Below are positions 1 through 64,000 of a stretch of 64,000 nucleotides of DNA, piece by piece (within the stretch, counting starts at the first letter, position 1; each line of letters starts with the position of its first letter). This DNA is from Balneola sp. (GTDB lineage Bacteria; Bacteroidota; Rhodothermia; Balneolales; Balneolaceae). Below the pieces are notes generated by a model that was given only the letters and a program-made list of their open reading frames with translations, did no database searches and had not been told where the DNA came from. Made by a program: the position numbers and the translations under genes. The stretch lies in contig JAEPPZ010000007.1 in NCBI GenBank assembly GCA_017640785.1, positions 62,001 to 126,000 of the forward strand. Direction: 5' to 3'.

Positions 1-297
1 TTTCTCTGTTTTATGGTGCTTTTTATTTGGAGTTCCTATTACCAATATCAAAAAGCGACATATTCCTCAATGAGTTATAAACACCCTATTATACCTCAAA
101 AAGTAACTTTTGTAATCACATTTGTGATTTTTTCAATGGGCTATCTCATTTTTGTACCATTAGAAAATCTGGAATGGTACAGAATTACAATTATGAGCGT
201 GGTTATTGTTGTAATAGGAGTTTACCTTTGGAGACATATGAGTTTTCTTGTAAATCTGTTCAAAAAGCAGATATTGAAAAGACTTTGGACTGAATAA
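1..297 (+). CDS. Partial membrane protein, C-terminal part
   Basis: The reading frame is open from the first base of the window, so the gene probably starts upstream; an ATG at position 13 is the only start visible here and would give 94 residues. Three hydrophobic stretches can be seen (about residues 1-8, 31-48 and 58-75 counted from that ATG), with a basic C-terminal tail rich in Lys and Arg. It ends 28 bases before lgt on the same strand and could be co-transcribed with it. I do not recognise the family and assign no function. Confidence 0.5.
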   Translation, partial: FLCFMVLFIWSSYYQYQKATYSSMSYKHPIIPQKVTFVITFVIFSMGYLIFVPLENLEWYRITIMSVVIVVIGVYLWRHMSFLVNLFKKQILKRLWTE

Positions 298-325
298 CAT
301 TATCTAATAGCACACTATTTTACTT

Positions 326-1192
326 ATGCTTCCTATACATCTTGATCTTGGCTTTACTCAGATCTATTTCTATGAAGGAATATACTTCCTGATCTCCATT
401 GTACTTGGTATATGGTGGGCAAAAGTCCGTGTTGAAAAATACGGCGGGAAAGTGGAAAAATTTGAAGGTTTGGTAGTCTGGTCTATTGTAGGGGCTTTAA
501 TAGGAGCCCGGCTTTCTCATTATGTTTTTTGGCAATCAGATGTGTTCTTCGAAAATCCGGGAGTAATTTTTAGTCCGACCGGAGCGGGAAACAGCATCAC
601 CGGAGGTTTGGTCGGGGGGATGTTCGGCGGCTACTTCTATGTGAAACGCAACAACATGAATTACTGGGAATACTTTTCTCTGGTTTCGCCGGGAGTGTTA
701 TTAGGACAGGCTGTTGGTAGAATAGGATGTTTTCTGAACGGAGATGCTTACGGAACCGCAACAAATTCATTTCTTGGCGTTCAATTCCCCCGCTATGCAA
801 CTACCATCCCTAGCTTTGAAACGGAATACAGGCTTTCAAGTCCGTCATGGGAATCAACTACAGGTTTACCGGGACAGACAGAAACGTTAAGCGCGCCTGT
901 ACATCCCACCCAGCTGTACGAAATGTTTGGTGATTTTGTATTGATATTGATTATTCTTTGGGTGTTTAAAAAGATCTGGGATACGGATAAAAAATCTCCG
1001 CTTATTTTCTTTATTCATACAGGTGGATATTCCTTATTGAGATTTGGGCTGGAATATATCCGTGCGGACAAAGAAGGAGTTACTATGTTTGGAATGAGTA
1101 ATCTGCAAATGGCATTATTGCTTTACGGTTTATTTACTATTGGTTATGCCACAAAATATTATCTCAATAAAAGAGCTAAAAAAGGGACGTAA
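326..1192 (+). CDS. lgt: Prolipoprotein diacylglyceryl transferase
   Basis: Lgt moves the diacylglyceryl group of phosphatidylglycerol onto the lipobox cysteine of prelipoproteins in the inner membrane, the first step of lipoprotein maturation. The family signature GRIGCFLNGDAYG is at residues 131-143, HPTQLYE at 193-199, and the C-terminal Arg/Glu region RFGLEYIRADKEG at 239-251. About seven membrane segments are visible. Residues 155-192 form a loop longer than in the E. coli enzyme. The TAA stop is followed directly by the ATG of the ABC ATPase gene, so the two are probably co-transcribed. Several lipoproteins in this window (M19 peptidase, S41-like protein, tandem lipoproteins) would be its substrates. 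Confidence 0.95.
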   Translation: MLPIHLDLGFTQIYFYEGIYFLISIVLGIWWAKVRVEKYGGKVEKFEGLVVWSIVGALIGARLSHYVFWQSDVFFENPGVIFSPTGAGNSITGGLVGGMFGGYFYVKRNNMNYWEYFSLVSPGVLLGQAVGRIGCFLNGDAYGTATNSFLGVQFPRYATTIPSFETEYRLSSPSWESTTGLPGQTETLSAPVHPTQLYEMFGDFVLILIILWVFKKIWDTDKKSPLIFFIHTGGYSLLRFGLEYIRADKEGVTMFGMSNLQMALLLYGLFTIGYATKYYLNKRAKKGT

Positions 1193-1951
1193 ATGAGTGA
1201 AGCCATTTCAATAAGAGGCCTGATAAAGAGCTATGACGATAACATTGTTCTGAAAGAACTGGATCTTAGCATTCCAAAAGGTTCTATTTTTGGATTGATC
1301 GGACCCAACGGCGCAGGAAAAAGTACGCTGATTGGAGTTCTTACAGGATTGTTGTCTTTTGATGAAGGATACATCACCATAGATGAAATGCGCTTTATAG
1401 ATGAGAACGAAGAAGCAATAAAGAAGGAAATAGCGTCCGTTCTTCAGCCACCATTATTGTTCGAACAGTTTACAAGTATCGAATTCATTGAGTATGTATG
1501 CGAAATTTATGAAATCGAGAAAAAGGGCTTGATCGAAAAAGCTTATTCTTTAATGGATTTTTTTGAGATCAAAGATTTTGCAAAGACAAAGATCCATAAA
1601 CTTTCCTCCGGTAGTCGTAAAAAACTCGCTTTTGTCACGGCTGTTTTAACAGAGCCTGTAGTTTTGTTGCTGGATGAGCCTTTTGAGGCTGTGGATGTAA
1701 TTTCTATTGAAAGAATGAAAACGGTCCTGCGCAAGCTGAAAGATAAAGGCGTAACCGTGATCATAACGAGTCATATTCTGGAAGTTGTTGAAAACCTTTG
1801 TGATGATATTGCAATACTACATCAGGGAAGAATTATAGCCTACCTGGATTCCATTAGTAGAAAAAGCCTGAAAGAACACTCAACACTTCAGGAGATCTTT
1901 TCGGAGTATGTGAAAGTGGAAGGCAAAGACGATATTGTGGATTGGTTGTAG
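1193..1951 (+). CDS. ABC transporter ATP-binding protein
   Basis: A single ABC nucleotide-binding domain of 252 residues. Walker A GPNGAGKST is at 37-45, a Q-loop Gln near 85, the signature LSSGS at 137-141, Walker B VVLLLDEP at 156-163 and the H-loop His at 194. The pattern is that of ABC-2 type exporters (CcmA/NatA-like). The ATG follows the lgt stop codon with no gap. No partner permease is adjacent: the next gene encodes a four-helix protein unlike an ABC-2 permease. Substrate is unknown. The gap after this gene is filled by a heptanucleotide repeat. Confidence 0.9.
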   Translation: MSEAISIRGLIKSYDDNIVLKELDLSIPKGSIFGLIGPNGAGKSTLIGVLTGLLSFDEGYITIDEMRFIDENEEAIKKEIASVLQPPLLFEQFTSIEFIEYVCEIYEIEKKGLIEKAYSLMDFFEIKDFAKTKIHKLSSGSRKKLAFVTAVLTEPVVLLLDEPFEAVDVISIERMKTVLRKLKDKGVTVIITSHILEVVENLCDDIAILHQGRIIAYLDSISRKSLKEHSTLQEIFSEYVKVEGKDDIVDWL

Positions 1952-1958
1952 AGTATAG

Positions 1959-2007
1959 TAAGAGATAAGACCTAAGATGTAAGATTTGAGACATAAGATT
2001 TAAGAAT
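1959..2007 (+). repeat. Heptanucleotide-periodic repeat, consensus TAAGANN
   Basis: Seven consecutive 7-base units, six of which begin TAAGA and one TGAGA, fill most of the gap between the ABC ATPase gene and the next gene. The last unit ends on the base before the ATG at 2008. A related array in reverse orientation lies at 18066-18093. Confidence 0.85.
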
Positions 2008-2472
2008 ATGAATCGAGACCGAATTTTAGCGATGATGTTGTTTTCTATTTCTGCTTCTATAGTGTGGATTGTATTTTTAATTATAGCAGAAGGAACACTC
2101 AGATTTAACTTATACACTATTGGAGGTTTTGGTGCAGCAGTCGCAGCAGCATGTATAAATTCATTTTGGTTCGCGACAAAGATTATTGAGAAGAAGGTAC
2201 TTTACGCAGCGTTTTGGGGTTTCATTATAACTTTACTAAGCTTTTTATTAGGATCAGTTTTATTTGGTATCGGATTTGCAATACATGATCACTTTTTCGG
2301 GCCTCACGAAATATTCACAATTGAAACGATAGCGGACATCTTTCGATATATGCTGGGTGCATTTATGATATCGGTAACATTAATGAGTCCAGGGTTTTTA
2401 ATGGGAGCGGGAACTGGTGTAATATATCTTAAATTGATTCAAAGGAAAGAGATTGGTTTTCTTAATACTTAA
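2008..2472 (+). CDS. Hypothetical four-helix membrane protein
   Basis: A 154-residue protein with four likely membrane helices at about 6-27, 36-52, 66-92 and 112-140. A short loop between helices 3 and 4 carries His and Phe (HDHFFGPHE). There is no recognisable catalytic motif or known family. The ATG directly follows a heptamer array that occupies the place of a ribosome-binding site, and the last three residues (Leu-Asn-Thr) plus the stop codon fall in a second heptamer array at 2463-2490. I assign no function; it does not look like the permease partner of the upstream ATPase. Confidence 0.6.
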   Translation: MNRDRILAMMLFSISASIVWIVFLIIAEGTLRFNLYTIGGFGAAVAAACINSFWFATKIIEKKVLYAAFWGFIITLLSFLLGSVLFGIGFAIHDHFFGPHEIFTIETIADIFRYMLGAFMISVTLMSPGFLMGAGTGVIYLKLIQRKEIGFLNT

Positions 2473-2490
2473 ATCATAAGACGTAGGAAT
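2463..2490 (+). repeat. Short heptanucleotide-periodic repeat over a stop codon
   Basis: Four degenerate 7-base units (taatact, taaatca, taagacg, taggaat) run through the last codons and TAA stop of the preceding gene. They belong by pattern to the same class as the array at 1959-2007. Confidence 0.55.
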
Positions 2491-2495
2491 TGGCC

Positions 2496-2523
2496 TAGTT
2501 CCGCACGCTCTGCGTCGGAACTA
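2496..2523. repeat. Intergenic hairpin
   Basis: Arms TAGTTCCG and CGGAACTA (8 bp, perfect) enclose an inner ACGC/GCGT stem with a three-base loop. There is no T-tract, so it is not a classical intrinsic terminator. It lies in the gap before the MscS gene. Confidence 0.6.
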
Positions 2524-2547
2524 AGACGACAACAGATTTAAACAACT

Positions 2548-3390
2548 ATGCAAACATTCCAAGACAGTTTTTCTCAATTTTTTGAGCGGGCGCTAAACTC
2601 CGCCCCGACCATTATCAGTGGAATAATTGTGCTGATAATTTTTATAGGATTTGGTTTGCTCGCCAGTCGCGGATTAAAAAGGTTGTTGGGAGCCCGAGCT
2701 ACATCCACCAAAAAACTTCGTCTTGTTATGAGGCTTACCCGATGGGGGTTTTACCTGATCGGAGCAGTTATTGCATTGCACATTATGGGATTAACCAAGG
2801 CGGCATCAGGAGTATTGGCAGCTGGTGGGGTTCTGACAGTTGTGCTTGGTTTTGCTTTCCGGGAGATCGGAGAAAACCTGCTTGCCGGGCTATTCATGTC
2901 TTTCAGCCGTTCTTTTGATGTTGGAGACCTGATAGAAAGCAATGGGATTCAAGGAATTGTAAAACAGATCAATATCAGAGATGTGCATGTGCGTACGGGC
3001 GACGGGATTGATATTTTTATCCCTAGTGCGATCATTTTTAAGAACCCGTTGAATAATTATACAAGAGATGGGCTTCGCCGAACCAGCTTCAACATTGGAA
3101 TTGATTATGGAAATGAACCTAAAAAGGCGCTCGAATATTTGATGGAAGCAGTTAAATCAACCGAAGGTGTGCTTGAAGATCCGGCTCCGGCTGTAATCTT
3201 ATCTAATTTCTCTGATAATTATATTCAAATAGAAGTTCAGTTCTGGATCAATACCTTTTTAAAGAACAGTGATCTGCAGCAGATTAAAACCAAAGTGATG
3301 GATGCCAGTCATGCCACGCTTAGAAAAAACGGTTTTACATTCAGTTCGGAAGTAAGCACGGCGATAGAAATGCTGGAGAAAGAATCTTAG
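2548..3390 (+). CDS. Small-conductance mechanosensitive channel (MscS family)
   Basis: A 280-residue inner-membrane channel of the size and layout of E. coli MscS (286 residues), which opens on hypo-osmotic shock and releases solutes. Three membrane segments lie near 20-40, 62-81 and 86-118. The Ala/Gly-rich pore helix (AAGGVLTVVLGFAF, about 91-104, continuing to NLLAGLFM) leads into the beta domain with FDVGDLIE near 123-130 and the conserved NxxIxxxP-type region DIFIPSAIIFKNPLNNYT. A second MscS homologue is at 48283-49230 on the other strand. Confidence 0.93.
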   Translation: MQTFQDSFSQFFERALNSAPTIISGIIVLIIFIGFGLLASRGLKRLLGARATSTKKLRLVMRLTRWGFYLIGAVIALHIMGLTKAASGVLAAGGVLTVVLGFAFREIGENLLAGLFMSFSRSFDVGDLIESNGIQGIVKQINIRDVHVRTGDGIDIFIPSAIIFKNPLNNYTRDGLRRTSFNIGIDYGNEPKKALEYLMEAVKSTEGVLEDPAPAVILSNFSDNYIQIEVQFWINTFLKNSDLQQIKTKVMDASHATLRKNGFTFSSEVSTAIEMLEKES

Positions 3391-3435
3391 CGAAAAAAAT
3401 GTTTTATTAAAGGAAATCAAACCTTGGAGAATAAG

Positions 3436-4116
3436 ATGAAAAAAGTAACAGGATTTATTTTAGCGGTATTTTTAACAACGTCATTTACTCTTTCTCAAAA
3501 TGTAGCAGACGGGAGCAAACCACAGGGAGAAAACCTGAAAGTACCCGATGGTTGGGAATGGAGGTTCGATAAATCTGGTGCCGATGTGAGTGTTGGTTCA
3601 GATTCAGAATCTGCAGATGTGTTTTTTGTAAATATGACTCCGGGTTGGCATATAACCACGGGCCCGGCAGGTATCTACTATCATGTTGATAACAAAGCAG
3701 AGGGAGATTTTACATTGGATTCCAAGATCTATCTTTTTGACACAAAGGGCAGAAACAGAGAAGCCTTCGGATTATTTATTGGTGGTCAGGATCTCAAATC
3801 AGATGATCAAAGCTATGTCTATTTTCTTTTGAGGAACACAGGAGAATTTCTGATCAAGAAAAGAACAGGTTCTGAGACTTCAACCATAAAAGGATGGACA
3901 AAAACCGATGCAATGACCATGTTTACAGAAGAAACAGAATCTACAGCCGAGAATGATTTTCAGGTAAAAGTGGCCGGTGATGAGATTGTATTTTCTTTAA
4001 ACGGAGAGGTTTTAAGCAGTATGGAAAAAGGAGATCTGAATACAGATGGACATTATGGATTCAGAGTGAATCATAGTATAAATCTGCATATTTCCAGTTT
4101 AAAATTGTCGGAGTAG
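3436..4116 (+). CDS. Secreted protein, possible jelly-roll domain
   Basis: Encodes 226 residues with a clear signal peptide (MKKVTGFILAVFLTTSFTLS, followed by a polar QNVADG region). The ATG at 3436 is preferred over a TTG 12 bases upstream because a GGAG at 3426-3429 is correctly spaced for it and the product then starts with the signal peptide. The mature part is beta-rich, with segments resembling the laminin-G/concanavalin-like fold of DUF1080-type proteins (FTLDSKIYLFDTKG, YVYFLLRNTGEFLIKKR, HYGFRVNHSINLHISSLKL). That fold call is inference; no active site can be recognised. It is likely periplasmic or exported. Confidence 0.6.
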   Translation: MKKVTGFILAVFLTTSFTLSQNVADGSKPQGENLKVPDGWEWRFDKSGADVSVGSDSESADVFFVNMTPGWHITTGPAGIYYHVDNKAEGDFTLDSKIYLFDTKGRNREAFGLFIGGQDLKSDDQSYVYFLLRNTGEFLIKKRTGSETSTIKGWTKTDAMTMFTEETESTAENDFQVKVAGDEIVFSLNGEVLSSMEKGDLNTDGHYGFRVNHSINLHISSLKLSE

Positions 4117-4274
4117 CCACAATTTTTTGAGCGGTATACGTAGATCATAGGATCGAGTCAGAAAAGTCACTTATACTCTTCGTGATTCAACTTCATTGTG
4201 TTGATTATTAACAAATGAACACAAAGAAGTGCTATATACAGATCGAGTTTTAAACCAAACTGGATATTTGTCTG

Positions 4275-4628
4275 CTAAACACCCAGTTCACTTTTGATAG
4301 CATCCAGCTTTTCTTGTTCAGCTTTAGAAATAGTGCCATCGCAAGCTGCAATTGCTTCCAGCAAACTATAAGTAAGCCTCTTTCCGTCATCAGAAAAACT
4401 TCTGTTAATATGGTCAACAGCTTCATTGGCCATTTGTTTAACCTCGTCTGTTCCCATTGCAGAAATCTGAGACATGGTTTTTTGGAATGTCTCCATATCA
4501 TATTTCATATTGGAAAGAATTCTCTTTACGGCTTCTTGTTCTTTATAAGAAATGCTTCCGTCGGAACTTTCGATCCAGAAAATAAGGGTATCAATTGATG
4601 TTTCGTCAGTAAGGGCGTAAGTACTCAT
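4275..4628 (-). CDS. TerB-like helical protein
   Basis: Encodes 117 residues from the ATG at 4628, which lies 8 bases after the stop of the GAF gene; a longer frame would overlap that gene. Two internal motifs SSDGSISYKEQEAV and ACDGTISKAEQEKL resemble the paired acidic helix-loop segments of the TerB family. TerB proteins are associated with tellurite resistance and stress systems, but isolated TerB-like domains are widespread and no other ter gene is present, so tellurite resistance should not be inferred. Probably cytoplasmic and co-transcribed with the GAF gene. Confidence 0.6.
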   Translation of the reverse strand: MSTYALTDETSIDTLIFWIESSDGSISYKEQEAVKRILSNMKYDMETFQKTMSQISAMGTDEVKQMANEAVDHINRSFSDDGKRLTYSLLEAIAACDGTISKAEQEKLDAIKSELGV

Positions 4629-4636
4629 AGTATTAT

Positions 4637-5113
4637 TTAGAATTCGTTTGACAGTAACGTACAAATTTTTTCAAGAAGTTCCTTTTTCTCTTTTGAAATG
4701 GAATTCTTTGTATTGGAATCAATATCTATTTGTGCAACAAAACGGTCGTTCTTCATGATTGGAACAACAATTTCAGACTGAACGTGATTGCTGCAAGAGA
4801 TATAGTTTTCTTCTTCACTTACATCCTGAGATACAAAAGTTTGATGACTGACGGCTACTTGCCCACAAATTCCTTTTCCATAGGGGATGGTAGTGTGGTC
4901 GGTAGGTTCACCCACAAAAGGACCCAACTTTAGCTGATTTTCAACATCAGGGTCTGCTATATAAAAGCCAACCCAGTCAAAATGTTCAACATTATCCTGA
5001 AGAAGTTCACAAATGCCAAAAAGCTTTTCATCCAGTGAAATTTCTTTTGAGAGTACATCCTCAACTAAGGGAAGTACTGTTTCTTCGAGTGATATTGATT
5101 CTGTTATAGTCAT
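4637..5113 (-). CDS. msrC: GAF-domain protein, likely free methionine-(R)-sulfoxide reductase
   Basis: A 158-residue single GAF domain, the size of the fRMsr family that reduces free L-methionine-(R)-sulfoxide. The family core is visible: LKLGPFVGEP near 61-70, GKGICGQVA at 79-87 and SEIVVPI near 113-119. Cys83 and Cys107 are 24 residues apart, the same spacing as Cys94 and Cys118 of the E. coli enzyme, the latter being the catalytic cysteine. The third E. coli cysteine (Cys84) has no counterpart. First gene of a probable two-gene minus-strand operon with the TerB-like gene. Role: repair of oxidised methionine. Confidence 0.75.
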   Translation of the reverse strand: MTITESISLEETVLPLVEDVLSKEISLDEKLFGICELLQDNVEHFDWVGFYIADPDVENQLKLGPFVGEPTDHTTIPYGKGICGQVAVSHQTFVSQDVSEEENYISCSNHVQSEIVVPIMKNDRFVAQIDIDSNTKNSISKEKKELLEKICTLLSNEF

Positions 5114-5229
5114 TTAATTTCTGTTGCAAAGAAGATATAAGATTGTGTGTGATAATAAAGTTAAGCTTTGATAAAAGCATTCCCGAAATACTAAAAATTT
5201 GGTAAAAAGGTGCGTATCTTTAGTGACTT

Positions 5230-5904
5230 ATGGAAGAATTTTTTAAAGATATTATACCTTTCTCGACCCAGGTAATGGGAGCCGGAGCTTTACTAGTAGC
5301 AAGCTTTACTTCATTATTTTCAGTAGTTAACCCGCTCACAGCTATGCCAATATTTCTTTCTTTAACAGAGGGAAATACCGAAAAAGAAACAGCCCGAACG
5401 GCGCGCAAGGCAAGTATTTACATGTTTTTTGTGCTAATCACATTTCTATTAATTGGGACATATATACTTAGCTTTTTCGGAATATCGTTGCCCGGAATCA
5501 GAATTGCAGGTGGTATAATCATTATGAGAGCAGGTTTTTCAATGATGAACCCTGAAAAAACAGGACGCAAACTTTCCAAAGAAGATCAAGAGGCCGCGAT
5601 GGATAAAGACGATGTGAGTTTTAGTCCATTGGCTATGCCCTTGCTTTCAGGGCCGGGTAGTATTGCAGTTGTAATCGGTTTTGGTTCGCAAGCCACGGGT
5701 GTTTTTGATTATATAGTAACAGGAGTGGCGGTTTTGTTAACTGCATTTCTTGCGTGGGCTATTTTAAGAGTAGCGCCTTGGTTAAACAAACTGATCGGAA
5801 AAACAGGAATGACTGTAATAACTCGCTTGATGGGATTTATAGCATTGGCAATTGGAGTTCAGTTCATTATTAATGGAATTGGAAAGTTCTTTGGAATCGG
5901 ATAA
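5230..5904 (+). CDS. MarC family integral membrane protein
   Basis: A 224-residue protein with six predicted membrane helices. The paired family motifs are present: VVNPLTAMPIFLSLT near residues 35-49 and AMPLLSGPGSIAVVIGF in the second half. MarC/UPF0056 proteins have no firmly established function; the historic link of marC to multiple antibiotic resistance in E. coli was not upheld, so no resistance role is claimed. The TAA stop overlaps the ATG of the next gene by one base (TAATG), which indicates translational coupling with the DinB-superfamily gene. Confidence 0.85.
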   Translation: MEEFFKDIIPFSTQVMGAGALLVASFTSLFSVVNPLTAMPIFLSLTEGNTEKETARTARKASIYMFFVLITFLLIGTYILSFFGISLPGIRIAGGIIIMRAGFSMMNPEKTGRKLSKEDQEAAMDKDDVSFSPLAMPLLSGPGSIAVVIGFGSQATGVFDYIVTGVAVLLTAFLAWAILRVAPWLNKLIGKTGMTVITRLMGFIALAIGVQFIINGIGKFFGIG

Positions 5905-6347
5905 TGAATTTCGAACAACAAATAGCATATAATTCATGGGCAAATCAGTTGATCGCAGATGCTATTGGTGAGTCAACTGAAACCAGAACGGATACTAACT
6001 TGTTGAGACAATTCGGACATCTTCTTCATGTTGAAAAGGAATGGTACAACCGGGTAATGAAAGTGAATGAAGACACAGAAATTTGGCCGACTCTCAGTTA
6101 TGAGGAATGTGTAGATTTAATGTCAAAGGGCTCAGTTGTTGATTTCTCGGAGTTTCTTTCAATATTGGAGGAAATTTGTTCATATAAGAATTCAAAAGGA
6201 GTCGAGCAGAAAACTAAAGTATCAGAAATACTACAGCACGTGATCATTCATGGGCAACATCATCGGGCACAAATTGCATTATTGTTAAGACAAAAAGGAG
6301 TAACCCCTCCGGGAACAGATTTTATATATTTCACTCGTCAGTCTTAA
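5904..6347 (+). CDS. DinB superfamily (YfiT-like) putative metal-dependent protein
   Basis: A 147-residue four-helix-bundle protein of the DinB/YfiT superfamily (unrelated to DNA polymerase IV). The three metal-ligand histidines expected for the family are visible as HLLHVEKEW near residues 38-46 and HGQHHRAQ near 113-120. Members include thiol-dependent transferases (bacillithiol or mycothiol type) and DNA-damage-inducible proteins of unknown function. The ATG overlaps the marC stop by one base, so the two are probably co-expressed. The 3' end overlaps the convergent lipid-kinase gene by 17 bases. Confidence 0.75.
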   Translation: MNFEQQIAYNSWANQLIADAIGESTETRTDTNLLRQFGHLLHVEKEWYNRVMKVNEDTEIWPTLSYEECVDLMSKGSVVDFSEFLSILEEICSYKNSKGVEQKTKVSEILQHVIIHGQHHRAQIALLLRQKGVTPPGTDFIYFTRQS

Positions 6348-7218
6348 TTCCGAGTACATTTAGGCACTCACTTTTTAATTTTATCTCATAGTCAGAACTT
6401 GATTCCCCTATCTCTCCGTCTAAATGAATGAAATGTGAATCTGCAATCTTTAAAGAAACTTCTTTAAAAGTAATTACCTCACTAAAAGTATGTGGGATCG
6501 CTCTACCCAAACTCAGAAGTATAAAAGCCAGACCGAGTTTTAGTCGATTATAAGCAGGTACAATCACCAGTTCTAAAAGTCTGTCAGAATTTATCGAATT
6601 AGGAGAGATCAGATATTTACCTCCCTCTACCGCTCCGTTCGCAACTGCGATCAACCAAACTTTGCGATCAAAATGTGATCCGTCGATTGTTCCGGAAACA
6701 ACAAGAGGTTTGGCGTTCAGAAAAGCCTTTAATCCTGCAAAAGTATATTTCACGCTTCCTTTCAGCGATTTGAAAACTGACGCATAATAATTGGTCAATC
6801 CATCGAAGCCTATACCCGCGGTATTAATAAAGATCTGATCATTAATGACAGGCACATCAACGGAGACCACTTGTTGCTTAAGAATTACATCCAGATAATA
6901 TTCTACAGGTTGGTTTGTCTTTAGCCCGATTGATTTTGCAAAATCATTACCGCTACCCACAGGAATCAATCCCATTAAAGTATTCGAACAATGAACTCCT
7001 CTGGCAATGCTCTGAGCGGTTCCGTCTCCGCCGCAGGCAATTACAATAGAAGAGTCTTGTGCTGAAAGTGAAGCTTCTTTTAAAAGCTGGTTGGGCGAAG
7101 AAATGTATTTGATCTTACAATTGGAAAGCTTTTTATAGATTAGGTTTTCCGAAGACCGAATATATTCCTCAGCTCTTGAGGAGTTAGATTTACAATTAAC
7201 GATTAGTGTGTATGTCAC
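6331..7218 (-). CDS. Diacylglycerol/lipid kinase family protein (YegS/DgkB-like)
   Basis: A 295-residue protein with the DAGK catalytic fold. The nucleotide-binding GGDGT is at 63-67, PVGSGNDFA follows at 86-94, and the C-terminal FIHLDGE motif is near 268-274. Family members phosphorylate diacylglycerol or related lipids at the inner face of the membrane. The start is GTG at 7218: a stop codon lies immediately upstream in frame and no earlier ATG is available. It is transcribed convergently with the preceding gene. The lipid substrate cannot be read from the sequence. Confidence 0.85.
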   Translation of the reverse strand: MTYTLIVNCKSNSSRAEEYIRSSENLIYKKLSNCKIKYISSPNQLLKEASLSAQDSSIVIACGGDGTAQSIARGVHCSNTLMGLIPVGSGNDFAKSIGLKTNQPVEYYLDVILKQQVVSVDVPVINDQIFINTAGIGFDGLTNYYASVFKSLKGSVKYTFAGLKAFLNAKPLVVSGTIDGSHFDRKVWLIAVANGAVEGGKYLISPNSINSDRLLELVIVPAYNRLKLGLAFILLSLGRAIPHTFSEVITFKEVSLKIADSHFIHLDGEIGESSSDYEIKLKSECLNVLGIKTDE

Positions 7219-7329
7219 TTAAAATGCCGTTCTTTTGAGTGCTGATTCAGTGAATATAATCTTTAATAACATTATTGCGATTTCTAAGTTAACTTCACGT
7301 CCTCAATATTTAAACAAACTCATAGCACT

Positions 7330-8706
7330 CTGGAAACTTTAGATACTATTTTAGCCGAATTTTCATCCTTCATGTGGGGAACGCCGCTCGTTGTTTTGTT
7401 AGTTGGCGGTGGATTATTTTTCCTTATTTATTCACGTTTTATCCCATATCGGTATTTTTTCCATTCCATAAATATTCTTCGGGGAAAATACGACGATCCG
7501 AACGATCCGGGCGATATCAGTCATTTCGAAGCACTCGCTAGTGCACTTGCCGCTACGGTTGGGTTAGGAAATATTTCCGGAGTTGCAGTAGCAATAGCTA
7601 TTGGTGGGCCGGGAGCCGTTTTCTGGATGTGGATCAGTGCCATTGTGGGCATGGCAACGAAATTCTTTACTTGTACACTTTCCATCATGTACAGAGGAAA
7701 GGACACCAACGGCGACATTCAGGGTGGAACCATGTATATGATCATGGAAGGTCTTGGAAAAAAGTGGAAACCTCTTGCGGTGCTCTTTGCAGTGGCAGGA
7801 TTGTTTGGTCCTCTTCCAATTTTTCAGGCAAATCAGGTTACACAAATTGTAAGAGATTTTGTGTTGATACCAAATGGTTTAGCGGATGCTGCAAATCATT
7901 TCAATACAGATCTGATAAGTGGAATCGTAATTCTGTCTATTGTTTCATTGGTGATTTTCGGTGGTATTAAACGAGTTGGAAAAGTAGCTTCCAAAATGGT
8001 TCCGGCTATGGTGGTCATTTATGTTGCGTGTGTATTGGTGATCATTGGAATTAATATTGATATGCTTGGAAGCACCTTCGCTTTAATTTTCACGGATGCT
8101 TTTACAGCTAATTCCGCAATGGGTGGAGCTCTTGGAGCACTGATCGTAACCGGAGTTCGAAGAGCGGCATTCTCAAACGAAGCCGGAATTGGTACTGCAA
8201 CACTTGCTCATGGAGCTGCAAAAACCAAAGAGCCTGTTCGTGAAGGATTGGTTGCCATGATGGGCCCATTCATTGATACTCTGGTTGTTTGTACAATGAC
8301 GGCTTTAGCTATCCTGGTTACCGGAGTTTGGACTTCCGGCGATGATAATGGAATCACGCTTACCGCTTCTGCTTTTGAAGCGGCGCTTGGGCCATATGGT
8401 GTTTATCTGTTGATCTTCTGTGTGTTGATATTCGGATTCAGTTCATTGTTTACCTATTCGTACTACAGTACTAAATGTCTTGGTTTCCTGATCGGTGCCG
8501 ACAAGCAGAAATACTTCAATTTCTTTTATGCAGGAGCCATCATCTTCGGTTCTGTTGCAACCATACAGGCCGTATTGAACTTTACGGATGGAATGTTTGC
8601 ATTAATGGCTATTCCTACGATGACAGTAGCATTGTTACTTTCACCAAAAGTAATGGCAGCAGCGAAAGATTACTTCGGAAGAATGGAGAAGAAAGAGATT
8701 TTGTAG
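7330..8706 (+). CDS. Alanine or glycine:cation symporter (AGCS family)
   Basis: An Na+/H+-coupled small-amino-acid importer. The first ATG (7372) gives 444 residues beginning in MWGTPLVVLLVGGG, but homology-like sequence extends 14 codons upstream: frame translation from a CTG at 7330 reads LETLDTILAEFSSFMWG, the typical AGCS N-terminus. No ATG, GTG or TTG lies in frame there before a stop at 7285. Family motifs are clear: FEALASALAATVGLGNISGVA, GGPGAVFWMW, GTMYMIMEGL and RRAAFSNEAGIG. Around ten membrane helices. I place the likely N-terminus at 7330 but the true start codon is uncertain (see findings). Confidence 0.85.
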   Translation: METLDTILAEFSSFMWGTPLVVLLVGGGLFFLIYSRFIPYRYFFHSINILRGKYDDPNDPGDISHFEALASALAATVGLGNISGVAVAIAIGGPGAVFWMWISAIVGMATKFFTCTLSIMYRGKDTNGDIQGGTMYMIMEGLGKKWKPLAVLFAVAGLFGPLPIFQANQVTQIVRDFVLIPNGLADAANHFNTDLISGIVILSIVSLVIFGGIKRVGKVASKMVPAMVVIYVACVLVIIGINIDMLGSTFALIFTDAFTANSAMGGALGALIVTGVRRAAFSNEAGIGTATLAHGAAKTKEPVREGLVAMMGPFIDTLVVCTMTALAILVTGVWTSGDDNGITLTASAFEAALGPYGVYLLIFCVLIFGFSSLFTYSYYSTKCLGFLIGADKQKYFNFFYAGAIIFGSVATIQAVLNFTDGMFALMAIPTMTVALLLSPKVMAAAKDYFGRMEKKEIL

Positions 8707-8767
8707 GTTTACAGAGGGTAAAATTAGCTGATTGTGAAAGATAAAAATAATTCACTGGCTTTTACCC

Positions 8768-8925
8768 GAGCCTGGAGGCTCTCCTAGCTTAAAATCCTTG
8801 TTTATAAAAGAAAATAACTAAACTCTGACAGGATTTAACTTCAGAAAGGTTTTTAAGCTTATGCTCAAAATAATCCTGTCAGAGTTGTCACAGCCATAAA
8901 TAAGCAACGACTTCAGTGAAGCTAG
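8768..8925. repeat. Inverted-repeat element, copy 1
   Basis: The core is a perfect 15-bp inverted repeat, AACTCTGACAGGATT at 8821-8835 and its complement at 8872-8886. It is preceded by a GAGCC/GGCTC hairpin at 8768-8781 and bounded by CTAGCTT (8784-8790) and AAGCTAG (8919-8925). The same arrangement recurs at 10274-10404, and a core-only copy is at 9607-9673. It has no coding capacity, and together the copies look like a small non-autonomous mobile or REP-type element. Confidence 0.75.
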
Positions 8926-8941
8926 ACTCAATTTAAAGAGA

Positions 8942-9331
8942 CTAAAGCAAGATCAAATCCAGCTCAGAGGCAATCATTTCAAAATCACGATCATTTTGCA
9001 ATAGCGAGATGTTATTTTCGATACAATAGGTTGCTAAAATCATATCAACGGTTTTGCGAATAGTAATTCCTTTTTTTCTTAGGGATCTGAAATTTTCCGC
9101 TGACTTTAACGCAATTTCTATTCCTGCAACTGAGTGACAAGGGATTGTTTTAAAGATTTCTACAGCGGTCAAAAAGTCACTATCTTTTCGAAAACCTTGC
9201 AGAACCTCAGTAATGACTAAATCTGCACTTATTACTCTTTCTCGAGATAAGTATTCGACCAGAGCATCAACTTTTTCATTGTTAGTGTCATTAAAAAAGT
9301 CAATCCAGATCGAGCTGTCTGCAAGAATCAT
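8942..9331 (-). CDS. vapC: VapC-type PIN-domain ribonuclease toxin
   Basis: A 129-residue PIN domain. The four acidic positions of the Mg2+-dependent ribonuclease site are visible: Asp5 (ILADSSIWID), Glu42 (VITEVLQG), Asp96 (TVDMILATYC) and Asp114 (LQNDRDF). VapC toxins cleave tRNA or rRNA when released from the antitoxin. The ATG overlaps the stop of the upstream antitoxin gene by four bases (ATGA), the standard type II toxin-antitoxin arrangement. The target RNA cannot be predicted. The module lies between copies of an inverted-repeat element, which fits transfer as a cassette. Confidence 0.9.
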   Translation of the reverse strand: MILADSSIWIDFFNDTNNEKVDALVEYLSRERVISADLVITEVLQGFRKDSDFLTAVEIFKTIPCHSVAGIEIALKSAENFRSLRKKGITIRKTVDMILATYCIENNISLLQNDRDFEMIASELDLILL

Positions 9332-9531
9332 GAGACGTGTTTGCTGGTTCTCATATCATCCAAATCACCTTCCCATTTTAATTTTCCGCGAAATTTAATA
9401 ATGTCTTTTTGAGACTCGATTCTTACAAAAAGCTTCAAAGCTTCATTAACCACATCTTTTTTCGTTTTCAGGTCACTCATCTTAAGCGCCTTTTCCATCA
9501 AGTCATCATCAATATCAATATTTGTTCTCAT
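9328..9531 (-). CDS. vapB: VapB-type antitoxin
   Basis: A 67-residue protein. The N-terminal RTNIDIDDDLMEKALKMS and KTKKDVVNEALKLFVR segments match the ribbon-helix-helix DNA-binding region of VapB-family antitoxins, followed by an acidic tail with WEGDLDDMR that would wrap the toxin. It precedes and overlaps vapC by 4 bases. It probably represses its own operon together with VapC; an inverted repeat at 9543-9574, just upstream of the ATG, is a good operator candidate. Confidence 0.88.
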   Translation of the reverse strand: MRTNIDIDDDLMEKALKMSDLKTKKDVVNEALKLFVRIESQKDIIKFRGKLKWEGDLDDMRTSKHVS

Positions 9532-9542
9532 AGTAAAACCTC

Positions 9543-9574
9543 AATGTGTATAGATTTTGAATATTATACACATT
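9543..9574. promoter_or_regulatory. Candidate VapB operator
   Basis: A perfect 10-bp inverted repeat, AATGTGTATA (9543-9552) and TATACACATT (9565-9574), separated by 12 bases and located 12 bases upstream of the vapB ATG. It is AT-rich and overlaps where the promoter must be. Autoregulation through such palindromes is usual for vapBC operons; binding here is inference. Confidence 0.65.
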
Positions 9575-9606
9575 TATAACTTTCCAAAGAATTAGAAATT
9601 GCTTCC

Positions 9607-9673
9607 AACTCTGACTGGATTTATAAATTCGTTTATGAATAGAAGTCTATATTCTAATAATCCTGACAGAGTT
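9607..9673. repeat. Inverted-repeat element, copy 2 (core only)
   Basis: Left end AACTCTGACTGGATT (9607-9621) and right end AATCCTGACAGAGTT (9659-9673) form an imperfect inverted repeat. Ends and spacing match the cores at 8821-8886 and 10304-10368, but the flanking GAGCC hairpin seen in the other two copies is absent. Confidence 0.7.
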
Positions 9674-9741
9674 GTTCTTTTCTAGAGCGTACCAAAGATT
9701 TATATTCTGCTTGAATTCTAAAAGGCAAACGATCCAACAAA

Positions 9742-10239
9742 GTGATAGATCCTGAAAAACTAACAGGCAGTAAAACCTATGAAGGGGATAACTGGCTTTA
9801 TTTTCCTCCCAAAAAATATGAAGGTCTTCCGCCGGAGCATAAAGACCAGCTATTCTATCTGGATAAAGGATCAAATGAACATGTCTATAATGTAGCTAAT
9901 GAACTTGATATACTTTGCGGCGATGACGGTTGGGGGAACAAGCCTTTCAGCGGTGGTTGCTATGAGAAGGTCACTAAAACAGAAAGCTGGGCAACCGAAG
10001 ATGAGTTAAAGAAATGGATGTATAATTGCGGGGTACCGTTCAAATCTGAAGTTTTACTACTTCCGGTATTTGCGCCTGAAGATCAGCCAATGCTGCAAAC
10101 AACCTGGAAAATGGCAGTAAAATATGCGGAGACATTTTTCAGTTATGATAATTTGATCATTTTGGACCCGAAACTAAAATGGTGCCTCTATTATCATCAC
10201 GATGATATCATATACTTTGCAGAAGGAAGGCGTTTTTGA
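9742..10239 (+). CDS. Hypothetical protein of unknown family
   Basis: A 165-residue soluble protein with no signal peptide or membrane segment; the start is GTG at 9742 (reading MIDPEKL). It is rich in Trp, Tyr and acidic residues, with conspicuous stretches GDDGWGNKPFSGGCYEKV near 60-77 and KWCLYYHHDDIIYFAEG near the C-terminus. I do not recognise the family. The gene is isolated between copies 2 and 3 of the inverted-repeat element and next to vapBC, so it may be accessory. An immunity-like or cargo role would be speculation. Confidence 0.5.
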   Translation: MIDPEKLTGSKTYEGDNWLYFPPKKYEGLPPEHKDQLFYLDKGSNEHVYNVANELDILCGDDGWGNKPFSGGCYEKVTKTESWATEDELKKWMYNCGVPFKSEVLLLPVFAPEDQPMLQTTWKMAVKYAETFFSYDNLIILDPKLKWCLYYHHDDIIYFAEGRRF

Positions 10240-10273
10240 GGAAACTAGATTTCTAAAATCCGGGCTGTTTTCC

Positions 10274-10404
10274 GAGCTTGAAGGCTCTCCCGTTTAACTT
10301 TTAAACTCTGACTGGATTTTGCTTTAGAAAATTTTTTAAATCTATGCTCTAACATTCCTGTCAGAGTTGCCCCAACCATAAACAACAATGGCTTCAGCTA
10401 TTTA
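10274..10404. repeat. Inverted-repeat element, copy 3
   Basis: It contains the same order of parts as copy 1: a GAGCT/GGCTC hairpin (10274-10287), then AACTCTGACTGGATT (10304-10318) and ATTCCTGTCAGAGTT (10354-10368), then a CCATAAAC...GGCTTCAG tail like the CCATAAAT...GACTTCAG tail of copy 1. It lies in the gap between the unknown gene and the metalloprotease. Confidence 0.72.
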
Positions 10405-10488
10405 AACTGTAAAAAGCTTTAACCCGAATTTTAAATCCCATCAAAAAGCGGTTACTTTAAGTTTAGATGTTAACCTAACTACAAAGTA

Positions 10489-12915
10489 ATGAAGCGACTT
10501 TTTCTCTTATTCCTAATTCCCGTATTCGTAATTTCACTATTTAGCGAAGCGACTGCTCAAACACCATCCATCAAAGAAAAAACCAAAGATCTTAAAGTCA
10601 CAGAAGGTTATTTCGATTATTACTTCGATGAGGACAACGACAAGATGTGGCTCAAAGTTGATAAGCTGAACGAAGAGTTTTTGCATGCTAATTATCTGGC
10701 AGCCGGTGTTGGTTCAAATGATATTGGGCTGGACAGAAGCCAACAAGGCGGACAGCGAGTGGTTTATTTCGAAAAGCGCGGACCAAAGCTAATGTTGATC
10801 CAGCCAAATCTGGATTATGTGGCAAAGTCAGATAATGAACTGGAAAAGAAATCAGTAAGAGAAGCGTTTGCATCATCGGTAATTCATGGCTTTAAAATTG
10901 AAGCTGAAGAAAATGGTTCCTACCTGATCGACCTGACTCCTTTCTTAATGGACGATTCACATAACGTTTCAGGGAGATTAAGAAGCATGGGAGAAGGCTC
11001 GTACAATCTGGATAAGAACAGATCTGCTTTGTATGCAGAAGGAACGTTCAACTTTCCGATGAATACCGAATTCGAAGTAATGCTCACTTTTGCAGGAAAT
11101 CCGACAGGAAGATATTTACGGTCAGTAGCTCCTGATGCGAACTCTATCACGGTAAGAACGCATCATTCTTTTGTTCAACTTCCGGATGATAATTACGAAC
11201 CAAGAGAATTTGATCCTCGTGGAGGATTCTATGCAACTTCTTATCAAGATTATGCAACACCGATCGGCGAACCAATGGTGAAAAGATTTATCAACCGACA
11301 CCGATTGCAAAAGAAAAACCCGGGAGCAGCAGTAAGTGAAGCAGTTGAGCCGATCGTTTATTATTTAGATAACGGAACACCTGAGCCGGTTCGCGGGGCG
11401 CTGCTAGATGGCGCCAGATGGTGGAATCAGGCTTTTGAAGCTGCAGGATATAAAGATGCTTTTCAGGTTAAAGTGCTGCCAGATGATGCGCATCCTTTGG
11501 ACATTCGATACAATGTGATAAACTGGGTGCATCGCTCAACTCGTGGGTGGTCGTATGGTGGTTCGGTTACAGATCCAAGAACGGGCGAGATCATTAAAGG
11601 AAATGTATTACTGGGTTCGCTTCGTGTCCGACAGGATTATATGATAGCCCAGGGATTATTGGCTCCATTTGAAGAAGGAAATGAGGATGATCCAAGAATG
11701 CTGGAAATGGCGTTGGCTAGAATTCGTCAGCTTTCGGCACATGAAATTGGGCATACTTTGGGGATTTATCACAATTTTGCTGCCAGTGTAAATGGTCGTG
11801 AATCCGTAATGGATTACCCGCATCCAAAAGTAGATATCAAAAATGGAGAATTGGATCTGAGTGATGCGTATGATGTTGGTATCGGAGACTGGGACATTGT
11901 AACGATCAAGTTTGGTTATCAGGACTTCCCGAACGGCATAAATGAAAAAGAAGCGCTTAACAAGATTCTGGAAGCAGCCCATTTGGATGGACTAAAATAT
12001 ATATCTGACAGTGATGCCCGTCCACAAGGCGGCGCTCATCCGTACGCGCATTTATGGGAATACGGAAACGACCCGGCAACCCAGCTTTCGCATATTCTGG
12101 AAGTTCGTAAGATCGCTTTAGATAATTTTGGTGAAGCTAACATCAGAAAAGGAACTTCGATGTCTGAATTGGAAGATGTATTAGTTCCGATCTATTTATT
12201 CCACAGATATCAACTTGAAGGAACCGTTAAGCTGATCGGAGGTCTGGATTATTATTACAAGCTTCGTGGCGACAATCAACCAAATCCGGAGATCGTTGAT
12301 GCAGCGATTCAACGAAAGGCTTTGAATGAAATGTTGAAAGCTATTGACGCAAAAGTATTGGCTATTCCTGAAAACTTGTTAGATCTGATCCCAACAAGAC
12401 CTGCGGGGATTTCATCATCCAGAGAATTATTCAGTGGGAATACAGGGCCAAGCTTAGACGCTTTGGGAATAGCTGAAACAGCCGCAGAATTATCTGTCAG
12501 TTTGATCTTAAATCCTCAAAGAGCAAATCGTTTGGTAGAGTACGGAGCAAGAGATAACAACCTTACTCTTAAAGAAACCATTGACGAATTAATGGAAAGT
12601 AGCTGGAATAAGAAAAAAGAAAGAGGATATTTAGGCTCCATTCAGGATGTGGTAAATTCAGTAGTAACGAAAAATCTGATAGAACTCCATGCTTCCAGAC
12701 AGTCGAACCCGCTAACCAAAGCTATTGTAGCTTCAGAGTTGATAAAGCTTTCTCAGATGTTATCTGAGCGATCAAACGACCCAATGGCTTTACATGCTTC
12801 TATGATGATAGATAGTTATTTGGATGACCCGAGCGAATTTGAAGCACCAAGAACACTTTCGGCGCCTCCGGGCTCCCCAATTGGTTCCGGCCCGATGTTT
12901 TATTGTGAGTTTTGA
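10489..12915 (+). CDS. Secreted zinc-dependent metalloprotease (metzincin, DUF4953/DUF5117-type)
   Basis: An 808-residue protein with a signal peptide (residues 1-23, cleaved after a TAQ-like site). The extended zinc motif HEIGHTLGIYH is at 418-428 (ligands His418, His422, His428; catalytic Glu419) and the Met-turn sequence SVMDYP follows at 439-444, which is diagnostic of metzincins. The upstream region (about 30-290) and the C-terminal helical region correspond to the accessory domains of the large DUF5117-DUF4953 family of Bacteroidota. It probably acts in the periplasm or outside the cell on proteins or peptides. Monocistronic by spacing. Confidence 0.85.
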   Translation: MKRLFLLFLIPVFVISLFSEATAQTPSIKEKTKDLKVTEGYFDYYFDEDNDKMWLKVDKLNEEFLHANYLAAGVGSNDIGLDRSQQGGQRVVYFEKRGPKLMLIQPNLDYVAKSDNELEKKSVREAFASSVIHGFKIEAEENGSYLIDLTPFLMDDSHNVSGRLRSMGEGSYNLDKNRSALYAEGTFNFPMNTEFEVMLTFAGNPTGRYLRSVAPDANSITVRTHHSFVQLPDDNYEPREFDPRGGFYATSYQDYATPIGEPMVKRFINRHRLQKKNPGAAVSEAVEPIVYYLDNGTPEPVRGALLDGARWWNQAFEAAGYKDAFQVKVLPDDAHPLDIRYNVINWVHRSTRGWSYGGSVTDPRTGEIIKGNVLLGSLRVRQDYMIAQGLLAPFEEGNEDDPRMLEMALARIRQLSAHEIGHTLGIYHNFAASVNGRESVMDYPHPKVDIKNGELDLSDAYDVGIGDWDIVTIKFGYQDFPNGINEKEALNKILEAAHLDGLKYISDSDARPQGGAHPYAHLWEYGNDPATQLSHILEVRKIALDNFGEANIRKGTSMSELEDVLVPIYLFHRYQLEGTVKLIGGLDYYYKLRGDNQPNPEIVDAAIQRKALNEMLKAIDAKVLAIPENLLDLIPTRPAGISSSRELFSGNTGPSLDALGIAETAAELSVSLILNPQRANRLVEYGARDNNLTLKETIDELMESSWNKKKERGYLGSIQDVVNSVVTKNLIELHASRQSNPLTKAIVASELIKLSQMLSERSNDPMALHASMMIDSYLDDPSEFEAPRTLSAPPGSPIGSGPMFYCEF

Positions 12916-12927
12916 TAGATGTGAGTA

Positions 12928-12973
12928 TTTAGTAGTTAGTATTGTACGCGGAAGCTCAATACTAACTACTAAA
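12928..12973. repeat. Hairpin with 17-bp stem built of heptamers
   Basis: A perfect 17-bp inverted repeat (12928-12944 and 12957-12973) with a 12-base loop lies between the metalloprotease gene and aat. Each arm reads in 7-base steps (agtattt, agtagtt, agtattg), which links it to the heptamer arrays elsewhere in the window. There is no T-tract, so terminator function is uncertain. Confidence 0.65.
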
Positions 12974-12989
12974 ATCTGTGTACTAAAAA

Positions 12990-13574
12990 ATGAAAATTAT
13001 CCCGCCTGAAATATTACTCGAAGCTTATGCTCAGGGCATTTTTCCGATGGCGGATTCAAGAGAGGACGAAGAGGTAGATTGGTATTCTGCCCGAAAGCGA
13101 GGCGTCATTCCTTTAAATGAATTTCACATGACAAAGAATGTTATGCGGATCATTCGCCAAGGTAGGTTCGAAGTGAGAGTTGATGAAAACTTCAGAGAAG
13201 TGGTAAAAGCATGTGCTGATCGGGAAACCACATGGATCAATGACCTGATCTTAAACTCCTATGATATCTTAAACCAATCAGGGAATGCCCATTCAGTAGA
13301 AGTTTACAAAGAAGGAAACTTGGCCGGAGGATTATACGGGGTGACTTTGGGCGGAGCCTTCTTTGGTGAAAGTATGTTCAGAAAAGAAAAAGAAGCAGAT
13401 AAGGTAGCACTGTATTATTGCCATCAGATCTTAAAAGAGAATAGGTTTACACTTTGGGACACACAATTCTATACAGAGCACTTAGGCAGATTTGGCTGTA
13501 AAGAAATCGAAGCAAAAGAATACGAGAAGTTGCTCGAAGAAGCACTTAAGATTGAAGCAGAATTCACTCTGTAA
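12990..13574 (+). CDS. aat: Leucyl/phenylalanyl-tRNA--protein transferase
   Basis: A 194-residue enzyme that adds Leu or Phe from aminoacyl-tRNA to N-terminal Arg or Lys of proteins, marking them for ClpAP through the N-end rule. Recognised by LLEAYAQGIFPMADS near 9-23, VDWYSARKRGVIPL near 28-41, the TTWINDLILNSY segment, AHSVEVYKEGNLAGGLYGVTLGGAFFGES and FGESMF near the catalytic region. Length is shorter than E. coli Aat (234) because the N-terminal domain is reduced, as is usual in Bacteroidota. ATG start follows the hairpin region. Confidence 0.92.
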   Translation: MKIIPPEILLEAYAQGIFPMADSREDEEVDWYSARKRGVIPLNEFHMTKNVMRIIRQGRFEVRVDENFREVVKACADRETTWINDLILNSYDILNQSGNAHSVEVYKEGNLAGGLYGVTLGGAFFGESMFRKEKEADKVALYYCHQILKENRFTLWDTQFYTEHLGRFGCKEIEAKEYEKLLEEALKIEAEFTL

Positions 13575-13597
13575 ATCAATCAGCAAAATCAGTAATC

Positions 13598-13631
13598 AAA
13601 AAAAACCGCATTTGAATTCAATCAAATACGG
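13598..13631 (-). terminator. Intrinsic terminator, minus strand
   Basis: On the minus strand a 10-bp stem (CCGTATTTGA with TCAAATGCGG, one G-T pair) is followed by eight T residues (the A-run at 13598-13605). It lies just after the minus-strand secreted-protein gene that ends at 13656 and would also separate it from convergent aat. Confidence 0.8.
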
Positions 13632-13655
13632 CTCTGATATGATTTCGGTCTATGT

Positions 13656-14831
13656 TTAGTATTCGGTAACTACAACTTGTTCTAGAGCTTTCTCACGAGA
13701 GATCTGCCCCCGATCTAGTTGATCTAGAACTGACTTTTTAAGCTGGAAGTCGATACGTTCAGGGATGTCGTTATAACGGCCTCTGACGTTGACAGTAGTA
13801 AGAATATACTGATCAGGCTTTACTGAGCTTACAGTTCTTCCGTAGTCAACGAGATATTCTTTAATGTTGGTTTTCAGATTATTGTAAGCACTGGCTACTT
13901 TCCTGAGATATTCGATCTCTTCTTTTTCAAGATCTTCCTTGGCATCAGGCGCATCTCTTGAAGAAGACCGGATATAGGCACCTGTTACAGTAATTCCGGT
14001 GACGTTTCCAAATAAACGATTATTAGTTCTGTAACTGGCATCCAGATTAAATATAGCTCCAAAGTTATCAAGCATCAGATAGTTCACGTTACCACTTAAA
14101 CGGAATGATTCATCCCCTTGCTCTTTCAATGCTGTTTCGAAAATGTTGCTCATTACTTTAAGATCAAGATACTCTTTATCAGTAGTTGAAGCGGTTTGCA
14201 CTTTATTTGCAAAAGCTGATTCATTGATCTTTCCTGATCGATAATCGTCCAGATCTTTCTTGGTCACGGAACCGGAGATCACAGGTAGTTTTTCTGTCTC
14301 TTTACGGTCTATTTTTCCATTTGAAGAAGTATATACCAGTGACGGAAAAGAGTGGCGTGAGTTTGAACCATATATTACCATCACATTTTCTGTTGGTTTT
14401 AACTGGCCTATAGTTGAAGCATAGTCCTTCAAAAACTCAGTTATTCGATCCTTAACGCTTTCTTCATCTACTTTAACATTGTCATCATCAGAACTGCTAG
14501 TGCTGTAGCTGTAGTAAAATGAGTTAGAGCTTCCTTCGCCATCTGAAGATTGAGACAGAACGAATGAGGAACTGGTCTGAACATTAAAAATAATTCCATA
14601 TCCGGGTAGATATGTTCCTCGAACATTTCTGGAGCCACCGGCAAAATCGGCTATATAAACAGCTCTGGAAGATGAAGTTCCGGAATAGGTTTTAAACATT
14701 TCTCCGAGAATATTCTCCATTATCTTTATATCACGGTTCATTCGGTTGGCATCAAAACTTTGTGCCCAGCCTAACGATGAAGTCAAAAGTATAATTAACA
14801 GTGCGGGTAATATTTGTTGTATTCGTTTCAT
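13656..14831 (-). CDS. Secreted protein with two tandem repeats, in an ECF sigma operon
   Basis: Encodes 391 residues from the ATG at 14831; this start has an AAGGA 8 bases upstream and opens with a signal peptide (MKRIQQILPALLIILLTSSLGWAQ). The mature part looks internally duplicated. The first half has IMENILGEMFK, PGYGIIFNV, FLKDYASTIGQLKP and a DLDDYRSGKINESAF-like segment. The second has VMSNIFETALK, DNFGAIFNL, IKEYLVDYGRTVSSVKP and VLDQLDRGQISREKAL in the same order. Function unknown. It is the third gene after the sigma and anti-sigma genes and probably the output or sensor of that system. Confidence 0.7.
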   Translation of the reverse strand: MKRIQQILPALLIILLTSSLGWAQSFDANRMNRDIKIMENILGEMFKTYSGTSSSRAVYIADFAGGSRNVRGTYLPGYGIIFNVQTSSSFVLSQSSDGEGSSNSFYYSYSTSSSDDDNVKVDEESVKDRITEFLKDYASTIGQLKPTENVMVIYGSNSRHSFPSLVYTSSNGKIDRKETEKLPVISGSVTKKDLDDYRSGKINESAFANKVQTASTTDKEYLDLKVMSNIFETALKEQGDESFRLSGNVNYLMLDNFGAIFNLDASYRTNNRLFGNVTGITVTGAYIRSSSRDAPDAKEDLEKEEIEYLRKVASAYNNLKTNIKEYLVDYGRTVSSVKPDQYILTTVNVRGRYNDIPERIDFQLKKSVLDQLDRGQISREKALEQVVVTEY

Positions 14832-14844
14832 GGTTTTTCCTTGT

Positions 14845-15522
14845 TTAATTTCCATAACTAACAGTTTGTATTATTTCGCCTAATACCTGTTCGTTTTCTC
14901 GAAAACGTGTAAAAGTGTTTTCTTTAAGATCTTCTAAGCCGGAGCTGATAAGTTGTAAATCGTTTGTTCTTTGGCTTTCCAGATAGGAAGCAAAGCTTGC
15001 AAAAGTTTCTTCCAATTGAATGTTCTGTTGTTCCTGAGCATCTGCTACTACTTGCTGAACCAAAGCCACATTATCACGCTGAATTTGCTGAACAATTTGT
15101 TCAACCTGAGCAGCGGAGAAAGTTTTTTCAGCAGAGGGAATTACTCCAAAACCCAACTGAACTCCGGCGTCTGTATATGACACATTCAAACCGGTTAATG
15201 CTCCTGTGACAATAAATACAAAAGCTAAAACAGCTACACCAAAACCAGCCTGAGCAAAAGCATTTCTGGGAGTTAAAGCAGTAAGTATGTTTTGCCAAAA
15301 TCCTTCAGAAGAAGCTTTTGTGGGTTCCATAATAACCAGCTGTTCAGCGGGGTCCTGCACCGGAAGATGGTGGAGAAAAGACTGGGTTTCAGTGAGTTCT
15401 TCAAATTCTTGTTTCAGATCGTCATGTTGGTCGATGAAATCCAGAAGCTCAGACTTCTTTGCCTCATCCAATTCGCCATACATGTAATCCATTAAGAGTA
15501 ATCGCGCTTGTTCTTTATTCAT
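14845..15522 (-). CDS. Anti-sigma factor-like membrane protein
   Basis: Encodes 225 residues from the ATG at 15522 (GAGGT upstream), which overlaps the sigma-factor stop by 8 bases. The N-terminal helical region (MNKEQARLLLMDYMYGELDE... LLDFIDQH) resembles the zinc-less anti-sigma domain that starts DYMYGELD. One membrane helix is at about 92-112, and a Gln-rich periplasmic coiled-coil region (VEQIVQQIQRDNVALVQQV) follows. It probably holds the ECF sigma factor at the membrane until a cell-envelope signal arrives. Operon: sigma, anti-sigma, secreted repeat protein. Confidence 0.78.
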   Translation of the reverse strand: MNKEQARLLLMDYMYGELDEAKKSELLDFIDQHDDLKQEFEELTETQSFLHHLPVQDPAEQLVIMEPTKASSEGFWQNILTALTPRNAFAQAGFGVAVLAFVFIVTGALTGLNVSYTDAGVQLGFGVIPSAEKTFSAAQVEQIVQQIQRDNVALVQQVVADAQEQQNIQLEETFASFASYLESQRTNDLQLISSGLEDLKENTFTRFRENEQVLGEIIQTVSYGN

Positions 15523-16099
15523 AATTGAACACCTCTTTATTGATATTCCAGGAATCGAACGTCTTTTTAAGCGCTCGTAATCCATAATACATTCTTGACT
15601 TTACTGTGTTGATCGGTTCATCTAAAATTTCTGCAATCTCCGGGAAGGTTAATCCTTCATATTCTTTCATGATCACCACTACACGTTGATCATTCGGTAA
15701 CTGAAGGAGTGCTTTATGAAGGAGAACCAACCCTTCATTCCGCAATACATTCGAATCTGCTGATGAAGCCGTTTCCGTTTGAGGAGCCACTTTTAGTGTT
15801 TCATAAGAAGTAGCTCTTTTTCTGCCAACTCTCTTTAATTCATCGAGACAAAGGTTGTTTGCTATTCGATATAACCAAGAACTGAATTTGTTCACATCAT
15901 CCAAAGTGTCCAGCTTTTGGTACGCTTTGATGAACGTTTTCTGAGTAATCTCCGCGGCGTCGTCACTGCTGGCGAAGTAGCGATATGCAAAGTGATGGAT
16001 CTTACCTTGCCACCGACTAACCAGCGTATTGAACGCCTGATGATCTCCCCCCAGAAAATCCTGAACTAATCGTGCATCTTCCATTTTATCGTGTTGCAA
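15515..16099 (-). CDS. ECF (sigma-70 family) RNA polymerase sigma factor
   Basis: A 194-residue two-domain sigma factor. Region 2 includes FNTLVSRWQGKIHHFAYRYF and the DAAEITQKTFIKAYQKL segment with the core-binding and -10 recognising helices, then FSSWLYRIANNLCLDELKR. Region 4 contains LLQLPNDQRVVVIMKEYEGL and the helix-turn-helix TFPEIAEILDEPINTVKSRMYYGLRALKK. It overlaps the downstream anti-sigma gene. A second ECF system is at 49285-50757. Target promoters are not predictable, although autoregulation is likely. Confidence 0.93.
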   Translation of the reverse strand: MQHDKMEDARLVQDFLGGDHQAFNTLVSRWQGKIHHFAYRYFASSDDAAEITQKTFIKAYQKLDTLDDVNKFSSWLYRIANNLCLDELKRVGRKRATSYETLKVAPQTETASSADSNVLRNEGLVLLHKALLQLPNDQRVVVIMKEYEGLTFPEIAEILDEPINTVKSRMYYGLRALKKTFDSWNINKEVFNYE

Positions 16100-16212
16100 T
16101 TTCTTTTTCCCGAAGTTGTTTTCGGGTATAAGACGAGTATATTTTTAGATTAGTTTTAATAAAACCCAAAAAAACTAATATTGAATCCATGTTTCAAATG
16201 TTAATTTAATAG

Positions 16213-16683
16213 ATGAAGATGAAAAAGTACCTGCTACTATTCAGTTTTTTTATTTTAGGAACGGCAACACTTAATGCGCAAAAAGTATATAGAACCTATA
16301 TAGATCTAGGATATATGCATGTTGATGACGTTGATTCATACTTCAAATTTGGATTTTCTGATCATGGAGGATACACTACAACGCTTAATTTCGAACTTCA
16401 AATACTGATACCTACTGCAGGTTCTTGGCCGGATGAGGGCGGGTTTTTGATAGGAATTCCACTTCAATTGCATAATTCGGGTTCTACTTATATCGTTTTG
16501 TCACCAAGAATCGGCTCCAGATCCGTGGAATTGATTGGGGATGACAGATCTACTTATGGAGCAATTTTTGAAGGTGGGCTGGGATTTTATTTTAATAAAG
16601 CTCTGGGACTAAATTTTGGAGTAGGCTACGATTCTATAAAGGAACAAGAATACGTATCAGCTCATATCGGTATTGCGTTTTGA
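16213..16683 (+). CDS. Secreted protein, probable small beta-barrel
   Basis: A 156-residue product with a signal peptide (MKMKKYLLLFSFFILGTATLNAQ) followed by an alternating polar/aromatic pattern typical of an 8-strand outer-membrane barrel (for example YRTYIDLGYMHV, GAIFEGGLGFYFNKALGLNFGVGYD) and ending in the aromatic-like residue pair AF. The final Phe fits a BAM-recognised C-terminus. No family recognised. ATG at 16213 is used; an ATG six bases later is equally possible. A heptamer array starts on the base after the stop codon. Confidence 0.6.
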   Translation: MKMKKYLLLFSFFILGTATLNAQKVYRTYIDLGYMHVDDVDSYFKFGFSDHGGYTTTLNFELQILIPTAGSWPDEGGFLIGIPLQLHNSGSTYIVLSPRIGSRSVELIGDDRSTYGAIFEGGLGFYFNKALGLNFGVGYDSIKEQEYVSAHIGIAF

Positions 16684-16730
16684 GAAAAGTGAAAAGTGAA
16701 AAGTGAAAAGTGAAAAGTGAAAAGTGAAAA
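16684..16730 (+). repeat. Heptanucleotide tandem repeat (GAAAAGT)6
   Basis: Six exact copies of GAAAAGT plus a partial seventh begin on the base after the TGA stop of the upstream gene. Exact copies imply recent slippage or recent expansion. It differs in sequence, but not in period, from the array 41 bases downstream. Confidence 0.95.
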
Positions 16731-16770
16731 TTTTAAAAAAACTTGTAATCTAAATATAAAACCGAATCTT

Positions 16771-16819
16771 CAACACTCAACACTCAACACTCAACACTCA
16801 ACACTCAACACTCAACACT
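16771..16819. repeat. Heptanucleotide tandem repeat (CAACACT)7 at the dinB 3' end
   Basis: Seven exact copies of CAACACT. On the minus strand the array carries the last codons (Ser-Val-Glu-Cys) and stop of dinB, so any change in copy number that is not a multiple of three would alter the C-terminus of the polymerase. Confidence 0.95.
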
Positions 16820-17917
16820 CCCCAACCCTTTTCTAAACTCTAACTCCAGTTGTTCATAATAATGATCTTCAGAAAGGTTCAGGTTTGATAGCGAAATTCC
16901 GAGTAGGCGAACCTGGCGATTTCCGACATCAGTATCTTCCAGAAGTTGACGTGCAACGATAGATATTTGATAATGGTCGTTAGTGTAATTCGGGACTGAT
17001 TGGCTTCGGGTGATGGTATCGAAATTTTTGTAACGAACTTTGAGTGTAATGGTCTTCCCTTTTGCGTTGATCTTCTGCATTCCTTCAGAAATAGACTCCG
17101 ATAACTCATCCAGAAAAGTGGTGATCCAGTTCAGGTCTCCTTTGTCGTCAGAAAAAGTGCGCTCCTTTCCATAAGACTTTCGAATTCGATGAGGTTTTAC
17201 TTCTCTGTTATCGATGCCTCTGCAAATTCGATAATAGTACCTTCCTGATTTTCCGAATGCTTTAACCAGATCGATCTCGCTCCATTCTTTGAGATCAGCT
17301 CCGGTTTTGATACCAAGCGAATGCATTTTTTTTTGAGTAGCTTTACCTACTCCGAAGAATTTTTTGATGTCTAAACTTTCCAGAAATTCTTCTGCTTCTT
17401 CCGGCGTGATAAGTGTAAGTCCGTTTGGCTTATTGTAATCAGAAGCAACTTTAGCAATGAATTTGCAATATGAAACACCTGCCGATGCAGTAAGCTGAGT
17501 TTTCTCTTGGATCTTTTCCAGAATTTCTTTGGCAATAAGAGTGGCTGACCTCATTCCCTTATGATTTTCAGTAACATCTAGGAAAGCCTCATCCAGAGAA
17601 AGTGGTTCAACCAGATCTGTATATTCAAAAAAGATCTCACGAATTTGTTGAGAAGCTAATTTGTAAGCATCGAATCTTCCTTTAACAAAAATTCCATGTG
17701 GACAAAGTCGTGCAGCCTGAGAACATGGCATAGCTGAATGCACACCAAATTTTCGGGCTTCATAACTAGCTGTTGAAACTACGCCGCGACCATTGGGAGA
17801 ACCTCCAACAATAATTGGCTTGCCACGAAGAGCAGGATTATCCCTTTGCTCTACAGCTGCAAAAAAAGCATCCATGTCTATATGGATAATCTTGCGGATA
17901 TGTTCCTGATGTATCAT
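16805..17917 (-). CDS. dinB: DNA polymerase IV (Y family)
   Basis: A 370-residue translesion DNA polymerase. Catalytic carboxylates are at Asp14 (HIDMDAFFAAVE) and Asp109-Glu110 (LSLDEAFLDV); the steric-gate region FFAAVEQRDNP and the helix-hairpin-helix GVGKATQKKMHSLGIKTGADL are present, then the little-finger domain. The C-terminus does not show an obvious beta-clamp motif, and its last four residues are encoded by a heptamer repeat. A short palindrome 4 bases upstream of the ATG is a candidate operator, which would fit SOS-type control, but no LexA box of known type can be named. Confidence 0.93.
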   Translation of the reverse strand: MIHQEHIRKIIHIDMDAFFAAVEQRDNPALRGKPIIVGGSPNGRGVVSTASYEARKFGVHSAMPCSQAARLCPHGIFVKGRFDAYKLASQQIREIFFEYTDLVEPLSLDEAFLDVTENHKGMRSATLIAKEILEKIQEKTQLTASAGVSYCKFIAKVASDYNKPNGLTLITPEEAEEFLESLDIKKFFGVGKATQKKMHSLGIKTGADLKEWSEIDLVKAFGKSGRYYYRICRGIDNREVKPHRIRKSYGKERTFSDDKGDLNWITTFLDELSESISEGMQKINAKGKTITLKVRYKNFDTITRSQSVPNYTNDHYQISIVARQLLEDTDVGNRQVRLLGISLSNLNLSEDHYYEQLELEFRKGLGSVEC

Positions 17918-17920
17918 TAC

Positions 17921-17933
17921 ATGTATTATACAT
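17921..17933. promoter_or_regulatory. Short palindrome upstream of dinB
   Basis: ATGTA-TTA-TACAT, a perfect 5-bp inverted repeat with a 3-base centre, lies 4 bases upstream of the dinB ATG in an AT-rich stretch. It could be a repressor site; the evidence is only its symmetry and position. Confidence 0.3.
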
Positions 17934-17980
17934 ATAAATCGGTTCAGAAGGAACTCTATAATGGTGCTGTTTTATAAAAA

Positions 17981-18024
17981 ACCAACCCGTAGGGACAATT
18001 CATGAATTGTCCCTACGGGTTGGT
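17981..18024. repeat. Perfect 44-bp palindrome with GTAGGGA core
   Basis: Positions 17981-18002 and 18003-18024 are exact reverse complements with no loop. Each arm carries CCGTAGGGACAATT. It lies between the dipeptidase gene and dinB, both on the minus strand. A 36-bp palindrome at 50817-50852 shares the TGTAGGGA/CGTAGGGA core. Confidence 0.9.
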
Positions 18025-18029
18025 GAAAT

Positions 18030-18060
18030 AAAAAAGGTTCCGATGCAGAACACCGGAACC
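18030..18060 (-). terminator. Intrinsic terminator, minus strand
   Basis: On the minus strand GGTTCCG (18060-18054) pairs with CGGAACC (18042-18036) and is followed by six T residues (A-run 18030-18035). It lies downstream of the M19 dipeptidase gene that ends at 18094. Confidence 0.8.
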
Positions 18061-18065
18061 AGAGT

Positions 18066-18093
18066 CCTAAATCTTATGTCTTAAATCTTAATA
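18066..18093 (-). repeat. Heptanucleotide-periodic repeat after a stop codon
   Basis: Four 7-base units (minus strand: tattaag, atttaag, acataag, atttagg) directly follow the stop codon of the dipeptidase gene. The sequence is closely related to the array at 1959-2007 in the opposite orientation. Confidence 0.75.
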
Positions 18094-19395
18094 CTAACCC
18101 TCTGCCTGAATCTCAGCTGCAATTTCCTGAACCTCATCCAGAACTCTTAAAAGGTTGCCACTCCAGATCATTTCGATTTGTTCTTGAGTGTATCCTCTTT
18201 TCACAAGCTCAATAGTAACGTTCAGTGTTTCAGATGCATCCATCCAGCCGTTAACACCTCCGCCGCCATCGAAGTCAGAGCTGATTCCAACATGTTCAAT
18301 TCCGATCAGATCAACCATATAATCAATGTGGTCTACAAAATCTTCTACATTTACTGAAGGAGCGGTAGTTTCGGTTTCTTTCTCAATTCTTGGTTGAGCT
18401 TTTTTCTGCATCTCCTGATAAAGAGCAAAGTATTCACTTCTGGTTTCTGTACTCATCTGCCGGATGGAATCTCTTGAAACCATTTCAAAGCCCATTTCTT
18501 CCGCTATTTCTTCTTCAATTTTAGCTGCAGCTTCTCGATATGCTTCATGCTTTTCAGAATTTACATAGCTACGGAAAGCAACAGTTTGAACTACGCCACC
18601 ATTTTCCTTAAGCATCATAAGTTCTTCATCATCCAGGTTTCTGCTAACAGAAGGATCCAAAGCTCTTGCAGAGGAATGAGAAGCTATAACAGGTGCTTTT
18701 GATAATTCCATTGTTTGCATATTCGCTTTCTTGGAAGGATGAGAAAGGTCGATCATAATTCCCCATTTATTCATTTCAGCGATCACTTCTTTTCCGAAAT
18801 CACTCAAACCATCATGTAACCAAACATCATCTCTTTCACCTGTATTTGAATCACTTAGTTGACTGTGACCATTATGCGAAAGCGACATATATCGCGCGCC
18901 ACGATCATAAAACTCTTTAACTCTGTCCAGCTCCATTCCTAATGGATAAGCATTTTCAACGCCGATCATGGCAACTTTTTTGCCTGCAGCATGAATTCTG
19001 CGAACATCATCAGAAGTCAACGCTAATTCAATTTGATCCGGAGCTAATTCTTCAGTTAATCTGTGAATGGCATCAAATTTTGAAACGGCATTTTCATAGG
19101 CCGCATCAAACCCTTCCTGATCGAGTTCTCCTTGTCCGGTATAAACGATAAGGAAGACCACATCTAGTCCCCCGGCTTCCATTTTTGGGAGATCAACCTG
19201 AGTATCCAGATTCATCGTATAGTTCTTTTCTTGAGTGAAATTACCGGTGTTAATATCCACATGAGTGTCTAGCGTAATTACACTGTTGTGAATTTTTTCA
19301 GCTTTGGCTACAAGTTCAGGATCTACGGAAGAATCGGGAGCGCACGCCCAAATCAGCATAAACAAAAATAGAGGAAGAGTTTTTAAAATATTCAT
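18094..19395 (-). CDS. Membrane dipeptidase lipoprotein (peptidase M19)
   Basis: A 433-residue renal-dipeptidase-like zinc enzyme that hydrolyses dipeptides. The signal peptide ends in a lipobox (FMLIWACAPDSS, Cys18), so it is an Lgt substrate and membrane anchored. Zinc-ligand motifs of family M19 are visible: HVD (TLDTHVDINTG), the bridging Glu in GVENAYP, SLSHNGHSQLSD, DLSHPS and ASHSSA, with the C-terminal HVGISSDFDGGGG segment typical of the family. Residues about 280-345 contain an inserted charged helical segment. Probably nutritional or cell-wall peptide turnover. A terminator follows at 18030-18060. Confidence 0.92.
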   Translation of the reverse strand: MNILKTLPLFLFMLIWACAPDSSVDPELVAKAEKIHNSVITLDTHVDINTGNFTQEKNYTMNLDTQVDLPKMEAGGLDVVFLIVYTGQGELDQEGFDAAYENAVSKFDAIHRLTEELAPDQIELALTSDDVRRIHAAGKKVAMIGVENAYPLGMELDRVKEFYDRGARYMSLSHNGHSQLSDSNTGERDDVWLHDGLSDFGKEVIAEMNKWGIMIDLSHPSKKANMQTMELSKAPVIASHSSARALDPSVSRNLDDEELMMLKENGGVVQTVAFRSYVNSEKHEAYREAAAKIEEEIAEEMGFEMVSRDSIRQMSTETRSEYFALYQEMQKKAQPRIEKETETTAPSVNVEDFVDHIDYMVDLIGIEHVGISSDFDGGGGVNGWMDASETLNVTIELVKRGYTQEQIEMIWSGNLLRVLDEVQEIAAEIQAEG

Positions 19396-19505
19396 TTTTA
19401 TGAAGTTAGTTTAATTTATTGATAATGAAATTATACAATTCGGAACTAGAATGAGTCATAATTCCTTTAAGTGTATAGGAATTTATTCAACAAAACATTG
19501 ATGTC

Positions 19506-19775
19506 ATGGAATTTTTTGGATTTTTAACACTCGGAACATTTATCGGTTGGCTTAGCCACACATTTTCAGGAGCACATGGAATTAAAATGGTCCCAAGTAT
19601 TTTGATAGGTGCAATAGCCGCTTTAATAGGAGGAGCAATTGTACTCTTTTTCGATTTGCAGGGTTCAGGGTTTTATGCTGCTATCACATCAACAGGGACG
19701 CTATTCACAATAAATGCCTTCAGAAAAAAGAAGCCGATTTTTGCCGATGAAGAAAATAGGGAACAAAATCACTGA
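19506..19775 (+). CDS. GlsB/YeaQ/YmgE-like small membrane protein
   Basis: An 89-residue protein with three hydrophobic segments. The glycine-rich pattern (LGTFIGWLSHTF, then PSILIGAIAALIGGAIVLFF) is that of the GlsB/YeaQ/YmgE (transglycosylase-associated protein) family, small inner-membrane proteins linked to general stress. The C-terminal tail is charged. Function is unproven in the family. The next membrane-protein gene on the same strand follows after 52 bases. Confidence 0.6.
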   Translation: MEFFGFLTLGTFIGWLSHTFSGAHGIKMVPSILIGAIAALIGGAIVLFFDLQGSGFYAAITSTGTLFTINAFRKKKPIFADEENREQNH

Positions 19776-19827
19776 TCCCGGTATAAGCATTCACACCACT
19801 GTACCATGAACTGAATGTTTTATATGA

Positions 19828-20220
19828 ATGAATCGTAAAGACCGTAACATCAATCTTTTTCTATTTCTCTTCTTTATCGCTGTAGGACTTTATATGTCTA
19901 TTTCGGGAAGCTGGAGTCTTATTACTGCCGAACAGGAAAATCTGTTTGATTTTCAGAATCAAGACATTCCAATCTTTACTAATATTACTCAACTGCTTAC
20001 CGGCCTGATATGCTTATTTTCAGGATTTGTAATGTGGATGAGAGTACATTGGGCCTTTAGTTTTTCCCTGTTTAGTTCTGGTTTGCTCATTGCTTATAAT
20101 TTGAACAATATGGGAAGAGCAATTTACGAAAACCCAACCGAAGCCATAATTATGGCGGCTATCTTAGTGATCGTTTTGCAGAGTCTTCCTTTTCTTATCA
20201 GGCAGAATCAGAGAATCTGA
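19828..20220 (+). CDS. Hypothetical four-helix membrane protein
   Basis: A 130-residue protein with four predicted membrane helices (about 9-27, 51-70, 76-92, 106-122) and short loops. No conserved motif recognised. It belongs to a run of three small membrane-protein genes (19506-21000) on the plus strand that may form one transcription unit. No function assigned. Confidence 0.6.
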   Translation: MNRKDRNINLFLFLFFIAVGLYMSISGSWSLITAEQENLFDFQNQDIPIFTNITQLLTGLICLFSGFVMWMRVHWAFSFSLFSSGLLIAYNLNNMGRAIYENPTEAIIMAAILVIVLQSLPFLIRQNQRI

Positions 20221-20259
20221 TTTACGAAACATGAAATCAGTAAATTCGTGTACCGCTTT

Positions 20260-21000
20260 ATGGAACGGATTTCAGATAAAGACATAGAATGGCTTCTAAA
20301 GCCGAATCAGGATTTCAACTACAAGACAGAAGAACGTCTCGAAAAGGTTCAAAAGCTTTCATTTAAGAGAAAAGCGATACGATTCGGTCTGTGGGCTTTA
20401 TTAATTCTTACTCTCACCATACTTCCCTTTTTTCTGCTGATAAAAACATCCATTTATTTAAATATCGATCAGGGTTTAAATGGATGGGTTTCTCTTTTTG
20501 GCGGAATTGGGGCAACTGTAGCAATTTTATTGGTGTATGTTGTGATGCTGTTTCGCAGAGTAAAAAACAAGAAACTTGTCTTTCGTTATGGACTGGGTGG
20601 GGTTGGAGCACTGGTAGGCGGCTTCTGTCTGTACGGATTGCTGTACGTATCAAGCGTAAACGCTAAATCAGATTCGGTAAAAGAAGTTTATCGTTCTTTA
20701 CACCCAATTCTAAGAGTAGCAGTAGCTACAACTACACTGGCAGAAGGAGATCTGGTGATCACAGATATAAAAAGATCAGCTGAAGACTATGTGAAAATGG
20801 GATTGCCGATAAACCAAAGTTCTCTTCACTTTCCACAACCGGATGGATACGTTCATGCCATTGACCTGAGAACCAAAGGTCATTCAGAGTTTAGAAACTT
20901 CATGTTAAGCAATTCACTACGGCTGATGGGTTTCAAAACTTTGAGACATGTGGGATCAGCAGATCATCTCCATATTTCATTGCCATATTCTGAGCATTAA
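20260..21000 (+). CDS. Membrane protein with C-terminal peptidase M15-like domain
   Basis: Encodes 246 residues from the ATG at 20260 (a GTG 12 bases upstream is the alternative). After a charged N-terminus come three membrane helices (about 40-65, 80-100 and 112-130). The C-terminal half contains SSLHFPQPDGYVHAIDL and DHLHISLP, which resemble the zinc-site pattern SxHxxxxAxDL plus HxH of D-Ala-D-Ala carboxypeptidase/VanY-type LAS peptidases. The domain would face the periplasm. A peptidoglycan-trimming role is inference; the fold needs structural confirmation. Confidence 0.55.
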   Translation: MERISDKDIEWLLKPNQDFNYKTEERLEKVQKLSFKRKAIRFGLWALLILTLTILPFFLLIKTSIYLNIDQGLNGWVSLFGGIGATVAILLVYVVMLFRRVKNKKLVFRYGLGGVGALVGGFCLYGLLYVSSVNAKSDSVKEVYRSLHPILRVAVATTTLAEGDLVITDIKRSAEDYVKMGLPINQSSLHFPQPDGYVHAIDLRTKGHSEFRNFMLSNSLRLMGFKTLRHVGSADHLHISLPYSEH

Positions 21001-21077
21001 AAAAGGGCTTTTCCTTGTTTATGAGCTAGAATATTGCGACCATTATCCTGCACCTAAAGCAAAACCAAATATTTGAT

Positions 21078-22484
21078 ATGTCGCACTATAAGTTCTACGA
21101 GCAGGTAAATAAAAATTTTGATAAAGCGGCGAGATATACCCGCTTCGATAAGGGTCTTCTAAACCAGATTAAAGTTTGTAATACTGTCTATCACGTTACT
21201 TTTCCGGTTCGGAGAGACAACGGAGATATTGAAGTTATAGAAGGATGGCGAGTGGAGCACAGCCATCATAAAACACCAACTAAAGGTGGTATCAGGTACA
21301 GCCATAAAGTGGATGAAGATGAAACAATGGCACTAGCAGCTTTGATGAGCTACAAATGTGCAATTGTGGATGTTCCTTTTGGTGGAGCAAAAGGTGGTGT
21401 TAAGATCAGTACAAGAGAATATTCTGTTAGTGAGCTTGAAAGAATTACCCGTCGTTATACATACGAATTGATCAAAAAAGGGTTTATTGGCGCCGGAGTA
21501 GATGTACCCGCACCTGATTACGGAACAGGAGCTCGCGAAATGGGTTGGATTCTGGATACCTACCGCCAAATGAATGAAGATTTGAATGCTGAAGGTTGTG
21601 TAACCGGAAAGCCAATTCAGCAAGGTGGTATCAGAGGAAGAACGGAAGCTACAGGACGTGGAGTTTTCTTTGGAATCCGCGAAGCGTGCAAAGTGAAAAA
21701 AGACATGGATAAACTTGGATTAAGCGTTGGTGTAGACGGAAAAACGTTTGTGGTTCAGGGATTAGGTAATGTAGGTTACCACGCTTCTTTGTATATGACC
21801 GGAGCCGGCGCAAAAATGATTGGCGTTGCTGAAATGGAGGGAGCAATTTACGATCCTAATGGAATGGATCTGAAAAAATTGATGGAATTCCGAAAAGAAA
21901 CGGGAAGTATTATCGGGTTTCCGGGCAGTAAAGAATTGAATTCAAATAAAGATGCTCTTGAGCTGGAATGTGATGTGTTGATCCCCGCAGCTCTTGAAAG
22001 TCAGATAACCGGCGATAATGCCGCTAATGTAAAAGCTAAGATCATAGCTGAGGCAGCCAACGGACCTACTACTGCTGATGCACATGAAATGCTGAAAGAT
22101 CGTGGCGCACTAATTCTTCCCGATGCTTATTTGAATGCCGGTGGTGTGGTAGTTTCATATTTCGAGTGGTTGAAAAATATTCAGCACGTTCGTTATGGTA
22201 GAATGAACAAACGTTTTGACGAAGAAAGTCTGACCAGAATTGTTCAAGAGATCGAGAAAATTTCAGGGAAGAAATTCTCAGCAAATGAAATGGACAAACT
22301 GGCTCATGGTGCATCAGAGTATGATCTTGTGGATTCCGGACTGGAAGAAACTATGATTACTGCCTATTCAGAACTTACTGCAATCAGAGAAGAACATGAT
22401 CTTACTGATCTGAGAACTGCTTCGTTTATAAGCGCAATCAATAAGATCGGAATCATGTACGAACAAATGGGAATCTTCCCGTGA
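21078..22484 (+). CDS. gdhA: Glutamate dehydrogenase (Glu/Leu/Phe/Val dehydrogenase family)
   Basis: A 468-residue enzyme interconverting glutamate and 2-oxoglutarate plus ammonia. Substrate-binding and catalytic segments are clear: KTPTKGGIRYS, the catalytic-lysine region PFGGAKGGVKIS, DVPAPDYGTGAREMGWI, and the Rossmann motif VQGLGNVGYHAS. Cofactor preference (NAD or NADP) cannot be fixed by eye. It is followed after 60 bases by a PutP-like symporter gene on the same strand, so the pair could serve proline/glutamate catabolism. The intergenic gap is made of heptamer-periodic sequence. Confidence 0.93.
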   Translation: MSHYKFYEQVNKNFDKAARYTRFDKGLLNQIKVCNTVYHVTFPVRRDNGDIEVIEGWRVEHSHHKTPTKGGIRYSHKVDEDETMALAALMSYKCAIVDVPFGGAKGGVKISTREYSVSELERITRRYTYELIKKGFIGAGVDVPAPDYGTGAREMGWILDTYRQMNEDLNAEGCVTGKPIQQGGIRGRTEATGRGVFFGIREACKVKKDMDKLGLSVGVDGKTFVVQGLGNVGYHASLYMTGAGAKMIGVAEMEGAIYDPNGMDLKKLMEFRKETGSIIGFPGSKELNSNKDALELECDVLIPAALESQITGDNAANVKAKIIAEAANGPTTADAHEMLKDRGALILPDAYLNAGGVVVSYFEWLKNIQHVRYGRMNKRFDEESLTRIVQEIEKISGKKFSANEMDKLAHGASEYDLVDSGLEETMITAYSELTAIREEHDLTDLRTASFISAINKIGIMYEQMGIFP

Positions 22485-22544
22485 TTAGTTAATGGTTAAT
22501 TGTTATGTGCTACTTTCAACCAATAACAAATAACCATTAACCTT
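22484..22544. repeat. Heptamer-periodic inverted repeat in the gdhA-symporter gap
   Basis: The whole gap reads in 7-base units: attagtt, aatggtt, aattgtt, then a non-matching middle, then accaata, acaaata, accatta. The second half is nearly the reverse complement of the first (about 18 of 20 positions), giving a large hairpin that ends at the ATG of the next gene. Confidence 0.7.
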
Positions 22545-23996
22545 ATGACAGAGTCTCAGGTTTTTGAATTAGCTGTTGACAGGCACACTGTTTATGCTTT
22601 CATAGGTTACTTGATACTTTTAATAAGCATCGGACTTTATTCAGCTCGCTTTTCCTCTTCCGGGATCAGCGAGTTTTTTATTGGCGGAAGAAAAATGAAT
22701 AAGGTTGTGATCGCTCTTTCCGCAGTTGTCTCAGGGAGAAGCGCCTGGCTGTTGTTGGGAGTAACCGGATTGGTTTATGTTCAGGGCGCTTCAGCAATTT
22801 GGGCAGTGGTTGGTTATACCGTTGTGGAGCTCATTCTATTTCTTACTTATGCCAAAAAATTGAGGGAGTTTTCAGAGGAACATGATTGTATTACCGTCCC
22901 GGATTTCTTTGCAGAACGCTTTGGTGACAAAACAGGAATGTTAAGATCTATTCTTATAATTACTTTTCTGATCTTTATGGTGAGTTATGTTTCCGCTCAA
23001 TTTGTAGCCGGGGGAAAAGCATTTTCTTCCAGTTTTGGGATCGAACAAAATACAGGAGTTTTGCTTTCAGCAGTGATTATACTTGCATATACAGTTTTAG
23101 GTGGATTTCTGGCAGTTAGCTTAACAGATGCTTTTCAGGCATTCTTTATGATCTTTGCATTGGTATTTCTGCCTTTTATAGCCATTCAGGATTTAGGTGG
23201 ATGGTCTATTATGATCGAGCAACTTGAATTTCAGGACGTTGCATTGATCGATCCGTTGGCATTGAGTGCGGGAGCTTTTATCGGGTTTCTGGGAATCGGT
23301 TTAGGTTCGCCGGGGAATCCTCACATTCTATCCAGATACATGGCCATTGATGATGCTAAGAATTTACGATTTGCAGCAGGGATCGGGACTTTCTGGAATA
23401 TTGTGATGGCAGCAGGAGCGGTATTAATAGGTTTGGTAGGAAGAGCATACTTCTCAAATATTGAAATGCTTCCCGGAGCTGATTCTGAAAACTTATATCC
23501 GTATTTAGCACAGCTTCATTTACATCCTGTTCTATTTGGGATTGTGATTGCGTCCATTTTTGCTGCGATCATGTCCACAGCAGATTCGCAGTTGTTAGTT
23601 GCCGCGTCCAGTGTGGTTCGGGATTGGTATCAAAAGATCTTAAAGAGAGACGAAGAAATTCCCCAAAAGAAATTGGTGCTGTACAGTAGGTTAGTTGTCG
23701 TTGCACTTGTGGTAGTAGCACTTCTTTTTGGGTTAGTTGCTCAGGAATTGGTGTACTGGCTGGTGCTTTTTGCTTGGGCAGGATTGGGAGCAGCTCACGG
23801 ACCAACTTCAATTCTTGCACTTTACTGGAAGGGAACCACCAAAGAAGGAGTAATATCAGGAATTATTACCGGAACTCTGGTAACAATTGTCTGGTATTTT
23901 ATTCCAGTTCTGAAAAGTAATATGTATGAACTGGTTCCGGCTTTTATTGCAAGTGGATTGGTAACGATTTTGGTGAGTAAGTGGACTAAAGAATAA
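22545..23996 (+). CDS. putP: Sodium:solute symporter, PutP-like
   Basis: A 483-residue SSS-family Na+ symporter with about 13 membrane helices. It resembles Na+/proline symporters: SAVVSGRSAWLLLGVTGLVY near residues 56-75, DAFQAFFMIFALVFLPF in the middle, GSPGNPHILSRYMAI, and the Na+-site segment SIFAAIMSTADSQLLVAASSVVRDWYQ. Substrate proline is likely but not certain. It lies downstream of glutamate dehydrogenase. A large imperfect hairpin at 24008-24088 separates it from the convergent DoxX gene. Confidence 0.88.
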   Translation: MTESQVFELAVDRHTVYAFIGYLILLISIGLYSARFSSSGISEFFIGGRKMNKVVIALSAVVSGRSAWLLLGVTGLVYVQGASAIWAVVGYTVVELILFLTYAKKLREFSEEHDCITVPDFFAERFGDKTGMLRSILIITFLIFMVSYVSAQFVAGGKAFSSSFGIEQNTGVLLSAVIILAYTVLGGFLAVSLTDAFQAFFMIFALVFLPFIAIQDLGGWSIMIEQLEFQDVALIDPLALSAGAFIGFLGIGLGSPGNPHILSRYMAIDDAKNLRFAAGIGTFWNIVMAAGAVLIGLVGRAYFSNIEMLPGADSENLYPYLAQLHLHPVLFGIVIASIFAAIMSTADSQLLVAASSVVRDWYQKILKRDEEIPQKKLVLYSRLVVVALVVVALLFGLVAQELVYWLVLFAWAGLGAAHGPTSILALYWKGTTKEGVISGIITGTLVTIVWYFIPVLKSNMYELVPAFIASGLVTILVSKWTKE

Positions 23997-24007
23997 AATC
24001 AAGGTTT

Positions 24008-24088
24008 TGTCATTTCGAGCAAAGCGAGAAATCTAAAAATTGCTGTAAATAAAAACCTCTAGATTTCTCACATCCGTTCGAAATGACA
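24008..24088. repeat. Imperfect hairpin between convergent genes
   Basis: Outer arms TGTCATTTCGA (24008-24018) and TCGAAATGACA (24078-24088), inner arms GAGAAATCTA (24026-24035) and TAGATTTCTC (24060-24069), all perfect. It is placed between the PutP-like and DoxX-like genes. The GTCATTTCGAGC...GAGAAATCT type is a recurring dispersed element in many Bacteroidota-like genomes (general knowledge). It may act as a bidirectional terminator. Confidence 0.75.
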
Positions 24089-24099
24089 AAGAACGAAAA

Positions 24100-24576
24100 T
24101 CAACGAAACTCTGAAAGTTGAGCGGAATCAGTGATCAACCTACCACCACGAACTGTTGCTCCTAATACCAAACCGGCACTTACCAAAACCAGATTTTTAA
24201 AGATGTACTGGCCTTCCAGAGTTAAGCCAAAAGGAAAACTTGTCCACACAACATCAGGTAAAAGAAAAGCAGGAAGCACAGTTCCGGGCATTTGCAGAAA
24301 GAGAAGCAGTAAGGTTGTTCTCATAAATTTTCCGGCGATCAGTCCAATTCCGATCAAGACTTCCCATGTTGCCAGAACAGGTATAAACAGATCTGGATCA
24401 ACAAAGTAAACGGTATTTCGAACCAGCTCTTCGGCAGGACTTAATCCCGGGAAGAACTTCAGTGCGCCAAACCAGAAGAAAATAATTCCCAACCCAATTC
24501 TAAGCGAACTCAATCCGTACTTAGCCATCCATTCAGTGATCAGGATATCAGCTTTATCAAAATATTTCTTAAGCAT
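24100..24576 (-). CDS. DoxX-like membrane protein
   Basis: A 158-residue protein with four membrane helices. The pattern [19 protein letters not shown] near 23-41 and the [16 protein letters not shown] segment match DoxX/DUF417-type proteins. Family members are poorly characterised; some are subunits of quinol oxidases or thiosulfate:quinone oxidoreductases, others stress-related. No oxidase partner lies nearby, so no specific role is claimed. Convergent with the symporter gene. Confidence 0.65.
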
Positions 24577-24685
24577 GGTAAAAGAGATTTATTTGAAGAA
24601 ACTTATAAATAGAATATGAAGAACTAATGAAGTAAATAATTCAGACTTTGAATAACTTCATTTAACCAGTATAAAAGAAATAAAT

Positions 24686-24985
24686 ATGCCTTACGAAATA
24701 TTAGTAGGATTGAATGTAACTGATGATGAACTATATCAGAAGTACAGGGATGAAATGACGCCGATACTAAAGACTTATGGAGGAGGCTTTAGATATGATT
24801 TCTTAATAGAAAAAGTATTAAAAACAGATTCTGAATCTAAAATAAACAGGGTTTTTGCCATTTATTTTGAGAGTGAAGAAGCAAAGAATGAATTTTTTAT
24901 GAACGAAAAATATCTTCAAATAAAGGAGAGATATTTTGCACCGTCAGTTTCAGCTACAACAACTATTGCTAAATATAACAGATAA
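24686..24985 (+). CDS. Small DUF1330-like (dimeric alpha/beta barrel) protein
   Basis: A 99-residue soluble protein: MPYEILVGLNVTDDELYQKYRDEMTPIL, a central GGGFRYDFLIEKV strand region and AIYFESEEAKNEFFMNEKY resemble the ferredoxin-like dimeric barrel of the DUF1330/antibiotic-biosynthesis-monooxygenase-like superfamily. Function is unknown in this family. An A/B REP pair follows immediately after the stop. Confidence 0.55.
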   Translation: MPYEILVGLNVTDDELYQKYRDEMTPILKTYGGGFRYDFLIEKVLKTDSESKINRVFAIYFESEEAKNEFFMNEKYLQIKERYFAPSVSATTTIAKYNR

Positions 24986-25002
24986 GATCAAACCTTCATC
25001 GT

Positions 25003-25101
25003 AGCTCAGTATTCCATCTGACGGATTTCCCGTCTGATGGAATACTGAGCTATCTAGTTAAATCAGATTTTCGGTCAGAAAGTTAATCTGTCAAACCGAA
25101 A
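25003..25101. repeat. REP cluster 1 (type A + type B)
   Basis: Type A palindrome at 25003-25051: arms extend from AGCTCAGTATTCCATC to its complement, with core TGACGG...CCGTCTGA and one central mismatch. Type B palindrome at 25069-25101: TTTCGGTCAG...CTGTC.AACCGAAA, slightly degenerate against the other B copies. It lies in the convergent gap between 24985 and 25127, about 0.8 kb from the RAYT gene. Confidence 0.88.
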
Positions 25102-25126
25102 ATCGGCAGGAAAAACTTAGAAGAGA

Positions 25127-25651
25127 TTATAACCAAGCCCAGTATACAATCAGTTTTTGATCTATGAGTATTACTTTGATTCTGCTTATTTCTTCTCCTT
25201 CGGAGTATATAAAATCATTATCCTCTGCAATTTTTATTATTTCCATTGTTTGGCTATCAAATGTATCAGTATGACTCTTTGCTGGTTTTTCTTTATCAAA
25301 CAATAAAGTTTTGAAGACAGGAAATGAATAATAGTAATTCTCTAAGTATTCGGTTCTAGAATGAACAAGCACAACTGAATCAGCAGGAAAGTTTATATAA
25401 TCTAGGTGCCAGTTTGCATGATCAACAGTAACTATCTCTCTTTTCCAAGTGAAGTCTTTAAAGTTATCATGGGTGATTTGAAGATTGCTCTCGTTATCTA
25501 TAGCTTCGAAAGCATACCGTGAATTTTCGGGTAAGTTTGTTTTATATTCAAAATAACTACCCCAAAAGAAATCACAGTAATAAATATATGTGGGTATAAT
25601 TATTGCAAAAACTAATATAGAAATGGCAAGTTTTTCTGTGAACTTTCTCAT
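25127..25651 (-). CDS. Hypothetical membrane-anchored protein
   Basis: Encodes 174 residues from the ATG at 25651; an earlier in-frame start would lie in non-coding REP-flanking sequence. One N-terminal membrane anchor (about residues 7-24, AISILVFAIIIPTYIYYC) is followed by a soluble, probably extracytoplasmic domain rich in Tyr, Asp and Glu. No family recognised. It is bracketed by REP clusters 1 and 2, and may be accessory. Confidence 0.5.
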   Translation of the reverse strand: MRKFTEKLAISILVFAIIIPTYIYYCDFFWGSYFEYKTNLPENSRYAFEAIDNESNLQITHDNFKDFTWKREIVTVDHANWHLDYINFPADSVVLVHSRTEYLENYYYSFPVFKTLLFDKEKPAKSHTDTFDSQTMEIIKIAEDNDFIYSEGEEISRIKVILIDQKLIVYWAWL

Positions 25652-25694
25652 CTCTAACAATATTAAAGAATAGGAATAATTCAAAGTTATGGCC

Positions 25695-25786
25695 ATTCCA
25701 TCTTACGGATTTCCCGTCTGATGGAATATTGAGTTAGCTAATTAAGCTAGTTCTTTCGGTCAGACAGGTAATCTGTCAGACCGAAA
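25695..25786. repeat. REP cluster 2 (type A + type B), downstream of RAYT
   Basis: Type A at 25695-25727 (ATTCCATCTTACGG...CCGTCTGATGGAAT) and type B at 25754-25786 (TTTCGGTCAGAC...GTCTGACCGAAA type ends, perfect arms around AGGTAA). The B copy lies inside the -1 frame extension of the RAYT gene. Confidence 0.9.
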
Positions 25787-25896
25787 TCAACATTATCTAA
25801 AAATTCATCAGAAATTGTCTGCTTGGAAAAGGCTCTAAACTTTTTATTATCAATAGGAAGTTTAAATAAATCTCTGGCTAATTCCTGATCAATAGC
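25747..25896 (-). other. C-terminal extension of the RAYT in the -1 frame
   Basis: After the RAYT residues FRKGK, the -1 frame continues for 49 codons (AIDQELARDLFKLPIDNKKF...) to a stop at 25747. This continuation resembles the usual RAYT C-terminus far better than the six-residue tail in the zero frame. The last codons (DFGLTDYLSDRKN) are read from a type B REP. Either a one-base loss has broken the gene or a -1 ribosomal shift on the AAAAGGAAAG run at about 25896-25906 restores it. Confidence 0.7.
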
Positions 25897-26387
25897 TTTC
25901 CTTTTCGAAACCCCGCATAATCCTGATACGAAGAAAACTCCCATTCTTCTAGTTCGGTCACCAGCTTGGCTCTAATAGGATTTTGATGGATGTACAAGAA
26001 ACAATTGACTCCATAATCATTATGAGTTTTTGATTCTTGAGCCAGTGATTTTGCCTTAGCTCTAGCACGGAATAAAGATCCCGATCGATTCAATTTTTTG
26101 TTTATCGCTTGCGTATAAGAACTTTGAATAATTCCAATACTCCTGTTTAGGGTGCCAACTTTATTCGATTCTTGAATGTTATCTGGAGAATTGTATTCTG
26201 GTTTTACTTGAAACAAAATGTGATAATGATTTGGCATTAAACACCATGCCAATATGTTAACGTGTGGAACAAGATGTTTTTCAACTTTCTTTAAAAAGTA
26301 CAGATAATTTTCTCGTTCAAAGAAAAGCTGTTCTCTGTTATTTCCTTGGTTATAAAGATGGTATACATGTTCTGGAATAAACTGCAT
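25878..26387 (-). CDS. REP-associated tyrosine transposase (RAYT, TnpA_REP, Y1 family)
   Basis: A 169-residue Y1-transposase-family protein that in characterised systems nicks and joins single-stranded REP sequences. Visible motifs: YNQGNNREQLFFE at 12-24, the HUH-type metal pair His54-Tyr-His56 in MPNHYHILFQ, catalytic-type Tyr91 in SSYTQAINKK, GSLFRARAKAK at 103-113 and LYIHQNPIRAKLV at 131-143. REP palindromes flank the gene on both sides, the standard RAYT context. The frame ends early (LLIRN) compared with the family; the expected C-terminus is in the -1 frame (25747-25896). Catalytic residues are all retained. Confidence 0.85.
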   Translation of the reverse strand: MQFIPEHVYHLYNQGNNREQLFFERENYLYFLKKVEKHLVPHVNILAWCLMPNHYHILFQVKPEYNSPDNIQESNKVGTLNRSIGIIQSSYTQAINKKLNRSGSLFRARAKAKSLAQESKTHNDYGVNCFLYIHQNPIRAKLVTELEEWEFSSYQDYAGFRKGKLLIRN

Positions 26388-26438
26388 CTGTCATTATAAT
26401 AAAAATGGGATTTAAACTATAAACATATACCGTATTAC

Positions 26439-26568
26439 GGTCAGACGGACTTAAGCCGTCAGACCTCAAAGCTTCCATTCCATCTGACGGATCACCCGTC
26501 TGATGGAATACTGAGTTAGCGAACCAAGCTAGTTCTTTCGGTCAGACAGGTAATCTGTCAGACCGAAA
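26439..26568. repeat. REP cluster 3 (types C, A and B), upstream of RAYT
   Basis: Type C at 26439-26465 (GGTCAGACGG...CCGTCAGACC), type A at 26477-26509 (ATTCCATCTGACGG...CCGTCTGATGGAAT) and type B at 26536-26568 (TTTCGGTCAG...CTGACCGAAA type). It occupies the gap between the RAYT start and the TRIC-like gene. The three palindromes share the GTCAGAC/GTCTGA core, so they are one family. Confidence 0.9.
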
Positions 26569-26570
26569 TC

Positions 26571-27176
26571 TTAAACCTTCATCTTAGGCAACGAAAGGTC
26601 GAGCTTAATGGCAGCAACGCGGATTCCAATAACTACTCCGGTAGTAATGACATAGTTCAAATTGGTTGCTATCTCAAAATAGATGCCGAGATAGAAAACC
26701 AATGCTCCCATCAAGCAAGCCGTGGCGTAGATCTCTTTTCTGAAAATAAGCGGAACTTCTCTACACAGAATATCTCGGATAATCCCACCAACCACTGCGG
26801 AAGTCATTCCCATGATTCCTGCCATAAACGGATTTAAACCAAACGCCAAAGCTTTTTCCATCCCACTGATCGTGAACAAGGCTATTCCAATGGTATCAAA
26901 TAAAAAGAGAGGTTTGTTGATGTCATCCAATCTGTTTCGAATTACATAAGTAAATGGAATTGCAGACAAAATCACAATGGGATAGGTCATATCGCCGATC
27001 CAGGTTATGGACTCGCTTCCAATCAGAATATCACGAACGGTTCCGCCACCAATAGCCGTCGCAAAACCGATCACCGCCGCTCCGAAAATATCCAGATCTT
27101 TCTTAGCCGCCATCCTGATACCGCTTATAGCAAATACAAAAGTCCCGATAAGATCAAGGATGGAGATAATGGTCAT
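26571..27176 (-). CDS. TRIC/UPF0126 family cation channel-like protein
   Basis: A 201-residue protein with seven predicted membrane helices in two repeats. LIGTFVFAISGIRMAAKKDLDIFGAAVIGFATAIGGGT near 9-46 and the matching second repeat IGIALFTISGMEKALAFGLNPFMAGIMGMTSAVVGGI near 95-132 carry the glycine-rich motifs of the bacterial TRIC-type (YadS/YicG, UPF0126) trimeric cation channels. It ends 3 bases after a type B REP. K+/Na+ conductance is known for prokaryotic TRIC homologues; physiological role here is unknown. Confidence 0.85.
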   Translation of the reverse strand: MTIISILDLIGTFVFAISGIRMAAKKDLDIFGAAVIGFATAIGGGTVRDILIGSESITWIGDMTYPIVILSAIPFTYVIRNRLDDINKPLFLFDTIGIALFTISGMEKALAFGLNPFMAGIMGMTSAVVGGIIRDILCREVPLIFRKEIYATACLMGALVFYLGIYFEIATNLNYVITTGVVIGIRVAAIKLDLSLPKMKV

Positions 27177-27266
27177 TTAGTTTTTCTTTTCAGTAGTACT
27201 ATTCTCCCTTCAAAGAGAGATGGTCTGTTATTTGAAATTTGAACATTGTTATTTTCGCGCAGCGAC

Positions 27267-28391
27267 TCACGGTCTAAATTTAATATCCACTTTCTTAGTC
27301 GTTTCACCTGATTTCGAACGAAGTTCCAGTTGTTGCTTCATGTTTTCTGTTGCTCCGACAAAAGCTCTTGCAGAGAAGGAAGAATCATCAGCTAAAACAA
27401 TAGGCAAACCATTATCTCCAGATTCACGAACCGTTTGTTCAATTGGGATTTCACCTAAAACAGGAACGCCCATTTCTTTAGCTAAATGTTTGGCACCGCC
27501 ATCTCCGAATATGTAATACTTCTTTTCCGGCATATCCGGAGGTGTGAAATACGCCATATTCTCCACAACGCCCAGAACAGGAACATTCACTTTCTTGAAC
27601 ATTGCCACTCCTTTACGAACATCATCCAGAGCTACAACTTGTGGAGTAGATACGATCACAGCTCCGCTTAACGGCACGGTTTGTACAATGGTAAGTTGGA
27701 TGTCGCCTGTTCCCGGAGGAAGATCCATGATCAGATAATCCAGTTCGCCCCATTCCACCTCGGTCATAAACTGTTTGATGGCGCTGGTTGCCATTGGTCC
27801 ACGCCAAACCATCGCCTGATCCACATCCACCAAAAATCCCATAGAAACCATTTTGATTCCGTGTCGCTCTATAGGAACTAATTTCTTTTGAGTAGTGATG
27901 TTCGGCTTTTCAAACACATTGAACATGGTTGGAATACTTGGACCATAAATATCGGTATCCATCAGTCCAACTTTGTATCCGTCTTTTGCTAAAGCAGAAG
28001 CAATGTTTACAGCAACGGTAGATTTACCCACTCCGCCTTTTCCTGAAGCTACGGCAATGATATTCTTAACACCCGAAAGAACTTCTTCCTGTTTCTGCTG
28101 AGGTTGTTGTGGAGCCTGTTCCGGTTTGTCTTTTCTCTTGGAAACATTGATTCCCACCTGAATATCTACAACGGCTTCACCATCTATGAACTTGTGAATG
28201 GCTTCTTCGCATTGCCGCTGAATTTGTTGAGCCAGGGCATCATTTTTCTCAGGCATTTCCAGCGTAAAGGAAATGTATTTATCCTGAATGATGATATCAT
28301 GGATCATATCCAGTGAGATCAGATCCTGTTTTTCGGTTGGATGGAGAACGTGAGCAAGTGCGGTTTTGATCTGCTCTTTGTTGATGGACAT
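27267..28391 (-). CDS. mrp: Mrp/NBP35-family iron-sulfur cluster carrier ATPase
   Basis: A 374-residue protein with an N-terminal MIP18/DUF59 domain (about 1-80), a Gln/Pro-rich linker (90-105) and a deviant-Walker P-loop ATPase domain starting GKGGVGKST at 117-125; switch and Walker B segments follow (DTDIYGPSIPTMF, YLIMDLPPGTGD). The family carries or assembles Fe-S clusters. The C-terminal CxxC of E. coli ApbC is not present: the corresponding stretch is ENMAYFTPPDMPEKKYYIFG, as in other Bacteroidota-type Mrp proteins, so cluster ligation must differ. Confidence 0.9.
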   Translation of the reverse strand: MSINKEQIKTALAHVLHPTEKQDLISLDMIHDIIIQDKYISFTLEMPEKNDALAQQIQRQCEEAIHKFIDGEAVVDIQVGINVSKRKDKPEQAPQQPQQKQEEVLSGVKNIIAVASGKGGVGKSTVAVNIASALAKDGYKVGLMDTDIYGPSIPTMFNVFEKPNITTQKKLVPIERHGIKMVSMGFLVDVDQAMVWRGPMATSAIKQFMTEVEWGELDYLIMDLPPGTGDIQLTIVQTVPLSGAVIVSTPQVVALDDVRKGVAMFKKVNVPVLGVVENMAYFTPPDMPEKKYYIFGDGGAKHLAKEMGVPVLGEIPIEQTVRESGDNGLPIVLADDSSFSARAFVGATENMKQQLELRSKSGETTKKVDIKFRP

Positions 28392-28484
28392 ATACTTTTT
28401 AAAAGATTTTTTTCTGTATTCTTATATCAGCAAGAAAGATACAAAGAATTAGATTGAGTATTGGGAGGGAAAAGAGGAGAAAGA

Positions 28485-28928
28485 ATGAATAATTATAGAG
28501 CTCTTATTTTATCATTTATGATAATATCATGTTCATCACCTGATCCTGAAAGGGTTAAAAATCAGGTTCTTTCTACCTCATGTAAAGAGGTTAAAGAGAT
28601 TGAGTTGATCTATTTTGCAGATAATCGTAATAAAGAAATTAAAATAATAGATGCCGATGAAGTTTGTGAAATTTTCACATTACTCAAGGAGAAGTCAAGT
28701 AAACCTCATTTAGAATACTTGCCTACGAATACGAATATTGATTCCTTCGTTATGTTGGTATTTGGGAATAAGAAGGAGGAAATTTTCCAGATTCAATCTG
28801 GAATCTTTAAATATAATAAAGGCTATATAATCCTAATGAACTCAGAAGTAGGAATTGTTGATATGAGATTGATTTCTGATTTAGAGTTTCCACTAAAAAT
28901 GCTTGAGATAATTGAGGAAAAAAGGTGA
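28485..28928 (+). CDS. Lipoprotein, tandem paralogue 1
   Basis: Encodes 147 residues from the ATG at 28485, preceded by GAGGAGAA. A short signal peptide ends in the lipobox MIISC (Cys16 region), so it is a lipoprotein. The body has no recognised family; Cys residues pair as STSCKEV and DEVCEI. It is followed after four bases by a paralogue with almost the same N-terminus and a related C-terminus (FVMLV, SGIF, GYIIL, VGIVDMR, FPLKMLEIIE). Function unknown. Confidence 0.7.
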   Translation: MNNYRALILSFMIISCSSPDPERVKNQVLSTSCKEVKEIELIYFADNRNKEIKIIDADEVCEIFTLLKEKSSKPHLEYLPTNTNIDSFVMLVFGNKKEEIFQIQSGIFKYNKGYIILMNSEVGIVDMRLISDLEFPLKMLEIIEEKR

Positions 28929-28932
28929 AAGA

Positions 28933-29379
28933 ATGAATAATTATAGAGCTCTTATTTTATCATTTATGATAATATCATGTTCATCACCTGATCCTGAAAG
29001 AATAAAAAATGAGGTTTTAAATACTACATGTTCAGATATAGAACAATTGATATTAACCGAAATTGATGATATTTCTCACCCTGAAATTAAAATTACAGAT
29101 GAAAATAGAGTTTGCGAATTTTTTACATTATTAAAAGAAAAATCAAAAAAAACACATTTGGAATTTATACCAACAAATACAAATATAGATTCTTTTGTAA
29201 TGCTAGTTTATACAAAGGAGAACGAATTAACCTTTAAGATATATTCAGGCATTTTTAATGATGAAAATGGTTATATAATTCTCACGAATACAAAAGTTGG
29301 AATTGTAGATATGAGATTTATTTCAGATGTAGAGTTTCCACTAAAAATGCTTGAGATAATTGAGGGAGAAAAGCTTTAA
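28933..29379 (+). CDS. Lipoprotein, tandem paralogue 2
   Basis: Encodes 148 residues from the ATG at 28933. The first 26 or so codons, including the lipobox, are identical at DNA level to paralogue 1 across about 70 bases, while the rest of the protein is clearly diverged, with shared islands HLE..PTNTNIDSFVMLV and VGIVDMR.ISD.EFPLKMLEIIE. It is probably translated with the upstream gene. The pattern indicates tandem duplication followed by conversion of the 5' end. Function unknown. Confidence 0.7.
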   Translation: MNNYRALILSFMIISCSSPDPERIKNEVLNTTCSDIEQLILTEIDDISHPEIKITDENRVCEFFTLLKEKSKKTHLEFIPTNTNIDSFVMLVYTKENELTFKIYSGIFNDENGYIILTNTKVGIVDMRFISDVEFPLKMLEIIEGEKL

Positions 29380-29395
29380 CCACGTTCCTCCCAAA

Positions 29396-29646
29396 GATCT
29401 CTGAAGTCTTTAGCGGAGCGGTGACTTCAGAGTGCTAGCTAAGCAAGTTTGTAACTTGCATTACTAGCAATAGTTCTGAATTTGAGAAAGTCTTCATTGC
29501 TTCGTTCCCTTCTTTTGTACCGATACTGAGCTACCTCAGCACAGGCTCCAGAAGCAAAAACTCTCGGCGTAGTTCATTCCGCGCCCTGCATCCGCGAAGC
29601 GAGGGACAAAATCAAATGCTTCGTTCCTTAGTAAATTTTGTCCGGC
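29396..29646. repeat. 251-bp structured direct repeat, copy 1
   Basis: Begins GATCTCTGAAGTC and ends TTTTGTCCGGC. Internal inverted repeats include CTGAAGTC/GACTTCAG, GCAAGTT/AACTTGC and CTGAG/CTCAG. Copy 2 starts 393 bases downstream with the same length and about 90% identity by eye, with substitutions but no net length change. Confidence 0.88.
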
Positions 29647-29788
29647 TCACTTCTGCCTGTGATGCAGTGCTATTGCTTCATGAACTCCATGCCGATGGAT
29701 TTGGAGTTTTTTCTTACAAGTCGAGGTAAATCTTAACCTCGTTCCGTACCTCCGGTGCGGAATGCTATTGGGAGCTCCGCTCCCCAAT

Positions 29789-30039
29789 GATCTCTGAAGT
29801 CTTTAGCGGAGCGGTGACTTCAGAGTACTAGCTAAGCAAGTTTGTAACTTGCATTACAGGCAATAGTTTTGAATTCGAGAAAATCTTGATTGTTTCTTTC
29901 TCTTCTTTTGTACCGATACTGAGCTGCCTCAGCACAGGCTCAAGAAGCAAAAACTCCCGGCGTAGTTCCTTCCGCGCCCTGCATCCGCGAAGCGAGGGAC
30001 AAAATCAAATGCTTCGGTCCTCAGCAAATTTTGTCCGGC
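29789..30039. repeat. 251-bp structured direct repeat, copy 2
   Basis: The same order of hairpins as copy 1 in the same orientation. The differences I can see are substitutions, many outside stems (for example AGTGCTAGC to AGTACTAGC, CTACCTCAG to CTGCCTCAG), which is compatible with selection or recent origin. Confidence 0.88.
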
Positions 30040-30205
30040 CTAACCCAGCGCAAGCGTCACGCTTGTGTGATAAAGGTCTGGATATATTATGAGTGCTTAT
30101 AAAAATCGATACTTCAAAATTTCCAATTCTTAATTCTATCCCTTTCTTCAAAAATCATTAACTTATTGAGGATTAAGAACAAAACGACACAAACTAACTA
30201 CACGA

Positions 30206-31306
30206 ATGGCTAAAAAAACACCGTTTCATGCTATCCATCAAAAAGAAGGCGGGAAACTTGTAGAATTTGCCGGATTTGAAATGCCGGTTCAGTACAAAGG
30301 AATTAAGGTAGAACATGCGGCCGTTCGTAATGACGTGGGCGTTTTCGATGTGTCACACATGGGCGAGTTTTACATTCACGGACCGGAAGCACTCGATCTG
30401 GTTCAGCATATTTCAGTAAATGATGCTTCAAAGTTAGTTCCCGGAAAAGCGCAATATACTTGCATGTGCTATGAAGATGGTGGCATTGTAGACGACATGA
30501 TCGTGTACAAACTGTTCGAAGAAGATCAGTACATACTTGTTGTAAACGGCGCGAACGTAGATAAAGATCTGGCTTGGGTAAACAGCCAAAACACTTTTGA
30601 TGCAACAGTAGTAGATATGTCTGATGACACGTGCCTGCTTGCAGTTCAGGGGCCAAAATCAGTAGACACGCTGCAAAAGCTTACCGATCTGGATCTTTCA
30701 GAGATCGGATTCTATAGTTTTAAAATGGGAACACTAGCCGGATTTGAAAACATTGTGTTTTCAGCAACGGGATACACCGGCGAGAAAGGATTTGAGATTT
30801 ATTTCGATAAAAACAATGTAGATCCGGAAGCAGTTTGGAAGGCTATCTTTGAAGCCGGAGAAGAATTCGGGATCGAGCCGTGTGGTTTAGGTGCTCGTGA
30901 CACGCTGAGATTGGAAATGGGTTTTGCACTGTACGGCAACGACATCACCAAAGACACTCATCCGCTGGAAGCACGATTGGGTTGGATCACCAAATTTGAT
31001 AAAGGTGATTTTGTAGGAAAAGAAGCCCTTCTCAAGAAAAAAGAAGAAGGGAATTCCCGACAATTAGTTGGCTTTGTAATGAATGACGAACGCAACATTC
31101 CTCGTCATGGGTACGAAATAGTGGACGAATCAGGAAATACCATTGGCGAAGTTGCCAGCGGAACAATGTCGATCACTTTGGGTAAAGGAATAGGGATGGG
31201 TTATGTGAAAAAAGAATTTGCTGCTGAAGGCAACACTATCCATATTGCGATCCGTAAAAAAACAGCGGAAGCTACGGTAACACGCCCTCCATTTATAAAA
31301 AAGTGA
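30206..31306 (+). CDS. gcvT: Aminomethyltransferase, glycine cleavage T protein
   Basis: A 366-residue folate-dependent T protein that transfers the methylene of aminomethyl-lipoyl-H to tetrahydrofolate. N-terminal GGKLVEFAGFEMPVQYKGI, then GVFDVSHMGEF near 46-56, GYTGEKGFEIYF, the folate-site CGLGARDTLRLEMGFALYGNDI and C-terminal GYVKKEF are canonical. The other glycine cleavage genes are not in the window. No glycine riboswitch is visible upstream. It heads a long co-directional cluster and is followed after 24 bases by comB. Confidence 0.96.
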   Translation: MAKKTPFHAIHQKEGGKLVEFAGFEMPVQYKGIKVEHAAVRNDVGVFDVSHMGEFYIHGPEALDLVQHISVNDASKLVPGKAQYTCMCYEDGGIVDDMIVYKLFEEDQYILVVNGANVDKDLAWVNSQNTFDATVVDMSDDTCLLAVQGPKSVDTLQKLTDLDLSEIGFYSFKMGTLAGFENIVFSATGYTGEKGFEIYFDKNNVDPEAVWKAIFEAGEEFGIEPCGLGARDTLRLEMGFALYGNDITKDTHPLEARLGWITKFDKGDFVGKEALLKKKEEGNSRQLVGFVMNDERNIPRHGYEIVDESGNTIGEVASGTMSITLGKGIGMGYVKKEFAAEGNTIHIAIRKKTAEATVTRPPFIKK

Positions 31307-31330
31307 GAGAACATATTTTAAAGAACTACG

Positions 31331-32068
31331 ATGGCTAGACTAGATTACATGGACGTATATTTTTCGGTGCAATCCTTTCAGGAAGAGGATCTGCGTGGAA
31401 AGTCTGCAGTTATTATTGATGTGCTGAGAGCTGCTTCGTCGATGGTGACGGCGCTGAGTAACGGTGCAAAAAAGATCATTCCGGTTGGTGCAATGGAAGA
31501 CGCAGTCCGAATTGCACAAACCATGGACAACAAAGATTATCTGCTTTGTGGAGAACAAAATGGTCATAAGATCGAAGGGTTTCATTTAGGAAACTCACCG
31601 TTGGAGTACACAAAAGATGTAGTAGCGGATAAGACGTTGATCATCAACACGACAAACGGAACCAAGGCGATCAAAAAAGCAGCGCTTGCAAATCGTATGT
31701 ATGTGGGCTGTTTTCTAAATCAGAAAAGTATTTTAAAAGCACTGGAAGATCACGATGATGATGTGGTTTTGATCTGTTCAGGTTGGCAGGGAAAAATGTC
31801 ATTAGAAGACACGTTGTTCGCCGGATCTATTATTTATAAAATGTGCAAAGGAAAGCTTCCAAAGAATACCAAAGACGGAGTAAAAGTCGCTTTCAGTTTA
31901 TATCAGAGCTATAAAGATGAGCTGGAAAAAGCCATTGGAACCAGTGACCATGCAATTCGTCTTAAAGAACTTGTTCCTGACGGGGATATTCCTTTTGTTT
32001 GTGAAGTAGATAAATTTGACGTCCTTCCGGGAATGAAGGATGGAATTTTAATCAATTTGAATGGCTAA
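31331..32068 (+). CDS. comB: 2-phosphosulfolactate phosphatase family protein
   Basis: A 245-residue ComB-family phosphatase. Motifs: KSAVIIDVLRAASSMVTALSNGAKKIIPVG near 25-54, LLCGEQNGHKIEGFHLGNSPLEY and INTTNGTKAI near 104-113. In methanogens ComB makes sulfolactate for coenzyme M; bacterial homologues are common without that pathway, so the substrate here is unknown (sulfolactate metabolism is possible). Its last 8 bases overlap the ftsK start, indicating translational coupling. Confidence 0.88.
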   Translation: MARLDYMDVYFSVQSFQEEDLRGKSAVIIDVLRAASSMVTALSNGAKKIIPVGAMEDAVRIAQTMDNKDYLLCGEQNGHKIEGFHLGNSPLEYTKDVVADKTLIINTTNGTKAIKKAALANRMYVGCFLNQKSILKALEDHDDDVVLICSGWQGKMSLEDTLFAGSIIYKMCKGKLPKNTKDGVKVAFSLYQSYKDELEKAIGTSDHAIRLKELVPDGDIPFVCEVDKFDVLPGMKDGILINLNG

Positions 32069-34604
32069 AAAGAAGTTAAATACAGCCGGAAATTCTAAGG
32101 CAGGTATTGACGATAACCGAAAAGTAGAGATCATTGGAGTGATAATTATTGCTCTGGCGATTTTGCTTGGGTTAAGTATCGTTTCCTATACTCCGGAAGA
32201 TTACCAATATGCGACCAAATTGTCGTTTATGGATCTTTTCAATAAAGATGCATCCTCCAGGTTAGTACAAAACTGGCTTGGACCTGTGGGAGCTTACCTT
32301 TCGCATTTCGTAGTTCACCAACTTTTTGGTTATACCAGTTTTATTTTGGCGGTTCTGATCTTTTTCCAAGGTTGGCACATTTTCAGAAGGCGGAATTATA
32401 AAGATCTGAGCTGGATCACCATTTTGGGTGTTTGGAGTATGATCCTTTTCTCTACTGTTTTGGGGTGGATGAATTTCAATCTTGATTTTCCTGCTGATTC
32501 AGTATGGAGCGGAGCGGCGGGAGTAGCGATCTCAAAAGTGCTTCAGAACTTTACAAGTAGTATCGGGTCGGGAATAATCTTATCACTCTTGGCGATCGTA
32601 ACTTTACTACTGCTTTGGGACAGAGATCTTCAAAAATCTATCGACAACCTGAAATTATGGATCGAAAATGTACAGCATAAACTGGAAGATGCCCGAATCG
32701 CCCGAGCTGAAAAGAAAGAAATTAAAGCGCAGGAAAGAGAAGAGCGCTTAGCCGAAAGAAGAGCAGAACGTGAAGCTGCAAAAGAAGAAAAAGCAGCCAA
32801 GAAAGAAGAGAAAAAGAGTGCTAAAGCTGAAGTTAAAAAAGAAGTTAAAGAACCCGAAGCACCTGCTCCAACGATCGATGACATTGTAGCGAAATCTCAC
32901 GAACAAGATCTGGAACGAATCGAAAAGGAAAAACGAGCTTCCGATGATATCGATAACAGACAAAAGGCGGCTTTAGACAAGAGTTCCAATCTGGAAGAAA
33001 AAGAAGTGCTGGATGAGGATAGCGAAGAGCTGGAAGTTTCGGTATACAAAGGCGAAGGCGATGAGGAAGCCGGAGAAAGAGATCTGGACAAAATAAATCG
33101 GGATAAAGCGAAGGAAGTTCCTGTTATCAGGTATAAGTTCCCGACCATTGATCTTTTAGACGCGCCTGCAGAAGACAGAACAGAAGTTGATCTGGAAGAG
33201 ATCCGGGAAAACAAGCGCATCATCCTGGATAAGCTGAAAAGACACCGAATTGAGATAGTTGGAATTAATGCCATTGTGGGTCCAACAGTAACGCTGTATG
33301 AGCTTGAGCCGGCCCCGGATGTGAAGATCAGTAAGATCGAAAGCTATTCCAATGACTTAAAAATGGCGATGGCTTCAAAAGGGTTACGCATGCTTTCTCC
33401 GATTCCGGGGAAATCTGCAGTTGGGATTGAAGTTCCGAACAGCACGCGCGAGATGGTGTACATCAAGCAGGTCATCAACACCAAAAAATTTGTTGAAACG
33501 GACATGACTTTGCCGGTTGCATTCGGTAAAACGATCGAAAATGAAGTGTTCATGATCGATCTTACAAAAATGCCTCACTTGTTGATGGCGGGAGCAACCG
33601 GTTCCGGAAAATCGGTTGGTGTAAACACTATTATTACCTGTCTGCTGTATAAGTGTGATCCGGAAAATCTGAAATTTGTAATGATCGATCCTAAGAAGAT
33701 CGAATTGGCATTGTATCGCAATATTCAGAATCACTTTTTGGCAATGTTGCCTAATGCAGATGAACCGATTGTAACAGATACCTCAAAGGCGCTGGAAACT
33801 TTAAACAGCGTATGTAAGGAAATGGACGATCGATATGACTTACTGAAAATGGCACTGGTTCGGGATATCAAAGCGTACAACAAGAAATTCAAAGAAGGCG
33901 AACTGGATGAGGAATTAGGTCATCGCCATCTGCCTTATATCGTAGTTATCATCGACGAACTTGCTGACTTAATGATGACAGCCGGAAAACAAATTGAAGA
34001 ACCTATCGCTCGTCTTGCTCAGCTTGCACGAGCTATTGGAATCCATTTGGTGGTTGCAACTCAGCGACCTTCTGTGAATGTAATTACAGGTACAATCAAG
34101 GCTAACTTCCCGGCACGAATTGCTTATCAGGTTGCTTCAAAAGTTGACTCCAGAACTATTCTGGATATGGGTGGAGCTGATCAATTGGTTGGAGCAGGAG
34201 ATATGCTGTTTACCAATGGCGCCGGAATGACCAGACTTCAAAATGCATTTGTATCCACAGAAGAAGTAGAAAGAATAAACTCATTTATTGGCCAACAAGC
34301 GGGATATAAGGAACCATTTCATCTGCCGATAATACAAGAGGACAATGTAGGAATACCTGACCCGTTAGATGATATAGATGAAATGTTTCAGGCTGCAGCT
34401 AAAGTTGTAGTATTGCATCAGCAGGGATCCGTTTCATTATTACAAAGAAAATTAAAGATCGGCTATAACAGAGCCGGCAGAATCATAGATCAATTATTTA
34501 ATGCAGGAATCGTTGGACCATATCAAGGAAGTACCGCACGCGATGTTCTCGTTCAGGAAGAAGAAGAATTACAAGAGATCTTTGATGGCCTTGAAAACCT
34601 CTAG
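32061..34604 (+). CDS. ftsK: DNA translocase FtsK
   Basis: An 847-residue septal DNA pump. Four membrane helices lie in the first 190 residues, then a charged Lys/Glu linker (about 205-350), then the motor domain with Walker A GATGSGKSVG near 510-519, Walker B VVIIDELADLM, and the ATQRPSVNVITG segment. The C-terminal winged-helix gamma domain (VLHQQGSVSLLQRKLKIGYNRAGRIIDQL) binds orienting sequences. It coordinates chromosome segregation and dimer resolution with division. It overlaps comB upstream and lolA downstream (20 bases). Confidence 0.97.
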   Translation: MAKKKLNTAGNSKAGIDDNRKVEIIGVIIIALAILLGLSIVSYTPEDYQYATKLSFMDLFNKDASSRLVQNWLGPVGAYLSHFVVHQLFGYTSFILAVLIFFQGWHIFRRRNYKDLSWITILGVWSMILFSTVLGWMNFNLDFPADSVWSGAAGVAISKVLQNFTSSIGSGIILSLLAIVTLLLLWDRDLQKSIDNLKLWIENVQHKLEDARIARAEKKEIKAQEREERLAERRAEREAAKEEKAAKKEEKKSAKAEVKKEVKEPEAPAPTIDDIVAKSHEQDLERIEKEKRASDDIDNRQKAALDKSSNLEEKEVLDEDSEELEVSVYKGEGDEEAGERDLDKINRDKAKEVPVIRYKFPTIDLLDAPAEDRTEVDLEEIRENKRIILDKLKRHRIEIVGINAIVGPTVTLYELEPAPDVKISKIESYSNDLKMAMASKGLRMLSPIPGKSAVGIEVPNSTREMVYIKQVINTKKFVETDMTLPVAFGKTIENEVFMIDLTKMPHLLMAGATGSGKSVGVNTIITCLLYKCDPENLKFVMIDPKKIELALYRNIQNHFLAMLPNADEPIVTDTSKALETLNSVCKEMDDRYDLLKMALVRDIKAYNKKFKEGELDEELGHRHLPYIVVIIDELADLMMTAGKQIEEPIARLAQLARAIGIHLVVATQRPSVNVITGTIKANFPARIAYQVASKVDSRTILDMGGADQLVGAGDMLFTNGAGMTRLQNAFVSTEEVERINSFIGQQAGYKEPFHLPIIQEDNVGIPDPLDDIDEMFQAAAKVVVLHQQGSVSLLQRKLKIGYNRAGRIIDQLFNAGIVGPYQGSTARDVLVQEEEELQEIFDGLENL

Positions 34605-35199
34605 CCTGATCACATTTCTGATGATCGTTCTTTCGATCTCGGTACAGGCACAAACTAAAGTTTTTCCAAAGCTGAAAGCCAATTTCGAAAACGAAAAGGT
34701 TTTTGTGGCTGATTTCGAACACGTTTATTACGACTCTTACACAAAAGAATCATTAACCAGCCAGGGAAAGATCTGGGTTTCATCAGATAAATACCGATTG
34801 GACAGCGAAAATCAATTGCTGATCGTGGACGGGGAAACTTCCAGAGTTTATGATGAAGTTCGGAACAGGGTTATTGTAAGTGATTATTCTGAAGAAGACG
34901 ATGATTTTGCTCCTTCCAGAATGTTGAATGGAGTAGATTCCACTTATACCATTACGGAAGAAAAAATGGATAACGGCAAAACCAAGATCATCATGAAAAC
35001 AGACGATGATTTTGCCTTATATCTGACGGTTGAGATCATTGTGAATTCTGAAGCAATTCCGATAAGCATTACAGCCTATGATTTTTCAGAAAATGAGATC
35101 GTAACCACATTTAAAAACGGATCTTTTTTGCTTAAAAATGAAGAGTTATTCGTGCTACGCTATCCTCAGGATGCAGAAATAGTTGATACCAGGTACTGA
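34585..35199 (+). CDS. lolA: Outer-membrane lipoprotein carrier LolA-like
   Basis: Encodes 204 residues from the ATG at 34585, which lies inside the end of ftsK; this start gives a signal peptide (MALKTSSLITFLMIVLSISVQAQ). The mature protein follows the LolA fold: FVADFEHVYYDSYTKESLTSQGKIWVSSDKYRLDS, a GETSRVYDE strand, and IPISITAYDFSENEIVTTFKN. LolA ferries lipoproteins across the periplasm after release by LolC/E. A LolC/E-type permease gene is at 60098-61324. The UPF0104 gene follows with a 2-base gap. Confidence 0.85.
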   Translation: MALKTSSLITFLMIVLSISVQAQTKVFPKLKANFENEKVFVADFEHVYYDSYTKESLTSQGKIWVSSDKYRLDSENQLLIVDGETSRVYDEVRNRVIVSDYSEEDDDFAPSRMLNGVDSTYTITEEKMDNGKTKIIMKTDDDFALYLTVEIIVNSEAIPISITAYDFSENEIVTTFKNGSFLLKNEELFVLRYPQDAEIVDTRY

Positions 35200-35201
35200 T
35201 C

Positions 35202-36236
35202 TTGAAAACAGCATTAAAAGTAATTGCAGGAATTCTGATCGCCGGGTTTTTTCTTTGGCTTGCATTCAAAGAAGTAGAATTTGAGCAAATTGTAGAAGCA
35301 TCCAAATCCATGAGCTATGGCTGGATCATTCCGTTTGTTCTGGCTACGCTTACGGCACATTTTATTCGGGCGGAAAGATGGAGATTATTATTTAACGATA
35401 AAGCTAAAACTCCGCACAGAATTACTCTTTTTACAGGTGTGATGGTAGGGTATCTGTCAAATATTCCATTCGCAAGATTGGGAGAAGTTACACGACCTGT
35501 GTATGTAGCTCGTCAGGTTGACGAAAGCAACAGCAAGCTGATCGGAACCATCGTTCTTGAGCGAATTATAGACATGGTGAGTTTGCTTTTGCTGATGACT
35601 TTTGTGGTCATATTCATGGTCTCAGATCCGGAAATACTCAGTAATTTATTTGGGATAGATATCACCGACTCTGAAGTTCTTCTTTCCTTTGCATTTTCTA
35701 TAGGTAAATATTTAGGAATCGCAGTTCTGGGTTTTGCAGTGATCTATTTTATCCTGAGATCTTTAAGCGCAAAAGTAGAGTTTATATCCAAAGGATTTGA
35801 AAAATTCAAAGTGATATCAAAGACGTTTATCGATGGGGTTTTGGCGGTTAAGGAGCTTAAAAACTGGCCGCTTTTTGTTTTATACACCGCGCTGATCTGG
35901 GTGTGTTACATTGCAATGACTTACATTCCATTTTGGATGTTCGACATGCACACCATTTATGATCTTTCTTATGCAGATGCTTTAGTGCTTACGATGGTTT
36001 CTGCAGTAGGAATTATAATCCCGACACCAGGTGGAGTAGGTACTTATCATTTGTTCGTAACCAAGAGTTTATTTCTGCTTTATGCCGTTCCTGAAGCAAT
36101 TGGTTTGGCGTATGGAACCATTACCCATGCCTCAACACTCGCTGTGATCATTATAAGTACACCACTGTTGTTGGTTTTGGATAAGTATATTGCATTAAAG
36201 CATGCGGCTAAAACTGAGGGAACAAGCTCAGAATAA
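35202..36236 (+). CDS. UPF0104/lysylphosphatidylglycerol synthase transmembrane-domain protein
   Basis: A 344-residue membrane protein with eight or nine helices; the only plausible start is the TTG at 35202. Conserved features of the family: HFIRAERWRLLF near 45-56, GYLSNIPFARLGEVTRPVYVAR near 82-103, and GIIIPTPGGVGTYHLF near 265-280. These proteins resemble the flippase domain of MprF and the AglD2 family, and probably move or present lipids. It lies directly after lolA. Confidence 0.82.
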   Translation: MKTALKVIAGILIAGFFLWLAFKEVEFEQIVEASKSMSYGWIIPFVLATLTAHFIRAERWRLLFNDKAKTPHRITLFTGVMVGYLSNIPFARLGEVTRPVYVARQVDESNSKLIGTIVLERIIDMVSLLLLMTFVVIFMVSDPEILSNLFGIDITDSEVLLSFAFSIGKYLGIAVLGFAVIYFILRSLSAKVEFISKGFEKFKVISKTFIDGVLAVKELKNWPLFVLYTALIWVCYIAMTYIPFWMFDMHTIYDLSYADALVLTMVSAVGIIIPTPGGVGTYHLFVTKSLFLLYAVPEAIGLAYGTITHASTLAVIIISTPLLLVLDKYIALKHAAKTEGTSSE

Positions 36237-36313
36237 ATCAGTACATCTTTTGACGTACACAGGTTAACCTTGCTCTAAATTTTTAGTACATTCTTAAAAC
36301 TTCTTTTTTGACG

Positions 36314-38032
36314 ATGAAACGATCCTATTTTGCAACCATCTTACTTCTATTCATCATAAGTCCGGCGCTTTTCGCTCAAACCGGGAATACTCAAAATTCA
36401 TTATTACCTGAAATAGATCCACAGGATATCGAGATCAGAAGTGAGTTCAGAGCCAGATTTCCGGGAATCAGAAGGCAACCGATTTTAGGATTTAATCCCA
36501 AGCCCAGAGTTTTTCGAATCGACCCGAACAGAGTTCCCTTTATGGAATCAGATAAAGAAGCTGTTGCAAGTATTGCTCTCACACAACTAGACAGACCTGA
36601 ACCTCCTGCTAAATCAGTTTTAGAAGACCCATCCAGAACAAATGCTTATATAAAAGCAGGCTTTGGTAGTTTTACGACTCCGGAACTGGAGGCTTATGTG
36701 TTAAGAAGGTTGAATACCGAAAGTATAGCTTCTGTAAATGTAGATTACTCCAGCTCAAGTGGTCATTTAGATGATCAGGATTCCGGCTTCAGGTTTTTTG
36801 ATGTGAACGGCGTTTACGGTACAAAGTTAAAAGGCGGAGCAAAACTGTCAGCCAAAGTTGGTGCATTCAGTGATTTCAATCATCTTTTTGAATTATCAAA
36901 TAATGTGCCTTCAGACAATCCGGGAACTTCCGAAAAAGACTATCAGGGTTTTAATGCAGGATTTATTCTTGAAAACAATACCAATGAACTGGAAGGATGG
37001 GAGTTGTATCTGAATGCTTCGGCGACAGCAATAGATCTTATGGGGCAAAATGCTGCTTTACGGGGAAGTCAGTCAGAGCAATTTGTACAAGCAGGCTTTG
37101 AAAAAGAATGGGCGGGTTCAAAGCTCTATGATGTGCTTAGTGCAAAAGTTGATATTAAGGGTGGAAATTATTCAGCCGAAGGAATCGGAGATAATCAATG
37201 GATAAGTACTTCAGCGACATTTGGATACAGCAGTTTATTCAATTACGCCACAGAAATTGAATTGGAAGGAGGAATAGCGTATCTGTCAGATGGATTCAGA
37301 AGCAAGCCTTTATTGGTCTTAAATTCAGCAATGAATCACACAGTAAAAGAAGGGTTAAACCTGACAGGAAAGATATACGCGCGCCCGGAAATGAAATCTA
37401 TTTGGGAGCATCATCAACAAAACAGGTTTTTGAATACAAGTGCTCAAACTCAGTTTCAATATATATTCGGAGTTGACGGAGGAATAGAATTTAAACCTCT
37501 GGAATCCACCAAGCTCTTTGGAAGCATTTCTTACAAAGCAATTGATAATTATAGTTACTACACAAGAGCTTCGAGAACATTCGGTGGTAATACAGAACAA
37601 ACTTTCTATACAATTAATTACGCTGATGCGTCCAAATTCAGAATGGAGATAGGTGTAACTCAACAAATAGTTTCCGACAAATTCTGGTTTGATGGATTTA
37701 TATATGCACAAAGACCTGAGCTGAAAAACGGAGGAGACATTCCGTTTGAAGAAAGAGTGGGTGCAGAGGGGGTGTTTTCAGTAAAGCCGGTTGATCAGTT
37801 TACAGTAAGTTCATGGGTGCAGTTTATTGGAGAAAGAGAAGGTGGAAATACTTCTAATACGCAAACAATAGATGGTTATCTTCTTTTAAATGGTAGCGCT
37901 GATTACAAGATCAATGAAAAATTTGGCGTTTATTTGAAAGTGTTGAATATTCTGGGACAAAACTATGAGGTTTGGCAAGGTTATGAAGAGCGACCTTTTC
38001 AAATTTTCGGAGGTATTAAAGTAACTTTATAA
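36314..38032 (+). CDS. Outer-membrane beta-barrel protein (TonB receptor-like)
   Basis: Encodes 572 residues from the ATG at 36314, preferred over a TTG six bases upstream. The signal peptide is MKRSYFATILLLFIISPALFAQ. The rest alternates polar and hydrophobic residues with many YxGFG-, FNAGF- and GYSSLF-like strands and ends in ...IFGGIKVTL, a typical barrel C-terminus. No plug domain or TonB box is visible, so a transporter role is uncertain. It resembles the TonB-receptor-like barrels of Bacteroidota; ligand unknown. Possibly served by ExbB/ExbD/TonB encoded nearby. Confidence 0.7.
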   Translation: MKRSYFATILLLFIISPALFAQTGNTQNSLLPEIDPQDIEIRSEFRARFPGIRRQPILGFNPKPRVFRIDPNRVPFMESDKEAVASIALTQLDRPEPPAKSVLEDPSRTNAYIKAGFGSFTTPELEAYVLRRLNTESIASVNVDYSSSSGHLDDQDSGFRFFDVNGVYGTKLKGGAKLSAKVGAFSDFNHLFELSNNVPSDNPGTSEKDYQGFNAGFILENNTNELEGWELYLNASATAIDLMGQNAALRGSQSEQFVQAGFEKEWAGSKLYDVLSAKVDIKGGNYSAEGIGDNQWISTSATFGYSSLFNYATEIELEGGIAYLSDGFRSKPLLVLNSAMNHTVKEGLNLTGKIYARPEMKSIWEHHQQNRFLNTSAQTQFQYIFGVDGGIEFKPLESTKLFGSISYKAIDNYSYYTRASRTFGGNTEQTFYTINYADASKFRMEIGVTQQIVSDKFWFDGFIYAQRPELKNGGDIPFEERVGAEGVFSVKPVDQFTVSSWVQFIGEREGGNTSNTQTIDGYLLLNGSADYKINEKFGVYLKVLNILGQNYEVWQGYEERPFQIFGGIKVTL

Positions 38033-38035
38033 GCT

Positions 38036-38233
38036 ATGACGAACGATTTTTTAAAAGCATTTGGGTTAACAATTCGTGATCAGATCATCATGAAAAATTC
38101 TGTTGAAATAAAAGGTCTGGGTACTTTTAAGGCAGAACACACAAGCCAGCAACAGGAAAGAAAGGGAGACGGAAAACTCGTAATGCTTCCTCCGAAAGAC
38201 AGTATTGAATTCAAAGCTGATATGGGGGAATAA
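38036..38233 (+). CDS. Small HU-fold (HU-CCDC81-like) protein
   Basis: A 65-residue protein, 3 bases after the barrel gene. VEIKGLGTFKAEHTSQQQERKGDGKLVMLPPKDSIEFKADM matches the beta-arm half of HU/IHF proteins (G.G.F...R......G....P....FKA), but the first helix of HU is missing and the DNA-contacting arm is short. It could be a protein-interaction HU fold rather than a DNA binder. It probably pairs with the HU-like N-terminus of the next gene product, whose start follows after 2 bases. Confidence 0.65.
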   Translation: MTNDFLKAFGLTIRDQIIMKNSVEIKGLGTFKAEHTSQQQERKGDGKLVMLPPKDSIEFKADMGE

Positions 38234-38235
38234 CA

Positions 38236-39993
38236 ATGCTGATAGATAACGAAAAGTTTATTGCCTTACTTGCTGATAATTCCGGAATAGAAAAAGAGAA
38301 AGTTGAGAAGTACTTGGAAGAGCTTATAAGCGAGATGAAGGCTTCTTTTGATGAAGGGGAAGGATATGAAGTGGAAGGGTTTGGGATTTTCAGCAAACTA
38401 GGATCAAATATACTGTTTATCCCATCTGATGAGCTGGAAACAGAGATCAATTATAAGTACGTGGGCATGGAGCCCATCGAACTTCCGGGAGGAGCACAAC
38501 AGCAAGAACCTGAGGCGCCGGAAGATGAAGACGAAAATCCTATTCAGGGTATTCTTGATGGTGGAAAAATTGAAGAACGGGAAGAGTACGAAGACCCGTT
38601 TGCCGAGTTGTTTAATGAAGCTGAGGAGCATGAGAAAGCAGAAAAGGAGCAGGCTGAAAAAGGAGATCTCAGCGAAGAGGAAATTGAAGCTGTTGTTGAA
38701 GAAGAGATAGAAAGCGAAGACACTGAAGAAATAATTGCTGAAGAACCCGAGAAAGAAGAAGAGCCGGAAGAGGCTTTAGAAGATACGCTTAAAGACATAT
38801 TTGGTTCAGACGAAACTGAAGAAGAAACAGAAACAGAAGAGCCTGAACCGGAAGAGGAGTCTGCGCCGGGTCCTGAAAATTGGGGTATAGATGCGCATAA
38901 AGAAGAAGAACAGGAAGGTGCTTTTTCAGGTTTGCTGGGAGATGCAGAAGAAGAACCCGAATTAATTGATGAAGATGACATTTTTGCTTCAGAAGAAGAG
39001 ATCAATTCTGAGGAGGATGTTTTTGAAGCAGAGGAAGAACTTCAGCAAGAAGAAAATGAGTCTGAAGAAGAAACAGATGAGGAATTAGATTTCTCTGCAC
39101 TGGGTGATGATGAATCTGAACAAGATTTCGACGATCCATTTGATGAGCTTATTGAAGAAGATGATGATGAAGATTTTGTACCTGTTGTAACAAATGTATC
39201 TTCAGGTAAAGCTTCTAAAAAGGAAGCTGGTGAGGAGAAAACCGAAGAAGACGACGGTAAAACAGAGAAAAAGAGTAGAACTTTGAAAAGTCCAAGAGAC
39301 AGAAAGCAAAGTTCTCCGGTTTTCTTATATATGATTCTGGCACTGATACTATTGGGAGGAACCGGATATCTTTTAGCGTATTTTGGTGTTGTCAATATTG
39401 AAGGAATTACTCCATCGTCAGCTTCAACACAAATAGCGCAGAATAGCCCGCCGGTAACACAGCCTGAAAGTACGCCCCCACAAACATCAGAAGAAGAGGA
39501 GCAACCGGTAAAAGAAGTGCCGGAGGTTGAAACGAGCAGTGAAAGTGCTGTAATTGAAACAGAAGAAAATAACGGAAGCTCTTCTAATCCCGAATCTGAA
39601 ATAACTGAAGAAGAAACACCCCGAAATCAAGAAAACGATATAGCGCCACTAGTTGCTGATGAAAAAGCTCCGGGCGATGGAGGTATTATTTCTCCGGTTA
39701 ATATTCAGGCAGAAGCAGAAGTTTATGGGCTAAACGGAACGGCGACCGAAGCTGGGAACAATGGCTATACAATTGTGCTATATACATTAAGCCGGAAGTC
39801 CGGAGCAGACGCACAGTTTGAAAAATTATCGAAAGAAGGCTTTCGGGTAATTATTAAGGAAAAGCCATCACAGGAATTCGGTGCGTTATACAGAGTAAGC
39901 ATTGGACAATTTGAGTCACTGGCAGATGCAGCTGTTGCTGCTGAAAAAGTTGATTCTGAAATACTTGGAAATTATATCATTACAAAAATTTAA
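38236..39993 (+). CDS. HU-CCDC81-like, acidic, single-TM SPOR-domain protein
   Basis: A 585-residue protein with four parts: an HU-like N-terminal domain (1-75; IEKEKVEKYLEELISEM and VEGFGIFSKLG), a long Glu/Asp-rich low-complexity segment (about 85-345), one membrane helix (about 361-382, PVFLYMILALILLGGTGYLL) and a periplasmic part ending in a SPOR domain (about 507-585; YTIVLYTLSRKSGADAQFEKL, YRVSIGQFESLADA). SPOR domains bind denuded septal peptidoglycan. Inference: it links a cytoplasmic HU-fold partner to the division site. Next to ftsK and Tol/Ton-like genes. Confidence 0.8.
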   Translation: MLIDNEKFIALLADNSGIEKEKVEKYLEELISEMKASFDEGEGYEVEGFGIFSKLGSNILFIPSDELETEINYKYVGMEPIELPGGAQQQEPEAPEDEDENPIQGILDGGKIEEREEYEDPFAELFNEAEEHEKAEKEQAEKGDLSEEEIEAVVEEEIESEDTEEIIAEEPEKEEEPEEALEDTLKDIFGSDETEEETETEEPEPEEESAPGPENWGIDAHKEEEQEGAFSGLLGDAEEEPELIDEDDIFASEEEINSEEDVFEAEEELQQEENESEEETDEELDFSALGDDESEQDFDDPFDELIEEDDDEDFVPVVTNVSSGKASKKEAGEEKTEEDDGKTEKKSRTLKSPRDRKQSSPVFLYMILALILLGGTGYLLAYFGVVNIEGITPSSASTQIAQNSPPVTQPESTPPQTSEEEEQPVKEVPEVETSSESAVIETEENNGSSSNPESEITEEETPRNQENDIAPLVADEKAPGDGGIISPVNIQAEAEVYGLNGTATEAGNNGYTIVLYTLSRKSGADAQFEKLSKEGFRVIIKEKPSQEFGALYRVSIGQFESLADAAVAAEKVDSEILGNYIITKI

Positions 39994-40006
39994 ACACTTC
40001 ATTTAC

Positions 40007-40714
40007 ATGAACACCCTTCTTTTACTATTTCAAGATTCAACCGCAGTTGCTGATTCGTTAGCACTGGCACTTGAAGGAGAAACAATCACATTATTCGATC
40101 TTTTAATTGAAGGTGGGGTTTTAATGATCCCGATCTTCGTGCTATTTATGCTTTCTATGTACGTAATTGTAGAACGTTGGCGAGCATTGAATCGATCGCA
40201 TACGGATACAGATAGATTTTTAAGTTCTGTTGAAGGTATGTTAAAGTCAGGGAAACAGTCTGATGCAATGGCATATTGTGATGATCATGACAAGCCGCTG
40301 TCTAGAATTATTAAAGCCGGGATCAAACGGTTAGGTCGCCCGATTCGAGATATCGAAGATGCCATTGATAATGCCGGGAAAAAGGAAATTTTCTTTCTTG
40401 AAAAAAGAATGAATTGGTTAGCAACTATTGCAGGCGTGGCCCCACTATTGGGTTTTACCGGAACGGTAACAGGTATGATCGAGGCTTTCATGGATATTCA
40501 ATCCCTTCAGGGAAATGTTAATCCTAGCGAATTAGCCGGAGGTATTTGGGAAGCACTTATTACTACTGCCGCTGGTTTAATCGTTGGTTTGATAGCATTT
40601 GGATTCTATAACTTTTTATTAGGTAAAATAAACAGGTCCATTTTTGAACTTGAAAATGCATCCGCAGATTTTATGGATCTGCTTCAATCACCGGCACCTA
40701 AAAAGCAGGCATAA
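40007..40714 (+). CDS. exbB: ExbB/TolQ-type proton channel subunit
   Basis: Encodes 235 residues from the ATG at 40007; the frame upstream overlaps the SPOR gene and is not needed. Three membrane helices: MIPIFVLFMLSMYVIVERWRAL near 41-62, MNWLATIAGVAPLLGFTGTVTGMIEAF in the middle (the MotA/TolQ/ExbB signature with the pore-lining Thr), and AGGIWEALITTAAGLIVGLIAFGFYN. With ExbD it converts the proton gradient into work on TonB or TolA. Next gene follows after 2 bases. Confidence 0.93.
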   Translation: MNTLLLLFQDSTAVADSLALALEGETITLFDLLIEGGVLMIPIFVLFMLSMYVIVERWRALNRSHTDTDRFLSSVEGMLKSGKQSDAMAYCDDHDKPLSRIIKAGIKRLGRPIRDIEDAIDNAGKKEIFFLEKRMNWLATIAGVAPLLGFTGTVTGMIEAFMDIQSLQGNVNPSELAGGIWEALITTAAGLIVGLIAFGFYNFLLGKINRSIFELENASADFMDLLQSPAPKKQA

Positions 40715-40716
40715 TT

Positions 40717-41133
40717 ATGGCACGCGATTTTAGACGAGGAGATAAAAGGTTAACCCCGTTATCACTATTCTCTCAATCTTCATTGACAGATATAGTGTTG
40801 CTGTTATTGATCTTCTTTTTGCTTACTTCTTCTTTCGTAACAAACTTTGGAATAAAAGTGAATATTCCGCAAGCAGAGTCCGGATCAACTACTCAGAATG
40901 AGTTTATTTCTGTCGCAATTACTAAAGAAGGCGAGTTTTATGTGGATGGAGACTTAACTGCAAGAGCTTCTTTAGCTCTTCAGATCAGAGCAGCACGCAA
41001 TAATAAGCAGAGTCAAACGATTATACTACGTGCCGATAAGGATGCGAAAGTAGATGATGCGGTAAGAGTTATGAATATTGGTAAGGCTTTGAATTTAAAA
41101 CTGGTAATGGCGACAGAGCAAAGCTCATTATAA
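40717..41133 (+). CDS. exbD: ExbD/TolR-type subunit
   Basis: A 138-residue protein with one N-terminal membrane helix that contains the conserved proton-carrying Asp (SSLTDIVLLLLIFFLLTSSF, Asp near residue 26) followed by a periplasmic domain (VNIPQAESG, IILRADKDAKVDDAVRVMNI). Forms the channel with ExbB. Between exbB and the tonB-like gene in one operon. Confidence 0.93.
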   Translation: MARDFRRGDKRLTPLSLFSQSSLTDIVLLLLIFFLLTSSFVTNFGIKVNIPQAESGSTTQNEFISVAITKEGEFYVDGDLTARASLALQIRAARNNKQSQTIILRADKDAKVDDAVRVMNIGKALNLKLVMATEQSSL

Positions 41134-41143
41134 TTTAATTAGG

Positions 41144-41965
41144 ATGAAGAGAACTAAATTTACACAAGATGATAGTGTTGCGCTTACGGTTACGTTGAGT
41201 GTAAGCATTGTTATGGTTTTGTTTTCTTTATGGTATACACTGGATATGAATCAAAACTTCCGTCCTTCTTTCATTGAAGTAGAGTTTGGGGAGTTCAGAT
41301 CAGGAACATTGGCAGAATTTTCTGAAGTTAAGGAAGAAGAAGTAGCAAAAAGGCCAAACCCTTCCGAAGTTAAAACTGAAGAGCCCGTTGAAGAAACTCC
41401 AATACCGGAAGAGAAGCCCACAAATCCCACAGAAGAAATTACCAAACCTGTTGACCTGCCTGACGAGGTTGAAGAAGTGAAGGAGGAAAAGGTAGAAACA
41501 CCTAAGACGGATGTTGTAGACCCTACCAAAGAGACAGCGGAAGAAGTAAAAGAAGAAATTGAAATTCCACCCCAAGCAAAAGAAGATCTTGAGGTTAGCG
41601 ATGGAGCAAAAGAAAGCGGGGATGTTAAAGGTAATACCGGAGAAACGAATGCTGATGCAGGAACAGGAGTTGATGATGAGAAATCTGCTCCATACGAATT
41701 AAAGTGGGATGGGAATATTGAAAGAGACCCGATGGTTCAGCCTTTACCCGAAAATACGGCAAATACAGAAGGGGTTATCTCGGTAAAATTTCAGGTAAAA
41801 CCTGATGGTTCAGTAGGGTTGATTATTCCATTGAAGAAAATGAATCCCGAGTTAGAAAAGGAAGTGCAACGGACATTAAGAAGTTGGAAATTTTCAAAGC
41901 TTCCAAGTGGTGTCCCTCAACAAGCACAATGGGGAACAATAACATTCAGATTCGTATTTGGATAA
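41144..41965 (+). CDS. tonB: TonB-family energy transducer
   Basis: A 273-residue protein with a single N-terminal membrane anchor (about 12-33), a long Pro/Glu/Lys-rich spacer (60-160) that can span the periplasm, and a C-terminal TonB-type domain (about 205-273; EGVISVKFQVKPDGSVG, LRSWKFSKLPSGVPQ, TITFRFVFG). With ExbB and ExbD it would energise outer-membrane receptors; a TolA-like division role is the alternative, given the nearby ftsK and SPOR genes. Confidence 0.85.
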   Translation: MKRTKFTQDDSVALTVTLSVSIVMVLFSLWYTLDMNQNFRPSFIEVEFGEFRSGTLAEFSEVKEEEVAKRPNPSEVKTEEPVEETPIPEEKPTNPTEEITKPVDLPDEVEEVKEEKVETPKTDVVDPTKETAEEVKEEIEIPPQAKEDLEVSDGAKESGDVKGNTGETNADAGTGVDDEKSAPYELKWDGNIERDPMVQPLPENTANTEGVISVKFQVKPDGSVGLIIPLKKMNPELEKEVQRTLRSWKFSKLPSGVPQQAQWGTITFRFVFG

Positions 41966-41977
41966 TCTAAAGGACAT

Positions 41978-43354
41978 ATGAAAAAGCTTACCGGTAACAT
42001 TTTCTTTCTTAGTGTGATATTTTTGCTCTCGTGCGTAGGGCCAAATGAGGATGAATTTACAGAAGTAAATTCCTGGATCAGAGAGAACATGGAAGAGAAT
42101 TACCTCTGGAATGAAAGAGTCCCGGAAAACGTAGACGGATCAATTGTGCCGAATTCTTACTTCGGAAGTATGCTAGATCCGGACGACTTCGATTCCTACA
42201 TAGTAGATGATGTAAAATTATTGCCTTCTGAAGTAACAAGTGATGCTACAGTTTTTACTACAGGATTGTCACCGGTTTTTGGAAGGTTTAGTAATTCTTT
42301 CGATGCTTTTATTGTTGCAGAATTTATATATCCGAATACACCTGCAGATACTTCGGGGTTAAACCGGGGAGATATAATAATCGAAATTGATGGCGCACCA
42401 CTGACAGTGTTTAATGTGGTAGAACTTTTTTATGCTGAGAAATCAACCACTACATATACATTTGGCAGATATAATGCTGCAGACCAAACAATAACATCTA
42501 CAGATGATACGATAAGCCTTCCTCAAGTTGAGATCGAGCTTAATCCAATTGTTCATACTGATGTAATTGAGCAAAATGGGACAAAGATCGGATACCTGTT
42601 TTATAATGAGTTTGTAGATGGAGAAAATGATAAATATATAGACAGTGTGGACGTCGTTTTCCAAGACATGATCGCTCAGGGAGTTACCGAAATGATCGTT
42701 GATCTGAGGTACAACAATGGAGGAAGTTTTGATGCAGCAAAGAATATTGGTAACAGTCTTGTTGCTCAGTCCGCAGCTCAAAACGAAGAGATTTTTGTGA
42801 AGTTTAAGTATAACGCTATTCAAGAGCAGCGAATAATAGACGAAGAAGGAGAGGACTCTGAAAGTTTGAGAATTAAGTTTGATTCTGACCCCGACAATTT
42901 AGGATTACAGAGTGTATATTTTCTGACCAGTTCCGAGACTTCAAATACAAGCGAGTTGCTTATCAACGGTCTAATTCCACACATGGCAGTAAATATTATA
43001 GGTGGACAAACCAGTGGTCAATTTTATGGTTCTACTGTGATCAAGGGAGAAGATGCGACTCCTCAAAATAATTACGCAATGGTACCTGTAAATTTGAGAT
43101 ACGAAAACTCTGAAGGAAACGCTGATCTGTTTATGGGTTTAGAACCCGATGTTTTTGTTTCTGAAAATCTGTTGGATCCGTTCCAGATAGGAGATCTAAA
43201 CGAGCCTTTTTTAAAAGCAGCACTTGAGCGCATTTCCGGAGGATCTCAATCGGTGCAAGGCCAGACAGATCAAAAACAGCAATTCGAAAAAATACGGGAT
43301 ATCAGAGCGGAGCGTAAAGGTAGTATTTTGTTCAGATCAGCTGAAAAAAACTGA
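41978..43354 (+). CDS. S41-family lipoprotein, catalytic lysine apparently replaced
   Basis: Encodes 458 residues. The lipobox is FLLSC (Cys19). The N-terminal helical domain is followed by a PDZ domain (about 100-165; NTPADTSGLNRGDIIIEIDG) and a tail-specific-protease core with VDLRYNNGG at 241-249 and a serine segment TSSETSNTSELL (317-328). The position that is normally the general-base lysine (in TxGKxVGS) reads TSGQFYGS, Gln347, so classical Ser-Lys catalysis is doubtful unless another lysine substitutes. Last gene of the exbBD-tonB run. Confidence 0.8.
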   Translation: MKKLTGNIFFLSVIFLLSCVGPNEDEFTEVNSWIRENMEENYLWNERVPENVDGSIVPNSYFGSMLDPDDFDSYIVDDVKLLPSEVTSDATVFTTGLSPVFGRFSNSFDAFIVAEFIYPNTPADTSGLNRGDIIIEIDGAPLTVFNVVELFYAEKSTTTYTFGRYNAADQTITSTDDTISLPQVEIELNPIVHTDVIEQNGTKIGYLFYNEFVDGENDKYIDSVDVVFQDMIAQGVTEMIVDLRYNNGGSFDAAKNIGNSLVAQSAAQNEEIFVKFKYNAIQEQRIIDEEGEDSESLRIKFDSDPDNLGLQSVYFLTSSETSNTSELLINGLIPHMAVNIIGGQTSGQFYGSTVIKGEDATPQNNYAMVPVNLRYENSEGNADLFMGLEPDVFVSENLLDPFQIGDLNEPFLKAALERISGGSQSVQGQTDQKQQFEKIRDIRAERKGSILFRSAEKN

Positions 43355-43461
43355 TAACCTAACCGGTAGCTTCACAACTTTTTACCCATTCCTTGCTTCT
43401 GTAGCAATACATTCAGTTATTCAATTCTGTAATAACTAACTAAACTAACTTCGGTGCTACT

Positions 43462-46400
43462 ATGAAGGCAAGAAAGCAACTCTTTTCTGCAATCGTCTGT
43501 GTGATTGTATCAATATTTATGGCTGATATTGTGCCAGCTCAGATTTTCGGTCATGGAGAGGAAACAGATTCTCCCACTTATAAAAAAGAGCTTTTCAAGG
43601 ATCTAAACTATAGAAATATTGGACCATACAGAGGAGGACGTTCTGTTGCAGTATCAGGTCATGCTTCACAACCATATACTTTTTACACGGGCTTTACCGG
43701 AGGTGGCGTTTTTAAAACTACAGATGGCGGAAGCAGTTGGATCAATATTTCAGATGATTACTTTAAAACCGGCTCTGTTGGAGCTATCACAGTTGCTCCA
43801 TCCGATCCGAACGTGATCTATGTTGGTATGGGCGAAACGGATATACGAGGAAATATGAGTGCTGGAGACGGGATGTATAAGTCTACTGATGCCGGAAAAA
43901 CCTGGAAACATATCGGTTTAGGTGAAAGCCAATTTATTGGTGACATTGAAGTCCATCCGGCAAATGATGATATCGTTTGGGTTGCTGCTATGGGGCAGAT
44001 CTTCGGAGAAGAAGGAAATGAAGAAAGAGGGATTTTCAAATCTACAGATGGGGGAGCTAACTGGAAAAAGGTTTTATTCAGAAATAATAAAACCGGAGCT
44101 GTGGATATCGCTGTTGATCCAAATAATCCCAGAATACTATTCGCAGCACTTTGGGAAGCATACAGAAATCCTTGGGAAATGAGTAGTGGCGGTGAAGGAA
44201 GTGGATTATTCCGTAGTAAGGACGGTGGAGAAACCTGGGAAGAAATTTCAAAATTCCCCGGAATGCCAAAAGGATTACTTGGAAAGATCGGTGTCGCTGT
44301 TTCGCCCGCAAACTCAAACAGAGTTTGGGCTATTATTGAAAATCAAAATGGTGGAGGTTTGTTCCGTTCAGAAAATGGCGGTGACACCTGGAGAAGAATT
44401 AGTGCAGACAGAAATCTTCGACAAAGAGCCTGGTATTATTCTAAAGTAATTGCTGATCCGAAAAATGAAAATGGAGTATATGTTCTCAACGTAGGTTTCT
44501 GGAAGTCTACGGATGGCGGAAGTAAATTCAGCAGGATCGGAACTCCACATGGCGATCATCATGATCTTTGGATCGATCCGAATGATCCGCAACGTATGAT
44601 CATTGCTGACGATGGAGGAGGTCAGGTAACGTACAATGGAGGAGAAGGTTGGTCGTCGTATTATACTTCAGCGACAGCCCAAATTTATCAGGTTACTACG
44701 GATAATCAATTTCCGTATATGGTATACGGAGCTCAGCAGGATAACAGTACGTTTGCCATCAAGAACAGAACAAATGGTTTTGGAATTGATGAAAGCGATT
44801 GGTGGCCGGTAGCCGGGGGTGAAAGTGGATATATTGCTCCTGATCCGGAAGACCCGAATGTTACTTTCGGTGGAAGTTATGGTGGTTATCTAAACAAATA
44901 TGATAAAGAACTTGGCTTAAGTGATCGCGTTGATGTTTGGCCGGACAACCCTATGGGTGCTGGCGCTGAAAACCTGAAGTACAGATTTCAATGGACTTTT
45001 CCGATTGTGATCTCTCCTCATAATCCTGATGTGCTTTATACCACTTCACAGCATGTACATCGATCAACTGACGAAGGAATGAGCTGGGAAACGATCAGCG
45101 GTGATCTGACCAGAAACGATAAAGAGAAACAGAAAGAATCAGGAGGGCCGATCACAAAAGATGATACCTCTGTAGAGTATTACAATACGATCTTTACTTT
45201 TGTTGAGTCACCAATTCAGGAAGGAACTTTCTGGGCAGGTTCTGATGATGGTTTAATTCATATCAGCAGAGATAACGGAGAAACCTGGGAAAATGTAACA
45301 CCGAAGGGTTTACCTGAAACAATGATCAGTATCATTGACGCTTCTCATCATGATGCAGGAACAGCTTACTTTGCCGCTACACGATATAAGTTTAATGACT
45401 TTGCTCCGATGATCTACAAAACCACAAATTATGGAAAAAGCTGGACGAAGATCACAAAAGGAATTCCGGCAATGGATTTCACTCGCGTAGTTCGAGAAGA
45501 TCCGAACAAAAAAGGATTATTGTATGCAGGAACAGAAACCGGTGTCTATGTTTCTTTTGATGCCGGCGAAAACTGGCAAGATCTTCAATTGAATCTTCCG
45601 GCAGTTCCGGTTACAGACATGGCTGTTCATAAACGTGATAAAGATCTTGTTGTGGCTACTCAAGGGCGTTCTTTCTGGATATTGGATGACCTTCCTGTGC
45701 TTCATCAAATGAGTGATCAGATCGCAAAATCAGAAAACCATCTTTTCCAGCCGGAGAGAACATATTTGTTCGGAGGTCCCAGCTTCAGCAGACCGGGTTC
45801 TACAGTAGGACAGAATCCAGAACGGGGAGCTGTTTTCTTTTACACATTGAAAGATGAAGTAGAAGAAGAGATCAAGTTGGAAATTATCGACCCCGCTGGT
45901 AATACCATACGTACCTATTCCAGCATAAAAGATGATAATGATCGTCCGGTAAAAGAGTCATCTACTTTTTATGAAGAAGAAGATCAAATCAGACCAAGTG
46001 TGGTAGCAAATCAACCCGGGCTTAATAAGTTTGTTTGGGGGTTGGATTATCCTGACGTAACCAGAATTGATGGCACACAAATTCTTTGGGCAGGAAATAC
46101 TTCAGGGCCTTCTGCTATCCCGGGAACATACACCGTAAAAATGCATATCGGTGATGATGTTGTTGCAGAGCGTAATTTTGAAGTAGTAAAAGACCCAAGA
46201 TTAGAAAATGTAACTCAGGATGATTTCGTAGCACAATTCGAGTTGGTTAAAACCATCAAAGCAAAACTAGACACAACGCATAAAACCATCAATAGAATTC
46301 GTGAAGTACGTAAAGAGATCAACGAAATGATGGCTGAAGCAAAAGACAACAAAGAGCTTCAGGAAAAAGCGAAAACGATGTTGGAAGCTATGTCAGAAGT

Positions 46401-46662
46401 TGAAAACGAACTGATGCAAACCAAGGCCGAAGCAACTCAGGATGTATTGAATTTTGAGATCAAGTTGAATAACAAGCTTGCTGCTTTAGCCAGCACCGTA
46501 GCAACCGGCTATGGCAGACCAACCAAGCAGCAATATGCCGTGTATGAAGAACTTGCAGGAAAAGTGGATGTTCAGTTCAAGCGTTTACAAGCAGTTTGGG
46601 ATGGTGAGTATGAAAACATCATTCAGGAATTTGAAAGCAAAGGCGGGAAAATTCAGAACTGA
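43462..46662 (+). CDS. Large secreted BNR/VPS10-like repeat protein
   Basis: A 1066-residue protein with a signal peptide (about 1-27). At least ten BNR/Asp-box motifs of the S.D.G..W type are present (KTTDGGSSW, KSTDAGKTW, KSTDGGANW, RSKDGGETW, RSENGGDTW, RSTDEGMSW, SRDNGETW, KTTNYGKSW, SFDAGENW), which build two beta-propellers as in the sortilin/VPS10-like glycosidase-related family. About residues 935-1015 form a predicted coiled coil (KTINRIREVRKEINEMM...). Such proteins are abundant in Bacteroidota/Balneolota, with unknown ligand or substrate; not necessarily enzymes. Confidence 0.85.
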   Translation: MKARKQLFSAIVCVIVSIFMADIVPAQIFGHGEETDSPTYKKELFKDLNYRNIGPYRGGRSVAVSGHASQPYTFYTGFTGGGVFKTTDGGSSWINISDDYFKTGSVGAITVAPSDPNVIYVGMGETDIRGNMSAGDGMYKSTDAGKTWKHIGLGESQFIGDIEVHPANDDIVWVAAMGQIFGEEGNEERGIFKSTDGGANWKKVLFRNNKTGAVDIAVDPNNPRILFAALWEAYRNPWEMSSGGEGSGLFRSKDGGETWEEISKFPGMPKGLLGKIGVAVSPANSNRVWAIIENQNGGGLFRSENGGDTWRRISADRNLRQRAWYYSKVIADPKNENGVYVLNVGFWKSTDGGSKFSRIGTPHGDHHDLWIDPNDPQRMIIADDGGGQVTYNGGEGWSSYYTSATAQIYQVTTDNQFPYMVYGAQQDNSTFAIKNRTNGFGIDESDWWPVAGGESGYIAPDPEDPNVTFGGSYGGYLNKYDKELGLSDRVDVWPDNPMGAGAENLKYRFQWTFPIVISPHNPDVLYTTSQHVHRSTDEGMSWETISGDLTRNDKEKQKESGGPITKDDTSVEYYNTIFTFVESPIQEGTFWAGSDDGLIHISRDNGETWENVTPKGLPETMISIIDASHHDAGTAYFAATRYKFNDFAPMIYKTTNYGKSWTKITKGIPAMDFTRVVREDPNKKGLLYAGTETGVYVSFDAGENWQDLQLNLPAVPVTDMAVHKRDKDLVVATQGRSFWILDDLPVLHQMSDQIAKSENHLFQPERTYLFGGPSFSRPGSTVGQNPERGAVFFYTLKDEVEEEIKLEIIDPAGNTIRTYSSIKDDNDRPVKESSTFYEEEDQIRPSVVANQPGLNKFVWGLDYPDVTRIDGTQILWAGNTSGPSAIPGTYTVKMHIGDDVVAERNFEVVKDPRLENVTQDDFVAQFELVKTIKAKLDTTHKTINRIREVRKEINEMMAEAKDNKELQEKAKTMLEAMSEVENELMQTKAEATQDVLNFEIKLNNKLAALASTVATGYGRPTKQQYAVYEELAGKVDVQFKRLQAVWDGEYENIIQEFESKGGKIQN

Positions 46663-46694
46663 TCTGAGCTCAACAAAATTCTAAATTATTATAC

Positions 46695-46722
46695 AAAAGG
46701 CGCTTTTCGGGCGCCTTTTTTT
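46695..46722 (+). terminator. Intrinsic terminator
   Basis: A 9-bp stem (AAAAGGCGC, 46695-46703; GCGCCTTTT, 46711-46719) with a 7-base loop runs into a T-rich tract. It lies 33 bases after the BNR protein gene and is a textbook rho-independent terminator. Confidence 0.92.
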
Positions 46723-46784
46723 ATTTAATCAAGAAGCGGGAGCTGTAGTAGAGAATTCCTAAAATTAGGATTATCGCCATGGCC

Positions 46785-46830
46785 AACCCTCCTCTTGTTC
46801 TCCTCCCAAGAGGAGAACAAGAGGAGGGTT
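46785..46830. repeat. Perfect 21-bp-stem hairpin
   Basis: Positions 46785-46805 and 46810-46830 are exact reverse complements with a CCAA loop. The arm contains CCTCCTCTTGTTCTCCTC. There is no T-tract; it looks like a dispersed palindromic element rather than a terminator. Confidence 0.9.
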
Positions 46831-47029
46831 GATTCAGTATCTGAGCAGCGAGATTCTCGTCTACCGGAGGGGGTTGAGAGGAAGGTTGATACTCTCAGCA
46901 ATATTATATCTTGAACTAAGTCATTAGTAGAAATTTAAGTCCCCTCTTGAGAGGGGATTTAGGGGTGTGTTTAATTCGTTTGTCATCTTAAAGAGAGCCC
47001 ATCTGATGGGTTTTTAAGGCAGCCAAGAA

Positions 47030-47521
47030 TTAATTGAGATTCTCTTTCTTATACCCAGAATCATAATCAGATTTTTTGCTGATCAACTTATTTAGGTATC
47101 CGAAAAGATAGTTTATGATAACAAGAATGAATGTAGTTCCAACTCCTAGCCAATATTGCTTAAGCGCTATACTTATTCCAATCCCTGCGGCCATTAAAAT
47201 GGTGGCGGCAGTAGTGAGATATCGCACAACCTGACTTGAAGAGCTTTTTAAAATAGTTCCGGCGCCAATAAAACTGACTCCTACTACAACGGCATGAACC
47301 ATACGGATTGGATCAACACCAAGTCCTTCAGGTTGAATAAGCTGATTGAAATCTATGATCACTATTCTCCCCAAAGAAACCAATAAGGCTGCTGAACCCG
47401 AGATGATCATATTGGTTCGGAATCCGGCCGGTTTTTGTTTCCATTCCCGTTCCAGTCCAAGAATTCCTCCCAGAATAAGAGCGATGGTTACATCTAATAA
47501 AATTTGTACTTGTTCATACAT
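47030..47521 (-). CDS. MgtC/SapB family membrane protein
   Basis: A 163-residue protein with four or five membrane helices. ALILGGILGLEREWKQKPAGFRTNMIISGSAALLVSLG near residues 15-52 and VVGVSFIGAGTILKSSSSQVVRYLTTAATILMAAGIGI near 88-125 are the family hallmarks. It lacks the C-terminal soluble domain of Salmonella MgtC (about 230 residues), so it belongs to the short form. Roles in magnesium homeostasis or P-type ATPase regulation are known for some members only. Confidence 0.88.
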   Translation of the reverse strand: MYEQVQILLDVTIALILGGILGLEREWKQKPAGFRTNMIISGSAALLVSLGRIVIIDFNQLIQPEGLGVDPIRMVHAVVVGVSFIGAGTILKSSSSQVVRYLTTAATILMAAGIGISIALKQYWLGVGTTFILVIINYLFGYLNKLISKKSDYDSGYKKENLN

Positions 47522-47641
47522 GAAAACCCGAAATAAGTAAAAGAGTCTCTTATTCTAATGGGTTAAAGCAGGATTTGTTCCGTGTTGGATAACTGGACAT
47601 CGAAATATTAGAAATGACCTTATGATCAGAGGGGCTAGCCG

Positions 47642-48154
47642 TTATTGCGATATTAACTTAAAATCTTCAAAAAACTGTTTTGCTTCTTCATGAGCATCAT
47701 GATTCAATCCCGAAACATACATTTGAAAGATTTTTTTATCTACAATTAAAACCCAATTGTATACAGAGAATAGATCAGATTTTTCAGTATAACTTATTCC
47801 GTTATGACCAAATGCGGTGATAGATTGCATGTCTTCAAGTTTCCCATTAACGGCGGGTACGGCAGCAGATCTTAACATTGTAAAAGTTTTCTTAGGGGTG
47901 TCAAAAAGATGAGCCGGAGGAAAGTCGCTACAAGTGATAGAATACGTTACCTGTTCTTTTGTCCAAGAAGTATATGTGATAGTGCGAACTTTTTGTCCTT
48001 GAGTATATACTGAGTCAGTAGCTAAAGACACATTTTTTGGCATATTTGCTGAGAAGTTACATTTATCAGATGTGAGAGTTTCAAGATTATGGCTTTGTGA
48101 ATAAGCGGCAGTTGTAATTAAGTAAGTTAGAATTAATAAGAATGTGATTCTCAT
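47642..48154 (-). CDS. Hypothetical secreted protein
   Basis: A 170-residue protein with a signal peptide (MRITFLLILTYLITTAAYSQ). The mature region contains two cysteines (SDKCNFSANMP and SITCSDFPP) that could form a disulfide, and beta-rich segments (ISYTEKSDLFSVYNWVLIVDKKIFQMYVSG). No family recognised. A C- and an A-type REP (48190-48264) lie upstream, in the gap before the mscS gene. Confidence 0.6.
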   Translation of the reverse strand: MRITFLLILTYLITTAAYSQSHNLETLTSDKCNFSANMPKNVSLATDSVYTQGQKVRTITYTSWTKEQVTYSITCSDFPPAHLFDTPKKTFTMLRSAAVPAVNGKLEDMQSITAFGHNGISYTEKSDLFSVYNWVLIVDKKIFQMYVSGLNHDAHEEAKQFFEDFKLISQ

Positions 48155-48189
48155 ATTTTAAAAGCTATTTAATAGATTAAAGTAATTAC

Positions 48190-48264
48190 GGTCAGACGAA
48201 CTACAGCCGTCAGACCTTCACGCCATATTTAATTCCATCTGACAGATAACCCGTCTGATGGAAC
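48190..48264. repeat. REP cluster 4 (types C and A), away from the RAYT
   Basis: Type C at 48190-48216 (GGTCAGACG...CGTCAGACC) and type A at 48232-48264 (ATTCCATCTGACAG...CCGTCTGATGGAAC). Same palindromes as at the RAYT locus about 22 kb away, in the C-then-A order of cluster 3; no type B copy is seen. Confidence 0.85.
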
Positions 48265-48281
48265 ACCTAAATTGAGTTCTT

Positions 48282-48330
48282 CTCACTCACCACTTTTCAC
48301 TTCTTTCTTTTCACCTTTCACTTCCTCATT
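48282..48330 (-). repeat. Heptanucleotide-periodic repeat encoding the MscS C-terminus
   Basis: Seven 7-base units (consensus TTCACTT on the plus strand, AAGTGAA on the minus) cover the last codons and stop of the adjacent mscS gene. The units are related to GAAAAGT at 16684-16730. Confidence 0.75.
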
Positions 48331-49230
48331 CTTCGGCATCGCATTCCTGAAATTAATATCTCGTTGCGGGAAAGGAATTTCTATATCATAATCTCTGAAC
48401 TTTCTGACGATAGCTTGATTCAGTTCATTCAAGATCGAGTAATGTTCTTTCACATTTCCGACCCAGACGATCAGCTTCATATTCCAGGAAGAATCCCCGA
48501 ATGAGCGTAAGTGTACATCATGTTTTGGGGTGTGTAATATTGATTCGCTTTCTTCAGCAACTTCATTGAGGGCTTTCAATACTAGATCTAAATCTGATCC
48601 GTAAGCCACACCCACATCAATAACTAAACGATAAGTTGGATCTCCGTACGAATAGTTGACTACATTTTTTGAAATAAACTCAGAATTCGGAACAATCACA
48701 GAAATATTATTGATCGATCGAACGGTGGTGGAGCGGATATTAATTTCCTGAACATCTCCTTCAATATCATTTACCAATACGCGATCTCCAATGCTGATAG
48801 GGCGCTCAAAAAGTACGATCAAACCTGAAATGAAATTGGAAGTGATATTTTGTAAACCAAAACCAATACCAACAGAAAGGAAACCAAAGATCACTGCGAG
48901 TCCCGTCAGGTCAACACCAACAAACTGAAAAGAGACCAACATCCCGATGATCATGACCACATATTGAGTCATCCTGGAAAGCGTAAACCGCAGACCGGGA
49001 TCTTTAATAAATCGGGGTAATACTTTATTGTTTAGTATCCGCTTTACAAAACTACCCAGATAAGTAAATCCAATTAAGAAGAAAATGAAGATACAGATCG
49101 AAAGAAGTGTAACAGGAGTATCTTTAAGCTCGAATAAAGTAGTATTAAAAAGAGTACCCAGATAATCAAAGATCTCACTTGGGGTGAGATCATCCATTGT
49201 AGGTAATGATTGTGTAGAATCAGCTTGCAT
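48283..49230 (-). CDS. Mechanosensitive channel, MscS family
   Basis: A 315-residue channel with three or four membrane helices. The pore helix region is LAVIFGFLSVGIGFGLQNITSNFISGLIVLFERPISIGDRVLVNDIEGDVQEINIRSTTVRS, including the GFGLQN and RPISIGD signatures; the beta domain has NISVIVPNSEFISKNVVNYS. The highly charged C-terminal tail (EEVKGEKKEVKSGE) is encoded by a heptamer array and so may vary in length between strains. Paralogue of the channel at 2548-3390. Confidence 0.92.
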   Translation of the reverse strand: MQADSTQSLPTMDDLTPSEIFDYLGTLFNTTLFELKDTPVTLLSICIFIFFLIGFTYLGSFVKRILNNKVLPRFIKDPGLRFTLSRMTQYVVMIIGMLVSFQFVGVDLTGLAVIFGFLSVGIGFGLQNITSNFISGLIVLFERPISIGDRVLVNDIEGDVQEINIRSTTVRSINNISVIVPNSEFISKNVVNYSYGDPTYRLVIDVGVAYGSDLDLVLKALNEVAEESESILHTPKHDVHLRSFGDSSWNMKLIVWVGNVKEHYSILNELNQAIVRKFRDYDIEIPFPQRDINFRNAMPKNEEVKGEKKEVKSGE

Positions 49231-49284
49231 ATTTTCTTAATTAGGTTGAGAGAAAATAAACAAATCTGAACGAACCGCAGTTAA

Positions 49285-49782
49285 TTAATTTCTACGAACA
49301 TGTTCCTTCTTGTCACCTTCACGATCTCTGCGCGACTTTATCATTCGTTGAACCAGCGAATCCAATTTTTGAAGTTGTTCGGGGGTACAAAGCGCTCTGA
49401 TGTTAGAAATATGTTCATAGGTTCGAAGCTCCATATTTGAGACTAACATTCCGATTTCAGTAGTTAAAGAATCAACGGTTTCAATAGAAACGCCATCAAC
49501 TTGAGTAAGACGGAACATTTCCCTGCGTTTTTCATCGATTTTTTGTTGAAGAGCTTTCGTTTCAGTTCTGTGGCTTGAGTTTAAAGAATCATATGCTTGT
49601 TTCTGCTCTTCGGTAAAGCCAAGTTCTTTTTCAACAAAAGCTCTTCTTTTGTCTCCGTCTCTTCGGTCACGATCTCGCTTTCCAAGTTCAGGACCAACAA
49701 CTAAACCGATAAGAATCAGGTTCAGTAAAACCAAAACAGAGATGGATATAATGGTAAATCGTTTGTTTTCAAATAAACCCAT
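49285..49782 (-). CDS. Spy/CpxP-like periplasmic sensor protein with membrane anchor
   Basis: A 165-residue protein with an N-terminal membrane anchor (about 9-30) and a helical periplasmic domain rich in Lys, Arg and Glu. ELGFTEEQKQAYDSLNSSHRTETKALQQKIDEKRREMFRL and CTPEQLQKLDSLVQRM resemble the helical LTxxQ-type repeats of Spy/CpxP/CnrX-like heavy-metal or stress sensors. It follows the anti-sigma gene with a 3-base gap, so it is likely the extracytoplasmic signal input. Confidence 0.7.
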   Translation of the reverse strand: MGLFENKRFTIISISVLVLLNLILIGLVVGPELGKRDRDRRDGDKRRAFVEKELGFTEEQKQAYDSLNSSHRTETKALQQKIDEKRREMFRLTQVDGVSIETVDSLTTEIGMLVSNMELRTYEHISNIRALCTPEQLQKLDSLVQRMIKSRRDREGDKKEHVRRN

Positions 49783-49785
49783 GGC

Positions 49786-50115
49786 TTACTCCAAAGAGGT
49801 TAAAGTTGCATAATCGGGAAAATACTCCTCAGAATACTCTGAGATATCTTCAGTTGTCTGTTCGCTGTCAGAAGTGGTAGAATAAAAAAGAATGGCAGAA
49901 ACATTCAGGATCAATATTAAAATAACAGCGGCATATTTCCGCACTTCTGAAAGAGTGAAGATGGTAGCTGTTTTAGGAGCGTTCTGGTTGTCAATTTCAT
50001 CAAAACGAGCAAAAAGAGCTTCTTCAAAATCATCACTGGTTGAAAGAAAAGCAGGCTTTTCAGCATCTTTCATCAGCTGATCTATATGGGTTTGTATGTC
50101 TTTTTCTGATTTCAT
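49786..50115 (-). CDS. Small anti-sigma-factor-like protein
   Basis: A 109-residue protein with an N-terminal helical cytoplasmic region (SEKDIQTHIDQLMKDAEKPAFLSTSDDFEEALFARFDEI), one membrane helix (about 71-88, YAAVILILILNVSAILFY) and an acidic periplasmic tail. Size and placement between the ECF sigma gene and a Spy-like sensor suggest a CnrY-like anti-sigma role. The sequence alone does not prove this. Confidence 0.65.
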   Translation of the reverse strand: MKSEKDIQTHIDQLMKDAEKPAFLSTSDDFEEALFARFDEIDNQNAPKTATIFTLSEVRKYAAVILILILNVSAILFYSTTSDSEQTTEDISEYSEEYFPDYATLTSLE

Positions 50116-50166
50116 AATTCTTCCGATAAAGGATTAGGCGAAATGTGTTGTAAAAACTTGTGCTCG

Positions 50167-50748
50167 TTAAAAATAATTTTCATAATTGTCCTCCATGATC
50201 TTTCTGAGGTTCTGTTTACTTCGATGAACCAAGGATTCTATAGAAGACAAACTTTTCTCCATGATGTCCGCAATCTCTTTGTAACTGAGCCCGTCTTGTT
50301 GGCTAAGAACGAAAGCTGTTCGTTGGGTTTCAGCAAGTTGGTTCAAAGAATCCTGAATAAATAACTGCTGCTGTTTTTGGTAGAGTTCTTCTTCCGGATC
50401 AGGCAGGTCGGATGCAGTTTGTGACATTTCCAGATCGGCGGCTTCTGATCGTACACGTTTCTCGAAGTAAGCAGCTCGTTTCAGGCTTCGGCGCTTTTTC
50501 AGTTCGTCTAAAGATCTGGAAACTGCAATTCTGTACATCCAGGTAAAAAGAGAGGCTTCTTCTTTAAAATTGGAGATGGTTTTGTATACTTCAGTAAATA
50601 CTTCCTGAGTCAGGTCTTCAGCGTCATCAAAGTCTTTCAGGTATCCATAGCAAACATTCAAGATTGGGTCTTTGTATTCACGAACTAATTGCTGAAACGC
50701 AGTTCGATCCTTTTCCCGTAATCGTTGTATGAATTTCTTTTCTTCCAC
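50167..50748 (-). CDS. ECF sigma factor
   Basis: A sigma factor of about 193 residues; the start is a GTG at 50748 (product EEKKFIQRLREKDRTAF...) or a TTG nine bases upstream, no ATG being available. Region 2 has DPILNVCYGYLKDFDDAEDLTQEVFTEVYKTI and FTWMYRIAVSRSLDELKKR; region 4 has LNQLAETQRTAFVLSQQDGLSYKEIADIMEKSLSSIESLVHRSKQNLRK. The anti-sigma gene follows after 51 bases. Together with it and the Spy-like gene this is an ECF signalling module, probably for envelope or metal stress. Confidence 0.9.
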   Translation of the reverse strand: MEEKKFIQRLREKDRTAFQQLVREYKDPILNVCYGYLKDFDDAEDLTQEVFTEVYKTISNFKEEASLFTWMYRIAVSRSLDELKKRRSLKRAAYFEKRVRSEAADLEMSQTASDLPDPEEELYQKQQQLFIQDSLNQLAETQRTAFVLSQQDGLSYKEIADIMEKSLSSIESLVHRSKQNLRKIMEDNYENYF

Positions 50749-50816
50749 TAAAGCCAATTTAATGTTTTAGACGAAGGAATTAAGAATTTCTTTCAGAAGA
50801 ATTTTTTCCGGAAAAC

Positions 50817-50852
50817 AACTGTAGGGATGTAATGCATTACATCCCTACAGTT
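50817..50852. repeat. Perfect 36-bp palindrome with GTAGGGA core
   Basis: Positions 50817-50834 and 50835-50852 are exact reverse complements with no loop; each arm reads AACTGTAGGGATGTAATG or its complement. It lies between glgP and the ECF sigma gene, both on the minus strand, and shares its core with the 44-bp palindrome at 17981-18024. Confidence 0.9.
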
Positions 50853-50867
50853 ATATTGTTCAAGAAC

Positions 50868-53348
50868 TTACTTCTTGAGTTTCACAGGTTTTGTTTGCCA
50901 GATCTCATCAGCATAATCAAGAATAGTTCGGTCGCTGGAAAATTTACCAATGTTAGCCACATTCAGAATAGCCTTTCTGTTCCATTCGGATTGATCTTTA
51001 TAAAGCTCTTCAACTTCTTCCTGCTTTTTCACATAGGCTTCGTAATCCGCCATTACCATGAAGTAATCTCCTTTATGGAGTAAGGCATCAACAATTGGCT
51101 GGAAAAGCGTTGGGTCTTCTTCACAGAAGAAACCGGTACGAATTTGATCGATCACTTTTTTCAACTCTGCATTGGCATTGTAGTAATCCCACGGGTTATA
51201 ACCCTGCTGACGAAGTTTGTCCACTTCTTCCACCGTTAATCCAAAGATGAAAATATTATCGTCACCAACTTCCTCTTTGATCTCGACATTTGCTCCGTCA
51301 AGAGTACCGATAGTAAGAGCGCCATTCAGTGCAAACTTCATGTTACCGGTTCCTGAAGCTTCCATTCCGGCAGTAGAAATTTGCTCGGAAAGATCAGCGG
51401 CCGGAATCATCATTTCCGCTAAGGTAACCCGATAGTTTTCAAGGAAAATACACTTCAGCTTATCACTAACTTCCGGATCGTTATTCACTTTCTCACCAAT
51501 GCTGTTGATAAGCTTGATGTGAAGTTTCGCCATTGCATAACCCGGAGCGGCTTTCCCTCCAAAGATCACCGTTCTAGGAGCAATATCCAGATCAGGATTT
51601 TCTTTTAAACGGTTATATAATGTAGCTACATGTAAAGCTGCCATCAACTGACGCTTATACTCATGTATTCTCTTGATCTGAATATCAAACATAGATTTCG
51701 GATCTACATCGATTCCTCGTTCTTCTTTGATATAATCAGCCAACAGCTTTTTGTTTTCCAGCTTTATCTTACCAAACTTTTTCTGGAAAGTTTTTTTCTT
51801 AGCTGATGGAGCCAGCTTTTTTAGATGATCAAGATCGGTGATCCATTTATCTCCGATTTCTTCAGTGATCAGGTCGGATAGATCAGGATTACATTGCTTC
51901 AACCATCTTCGTGGAGTAATTCCATTGGTCTTGTTAGTGAATTTGTCAGGATAGAGTTCATCAAAATCCTTGAACATGGTTTCTTTTACCAATCGGGAAT
52001 GAAGCGCGGCAACACCGTTCACCTTTCTGGAACCAACAATTCCCAAATGTGCCATGTGTACTACAGGATCTTCTCCTTCGCCGATTATACTCATTCTCTT
52101 CATGCGAGCAGTATCGTTTCCATGTGTTGCTTTGATGGTATCCATAAAGCGACGGTTGATCTCATGGATAATATTAAGATGTCTTGGCAATAAGTTTCTC
52201 ATCAACGAAACCGGCCATTTTTCCAAAGCTTCAGGAAGTAAAGTATGGTTGGTATAAGCCATAGTGTTGGATGTAATATCCCAGGCTTTTTCCCATGGCA
52301 TGTGTACATCATCCAACAAGACTCTCATCAACTCAGGAATTGCAAGATTCGGATGGGTATCGTTACACTGAATCGCAACGCGCTCCGGAAATTTGCTCCA
52401 GTCATCAGTTCCTTTCTTGAAACGTCTGATAATATCCTGCATAGAGGCGGATACAAGGAAATATTCTTGCTTCAACCGGAGTTCCTGACCTACAAATACT
52501 TTGTCGTTCGGATATAGAACACGTGTGATGTTCTGCTCAAGCTGGTTGTCCTTTACAGCATCAATGTACTGTCCCTGATTAAAGCTTTTTAGATCTAAAG
52601 TGGCATCAGATTCCGCTTTCCATAATCTCAGATTGTTTACAATTCCATTATCGTATCCCGGAATAGGAGTATCGTATGCTACGGCTTGCACTTTGCGGGT
52701 GTTTTCCCAACTGTAATGATGTCCACCATCTCCGTTTTGAGCCGCACCCTGATGTCCGTAAAATTCCACCGGATATTGAACTTTTGGACGGACAATATCC
52801 CAGGGATTTCCATAACGTAACCAAAGATCCGGTTTCTCGATCTGAAACCCGTTTTCCATGGTTTGATAGAAGATTCCGTAATCGTATCGTAAGCCGTAAC
52901 CAATAGCAGGAATGCCTAATGTTGCCATGGAATCCAAAAAACAAGCTGCAAGTCTTCCGAGACCACCATTTCCAAGACCGGCGTCCCATTCTGCATTTCG
53001 GATATCATCATAATCTAAACCAACATCCTGTAAAGCATCAGCTATTTCTTGTTGAACATCCAGATTAACTACCATGTTATCCAGCAGGCGCCCGATCAGG
53101 TATTCCATGGATAAATAGTAAACCCGTTTTGCACCGGAATTATGGTAGTGTTGCTGAGTTGTTAACCAACGCTCATTTAACCGATCCATTAAAGTGAGAA
53201 CCACGCTTCGGTAATTATCCCAGTTTGTGGTAGAGTACTCGTCCTTTGCCAAGGTGTGGCGAAGGTGCATTTTAATATCTTCGCGAAGGGAGTTTTTATC
53301 CATTCCCGATCTTAGATCCGGTGTTGAAGAAGTCTTCTTTTTAGCCAT
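50868..53348 (-). CDS. glgP: Glycogen/alpha-glucan phosphorylase
   Basis: An 826-residue PLP enzyme that phosphorolyses glycogen to glucose-1-phosphate. The PLP-lysine region EASGTGNMKFALNGALTIGTLDGANVEI lies about 660-690; AGLGNGGLGRLAACFLDSMATL near 108-129, CNDTHPNLAIPELMR in the middle and HEYKRQLMAALHV are also diagnostic. The length equals that of the maltodextrin/glycogen phosphorylase family (about 800-830). Other glycogen genes (glgB, malQ) are 8 kb downstream on the other strand, so the pathway genes are split here. Confidence 0.96.
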   Translation of the reverse strand: MAKKKTSSTPDLRSGMDKNSLREDIKMHLRHTLAKDEYSTTNWDNYRSVVLTLMDRLNERWLTTQQHYHNSGAKRVYYLSMEYLIGRLLDNMVVNLDVQQEIADALQDVGLDYDDIRNAEWDAGLGNGGLGRLAACFLDSMATLGIPAIGYGLRYDYGIFYQTMENGFQIEKPDLWLRYGNPWDIVRPKVQYPVEFYGHQGAAQNGDGGHHYSWENTRKVQAVAYDTPIPGYDNGIVNNLRLWKAESDATLDLKSFNQGQYIDAVKDNQLEQNITRVLYPNDKVFVGQELRLKQEYFLVSASMQDIIRRFKKGTDDWSKFPERVAIQCNDTHPNLAIPELMRVLLDDVHMPWEKAWDITSNTMAYTNHTLLPEALEKWPVSLMRNLLPRHLNIIHEINRRFMDTIKATHGNDTARMKRMSIIGEGEDPVVHMAHLGIVGSRKVNGVAALHSRLVKETMFKDFDELYPDKFTNKTNGITPRRWLKQCNPDLSDLITEEIGDKWITDLDHLKKLAPSAKKKTFQKKFGKIKLENKKLLADYIKEERGIDVDPKSMFDIQIKRIHEYKRQLMAALHVATLYNRLKENPDLDIAPRTVIFGGKAAPGYAMAKLHIKLINSIGEKVNNDPEVSDKLKCIFLENYRVTLAEMMIPAADLSEQISTAGMEASGTGNMKFALNGALTIGTLDGANVEIKEEVGDDNIFIFGLTVEEVDKLRQQGYNPWDYYNANAELKKVIDQIRTGFFCEEDPTLFQPIVDALLHKGDYFMVMADYEAYVKKQEEVEELYKDQSEWNRKAILNVANIGKFSSDRTILDYADEIWQTKPVKLKK

Positions 53349-53384
53349 TATTATGCTGATTGATAATCTTAAATATGAAATAAA

Positions 53385-54263
53385 TTAGCTGATCTGTTTC
53401 TTGTAGATACCCAGATCAGGCTCAAAATTTGGTCGCGATAAATTCGCTGAAAATCCGAGACTATGAAACGATTCATATGCATGAATTGCAACAAAATCCT
53501 GTTCAAAAATTCCAAAAACGCTGGAACCGCTTCCACTCATTGAGGCGTAGCTCGCTCCGAATTCGTAGCATTGATCTTTGATGTTACCAACAATATTCAT
53601 TCGTGGGAAAACGGAAGCTTCAAGATCGTTTATGATCAGGTACTCCCATTCCTCCAGAGGTTCTTCCTCCAGCACCTTCCTTAATGAAAACTCCGGTTCA
53701 GGATTTGGTTCTACAAAATTGTATGCTTCGGGAGTGCTGCTTGGTTCGCCCGGAAAGATTGTGACGATCCATCCGTCGGGTTGTATATTTAAAGGTTCAA
53801 TTTCTGTTCCCAATCCTGTGGCAAAACCGGGCTTGCCTTGAATAAAAAAGGGAACATCAGCTCCTAATTTTTTTCCAAGCTCCATTAATTCCGTTTCCTG
53901 TAAACCCAGATTGGCGATCTTGTTGATCATCCTAAGTGTTGTGGCAGCATTACTACTGCCACCGCCAAGTCCCGCTCCTGCTGGAATGTTTTTTTGAACT
54001 TTGATATGAAATTGATCTTTTAACCCTGCTTCTTTCTCAAGTAGATTTACGGCTTTAACTATCAGATTGGTATCATCAACAGGAATTTTTTCATCGCTCA
54101 TTGTTAAGCTGTTTCTGCTAGATGGGGTTATCTCAAAACGATCTGTCCATTCGATAAAACAGAAACCAGTCTCAATGTTATGATATCCTGAGTCAAGTCT
54201 CTCCAGAACATTGAGCCCAATATTGATCTTAGCGTATGAATTTGATACCCAAACTTCCTTCAC
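53385..54263 (-). CDS. ispE: 4-(cytidine 5'-diphospho)-2-C-methyl-D-erythritol kinase
   Basis: A 292-residue GHMP kinase of the MEP isoprenoid pathway. SYAKINIGLNVL at 9-20 carries the substrate-binding Lys12; the ATP loop PAGAGLGGGSSNAA is at 94-107; LGADVPFFIQG follows. The start is GTG at 54263, placed directly after the TAA of the preceding cca gene, so the two are probably translated together. Gene pairs with no shared function are common in such tight operons. Confidence 0.95.
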   Translation of the reverse strand: MKEVWVSNSYAKINIGLNVLERLDSGYHNIETGFCFIEWTDRFEITPSSRNSLTMSDEKIPVDDTNLIVKAVNLLEKEAGLKDQFHIKVQKNIPAGAGLGGGSSNAATTLRMINKIANLGLQETELMELGKKLGADVPFFIQGKPGFATGLGTEIEPLNIQPDGWIVTIFPGEPSSTPEAYNFVEPNPEPEFSLRKVLEEEPLEEWEYLIINDLEASVFPRMNIVGNIKDQCYEFGASYASMSGSGSSVFGIFEQDFVAIHAYESFHSLGFSANLSRPNFEPDLGIYKKQIS

Positions 54264-55691
54264 TTAATTACTCTCCTTCAAAAATTTATCCTTATTGCCC
54301 ATCATGTACTCAAATGCAGCATCATGATCATTCGGAATTTCTCCGTTTAATATAGCTTCTTTTACGGCGTCTTTTATATCTCCGATTGTTTTACTTGGCT
54401 TAATTTGAAGTGCTTCCATGATCTCTTCTCCGGAAAGAGGGTTTTTCCAGTTTCTGATATGATCCTTTTTTTCAACTTCCTTGATCTTCTTTTCAACTCT
54501 GTTAAAGTTTTTCTGGAACCGCTCTACTTTATTGTCATTCTTACTGGTGATGTCAGCTCTGCAAAGTGTCATAAGATCATCAATATCGTCTCCGGCTTCA
54601 AAGATCAATCTTCGTATAGCGCTGTCACTCACTTCTTCTGAAACTAACGCAATAGGGCGGAGATGCAGGCGCACCAATTTTCTCACATATCGCATTCTTT
54701 CATCCATCGGCAGACCTAGTTGACGAAAAATACCTTTTGTCCATTTTGCACCGAGGGCATCATGTCCATGAAAAGTCCAGCCGGCTTTATTATCAAATCG
54801 CTGAGTAGGTGGTTTCGCGATGTCGTGCAAAATAGCTGCCCATCTCAGCCAAAGGTCTCCTCCGTATTCAACAACATTATCCAGTACTTGCAGAGTATGC
54901 CAGAAATTGTCTTTATGAGTTTGTCCATTCTTTTCTTTTACACCTTGGAGTCGATGCATTTGAGGGAAAAACTGTTTCAACAAACCTGTATGAAATAAAT
55001 GAGCAAACCCGATTGAAGGCTTATTGCTCATTATTATCTTATTCAGCTCAGTAATAATACGCTCTTTTGAAATGATCTCAAGCCGGGGAGCCATTTCAGA
55101 AATAGCTTGGTAAGTTTTCTCCTCGATCTCAAAATTCAGTTGTGTGGCAAAACGAATGGCACGGAGCATTCTAAGCGGATCGTCATCAAAAGTTTGCTTG
55201 GGATTAATGGGTGTTCGAATCAGCTTGTTTTTTAAATCCTGAATTCCTCCGAATGGATCTACAAGGGTACCAAAGTCTTCTTCATTCAAACTCCAGGAAA
55301 GAGCGTTGATCGTAAGGTCCCGCCGAAGTTGATCATCTTCAAGAGTTCCGTTTTCCACAATGGGTTTTCTGGAATTCTTGCGATAGCTTTCTTTGCGCGC
55401 TCCTACAAACTCCAGTTCAAATTCATCGGTCTTTACAAGCGCAGTTCCGAACTGTTTGAACACAGAAAGATGAGAACCTTTTATAGCCTGATGAACCTTC
55501 TCAGCTAAAGAAATTCCGGAGCCAAGCGTAACAAAGTCGAGGTCAGGTTCTGTTTGTTTAAGTCGGTCAAGGTAAAAGTCACGTACATAACCACCCACAA
55601 TGTAAACCGGTTGGTTTATGGATGCAGCGGCTTTACTTATGACTTCAAAAACAGACTTATGTGAAGCGGGTATTTGTAGCGGAAAATTCAT
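54264..55691 (-). CDS. cca: CCA tRNA nucleotidyltransferase / poly(A) polymerase family
   Basis: Encodes 475 residues from the ATG at 55691 (a TTG two codons earlier is less likely). Head domain has VYIVGGYVRDFYLDRLKQ near 29-46 and the metal-binding DxD in EPDLDFVTLG; the RRDLTINALSWSL segment contributes the nucleotide template site. An HD domain follows (WAAILHDIAKPP with His-Asp) and then HGHDALGAKW. HD-containing members add or repair the tRNA 3' CCA end; poly(A) polymerase activity is an alternative. Overlaps no neighbour; the ispE start codon abuts its stop. Confidence 0.9.
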   Translation of the reverse strand: MNFPLQIPASHKSVFEVISKAAASINQPVYIVGGYVRDFYLDRLKQTEPDLDFVTLGSGISLAEKVHQAIKGSHLSVFKQFGTALVKTDEFELEFVGARKESYRKNSRKPIVENGTLEDDQLRRDLTINALSWSLNEEDFGTLVDPFGGIQDLKNKLIRTPINPKQTFDDDPLRMLRAIRFATQLNFEIEEKTYQAISEMAPRLEIISKERIITELNKIIMSNKPSIGFAHLFHTGLLKQFFPQMHRLQGVKEKNGQTHKDNFWHTLQVLDNVVEYGGDLWLRWAAILHDIAKPPTQRFDNKAGWTFHGHDALGAKWTKGIFRQLGLPMDERMRYVRKLVRLHLRPIALVSEEVSDSAIRRLIFEAGDDIDDLMTLCRADITSKNDNKVERFQKNFNRVEKKIKEVEKKDHIRNWKNPLSGEEIMEALQIKPSKTIGDIKDAVKEAILNGEIPNDHDAAFEYMMGNKDKFLKESN

Positions 55692-55776
55692 CGGCAAAAG
55701 ATACCAATCTTATAGGATGCTTTCAGGGGTTTGTTTTATAAAATTAATAGTAGGGTAAATAAAAAGGATATGAATC

Positions 55777-56178
55777 ATGGGATTTCCATCAAACTGGTTA
55801 ATAGCAACAAATGGCAGTAAATATGCAAGTGAAGCCGTAAAGCACGCAGGCTTGTTAAGCTCGCTTTTAAACAATAAACCAACAGTTACGATTCTTGTGG
55901 TTGCAGATAATAAGGAAAGCGAAGATACAGCCAAAGGAATTGTTGAAATGGCGAAGTTTTTATTCGAGACAAACAGTGGTCCCGAAATGGATCCGGAGTT
56001 AGCAGTGGAGATAGGCGAACCGGGAAAAACTATTATAAAAACAGCTGAAAAATTAGGTTGCGATCAAATTTTTATAGGAGGAGCTGATTTTAAGTGGGAT
56101 GTAAAAGATGGGAAGCCGGGCGGTATCAGCAATTACATTATTGATAAATTTAACGGGGTTATTACTGTGGTGAAATAA
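55777..56178 (+). CDS. Universal stress protein (UspA family)
   Basis: A 133-residue single UspA domain. WLIATNGSKYASEAVKHAGLLSSLL near 6-30 is the N-terminal strand-helix; GCDQIFIGGADF and GGISNYIIDKFNGVITVVK give the C-terminal half. The usual ATP-binding GxxGxnG(S/T) motif is degenerate (GGADFKWDVKDGKPGGIS), so nucleotide binding is doubtful. Possibly a general stress protein; monocistronic, divergent from cca. Confidence 0.8.
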   Translation: MGFPSNWLIATNGSKYASEAVKHAGLLSSLLNNKPTVTILVVADNKESEDTAKGIVEMAKFLFETNSGPEMDPELAVEIGEPGKTIIKTAEKLGCDQIFIGGADFKWDVKDGKPGGISNYIIDKFNGVITVVK

Positions 56179-56215
56179 TAGTTGCTCATTTTAGTTTATT
56201 CATTAAATTATAACA

Positions 56216-56227
56216 TTGTTATAACAA
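56216..56227. promoter_or_regulatory. Candidate operator of the AbrB-Doc operon
   Basis: A perfect 12-bp palindrome TTGTTATAACAA, 10 bases upstream of the antitoxin ATG. AbrB/MazE-type antitoxins usually repress their own promoter through such sites; position and symmetry are the only evidence. Confidence 0.5.
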
Positions 56228-56237
56228 AATTAAACTT

Positions 56238-56459
56238 ATGGAAACCAAAGTTAGAAAAGTTGGAAATAGTCTGGGATTAACACTTCCTAAAAACGTAGTA
56301 GAAGAGCTTCATCTTAAAGATGGTGATACACTTTCTATTGAAACAAAGGATGGGAATTTAAATCTGAAGCCTGTAAATGTTGAATTTGAGGAATGGGCAG
56401 AGGCTTATCGTCAAGCTAATATTGATTATAAGGAAGTTTTAAACGAATTAGCTAAGTGA
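56238..56459 (+). CDS. AbrB/MazE-type antitoxin
   Basis: A 73-residue protein. The N-terminal METKVRKVGNSLGLTLPKNVVEELHLKDGDTLSIE is the swapped-hairpin AbrB DNA-binding domain; the C-terminal region (EEWAEAYRQANIDYKEVLNELAK) is the toxin-binding tail. It precedes a Doc toxin and overlaps its GTG start by 4 bases (GTGA). The usual Doc partner is Phd, so this is the AbrB-Doc pairing. Confidence 0.88.
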   Translation: METKVRKVGNSLGLTLPKNVVEELHLKDGDTLSIETKDGNLNLKPVNVEFEEWAEAYRQANIDYKEVLNELAK

Positions 56460-56845
56460 TAAAATTTCTTGATAAGAAGACAATTTTAGAATTCCATGAA
56501 AATCAAATAGAGCTTTATGGCGGAACTTCAGGAATAAGGAGTGAGGAGTTGTTAGAATCTGCTTTATTCCAACCTCAGGCCAGTTTTGGTGGTGATTACA
56601 TTTGTAAAGACATATTTGAGATGGCTGCAACATATGGATTTCATATTTGTCAGAACCATCCTTTTTATGATGGGAATAAAAGAACAGCACTTATTGCAAT
56701 CTATACCTTCTTGTTTGTGAATGGATATCGTTTGAACGCCAACAAAAAAGGACTATATGCAATAATTATAGCATTGTCTAAGGGAGAGCTTGAAAAAAAG
56801 GCGTTAACTTTTTATTTAGAAAGTAATAGTCAAAAGACCAGTTAA
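56456..56845 (+). CDS. doc: Fic/Doc-family toxin (death-on-curing)
   Basis: A 129-residue toxin starting at GTG 56456. The Fic motif is HPFYDGNKRTA near residues 67-77, matching the Doc variant HPFxDGNKRT; the N-terminal helix carries FLDKKTILEFHENQIELYGGTSGIRSEELLESAL, as in Doc proteins. Characterised Doc phosphorylates elongation factor Tu and stops translation. Antitoxin is the upstream AbrB-type protein. Confidence 0.92.
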   Translation: MIKFLDKKTILEFHENQIELYGGTSGIRSEELLESALFQPQASFGGDYICKDIFEMAATYGFHICQNHPFYDGNKRTALIAIYTFLFVNGYRLNANKKGLYAIIIALSKGELEKKALTFYLESNSQKTS

Positions 56846-56855
56846 ATACAGAATT

Positions 56856-57287
56856 ATGAAAGCGACAGTAACTTACATTTTTTGTTTTTCCATGCTTCTA
56901 ATCTCCTGCAATGTGATCAATTTCGGTTCGGGCGATCTAAAAACCGACCTGGAACTAGAAGAGACAGAAATAACCAATGTTCAGGATATCGAGGCAACTT
57001 TTTCAGTGAGAAATAAAACAGATGAAACTAAAGAGTATAGCTTTTCATCCGGATGTCAGGTTTCTTTCTTAATTACTGAGAACAGCACAAAGATTATAAA
57101 AGCGGAAGAAAAATTAATATGTACTATGGCTTTAACCAGTTTTAAACTGGAAAAAGACGAAAGTAAAACCTTTGAATTACCAACTTACTTTGATATTGAT
57201 TTGAAGCCTGGGACATACTCCATCAAGGCCTACCTTATTGGCTACGAAGATGAAGTATTTGCCACTAAAAGCTTTAGTGTAAACTAA
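56856..57287 (+). CDS. Lipoprotein, BsuPI-like beta-domain
   Basis: A 143-residue protein with a lipobox (FSMLLISCNVIN, Cys19). The mature part is an immunoglobulin-like beta domain: VQDIEATFSVRNKTDETKEYSFSSGCQVSFLI and FELPTYFDIDLKPGTYSIKAYL resemble the BsuPI/intracellular-proteinase-inhibitor-like fold. Function unknown. It lies 10 bases after the Doc gene and is convergent, with a 7-base gap, with the nucleotidyltransferase gene. Confidence 0.6.
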   Translation: MKATVTYIFCFSMLLISCNVINFGSGDLKTDLELEETEITNVQDIEATFSVRNKTDETKEYSFSSGCQVSFLITENSTKIIKAEEKLICTMALTSFKLEKDESKTFELPTYFDIDLKPGTYSIKAYLIGYEDEVFATKSFSVN

Positions 57288-57294
57288 TCGGAAG

Positions 57295-58299
57295 TTACTC
57301 GATCTCTAAATTCGAATGATCTCCGACATCTACTTTCCCTTTTACATTTTTGAGTGAAGTATACGCCCCAATTGTAGAGCCTTCAGTTTCCACATTTTCC
57401 AGAACTGCATTATCTCTGATGATAGAGTTCTTGATTGTTGAATTCTTGATTGTGGTCCCTTCTTCAATACTTACATGTGGTCCAATTTTACTGGATTCGA
57501 TATTAACACCCTCCGCAATAAATACGGGAGGGGTGATCTCAGATCCCGGAAACTTAGAAGCATTGAAGGTTGGGTTTTCTTTGGCTACAATCTCACCGGT
57601 AGTTTCTAACCAGGCCGGTAAAGTTCCACAATCCAACCATTCGTCAACAGTAGCAATTTTGAAGACTTTTCCTTCATTGATCATGTTATCAAGTGCTGCG
57701 GTTAGGAAATATTCGCCACCGGGACCTTTTAGCCCGTCATCCATAACGCGATTTACTTGTCGCTTCAATTCAGCCCCATCTTTGAAATAGTAGACCCCGA
57801 TAATGGCTAGATCTGAAATGAATTCTTCCGGTTTTTCTACGAATCCGGTGATCTTTTCGCCTTCATGAACAGCAACTCCAAAACGTGAAGGGTCTTCAAC
57901 TTTCTTAAGCCAGATCACACTATCAGCACCGTCTAAGTCAAATTTCTCTGCGCTGTCAAATAGAGTATCAGCAAAAGCTACGATCACTTCACCTTCAAGA
58001 TCTTCGTTCGCACAAGCTACAGCATGTGCAGTTCCTAGAGCAGGAAATTGAACACGGAAAGTTGTTTTTGCGTCGTGGCGATCACTCATGGCTGTGAGCT
58101 GATCTTTGATATCCTGTCCAAAATCAGGGCCTAAAATATATACGATCTCTTCAATCTTGCGGTCCAAAGTTCGAATAAAAGTCTCAACCAATCGCTCAAT
58201 GATCATGGTTCCCGCAACAGGAAGCAAAGGTTTTGGAACGGTATGAGAGTGAGGGCGAACTCGTGTTCCGCGACCCGCCATTGGGATAATTAATTTCAT
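57295..58299 (-). CDS. Sugar-phosphate nucleotidyltransferase with beta-helix domain
   Basis: A 334-residue protein. The N-terminal catalytic domain starts IPMAGRGTRVRPHSHTVPKPLLPVAG near 4-29 (nucleotide-binding signature with the catalytic Arg and Lys) and contains AFADTLFDSAEKFD. The C-terminal part has left-handed beta-helix hexapeptide repeats (IESSKIGPHVSIEEGTTIKNSTIKNSIIRDNAVLENVETEGSTIG). It activates a sugar-1-phosphate with NTP; glucose-1-phosphate thymidylyl/uridylyl- or mannose-1-phosphate guanylyltransferase are possible. It may feed the nearby glycan genes. Confidence 0.85.
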   Translation of the reverse strand: MKLIIPMAGRGTRVRPHSHTVPKPLLPVAGTMIIERLVETFIRTLDRKIEEIVYILGPDFGQDIKDQLTAMSDRHDAKTTFRVQFPALGTAHAVACANEDLEGEVIVAFADTLFDSAEKFDLDGADSVIWLKKVEDPSRFGVAVHEGEKITGFVEKPEEFISDLAIIGVYYFKDGAELKRQVNRVMDDGLKGPGGEYFLTAALDNMINEGKVFKIATVDEWLDCGTLPAWLETTGEIVAKENPTFNASKFPGSEITPPVFIAEGVNIESSKIGPHVSIEEGTTIKNSTIKNSIIRDNAVLENVETEGSTIGAYTSLKNVKGKVDVGDHSNLEIE

Positions 58300-58331
58300 A
58301 TATTTGTCTCCGATTCGAAACTTTGTTTTAA

Positions 58332-60089
58332 TTGTGCGGTGAATATAAGAGCGTTCTCACTCAATATCGAGAAGTTCTGTATTTAACTGCTAAACATCAC
58401 ATTCTAATAATCTACGGCTTGGATTGGTACCTAACTTTACTTAATTACTTTTCAATTTTTTTCTGTGTCATACTATTCAGATATCATTGGTACAGAACCC
58501 GTTTCTTTGTTCACACATTCCAGCAGGTTGGTTATAAAAATAATGAATACTGGCAATGGCTACGAGCGCACTGGGACGAAAAAGTAATTCCAATTGATCT
58601 GGGAGTTTTTAATCTCATTTTGTTGATCTCCGTTGCTGCAGATGGTTTCTTTGGATCCGTAGTTACAAAAAACACATTAGCAGTAATTTTCTTTGTTTAT
58701 GCGGTTTTCTGGCTGAGTTCGGTAAAAAGATATAAGCAGGAAAAAGTGAAAAAGCCTTTGGTGCTTACCAACAGGGTTAAGCGTTTGTTGATTCCGGTGG
58801 TGATTTTGGGAGTGGTTTTTCCGGGATTTTTGACATTAGAAGCTTACACCGGCAGATATCTGTACAATTACAGCCCCGGACTTTTAAATTTCGATATTAT
58901 TCTCTTGGTTTTTGGATGGGTGTTCTCTGCCATTCTGATTCCCTTTTTTATTTTCGTAGGAAGCTGGATCACAAAACCCATAGAAAGATCTATACAGGAA
59001 GGATTTAAAAAGCAGGCAAGAAAGAAACTGTCGTCAATGCCCCAGCTAAAAGTGATCGCTATTACCGGTAGTTATGGGAAAACCAGTACCAAATTCATGA
59101 TTCGCGATCTTTTGAAAGAAAGGTTCAGCGTATGTTCAACACCCGGAAGCTATAATACTCCGATGGGAATTTGCAAGGTTATTAATAACGATCTGCAATC
59201 TCATCATCAAATTTTGATATTGGAAATGGGAGCTCGGTACGAGGGAAACATTCAGGAACTCTGTGATATTGCCCAACCGGATATTTCAGTGATAACCAAT
59301 GTAGGTGTTGCCCATTTGGAAACTTTTGGATCTCAGGAAGTGATTGCGAGAGAAAAAGGAACTCTTGTAGATAATTTATCACAAGGAGGTATTGCAATCC
59401 TGAATGCTGATGATATTCATGTTAGTAAAATGGGTGCGGGCAGATCTGATATAACGAGAATATTGACAGGTTTAAGCTCAGGAGATATCAAGGGAAGTGA
59501 TGTTTCTTACAATACGGAAGGAACAAGTTTTCAAATTGAAGTTGGAGAGGAAACGGAGCAGGTCCAGACTAAGTTGCTTGGTTCTCATAATGTGCAAAAT
59601 ATGCTGTTGGCAATAGGTGTCGCTCATCACTTGGGAATTAGGTTAAAAACAATGGTATTGGGTGCGAAAAATATTGAACCGGTTGAGCATCGACTTGAGC
59701 TTAAAAAAGCAGGAGAGTATTATATTATCGATGATGCTTTTAATTCAAATCCTGTTGGCGCAAAAAATGCCGTTGAAATACTGGGGCAGTTTAACTCAGG
59801 AAGAAGAATTATAATCACTCCCGGAATGGTTGAACTTGGGGAAATTGAATATTCTGAAAACCAGAAATTTGGTGAGGCTATTGGAAATGCTAAACTTGAT
59901 AAAGTTATACTGGTTGGCGAAGAACGAGCGGAACCAATTCTGAAAGGAATTAGAATTACAGAAAACGGCGAAGAAAATATTACTGTAGTAAATTCTCTTT
60001 TTGAAGCTAATGATATTCTAAGAGCGTATCTGCAGCCCGGAGATATTGTTCTATATGAGAATGACCTTCCCGATGTTTACAATGAGTAA
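58332..60089 (+). CDS. MurF-like Mur ligase with N-terminal membrane domain
   Basis: A 585-residue protein. After three to five membrane helices (about 30-205) comes a Mur-ligase domain: P-loop ITGSYGKTSTKFMIRDLL near 240-257, NTPMGICKVI, ILEMGARYEGNIQEL near 295-309, TNVGVAHLETFGS and the DDAFNSNPVGAKNAVEIL segment in which the ligase active site lies. MurF adds D-Ala-D-Ala to UDP-MurNAc-tripeptide; membrane-attached MurF-like ligases may instead act in other cell-wall ligations. Start codon is uncertain: TTG at 58332 or TTG at 58419. Confidence 0.75.
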   Translation: MCGEYKSVLTQYREVLYLTAKHHILIIYGLDWYLTLLNYFSIFFCVILFRYHWYRTRFFVHTFQQVGYKNNEYWQWLRAHWDEKVIPIDLGVFNLILLISVAADGFFGSVVTKNTLAVIFFVYAVFWLSSVKRYKQEKVKKPLVLTNRVKRLLIPVVILGVVFPGFLTLEAYTGRYLYNYSPGLLNFDIILLVFGWVFSAILIPFFIFVGSWITKPIERSIQEGFKKQARKKLSSMPQLKVIAITGSYGKTSTKFMIRDLLKERFSVCSTPGSYNTPMGICKVINNDLQSHHQILILEMGARYEGNIQELCDIAQPDISVITNVGVAHLETFGSQEVIAREKGTLVDNLSQGGIAILNADDIHVSKMGAGRSDITRILTGLSSGDIKGSDVSYNTEGTSFQIEVGEETEQVQTKLLGSHNVQNMLLAIGVAHHLGIRLKTMVLGAKNIEPVEHRLELKKAGEYYIIDDAFNSNPVGAKNAVEILGQFNSGRRIIITPGMVELGEIEYSENQKFGEAIGNAKLDKVILVGEERAEPILKGIRITENGEENITVVNSLFEANDILRAYLQPGDIVLYENDLPDVYNE

Positions 60090-60097
60090 TTTAAATT

Positions 60098-61324
60098 CTA
60101 CTCGTAACGAATTGCATCAGCGGGTTGAACCTCGGAAGCTCTTGTAGCCGGCAACCAACTTGCGGCTATACAAAGTACCAAGCTACCTAACAATATGATT
60201 GTTACATCTAGTGCTTGGATCTGTACCGGATAAGCATCAATAAGAAAAGCGGTAGAAAGTTTAATGATATGGAATTTGAGCTGCAGCCAACTCAGCAATA
60301 AACCAATCAACCCTCCAAAAACACATCCTATAAGTCCAATGTAAAGTCCTTGTTTTCGGAAGATCTTTTTAATAGCAGATGAAGAGTAACCCATTGTGAT
60401 CAATATTCCGATGTCTCTTCGTTTTTGAATAACGATCATTGTAAGAGAGCCCACAATATTTAAAACTGCAACAACGATAATGATCATGAGGATGGCATAA
60501 GCGCCCCATTTTTCTAAATACATTACATCGTAAAGGGCTTTTTGTAAATCATACCAGGATGATACATTGTAATCTGGGCCTATTTTTTCCTGGAGTTCGG
60601 GTTTCAGTGATAGAGCTAAATCACTATCCGTTGTTTTTATGTCTATTCCTGATATACTATTTCTTGTTTTAAATAATCTCTGTGCGGCAGTGATATCAAT
60701 AAAAACCTGAGCTCCACCACCAATTTGTTCAAGTTGATAGGATCCTCGAATTTCGAATCGATACAGTCTTGGAGCAGTGATCTGTGTCAAGGTTCTGCGC
60801 ATAGCGGAAGCACTTAATAATGCTACTTCATCTCCAAGTTCAAGGTCCAGCTCGTTTCGTAATTGTTCATTTATTACTAATCCCGGTTTTCTGTTTCGCA
60901 CACTAACATCAAATAAACCTGATTTAATGCTTTGCTCTATCTCGATAAGATTAACGAAACTTTCGCTTTCTACACCCCTTATTTCAACAACTTTGTTGTT
61001 AGTGCCATTGTTTGTGAGTAATGCTTTACCTTCTACATAGGGAGATACTAAAGTTATTTCCGGCAGTGAGGTTATTTCCTCTAACAATTCCTGATTTTGA
61101 ACAAAAGTATTTGACCCCGATGCTTCCACCCTAAGATCAGGATCATAGTTAAGTAAATACCCTTGTACCACATCAAAAAAACCATTCAAAACAGAAAGTA
61201 CTACTATCAATAAAGCCGTACCGATGGTAACACCAATTATACTTATAAACGTAAGTGTAGAAATTAGGGAGATATGTTTCTTAGAAAAAAGATATCTCTT
61301 AGCAATTTGACCTGTATAATACAT
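60098..61324 (-). CDS. lolC: Lipoprotein-releasing ABC permease, LolC/LolE-like
   Basis: Encodes 408 residues from the ATG at 61324 (MYYTGQIAKRYLFSKKHISLIS), the normal N-terminus of the family; a longer frame exists but would add 26 unlikely residues. TM1 is ISTLTFISIIGVTIGTALLIVVLSVLNGF, a periplasmic MacB-like domain follows, and three helices end the protein, with AYAILMIIIVVAVLNIVGSLTMIVIQKRRDIGIL. It would extract lipoproteins from the inner membrane for LolA. The LolD ATPase is not adjacent. It shares a short gap with divergent glgB. Confidence 0.88.
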   Translation of the reverse strand: MYYTGQIAKRYLFSKKHISLISTLTFISIIGVTIGTALLIVVLSVLNGFFDVVQGYLLNYDPDLRVEASGSNTFVQNQELLEEITSLPEITLVSPYVEGKALLTNNGTNNKVVEIRGVESESFVNLIEIEQSIKSGLFDVSVRNRKPGLVINEQLRNELDLELGDEVALLSASAMRRTLTQITAPRLYRFEIRGSYQLEQIGGGAQVFIDITAAQRLFKTRNSISGIDIKTTDSDLALSLKPELQEKIGPDYNVSSWYDLQKALYDVMYLEKWGAYAILMIIIVVAVLNIVGSLTMIVIQKRRDIGILITMGYSSSAIKKIFRKQGLYIGLIGCVFGGLIGLLLSWLQLKFHIIKLSTAFLIDAYPVQIQALDVTIILLGSLVLCIAASWLPATRASEVQPADAIRYE

Positions 61325-61423
61325 TGTAACAAAATAGAAAATGAATGATTGGAAAGCATGACGAATACTCCAAAAGATTTTCGATAAAATTGCTATCTTC
61401 ACAGCCTCAAATAAACGGGATTA

Positions 61424-63628
61424 ATGAGTTCTACACTTAGTAAAGAAATAATAGCTTCGATCTCTGATGGCACATACGCAGATCCCTTTTCGGTTCTGGG
61501 GCTGCATACGTTCAAAGAAAACGGAAAAGAAAAATTAGTTATAAGAACATTCCGACCAGAAGCAAAATCGGTAGTAGCGCAAATAGGATCCGCTAAACCG
61601 TTGGAGCTAGATAAGATTTCTGATGAGGGTTTGTTTGAAAAAGTTGTGCCGAGAAGAAAAAACAGGTTTGAGTACAAGCTAAAAATCTCTCCTTATGAAG
61701 GGAAGAAGTTCGACATAATTGATGCGTACAATTATGGTTCCCAATTAACGGATTTTGATTTACAGTTATGGGGAGAGGGTAATCACCAAAAAGCGTATGA
61801 GTTCATGGGAGCTCACCCCAAAAAGATCAATAAAGTTGAAGGAACTCATTTTGTTGTTTCGGCACCAAGTGCTAATCGGGTAAGTGTTGTTGGTTCGTTC
61901 AATAACTGGGATGGGAGAGTTCATTCCATGAGAAAGTTTCACGATCAGGGAATTTGGGAAATTTTTATACCCCATGTTTCAGCGGGAGACTTATACAAGT
62001 TCGAAATAAAATCAACTGTTCAAGATGCTCCATTATTAAAAGCCGATCCCTATGCTTTTAAAGCTGAATTGAGGCCCAAAACTTCTTCTATTGTTTCTGA
62101 ATTAGAAGGTTTTAAATGGACTGATTCAAAGTGGATGAGCAACAGGCAGAAGAAGCAGGCTCAGGATCAACCGATCTCTATTTACGAGCTTCATGTAGGT
62201 TCATGGAAGAGGAAAATTGATAATGGAGAAGAGTTTTTAAGTTATAGGGATTTAGCAGAAGAGCTGGTACCATATATAAAAGAAATGGGTTTTACTCATA
62301 TTGAACTGTTGCCTATCGCTGAACACCCTTATGATCCTTCCTGGGGATATCAAATTACGGGCTATTATGCTCCAACAAGTCGTTTTGGAGAGCCTGAAGA
62401 CTTTATGTTTTTTGTTAATGAATGCCACAAAGCAGGTATCGGTGTGTTGCTGGATTGGGTTCCTGCTCACTTTGCAAAAGATGACCACGGTTTAAGAAGG
62501 TTTGACGGAACGGGTTTATACGAGCATGAAGATCCACGACAGGGTGAGCACTTAGATTGGGGAACATGCATTTTTAATTACGGAAGAACAGAGACAATTA
62601 ATTTTTTAGTCTCTAATGCCGTTTATTGGTGCGAAAAATTTCATATTGATGGGTTGCGAGTGGACGCAGTGGCGTCAATGTTATACCTAGATTATTCACG
62701 AAAAGAAGGAGAGTGGATTCCTAATAAATATGGTGGCAGAGAGAATATCGAAGCTATAAACTTCCTTAGAAAAGTAAACGATGTTCTTCATACTCTGTAT
62801 CCGGGTGTAATTACATTCGCAGAAGAATCTACTTCATGGGGCGGAGTGTCTCGCCCAACAGCAACGGGTGGCTTAGGATTTGATTATAAGTGGAATATGG
62901 GTTGGATGAACGACACATTATCTTACATCGAAAAGAACCCAATACACCGAAAGTATCATCAAGACCAGCTTACTTTTTCGTTGATTTATGCGTTTTCTGA
63001 GCATTTTGCATTGCCTTTTTCACATGATGAAGTAGTGCATATGAAGAAATCAATGCTTTCAAAAATGCCTGGTGATGATTGGCAAAAATTTGCTAACCTT
63101 CGTCTTCTCTATGCCTATATGTACACACATCCCGGTAAGAACTTACTGTTTATGGGAGGGGAGTTTGGGCAGTGGTCAGAGTGGAGCCATGCCAACTCAT
63201 TGGATTGGCATTTATTAGAATGGGGAAAGCATCAAGGTCTCCAGCAATTAGTAAAAGATTTAAATAGGGTTTCGAAGGAAGAAAAAGCCTTACATGAAAT
63301 TGACGGTGACTGGAGAGGTTTTGAATGGATTGATGTGAGTGATGCTGATAACAGCCTTATTTCATATATAAGAAGGGGTAAAAATGCCGATGATTTTGTT
63401 GTAGTAATTTTGAACTTTACTCCTACAGTTCATTATGGTTATCAAATTGGAGTTCCGAAAGATGGTGAATTTCAAGTAGTAATGAATACCGATTCAGAAT
63501 ATTATGGAGGAAGTAATGCCGGAGATTCGGCGATCAAAGCGAAATGGGGAGAGTGGCATAATCAGCCGGCCTATATAAATGTTACCATTCCTCCACTAGC
63601 AGCACTAATTTTAAAACCAAAAGGATAA
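61424..63628 (+). CDS. glgB: 1,4-alpha-glucan branching enzyme
   Basis: A 734-residue GH13 enzyme that makes alpha-1,6 branches in glycogen. The N-terminal domain and CBM48 (about 130-215; RVSVVGSFNNWDGRVHSMRK) precede the catalytic barrel: DGLRVDAVASMLYLDYSR with nucleophile Asp414, TFAEESTSWGGVSRP with acid Glu467, FSHDEVVHMKKSML. Length equals full-size GlgB (about 730). It is divergent from the lolC-like gene and is followed after 2 bases by malQ, with which it is co-transcribed. Confidence 0.97.
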   Translation: MSSTLSKEIIASISDGTYADPFSVLGLHTFKENGKEKLVIRTFRPEAKSVVAQIGSAKPLELDKISDEGLFEKVVPRRKNRFEYKLKISPYEGKKFDIIDAYNYGSQLTDFDLQLWGEGNHQKAYEFMGAHPKKINKVEGTHFVVSAPSANRVSVVGSFNNWDGRVHSMRKFHDQGIWEIFIPHVSAGDLYKFEIKSTVQDAPLLKADPYAFKAELRPKTSSIVSELEGFKWTDSKWMSNRQKKQAQDQPISIYELHVGSWKRKIDNGEEFLSYRDLAEELVPYIKEMGFTHIELLPIAEHPYDPSWGYQITGYYAPTSRFGEPEDFMFFVNECHKAGIGVLLDWVPAHFAKDDHGLRRFDGTGLYEHEDPRQGEHLDWGTCIFNYGRTETINFLVSNAVYWCEKFHIDGLRVDAVASMLYLDYSRKEGEWIPNKYGGRENIEAINFLRKVNDVLHTLYPGVITFAEESTSWGGVSRPTATGGLGFDYKWNMGWMNDTLSYIEKNPIHRKYHQDQLTFSLIYAFSEHFALPFSHDEVVHMKKSMLSKMPGDDWQKFANLRLLYAYMYTHPGKNLLFMGGEFGQWSEWSHANSLDWHLLEWGKHQGLQQLVKDLNRVSKEEKALHEIDGDWRGFEWIDVSDADNSLISYIRRGKNADDFVVVILNFTPTVHYGYQIGVPKDGEFQVVMNTDSEYYGGSNAGDSAIKAKWGEWHNQPAYINVTIPPLAALILKPKG

Positions 63629-63630
63629 TA

Positions 63631-64000
63631 ATGAGATTTCCTCGTTCAAGTGGGACTTTAGTACACCCTACATCTTTTCCCGGAAAATACGGGATTGGAG
63701 ATTTTGGTTCAGAAGCCAGAGCATTCATTGATTTTTTAGAAGCTACAAAACAAACAATTTGGCAGATTCTTCCACTAACCCCAACGGGGTATGGAAACTC
63801 TCCGTATGCAAGTTATTCTGCATTTGCGGGTAATACGTATTTAATAGCTCCTGATATACTGGTAGAAAAGAACTTGCTAACCAAGAAAGAAGTATCTGAG
63901 ACAGAATTACCTTCAAAAGTGGAAGTTGAGTATGAAAAAGCATTCCAGAACAAAGACCAACTTTTTAAATTAGCTTCAGAAAGATTTTATTCTAATCTCA
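63631..64000 (+). CDS. malQ: 4-alpha-glucanotransferase (amylomaltase), 5' part
   Basis: The first 123 codons are visible; the gene continues beyond the window. The start MRFPRSSGTLVHPTSFPGKYGIGDFGSEA, then WQILPLTPTGYGNSPYASYSAFAGNTYLI, is the unmistakable N-terminus of MalQ/amylomaltase (GH77). It moves glucan segments between maltodextrins and acts with GlgB and GlgP in storage-glucan metabolism. Two bases after the glgB stop. Confidence 0.9.
   Translation, partial: MRFPRSSGTLVHPTSFPGKYGIGDFGSEARAFIDFLEATKQTIWQILPLTPTGYGNSPYASYSAFAGNTYLIAPDILVEKNLLTKKEVSETELPSKVEVEYEKAFQNKDQLFKLASERFYSNL

Follow-up and report, generated by a model that had tools for sequence, protein, structure and literature searches.

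The closest described relatives of the system considered here are the REP-associated tyrosine transposases (RAYTs) of subclass 2.6, which corresponds to Bertels group 5 and occurs mostly in Bacteroidetes (Quentin et al., 2018; PMC6006769). RAYTs of this subclass have atypical, GTAG-less hairpins on their flanks, with further copies elsewhere in the genome, and their printed motifs are YIH[QN]NP, a C-terminal SS, NH[LIV]H and WQ, with a median length of 179 aa and a median HUH-to-Tyr distance of 82 (PMC6006769). A preliminary description of the locus treated below started from the premise that RAYTs and REPs belong mainly to the gamma-proteobacteria, which the distribution of subclass 2.6 makes outdated (PMC6006769).

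The locus lies in a stretch of 64,000 nucleotides from Balneola sp., which is referred to as the window. We read it, with a probability of roughly 0.85, as a REPtron, i.e. a single-copy domesticated RAYT that fits best into subclass 2.6 / group 5, together with its cognate REP family. Between a DUF1330 gene and a Gly_transporter-family gene there are seven hairpins in three clusters (25002-25101, 25695-25786 and 26438-26568), accompanied by the RAYT gene and a 189-aa passenger ORF (Table 1). The preliminary description had already recognised three REP clusters around the RAYT and a fixed order (A-B, A-B, C-A-B), and both hold, the clusters standing far above shuffled sequence: the A palindrome, with up to three mismatches, has eight matches in the window (both strands counted; four places) against none in 100 shuffles. 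One 96-nt block recurs as the three A-B units, with 93% identity between copies 2 and 3 and 64% between copies 1 and 2 in an ungapped alignment. Pfam and NCBIfam searches of the passenger ORF gave no match, and the ORF is retained in both congeners that have the RAYT at this locus. The REP-flanked segment 25000-25700 is 99-100% identical to genome G001, with surroundings at about 93%, which suggests that the passenger ORF may recently have been exchanged between G001 and the window's genome (G000); a REP-bounded form of this exchange was considered and rejected, as the identity boundaries match the REPs only roughly. Elsewhere, the window contains two tandem, similar, lipoprotein-like ORFs of 155 aa each (28461-29379) and a palindrome with a 22-bp stem, CAACCCTCCTCTTGTTCTCC...GGAGAACAAGAGGAGGGTTG, that is unrelated to A, B and C (46784-46831).

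Table 1. Features of the RAYT locus, and REPs without a RAYT, in the window.
Feature	Position	Strand	Remarks
DUF1330 gene	24686..24985	+	Bounds the locus
Left copy of 15-nt direct repeat	24990..25004	+	AAACCTTCATCGTAG; bounds whole element; single copy in G002 empty site
REP A1	25002..25052 (core 25014-25040)	+	23-bp extended stem, T.T mismatch, loop ATTTC
REP B1	25069..25101	-	Degenerate copy, inverted relative to A1
Passenger ORF, 189 aa	25127..25696	-	Between first two REP pairs
REP A2	25695..25727	+	One arm base substituted: CCATCTTACGG
REP B2	25754..25786	-	CGGTC.T.GACAG ATTAC CTGTC.T.GACCG on - strand
RAYT / TnpA-REP gene, 169 aa	25878..26387	-	PF01797, NF047646, AF2 model, PDB fold match
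REP C	26438..26466	-	AGGTC.T.GACGG CTTAAGT CCGTC.T.GACCG on - strand; about 50 nt upstream of RAYT start
REP A3	26477..26509	+	
REP B3	26536..26568	-	
Gly_transporter-family gene	26571..27176	-	Bounds the locus
Right copy of 15-nt direct repeat	26573..26587	+	AAACCTTCATCTTAG; 3' end of Gly_transporter-family gene
REP remnant	46996..47019	+	Counterpart of an A REP in G001; the part between the two TCTGA direct repeats is missing
Dispersed REP pair without RAYT	48189..48263		C-type 48189-48217 (-), A-type 48233-48263 (+); orthologous pair in G001

The earlier assignment of the gene to the Y1/RAYT family is supported by profile searches and by the predicted fold, which point to a Y1/HUH-family protein. 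The Pfam family PF01797 gives a partial match at 28 bits (cut-off 23), and the REP-associated tyrosine transposase profile NF047646 matches at E 2.9e-15, a match that falls short of that profile's own cut-off. An AF2 model built from 29 aligned sequences has a pLDDT of 87, and among PDB structures its top match is the complex of E. coli TnpA-REP and a REP hairpin (4er8; Z 15.0, rmsd 2.9, 139 residues), followed by the IS608 and ISDra2 transposases (Z 8.5-9.5; IS608 9.5). Thg1-like proteins also appear in the fold list (Z about 7), but these were not accepted as kin and their presence was taken to reflect a common ferredoxin-like arrangement. The HYH motif noted previously is present as the HUH metal motif NHYH (H54, H56), and H54, H56, Y132, N136 and P137 are invariant across 29 relatives. 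Tyr91, which had been proposed as catalytic, is likewise invariant in these relatives but is probably the wrong residue; the catalytic tyrosine is most likely Y132, within the Y motif YIHQNP, because it aligns with Y115 of E. coli TnpA-REP, for which Y115F is the catalytic mutant in use (PMC8266576). The protein ends in the motif SSY. Its host genome has a single close copy of the gene, the nearest paralogue being 38% identical, and the nearest named relative is Balneola sp. EhC07, whose RAYT is 92% identical. A domesticated, single-copy Y1/HUH endonuclease, with its activity predicted, is the best explanation of the gene.

The host genome carries other RAYTs as well. One paralogue (L019; G000:C17:19580-20059) is of the perfect-stem kind, with the motif YIHNNP, 38% identity and a terminal hairpin of 17 bp with a 3-nt loop, while two more (L018 and L021), with YIKNNP/YIKCNP, have flanking hairpins of the form GTAGGGGCG...CGCCCCTAC. 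Palindromes of the 'double-foot' type GTAGGG...CCCTAC, known from descriptions of RAYT subclass 2.4, occur in the window itself at 17981-18024 and 50815-50854. The number of RAYT/REP systems in this genome is at least three. In another RAYT relative, from Bacteroidetes bin_28 (L029), a similar hairpin is found inside the RAYT gene itself and upstream (4229-4263 and upstream), an arrangement already reported for subclass 2.4.

Read on the strand that carries the mismatch as T.T, which is the + strand for A and the - strand for B and C, the hairpins are CCATC.T.GACGG-ATNNC-CCGTC.T.GATGG for A (with the loop ATTTC in A1), CGGTC.T.GACAG-ATTAC-CTGTC.T.GACCG for B, and GGTC.T.GACGG-CTTAAGT-CCGTC.T.GACC for C. 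As palindromes they are imperfect: a single mismatch interrupts every stem at 5 bp from the loop, and moreover B1 is degenerate and A2 has a substituted arm base. Of the original observation, the palindrome clusters and the Y1 gene stand, while Tyr91 as the catalytic residue probably does not. Every arm of A, B and C has RTC-Y-GAY, TCTGA occurs as a direct repeat inside each unit, and the loops are of 5 nt in A and B and of 7-8 nt in C. The three types are related, as claimed, and amount rather to a single REP family that occurs in two orientations and with two loop classes. As A lies on the + strand and B and C on the - strand, A-B and C-A form inverted, BIME-like pairs. All tested hairpins fold better than each of 200 shuffles, at -8.9 to -24.3 kcal/mol in single-strand DNA folding. 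The central base is nearly always T.T (A.A on the other strand), with C.C/G.G in G024, in counts that are inflated by taking both strands and two arm lengths and that require near-complete arm pairing; Bacteroidales hairpins (L031) have central C.C and A.C, and that of Flavihumibacter (L032) is GTGTCTGACAT-GTG-GTGTCTGACAT. The conserved GTAG foot is absent from the hairpins of either strand, and there is no conserved 5' tetranucleotide of the GTAG or CGTC super-family, the REP flanks in Balneola being unconserved. The Gracilimonas genome G028 has a conserved ATGR/ATTG after the hairpin on the T.T strand.

Further copies, on which the preliminary description had staked the REP interpretation, are indeed present. 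There are about 20 REPs in the host genome (relaxed A pattern at 15 places, exact B/C pattern at 5, backwards control at 0), some of them single and others paired as C-A or A-C with about 13-30 nt between them. They are imperfect palindromes of 20-50 nt, multi-copy and mostly extragenic, as expected of REPs. Near A-type REPs at three places (L191, G000:C10:13835-23855; L166; L163) there are also several direct repeats of 50-315 nt, 87-93% alike and kilobases apart. In a family survey of 92 genomes, a RAYT match (E <= 1e-10) was found in 47 and the REP pattern in 26, with one control match overall; the genomes are related to each other, so these counts are non-independent. Where the RAYT is at least 60% identical, seven of the eight genomes carry the REP pattern, in 5 to 154 copies, and in the eighth (G007) the RAYTs are flanked by similarly built hairpins of other sequence, which the pattern missed. 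Two or more REP copies occur in 3 of the 45 genomes without a RAYT match. Two genomes without a close orthologue of the window's RAYT still have 12 REPs (G004) and 5 REPs (G002), which is what loss of the RAYT would leave.

The most amplified REPs are those of G028, with 154 copies. The 92 listed copies that were parsed comprise 51 A and 41 C, and 37 of the 43 pairs of neighbours less than 160 nt apart are inverted A/C pairs, with linkers of either 31-36 nt (21 pairs) or 64-82 nt (16 pairs). The remaining six are A..A pairs at 125-136 nt, the length expected with one degenerate C between. These arrays are organised like E. coli BIMEs. Related RAYTs at other places have lineage-specific hairpins around them, and in a tree of the relatives the RAYTs with mismatched stems are split at 100/99 from those with perfect 15-bp stems and 3-nt loops, with hairpin types labelled by eye and six rows left unlabelled. 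RAYT lineage and hairpin type match.

The palindromes might instead be ordinary transcription terminators or mRNA-stabilising gene-end hairpins, with the RAYT nearby only incidentally. Most dispersed copies do lie 3-50 nt beyond the 3' end of a gene (ORF-based, 12 places examined), and copies can exceed their flanks in conservation (100% versus 74-88% at L197, though that copy is in a reading frame). However, no consistent T-run follows the hairpins, and one REP copy lies inside the reading frame of deoB, presumably a phosphopentomutase gene (named from its C-terminus). Inverted A/C arrays with fixed linkers would not be expected of terminators, nor would hairpins that differ by lineage and surround related RAYTs elsewhere, and this explanation is improbable. 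The REPs may also serve as RNA hairpins in a secondary role.

Several sites indicate that REPs have been inserted at new places in the past, as judged by comparison of orthologous sequences. In deoB, the product of which matches Pfam Metalloenzyme, an A-type REP forms an in-frame insertion of 13 codons in G000, G001, G002 and G004 and of 11 codons in G006; it is absent in G003, G005 and G007, and no target duplication is visible at the insertion. At another place (L200), A stands beside C in G000 and G004 and C stands alone in G001 and G002, and G000, G004 and G006 have a B-type REP, about 18-22 nt beyond the stop of a gene, that the other compared genomes lack. Relative to G001, the window has lost the segment of one A REP between the TCTGA repeats (Table 1, REP remnant). 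Many Balneola REPs are common to several species, and since most are at orthologous places between species, present REP activity may be low.

The history of the RAYT locus itself has two readings. In G002 the flanking genes, which converge and are 4 nt apart, are joined with a single CAAACCTTCATTTTAGG, while in the window, G001 and G006 the element lies between two copies of CAAACCTTCATTTTAGG. In G004 the two copies enclose a single A-B pair and a small, unrelated ORF, and the more distant G005 and G007 are without the element at this locus. Either the insertion duplicated the site, or it is older and G002 has since lost the element. With at most one mismatch allowed, the window's direct repeat is 13 nt compared with a shuffle maximum of 12, and the case for duplication rests on the G002 empty site. 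At eight other RAYT loci (L027, L030, L104, L106, L108-L110, L115) direct repeats were no longer than in shuffles, and hence the 15-nt duplication is not a general RAYT signature. Movement of the whole REPtron (REP pairs, passenger ORF and RAYT) as one unit, with its contents exchanged in G004, is a doubtful proposition, based on the 15-17 nt direct duplication bounding the element and on the 4-nt gap between the converging genes in G002. If true, it would be rare direct evidence of tnpA-REP mobility, by a target-duplicating route; a 2021 paper states that there is no direct evidence of such mobility (PMC8266576).

A classical insertion sequence of the IS200/IS605 type, bounded by A on the left and B on the right, would share with the locus a related fold (IS608 Z 9.5), hairpins at both sides of the gene and the empty site in G002. 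It is nevertheless a very improbable description, since there is one gene copy to about 20 hairpins, the same A-B pair stands on both sides of a non-transposase ORF, TnpA-REP is the best fold match, well above IS608, and the full-length IS200-like matches in the genome are other loci. Nor does the locus look like a gene moving with two ends and without target duplication, as it has seven hairpin copies and a 15-nt direct duplication at its boundaries. IS200/IS605 elements are not known to produce 15-nt direct duplications.

Among 83 sequences with five-nt loops, collected with seeds that required only TCTGA...TCTGA without pairing of other positions, the stems show compensating changes at +3 (CG/TA), +4 (GC/AT), -4 (CG/GC) and -5 (CG/TA). 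Co-variation exceeds the independence expectation at +3 CG/TA, -4 CG/GC and +4 GC/AT, and the REP stem structure is under selection. Double-stranded operators (paired TCTGA boxes) of a regulator would account for the TCTGA direct repeat within each unit, but are highly unlikely, given that arm positions outside TCTGA change in compensating pairs, which double-strand binding does not need, and that most copies are at gene 3' ends, not promoters.

For the REPtron, a mechanism can be proposed in which a single-stranded REP, e.g. on the lagging-strand template, would fold into a hairpin with a pyrimidine mismatch (T.T, or C.C in some relatives) about 5 bp from a loop of 5-8 nt. The RAYT would bind this hairpin, the mismatch being the irregularity, as E. 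coli TnpA-REP reads in bulged REPs, and would cut beside it via Y132, after which the freed REP or REP pair would be joined to single-stranded DNA at a different site. All three types are probably substrates, because the core is common to all of them and because the relative with most copies has A and C by turns in inverted arrays.

We know of RAYT biochemistry only for groups 2 and 3. The Balneolota lineage adds to these a third case, in which the hairpins to be recognised follow clear rules and lack GTAG, and with a 154-copy relative in regular arrays and with filled and empty sites in congeners, it is useful for studying how RAYTs spread REPs. Inside a single protein family, REPs with mismatched stems and REPs with perfect stems segregate to the two sides of the tree, a parallel to the bulged/perfect split that distinguishes group 2 from group 3.

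Compared with subclass 2.6, the window's RAYT has the same YIHQNP, an SSY tail, a length of 169 aa (median 179; about 170-180) and an HUH-Tyr distance of 78 (median 82), and its hairpins likewise lack a GT[AG]G foot and have copies elsewhere in the genome. It fits most of the printed motifs but has NHYH (NHFH in relatives) rather than NH[LIV]H and F-R (or F-Q) rather than W-Q, and it comes from Balneolota. The hairpins of subclass 2.6 are 'atypical' and of weaker structure in the main text of its description, whereas in Balneola the stems are stable and their T.T mismatch is defined, and a relative has BIME arrays. With the E. coli REPtron (group 2 / subclass 2.2; 4er8) the locus shares the fold, inverted pairs with defined linkers, several REP classes (y, z1 and z2 there; A, B and C here) and a mismatch-interrupted stem, but it has no GTAG and one T.T mismatch instead of a two-base bulge, and the proteins are 18% identical over the structural alignment. 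Flavobacterium-type RAYTs (L034-L053) are related proteins (35-39% identity) with flanking hairpins, though these are mostly perfect 15-bp stems with 3-nt loops (AACCCTTTCAGAGTT-TTG-...) on the opposite side of the tree (100/99). The GTAG 'double-foot' REPs, with the subclass 2.4 RAYTs L018 and L021, represent another REPtron type in the same genome, whose hairpins (GTAGGGGCG...CGCCCCTAC) share no sequence with A, B or C. GTAG-less RAYTs of Bacteroidetes are already known, and the present additions are a rule for the hairpins, the BIME arrays, the division of RAYTs by type of hairpin and the filled and empty sites.
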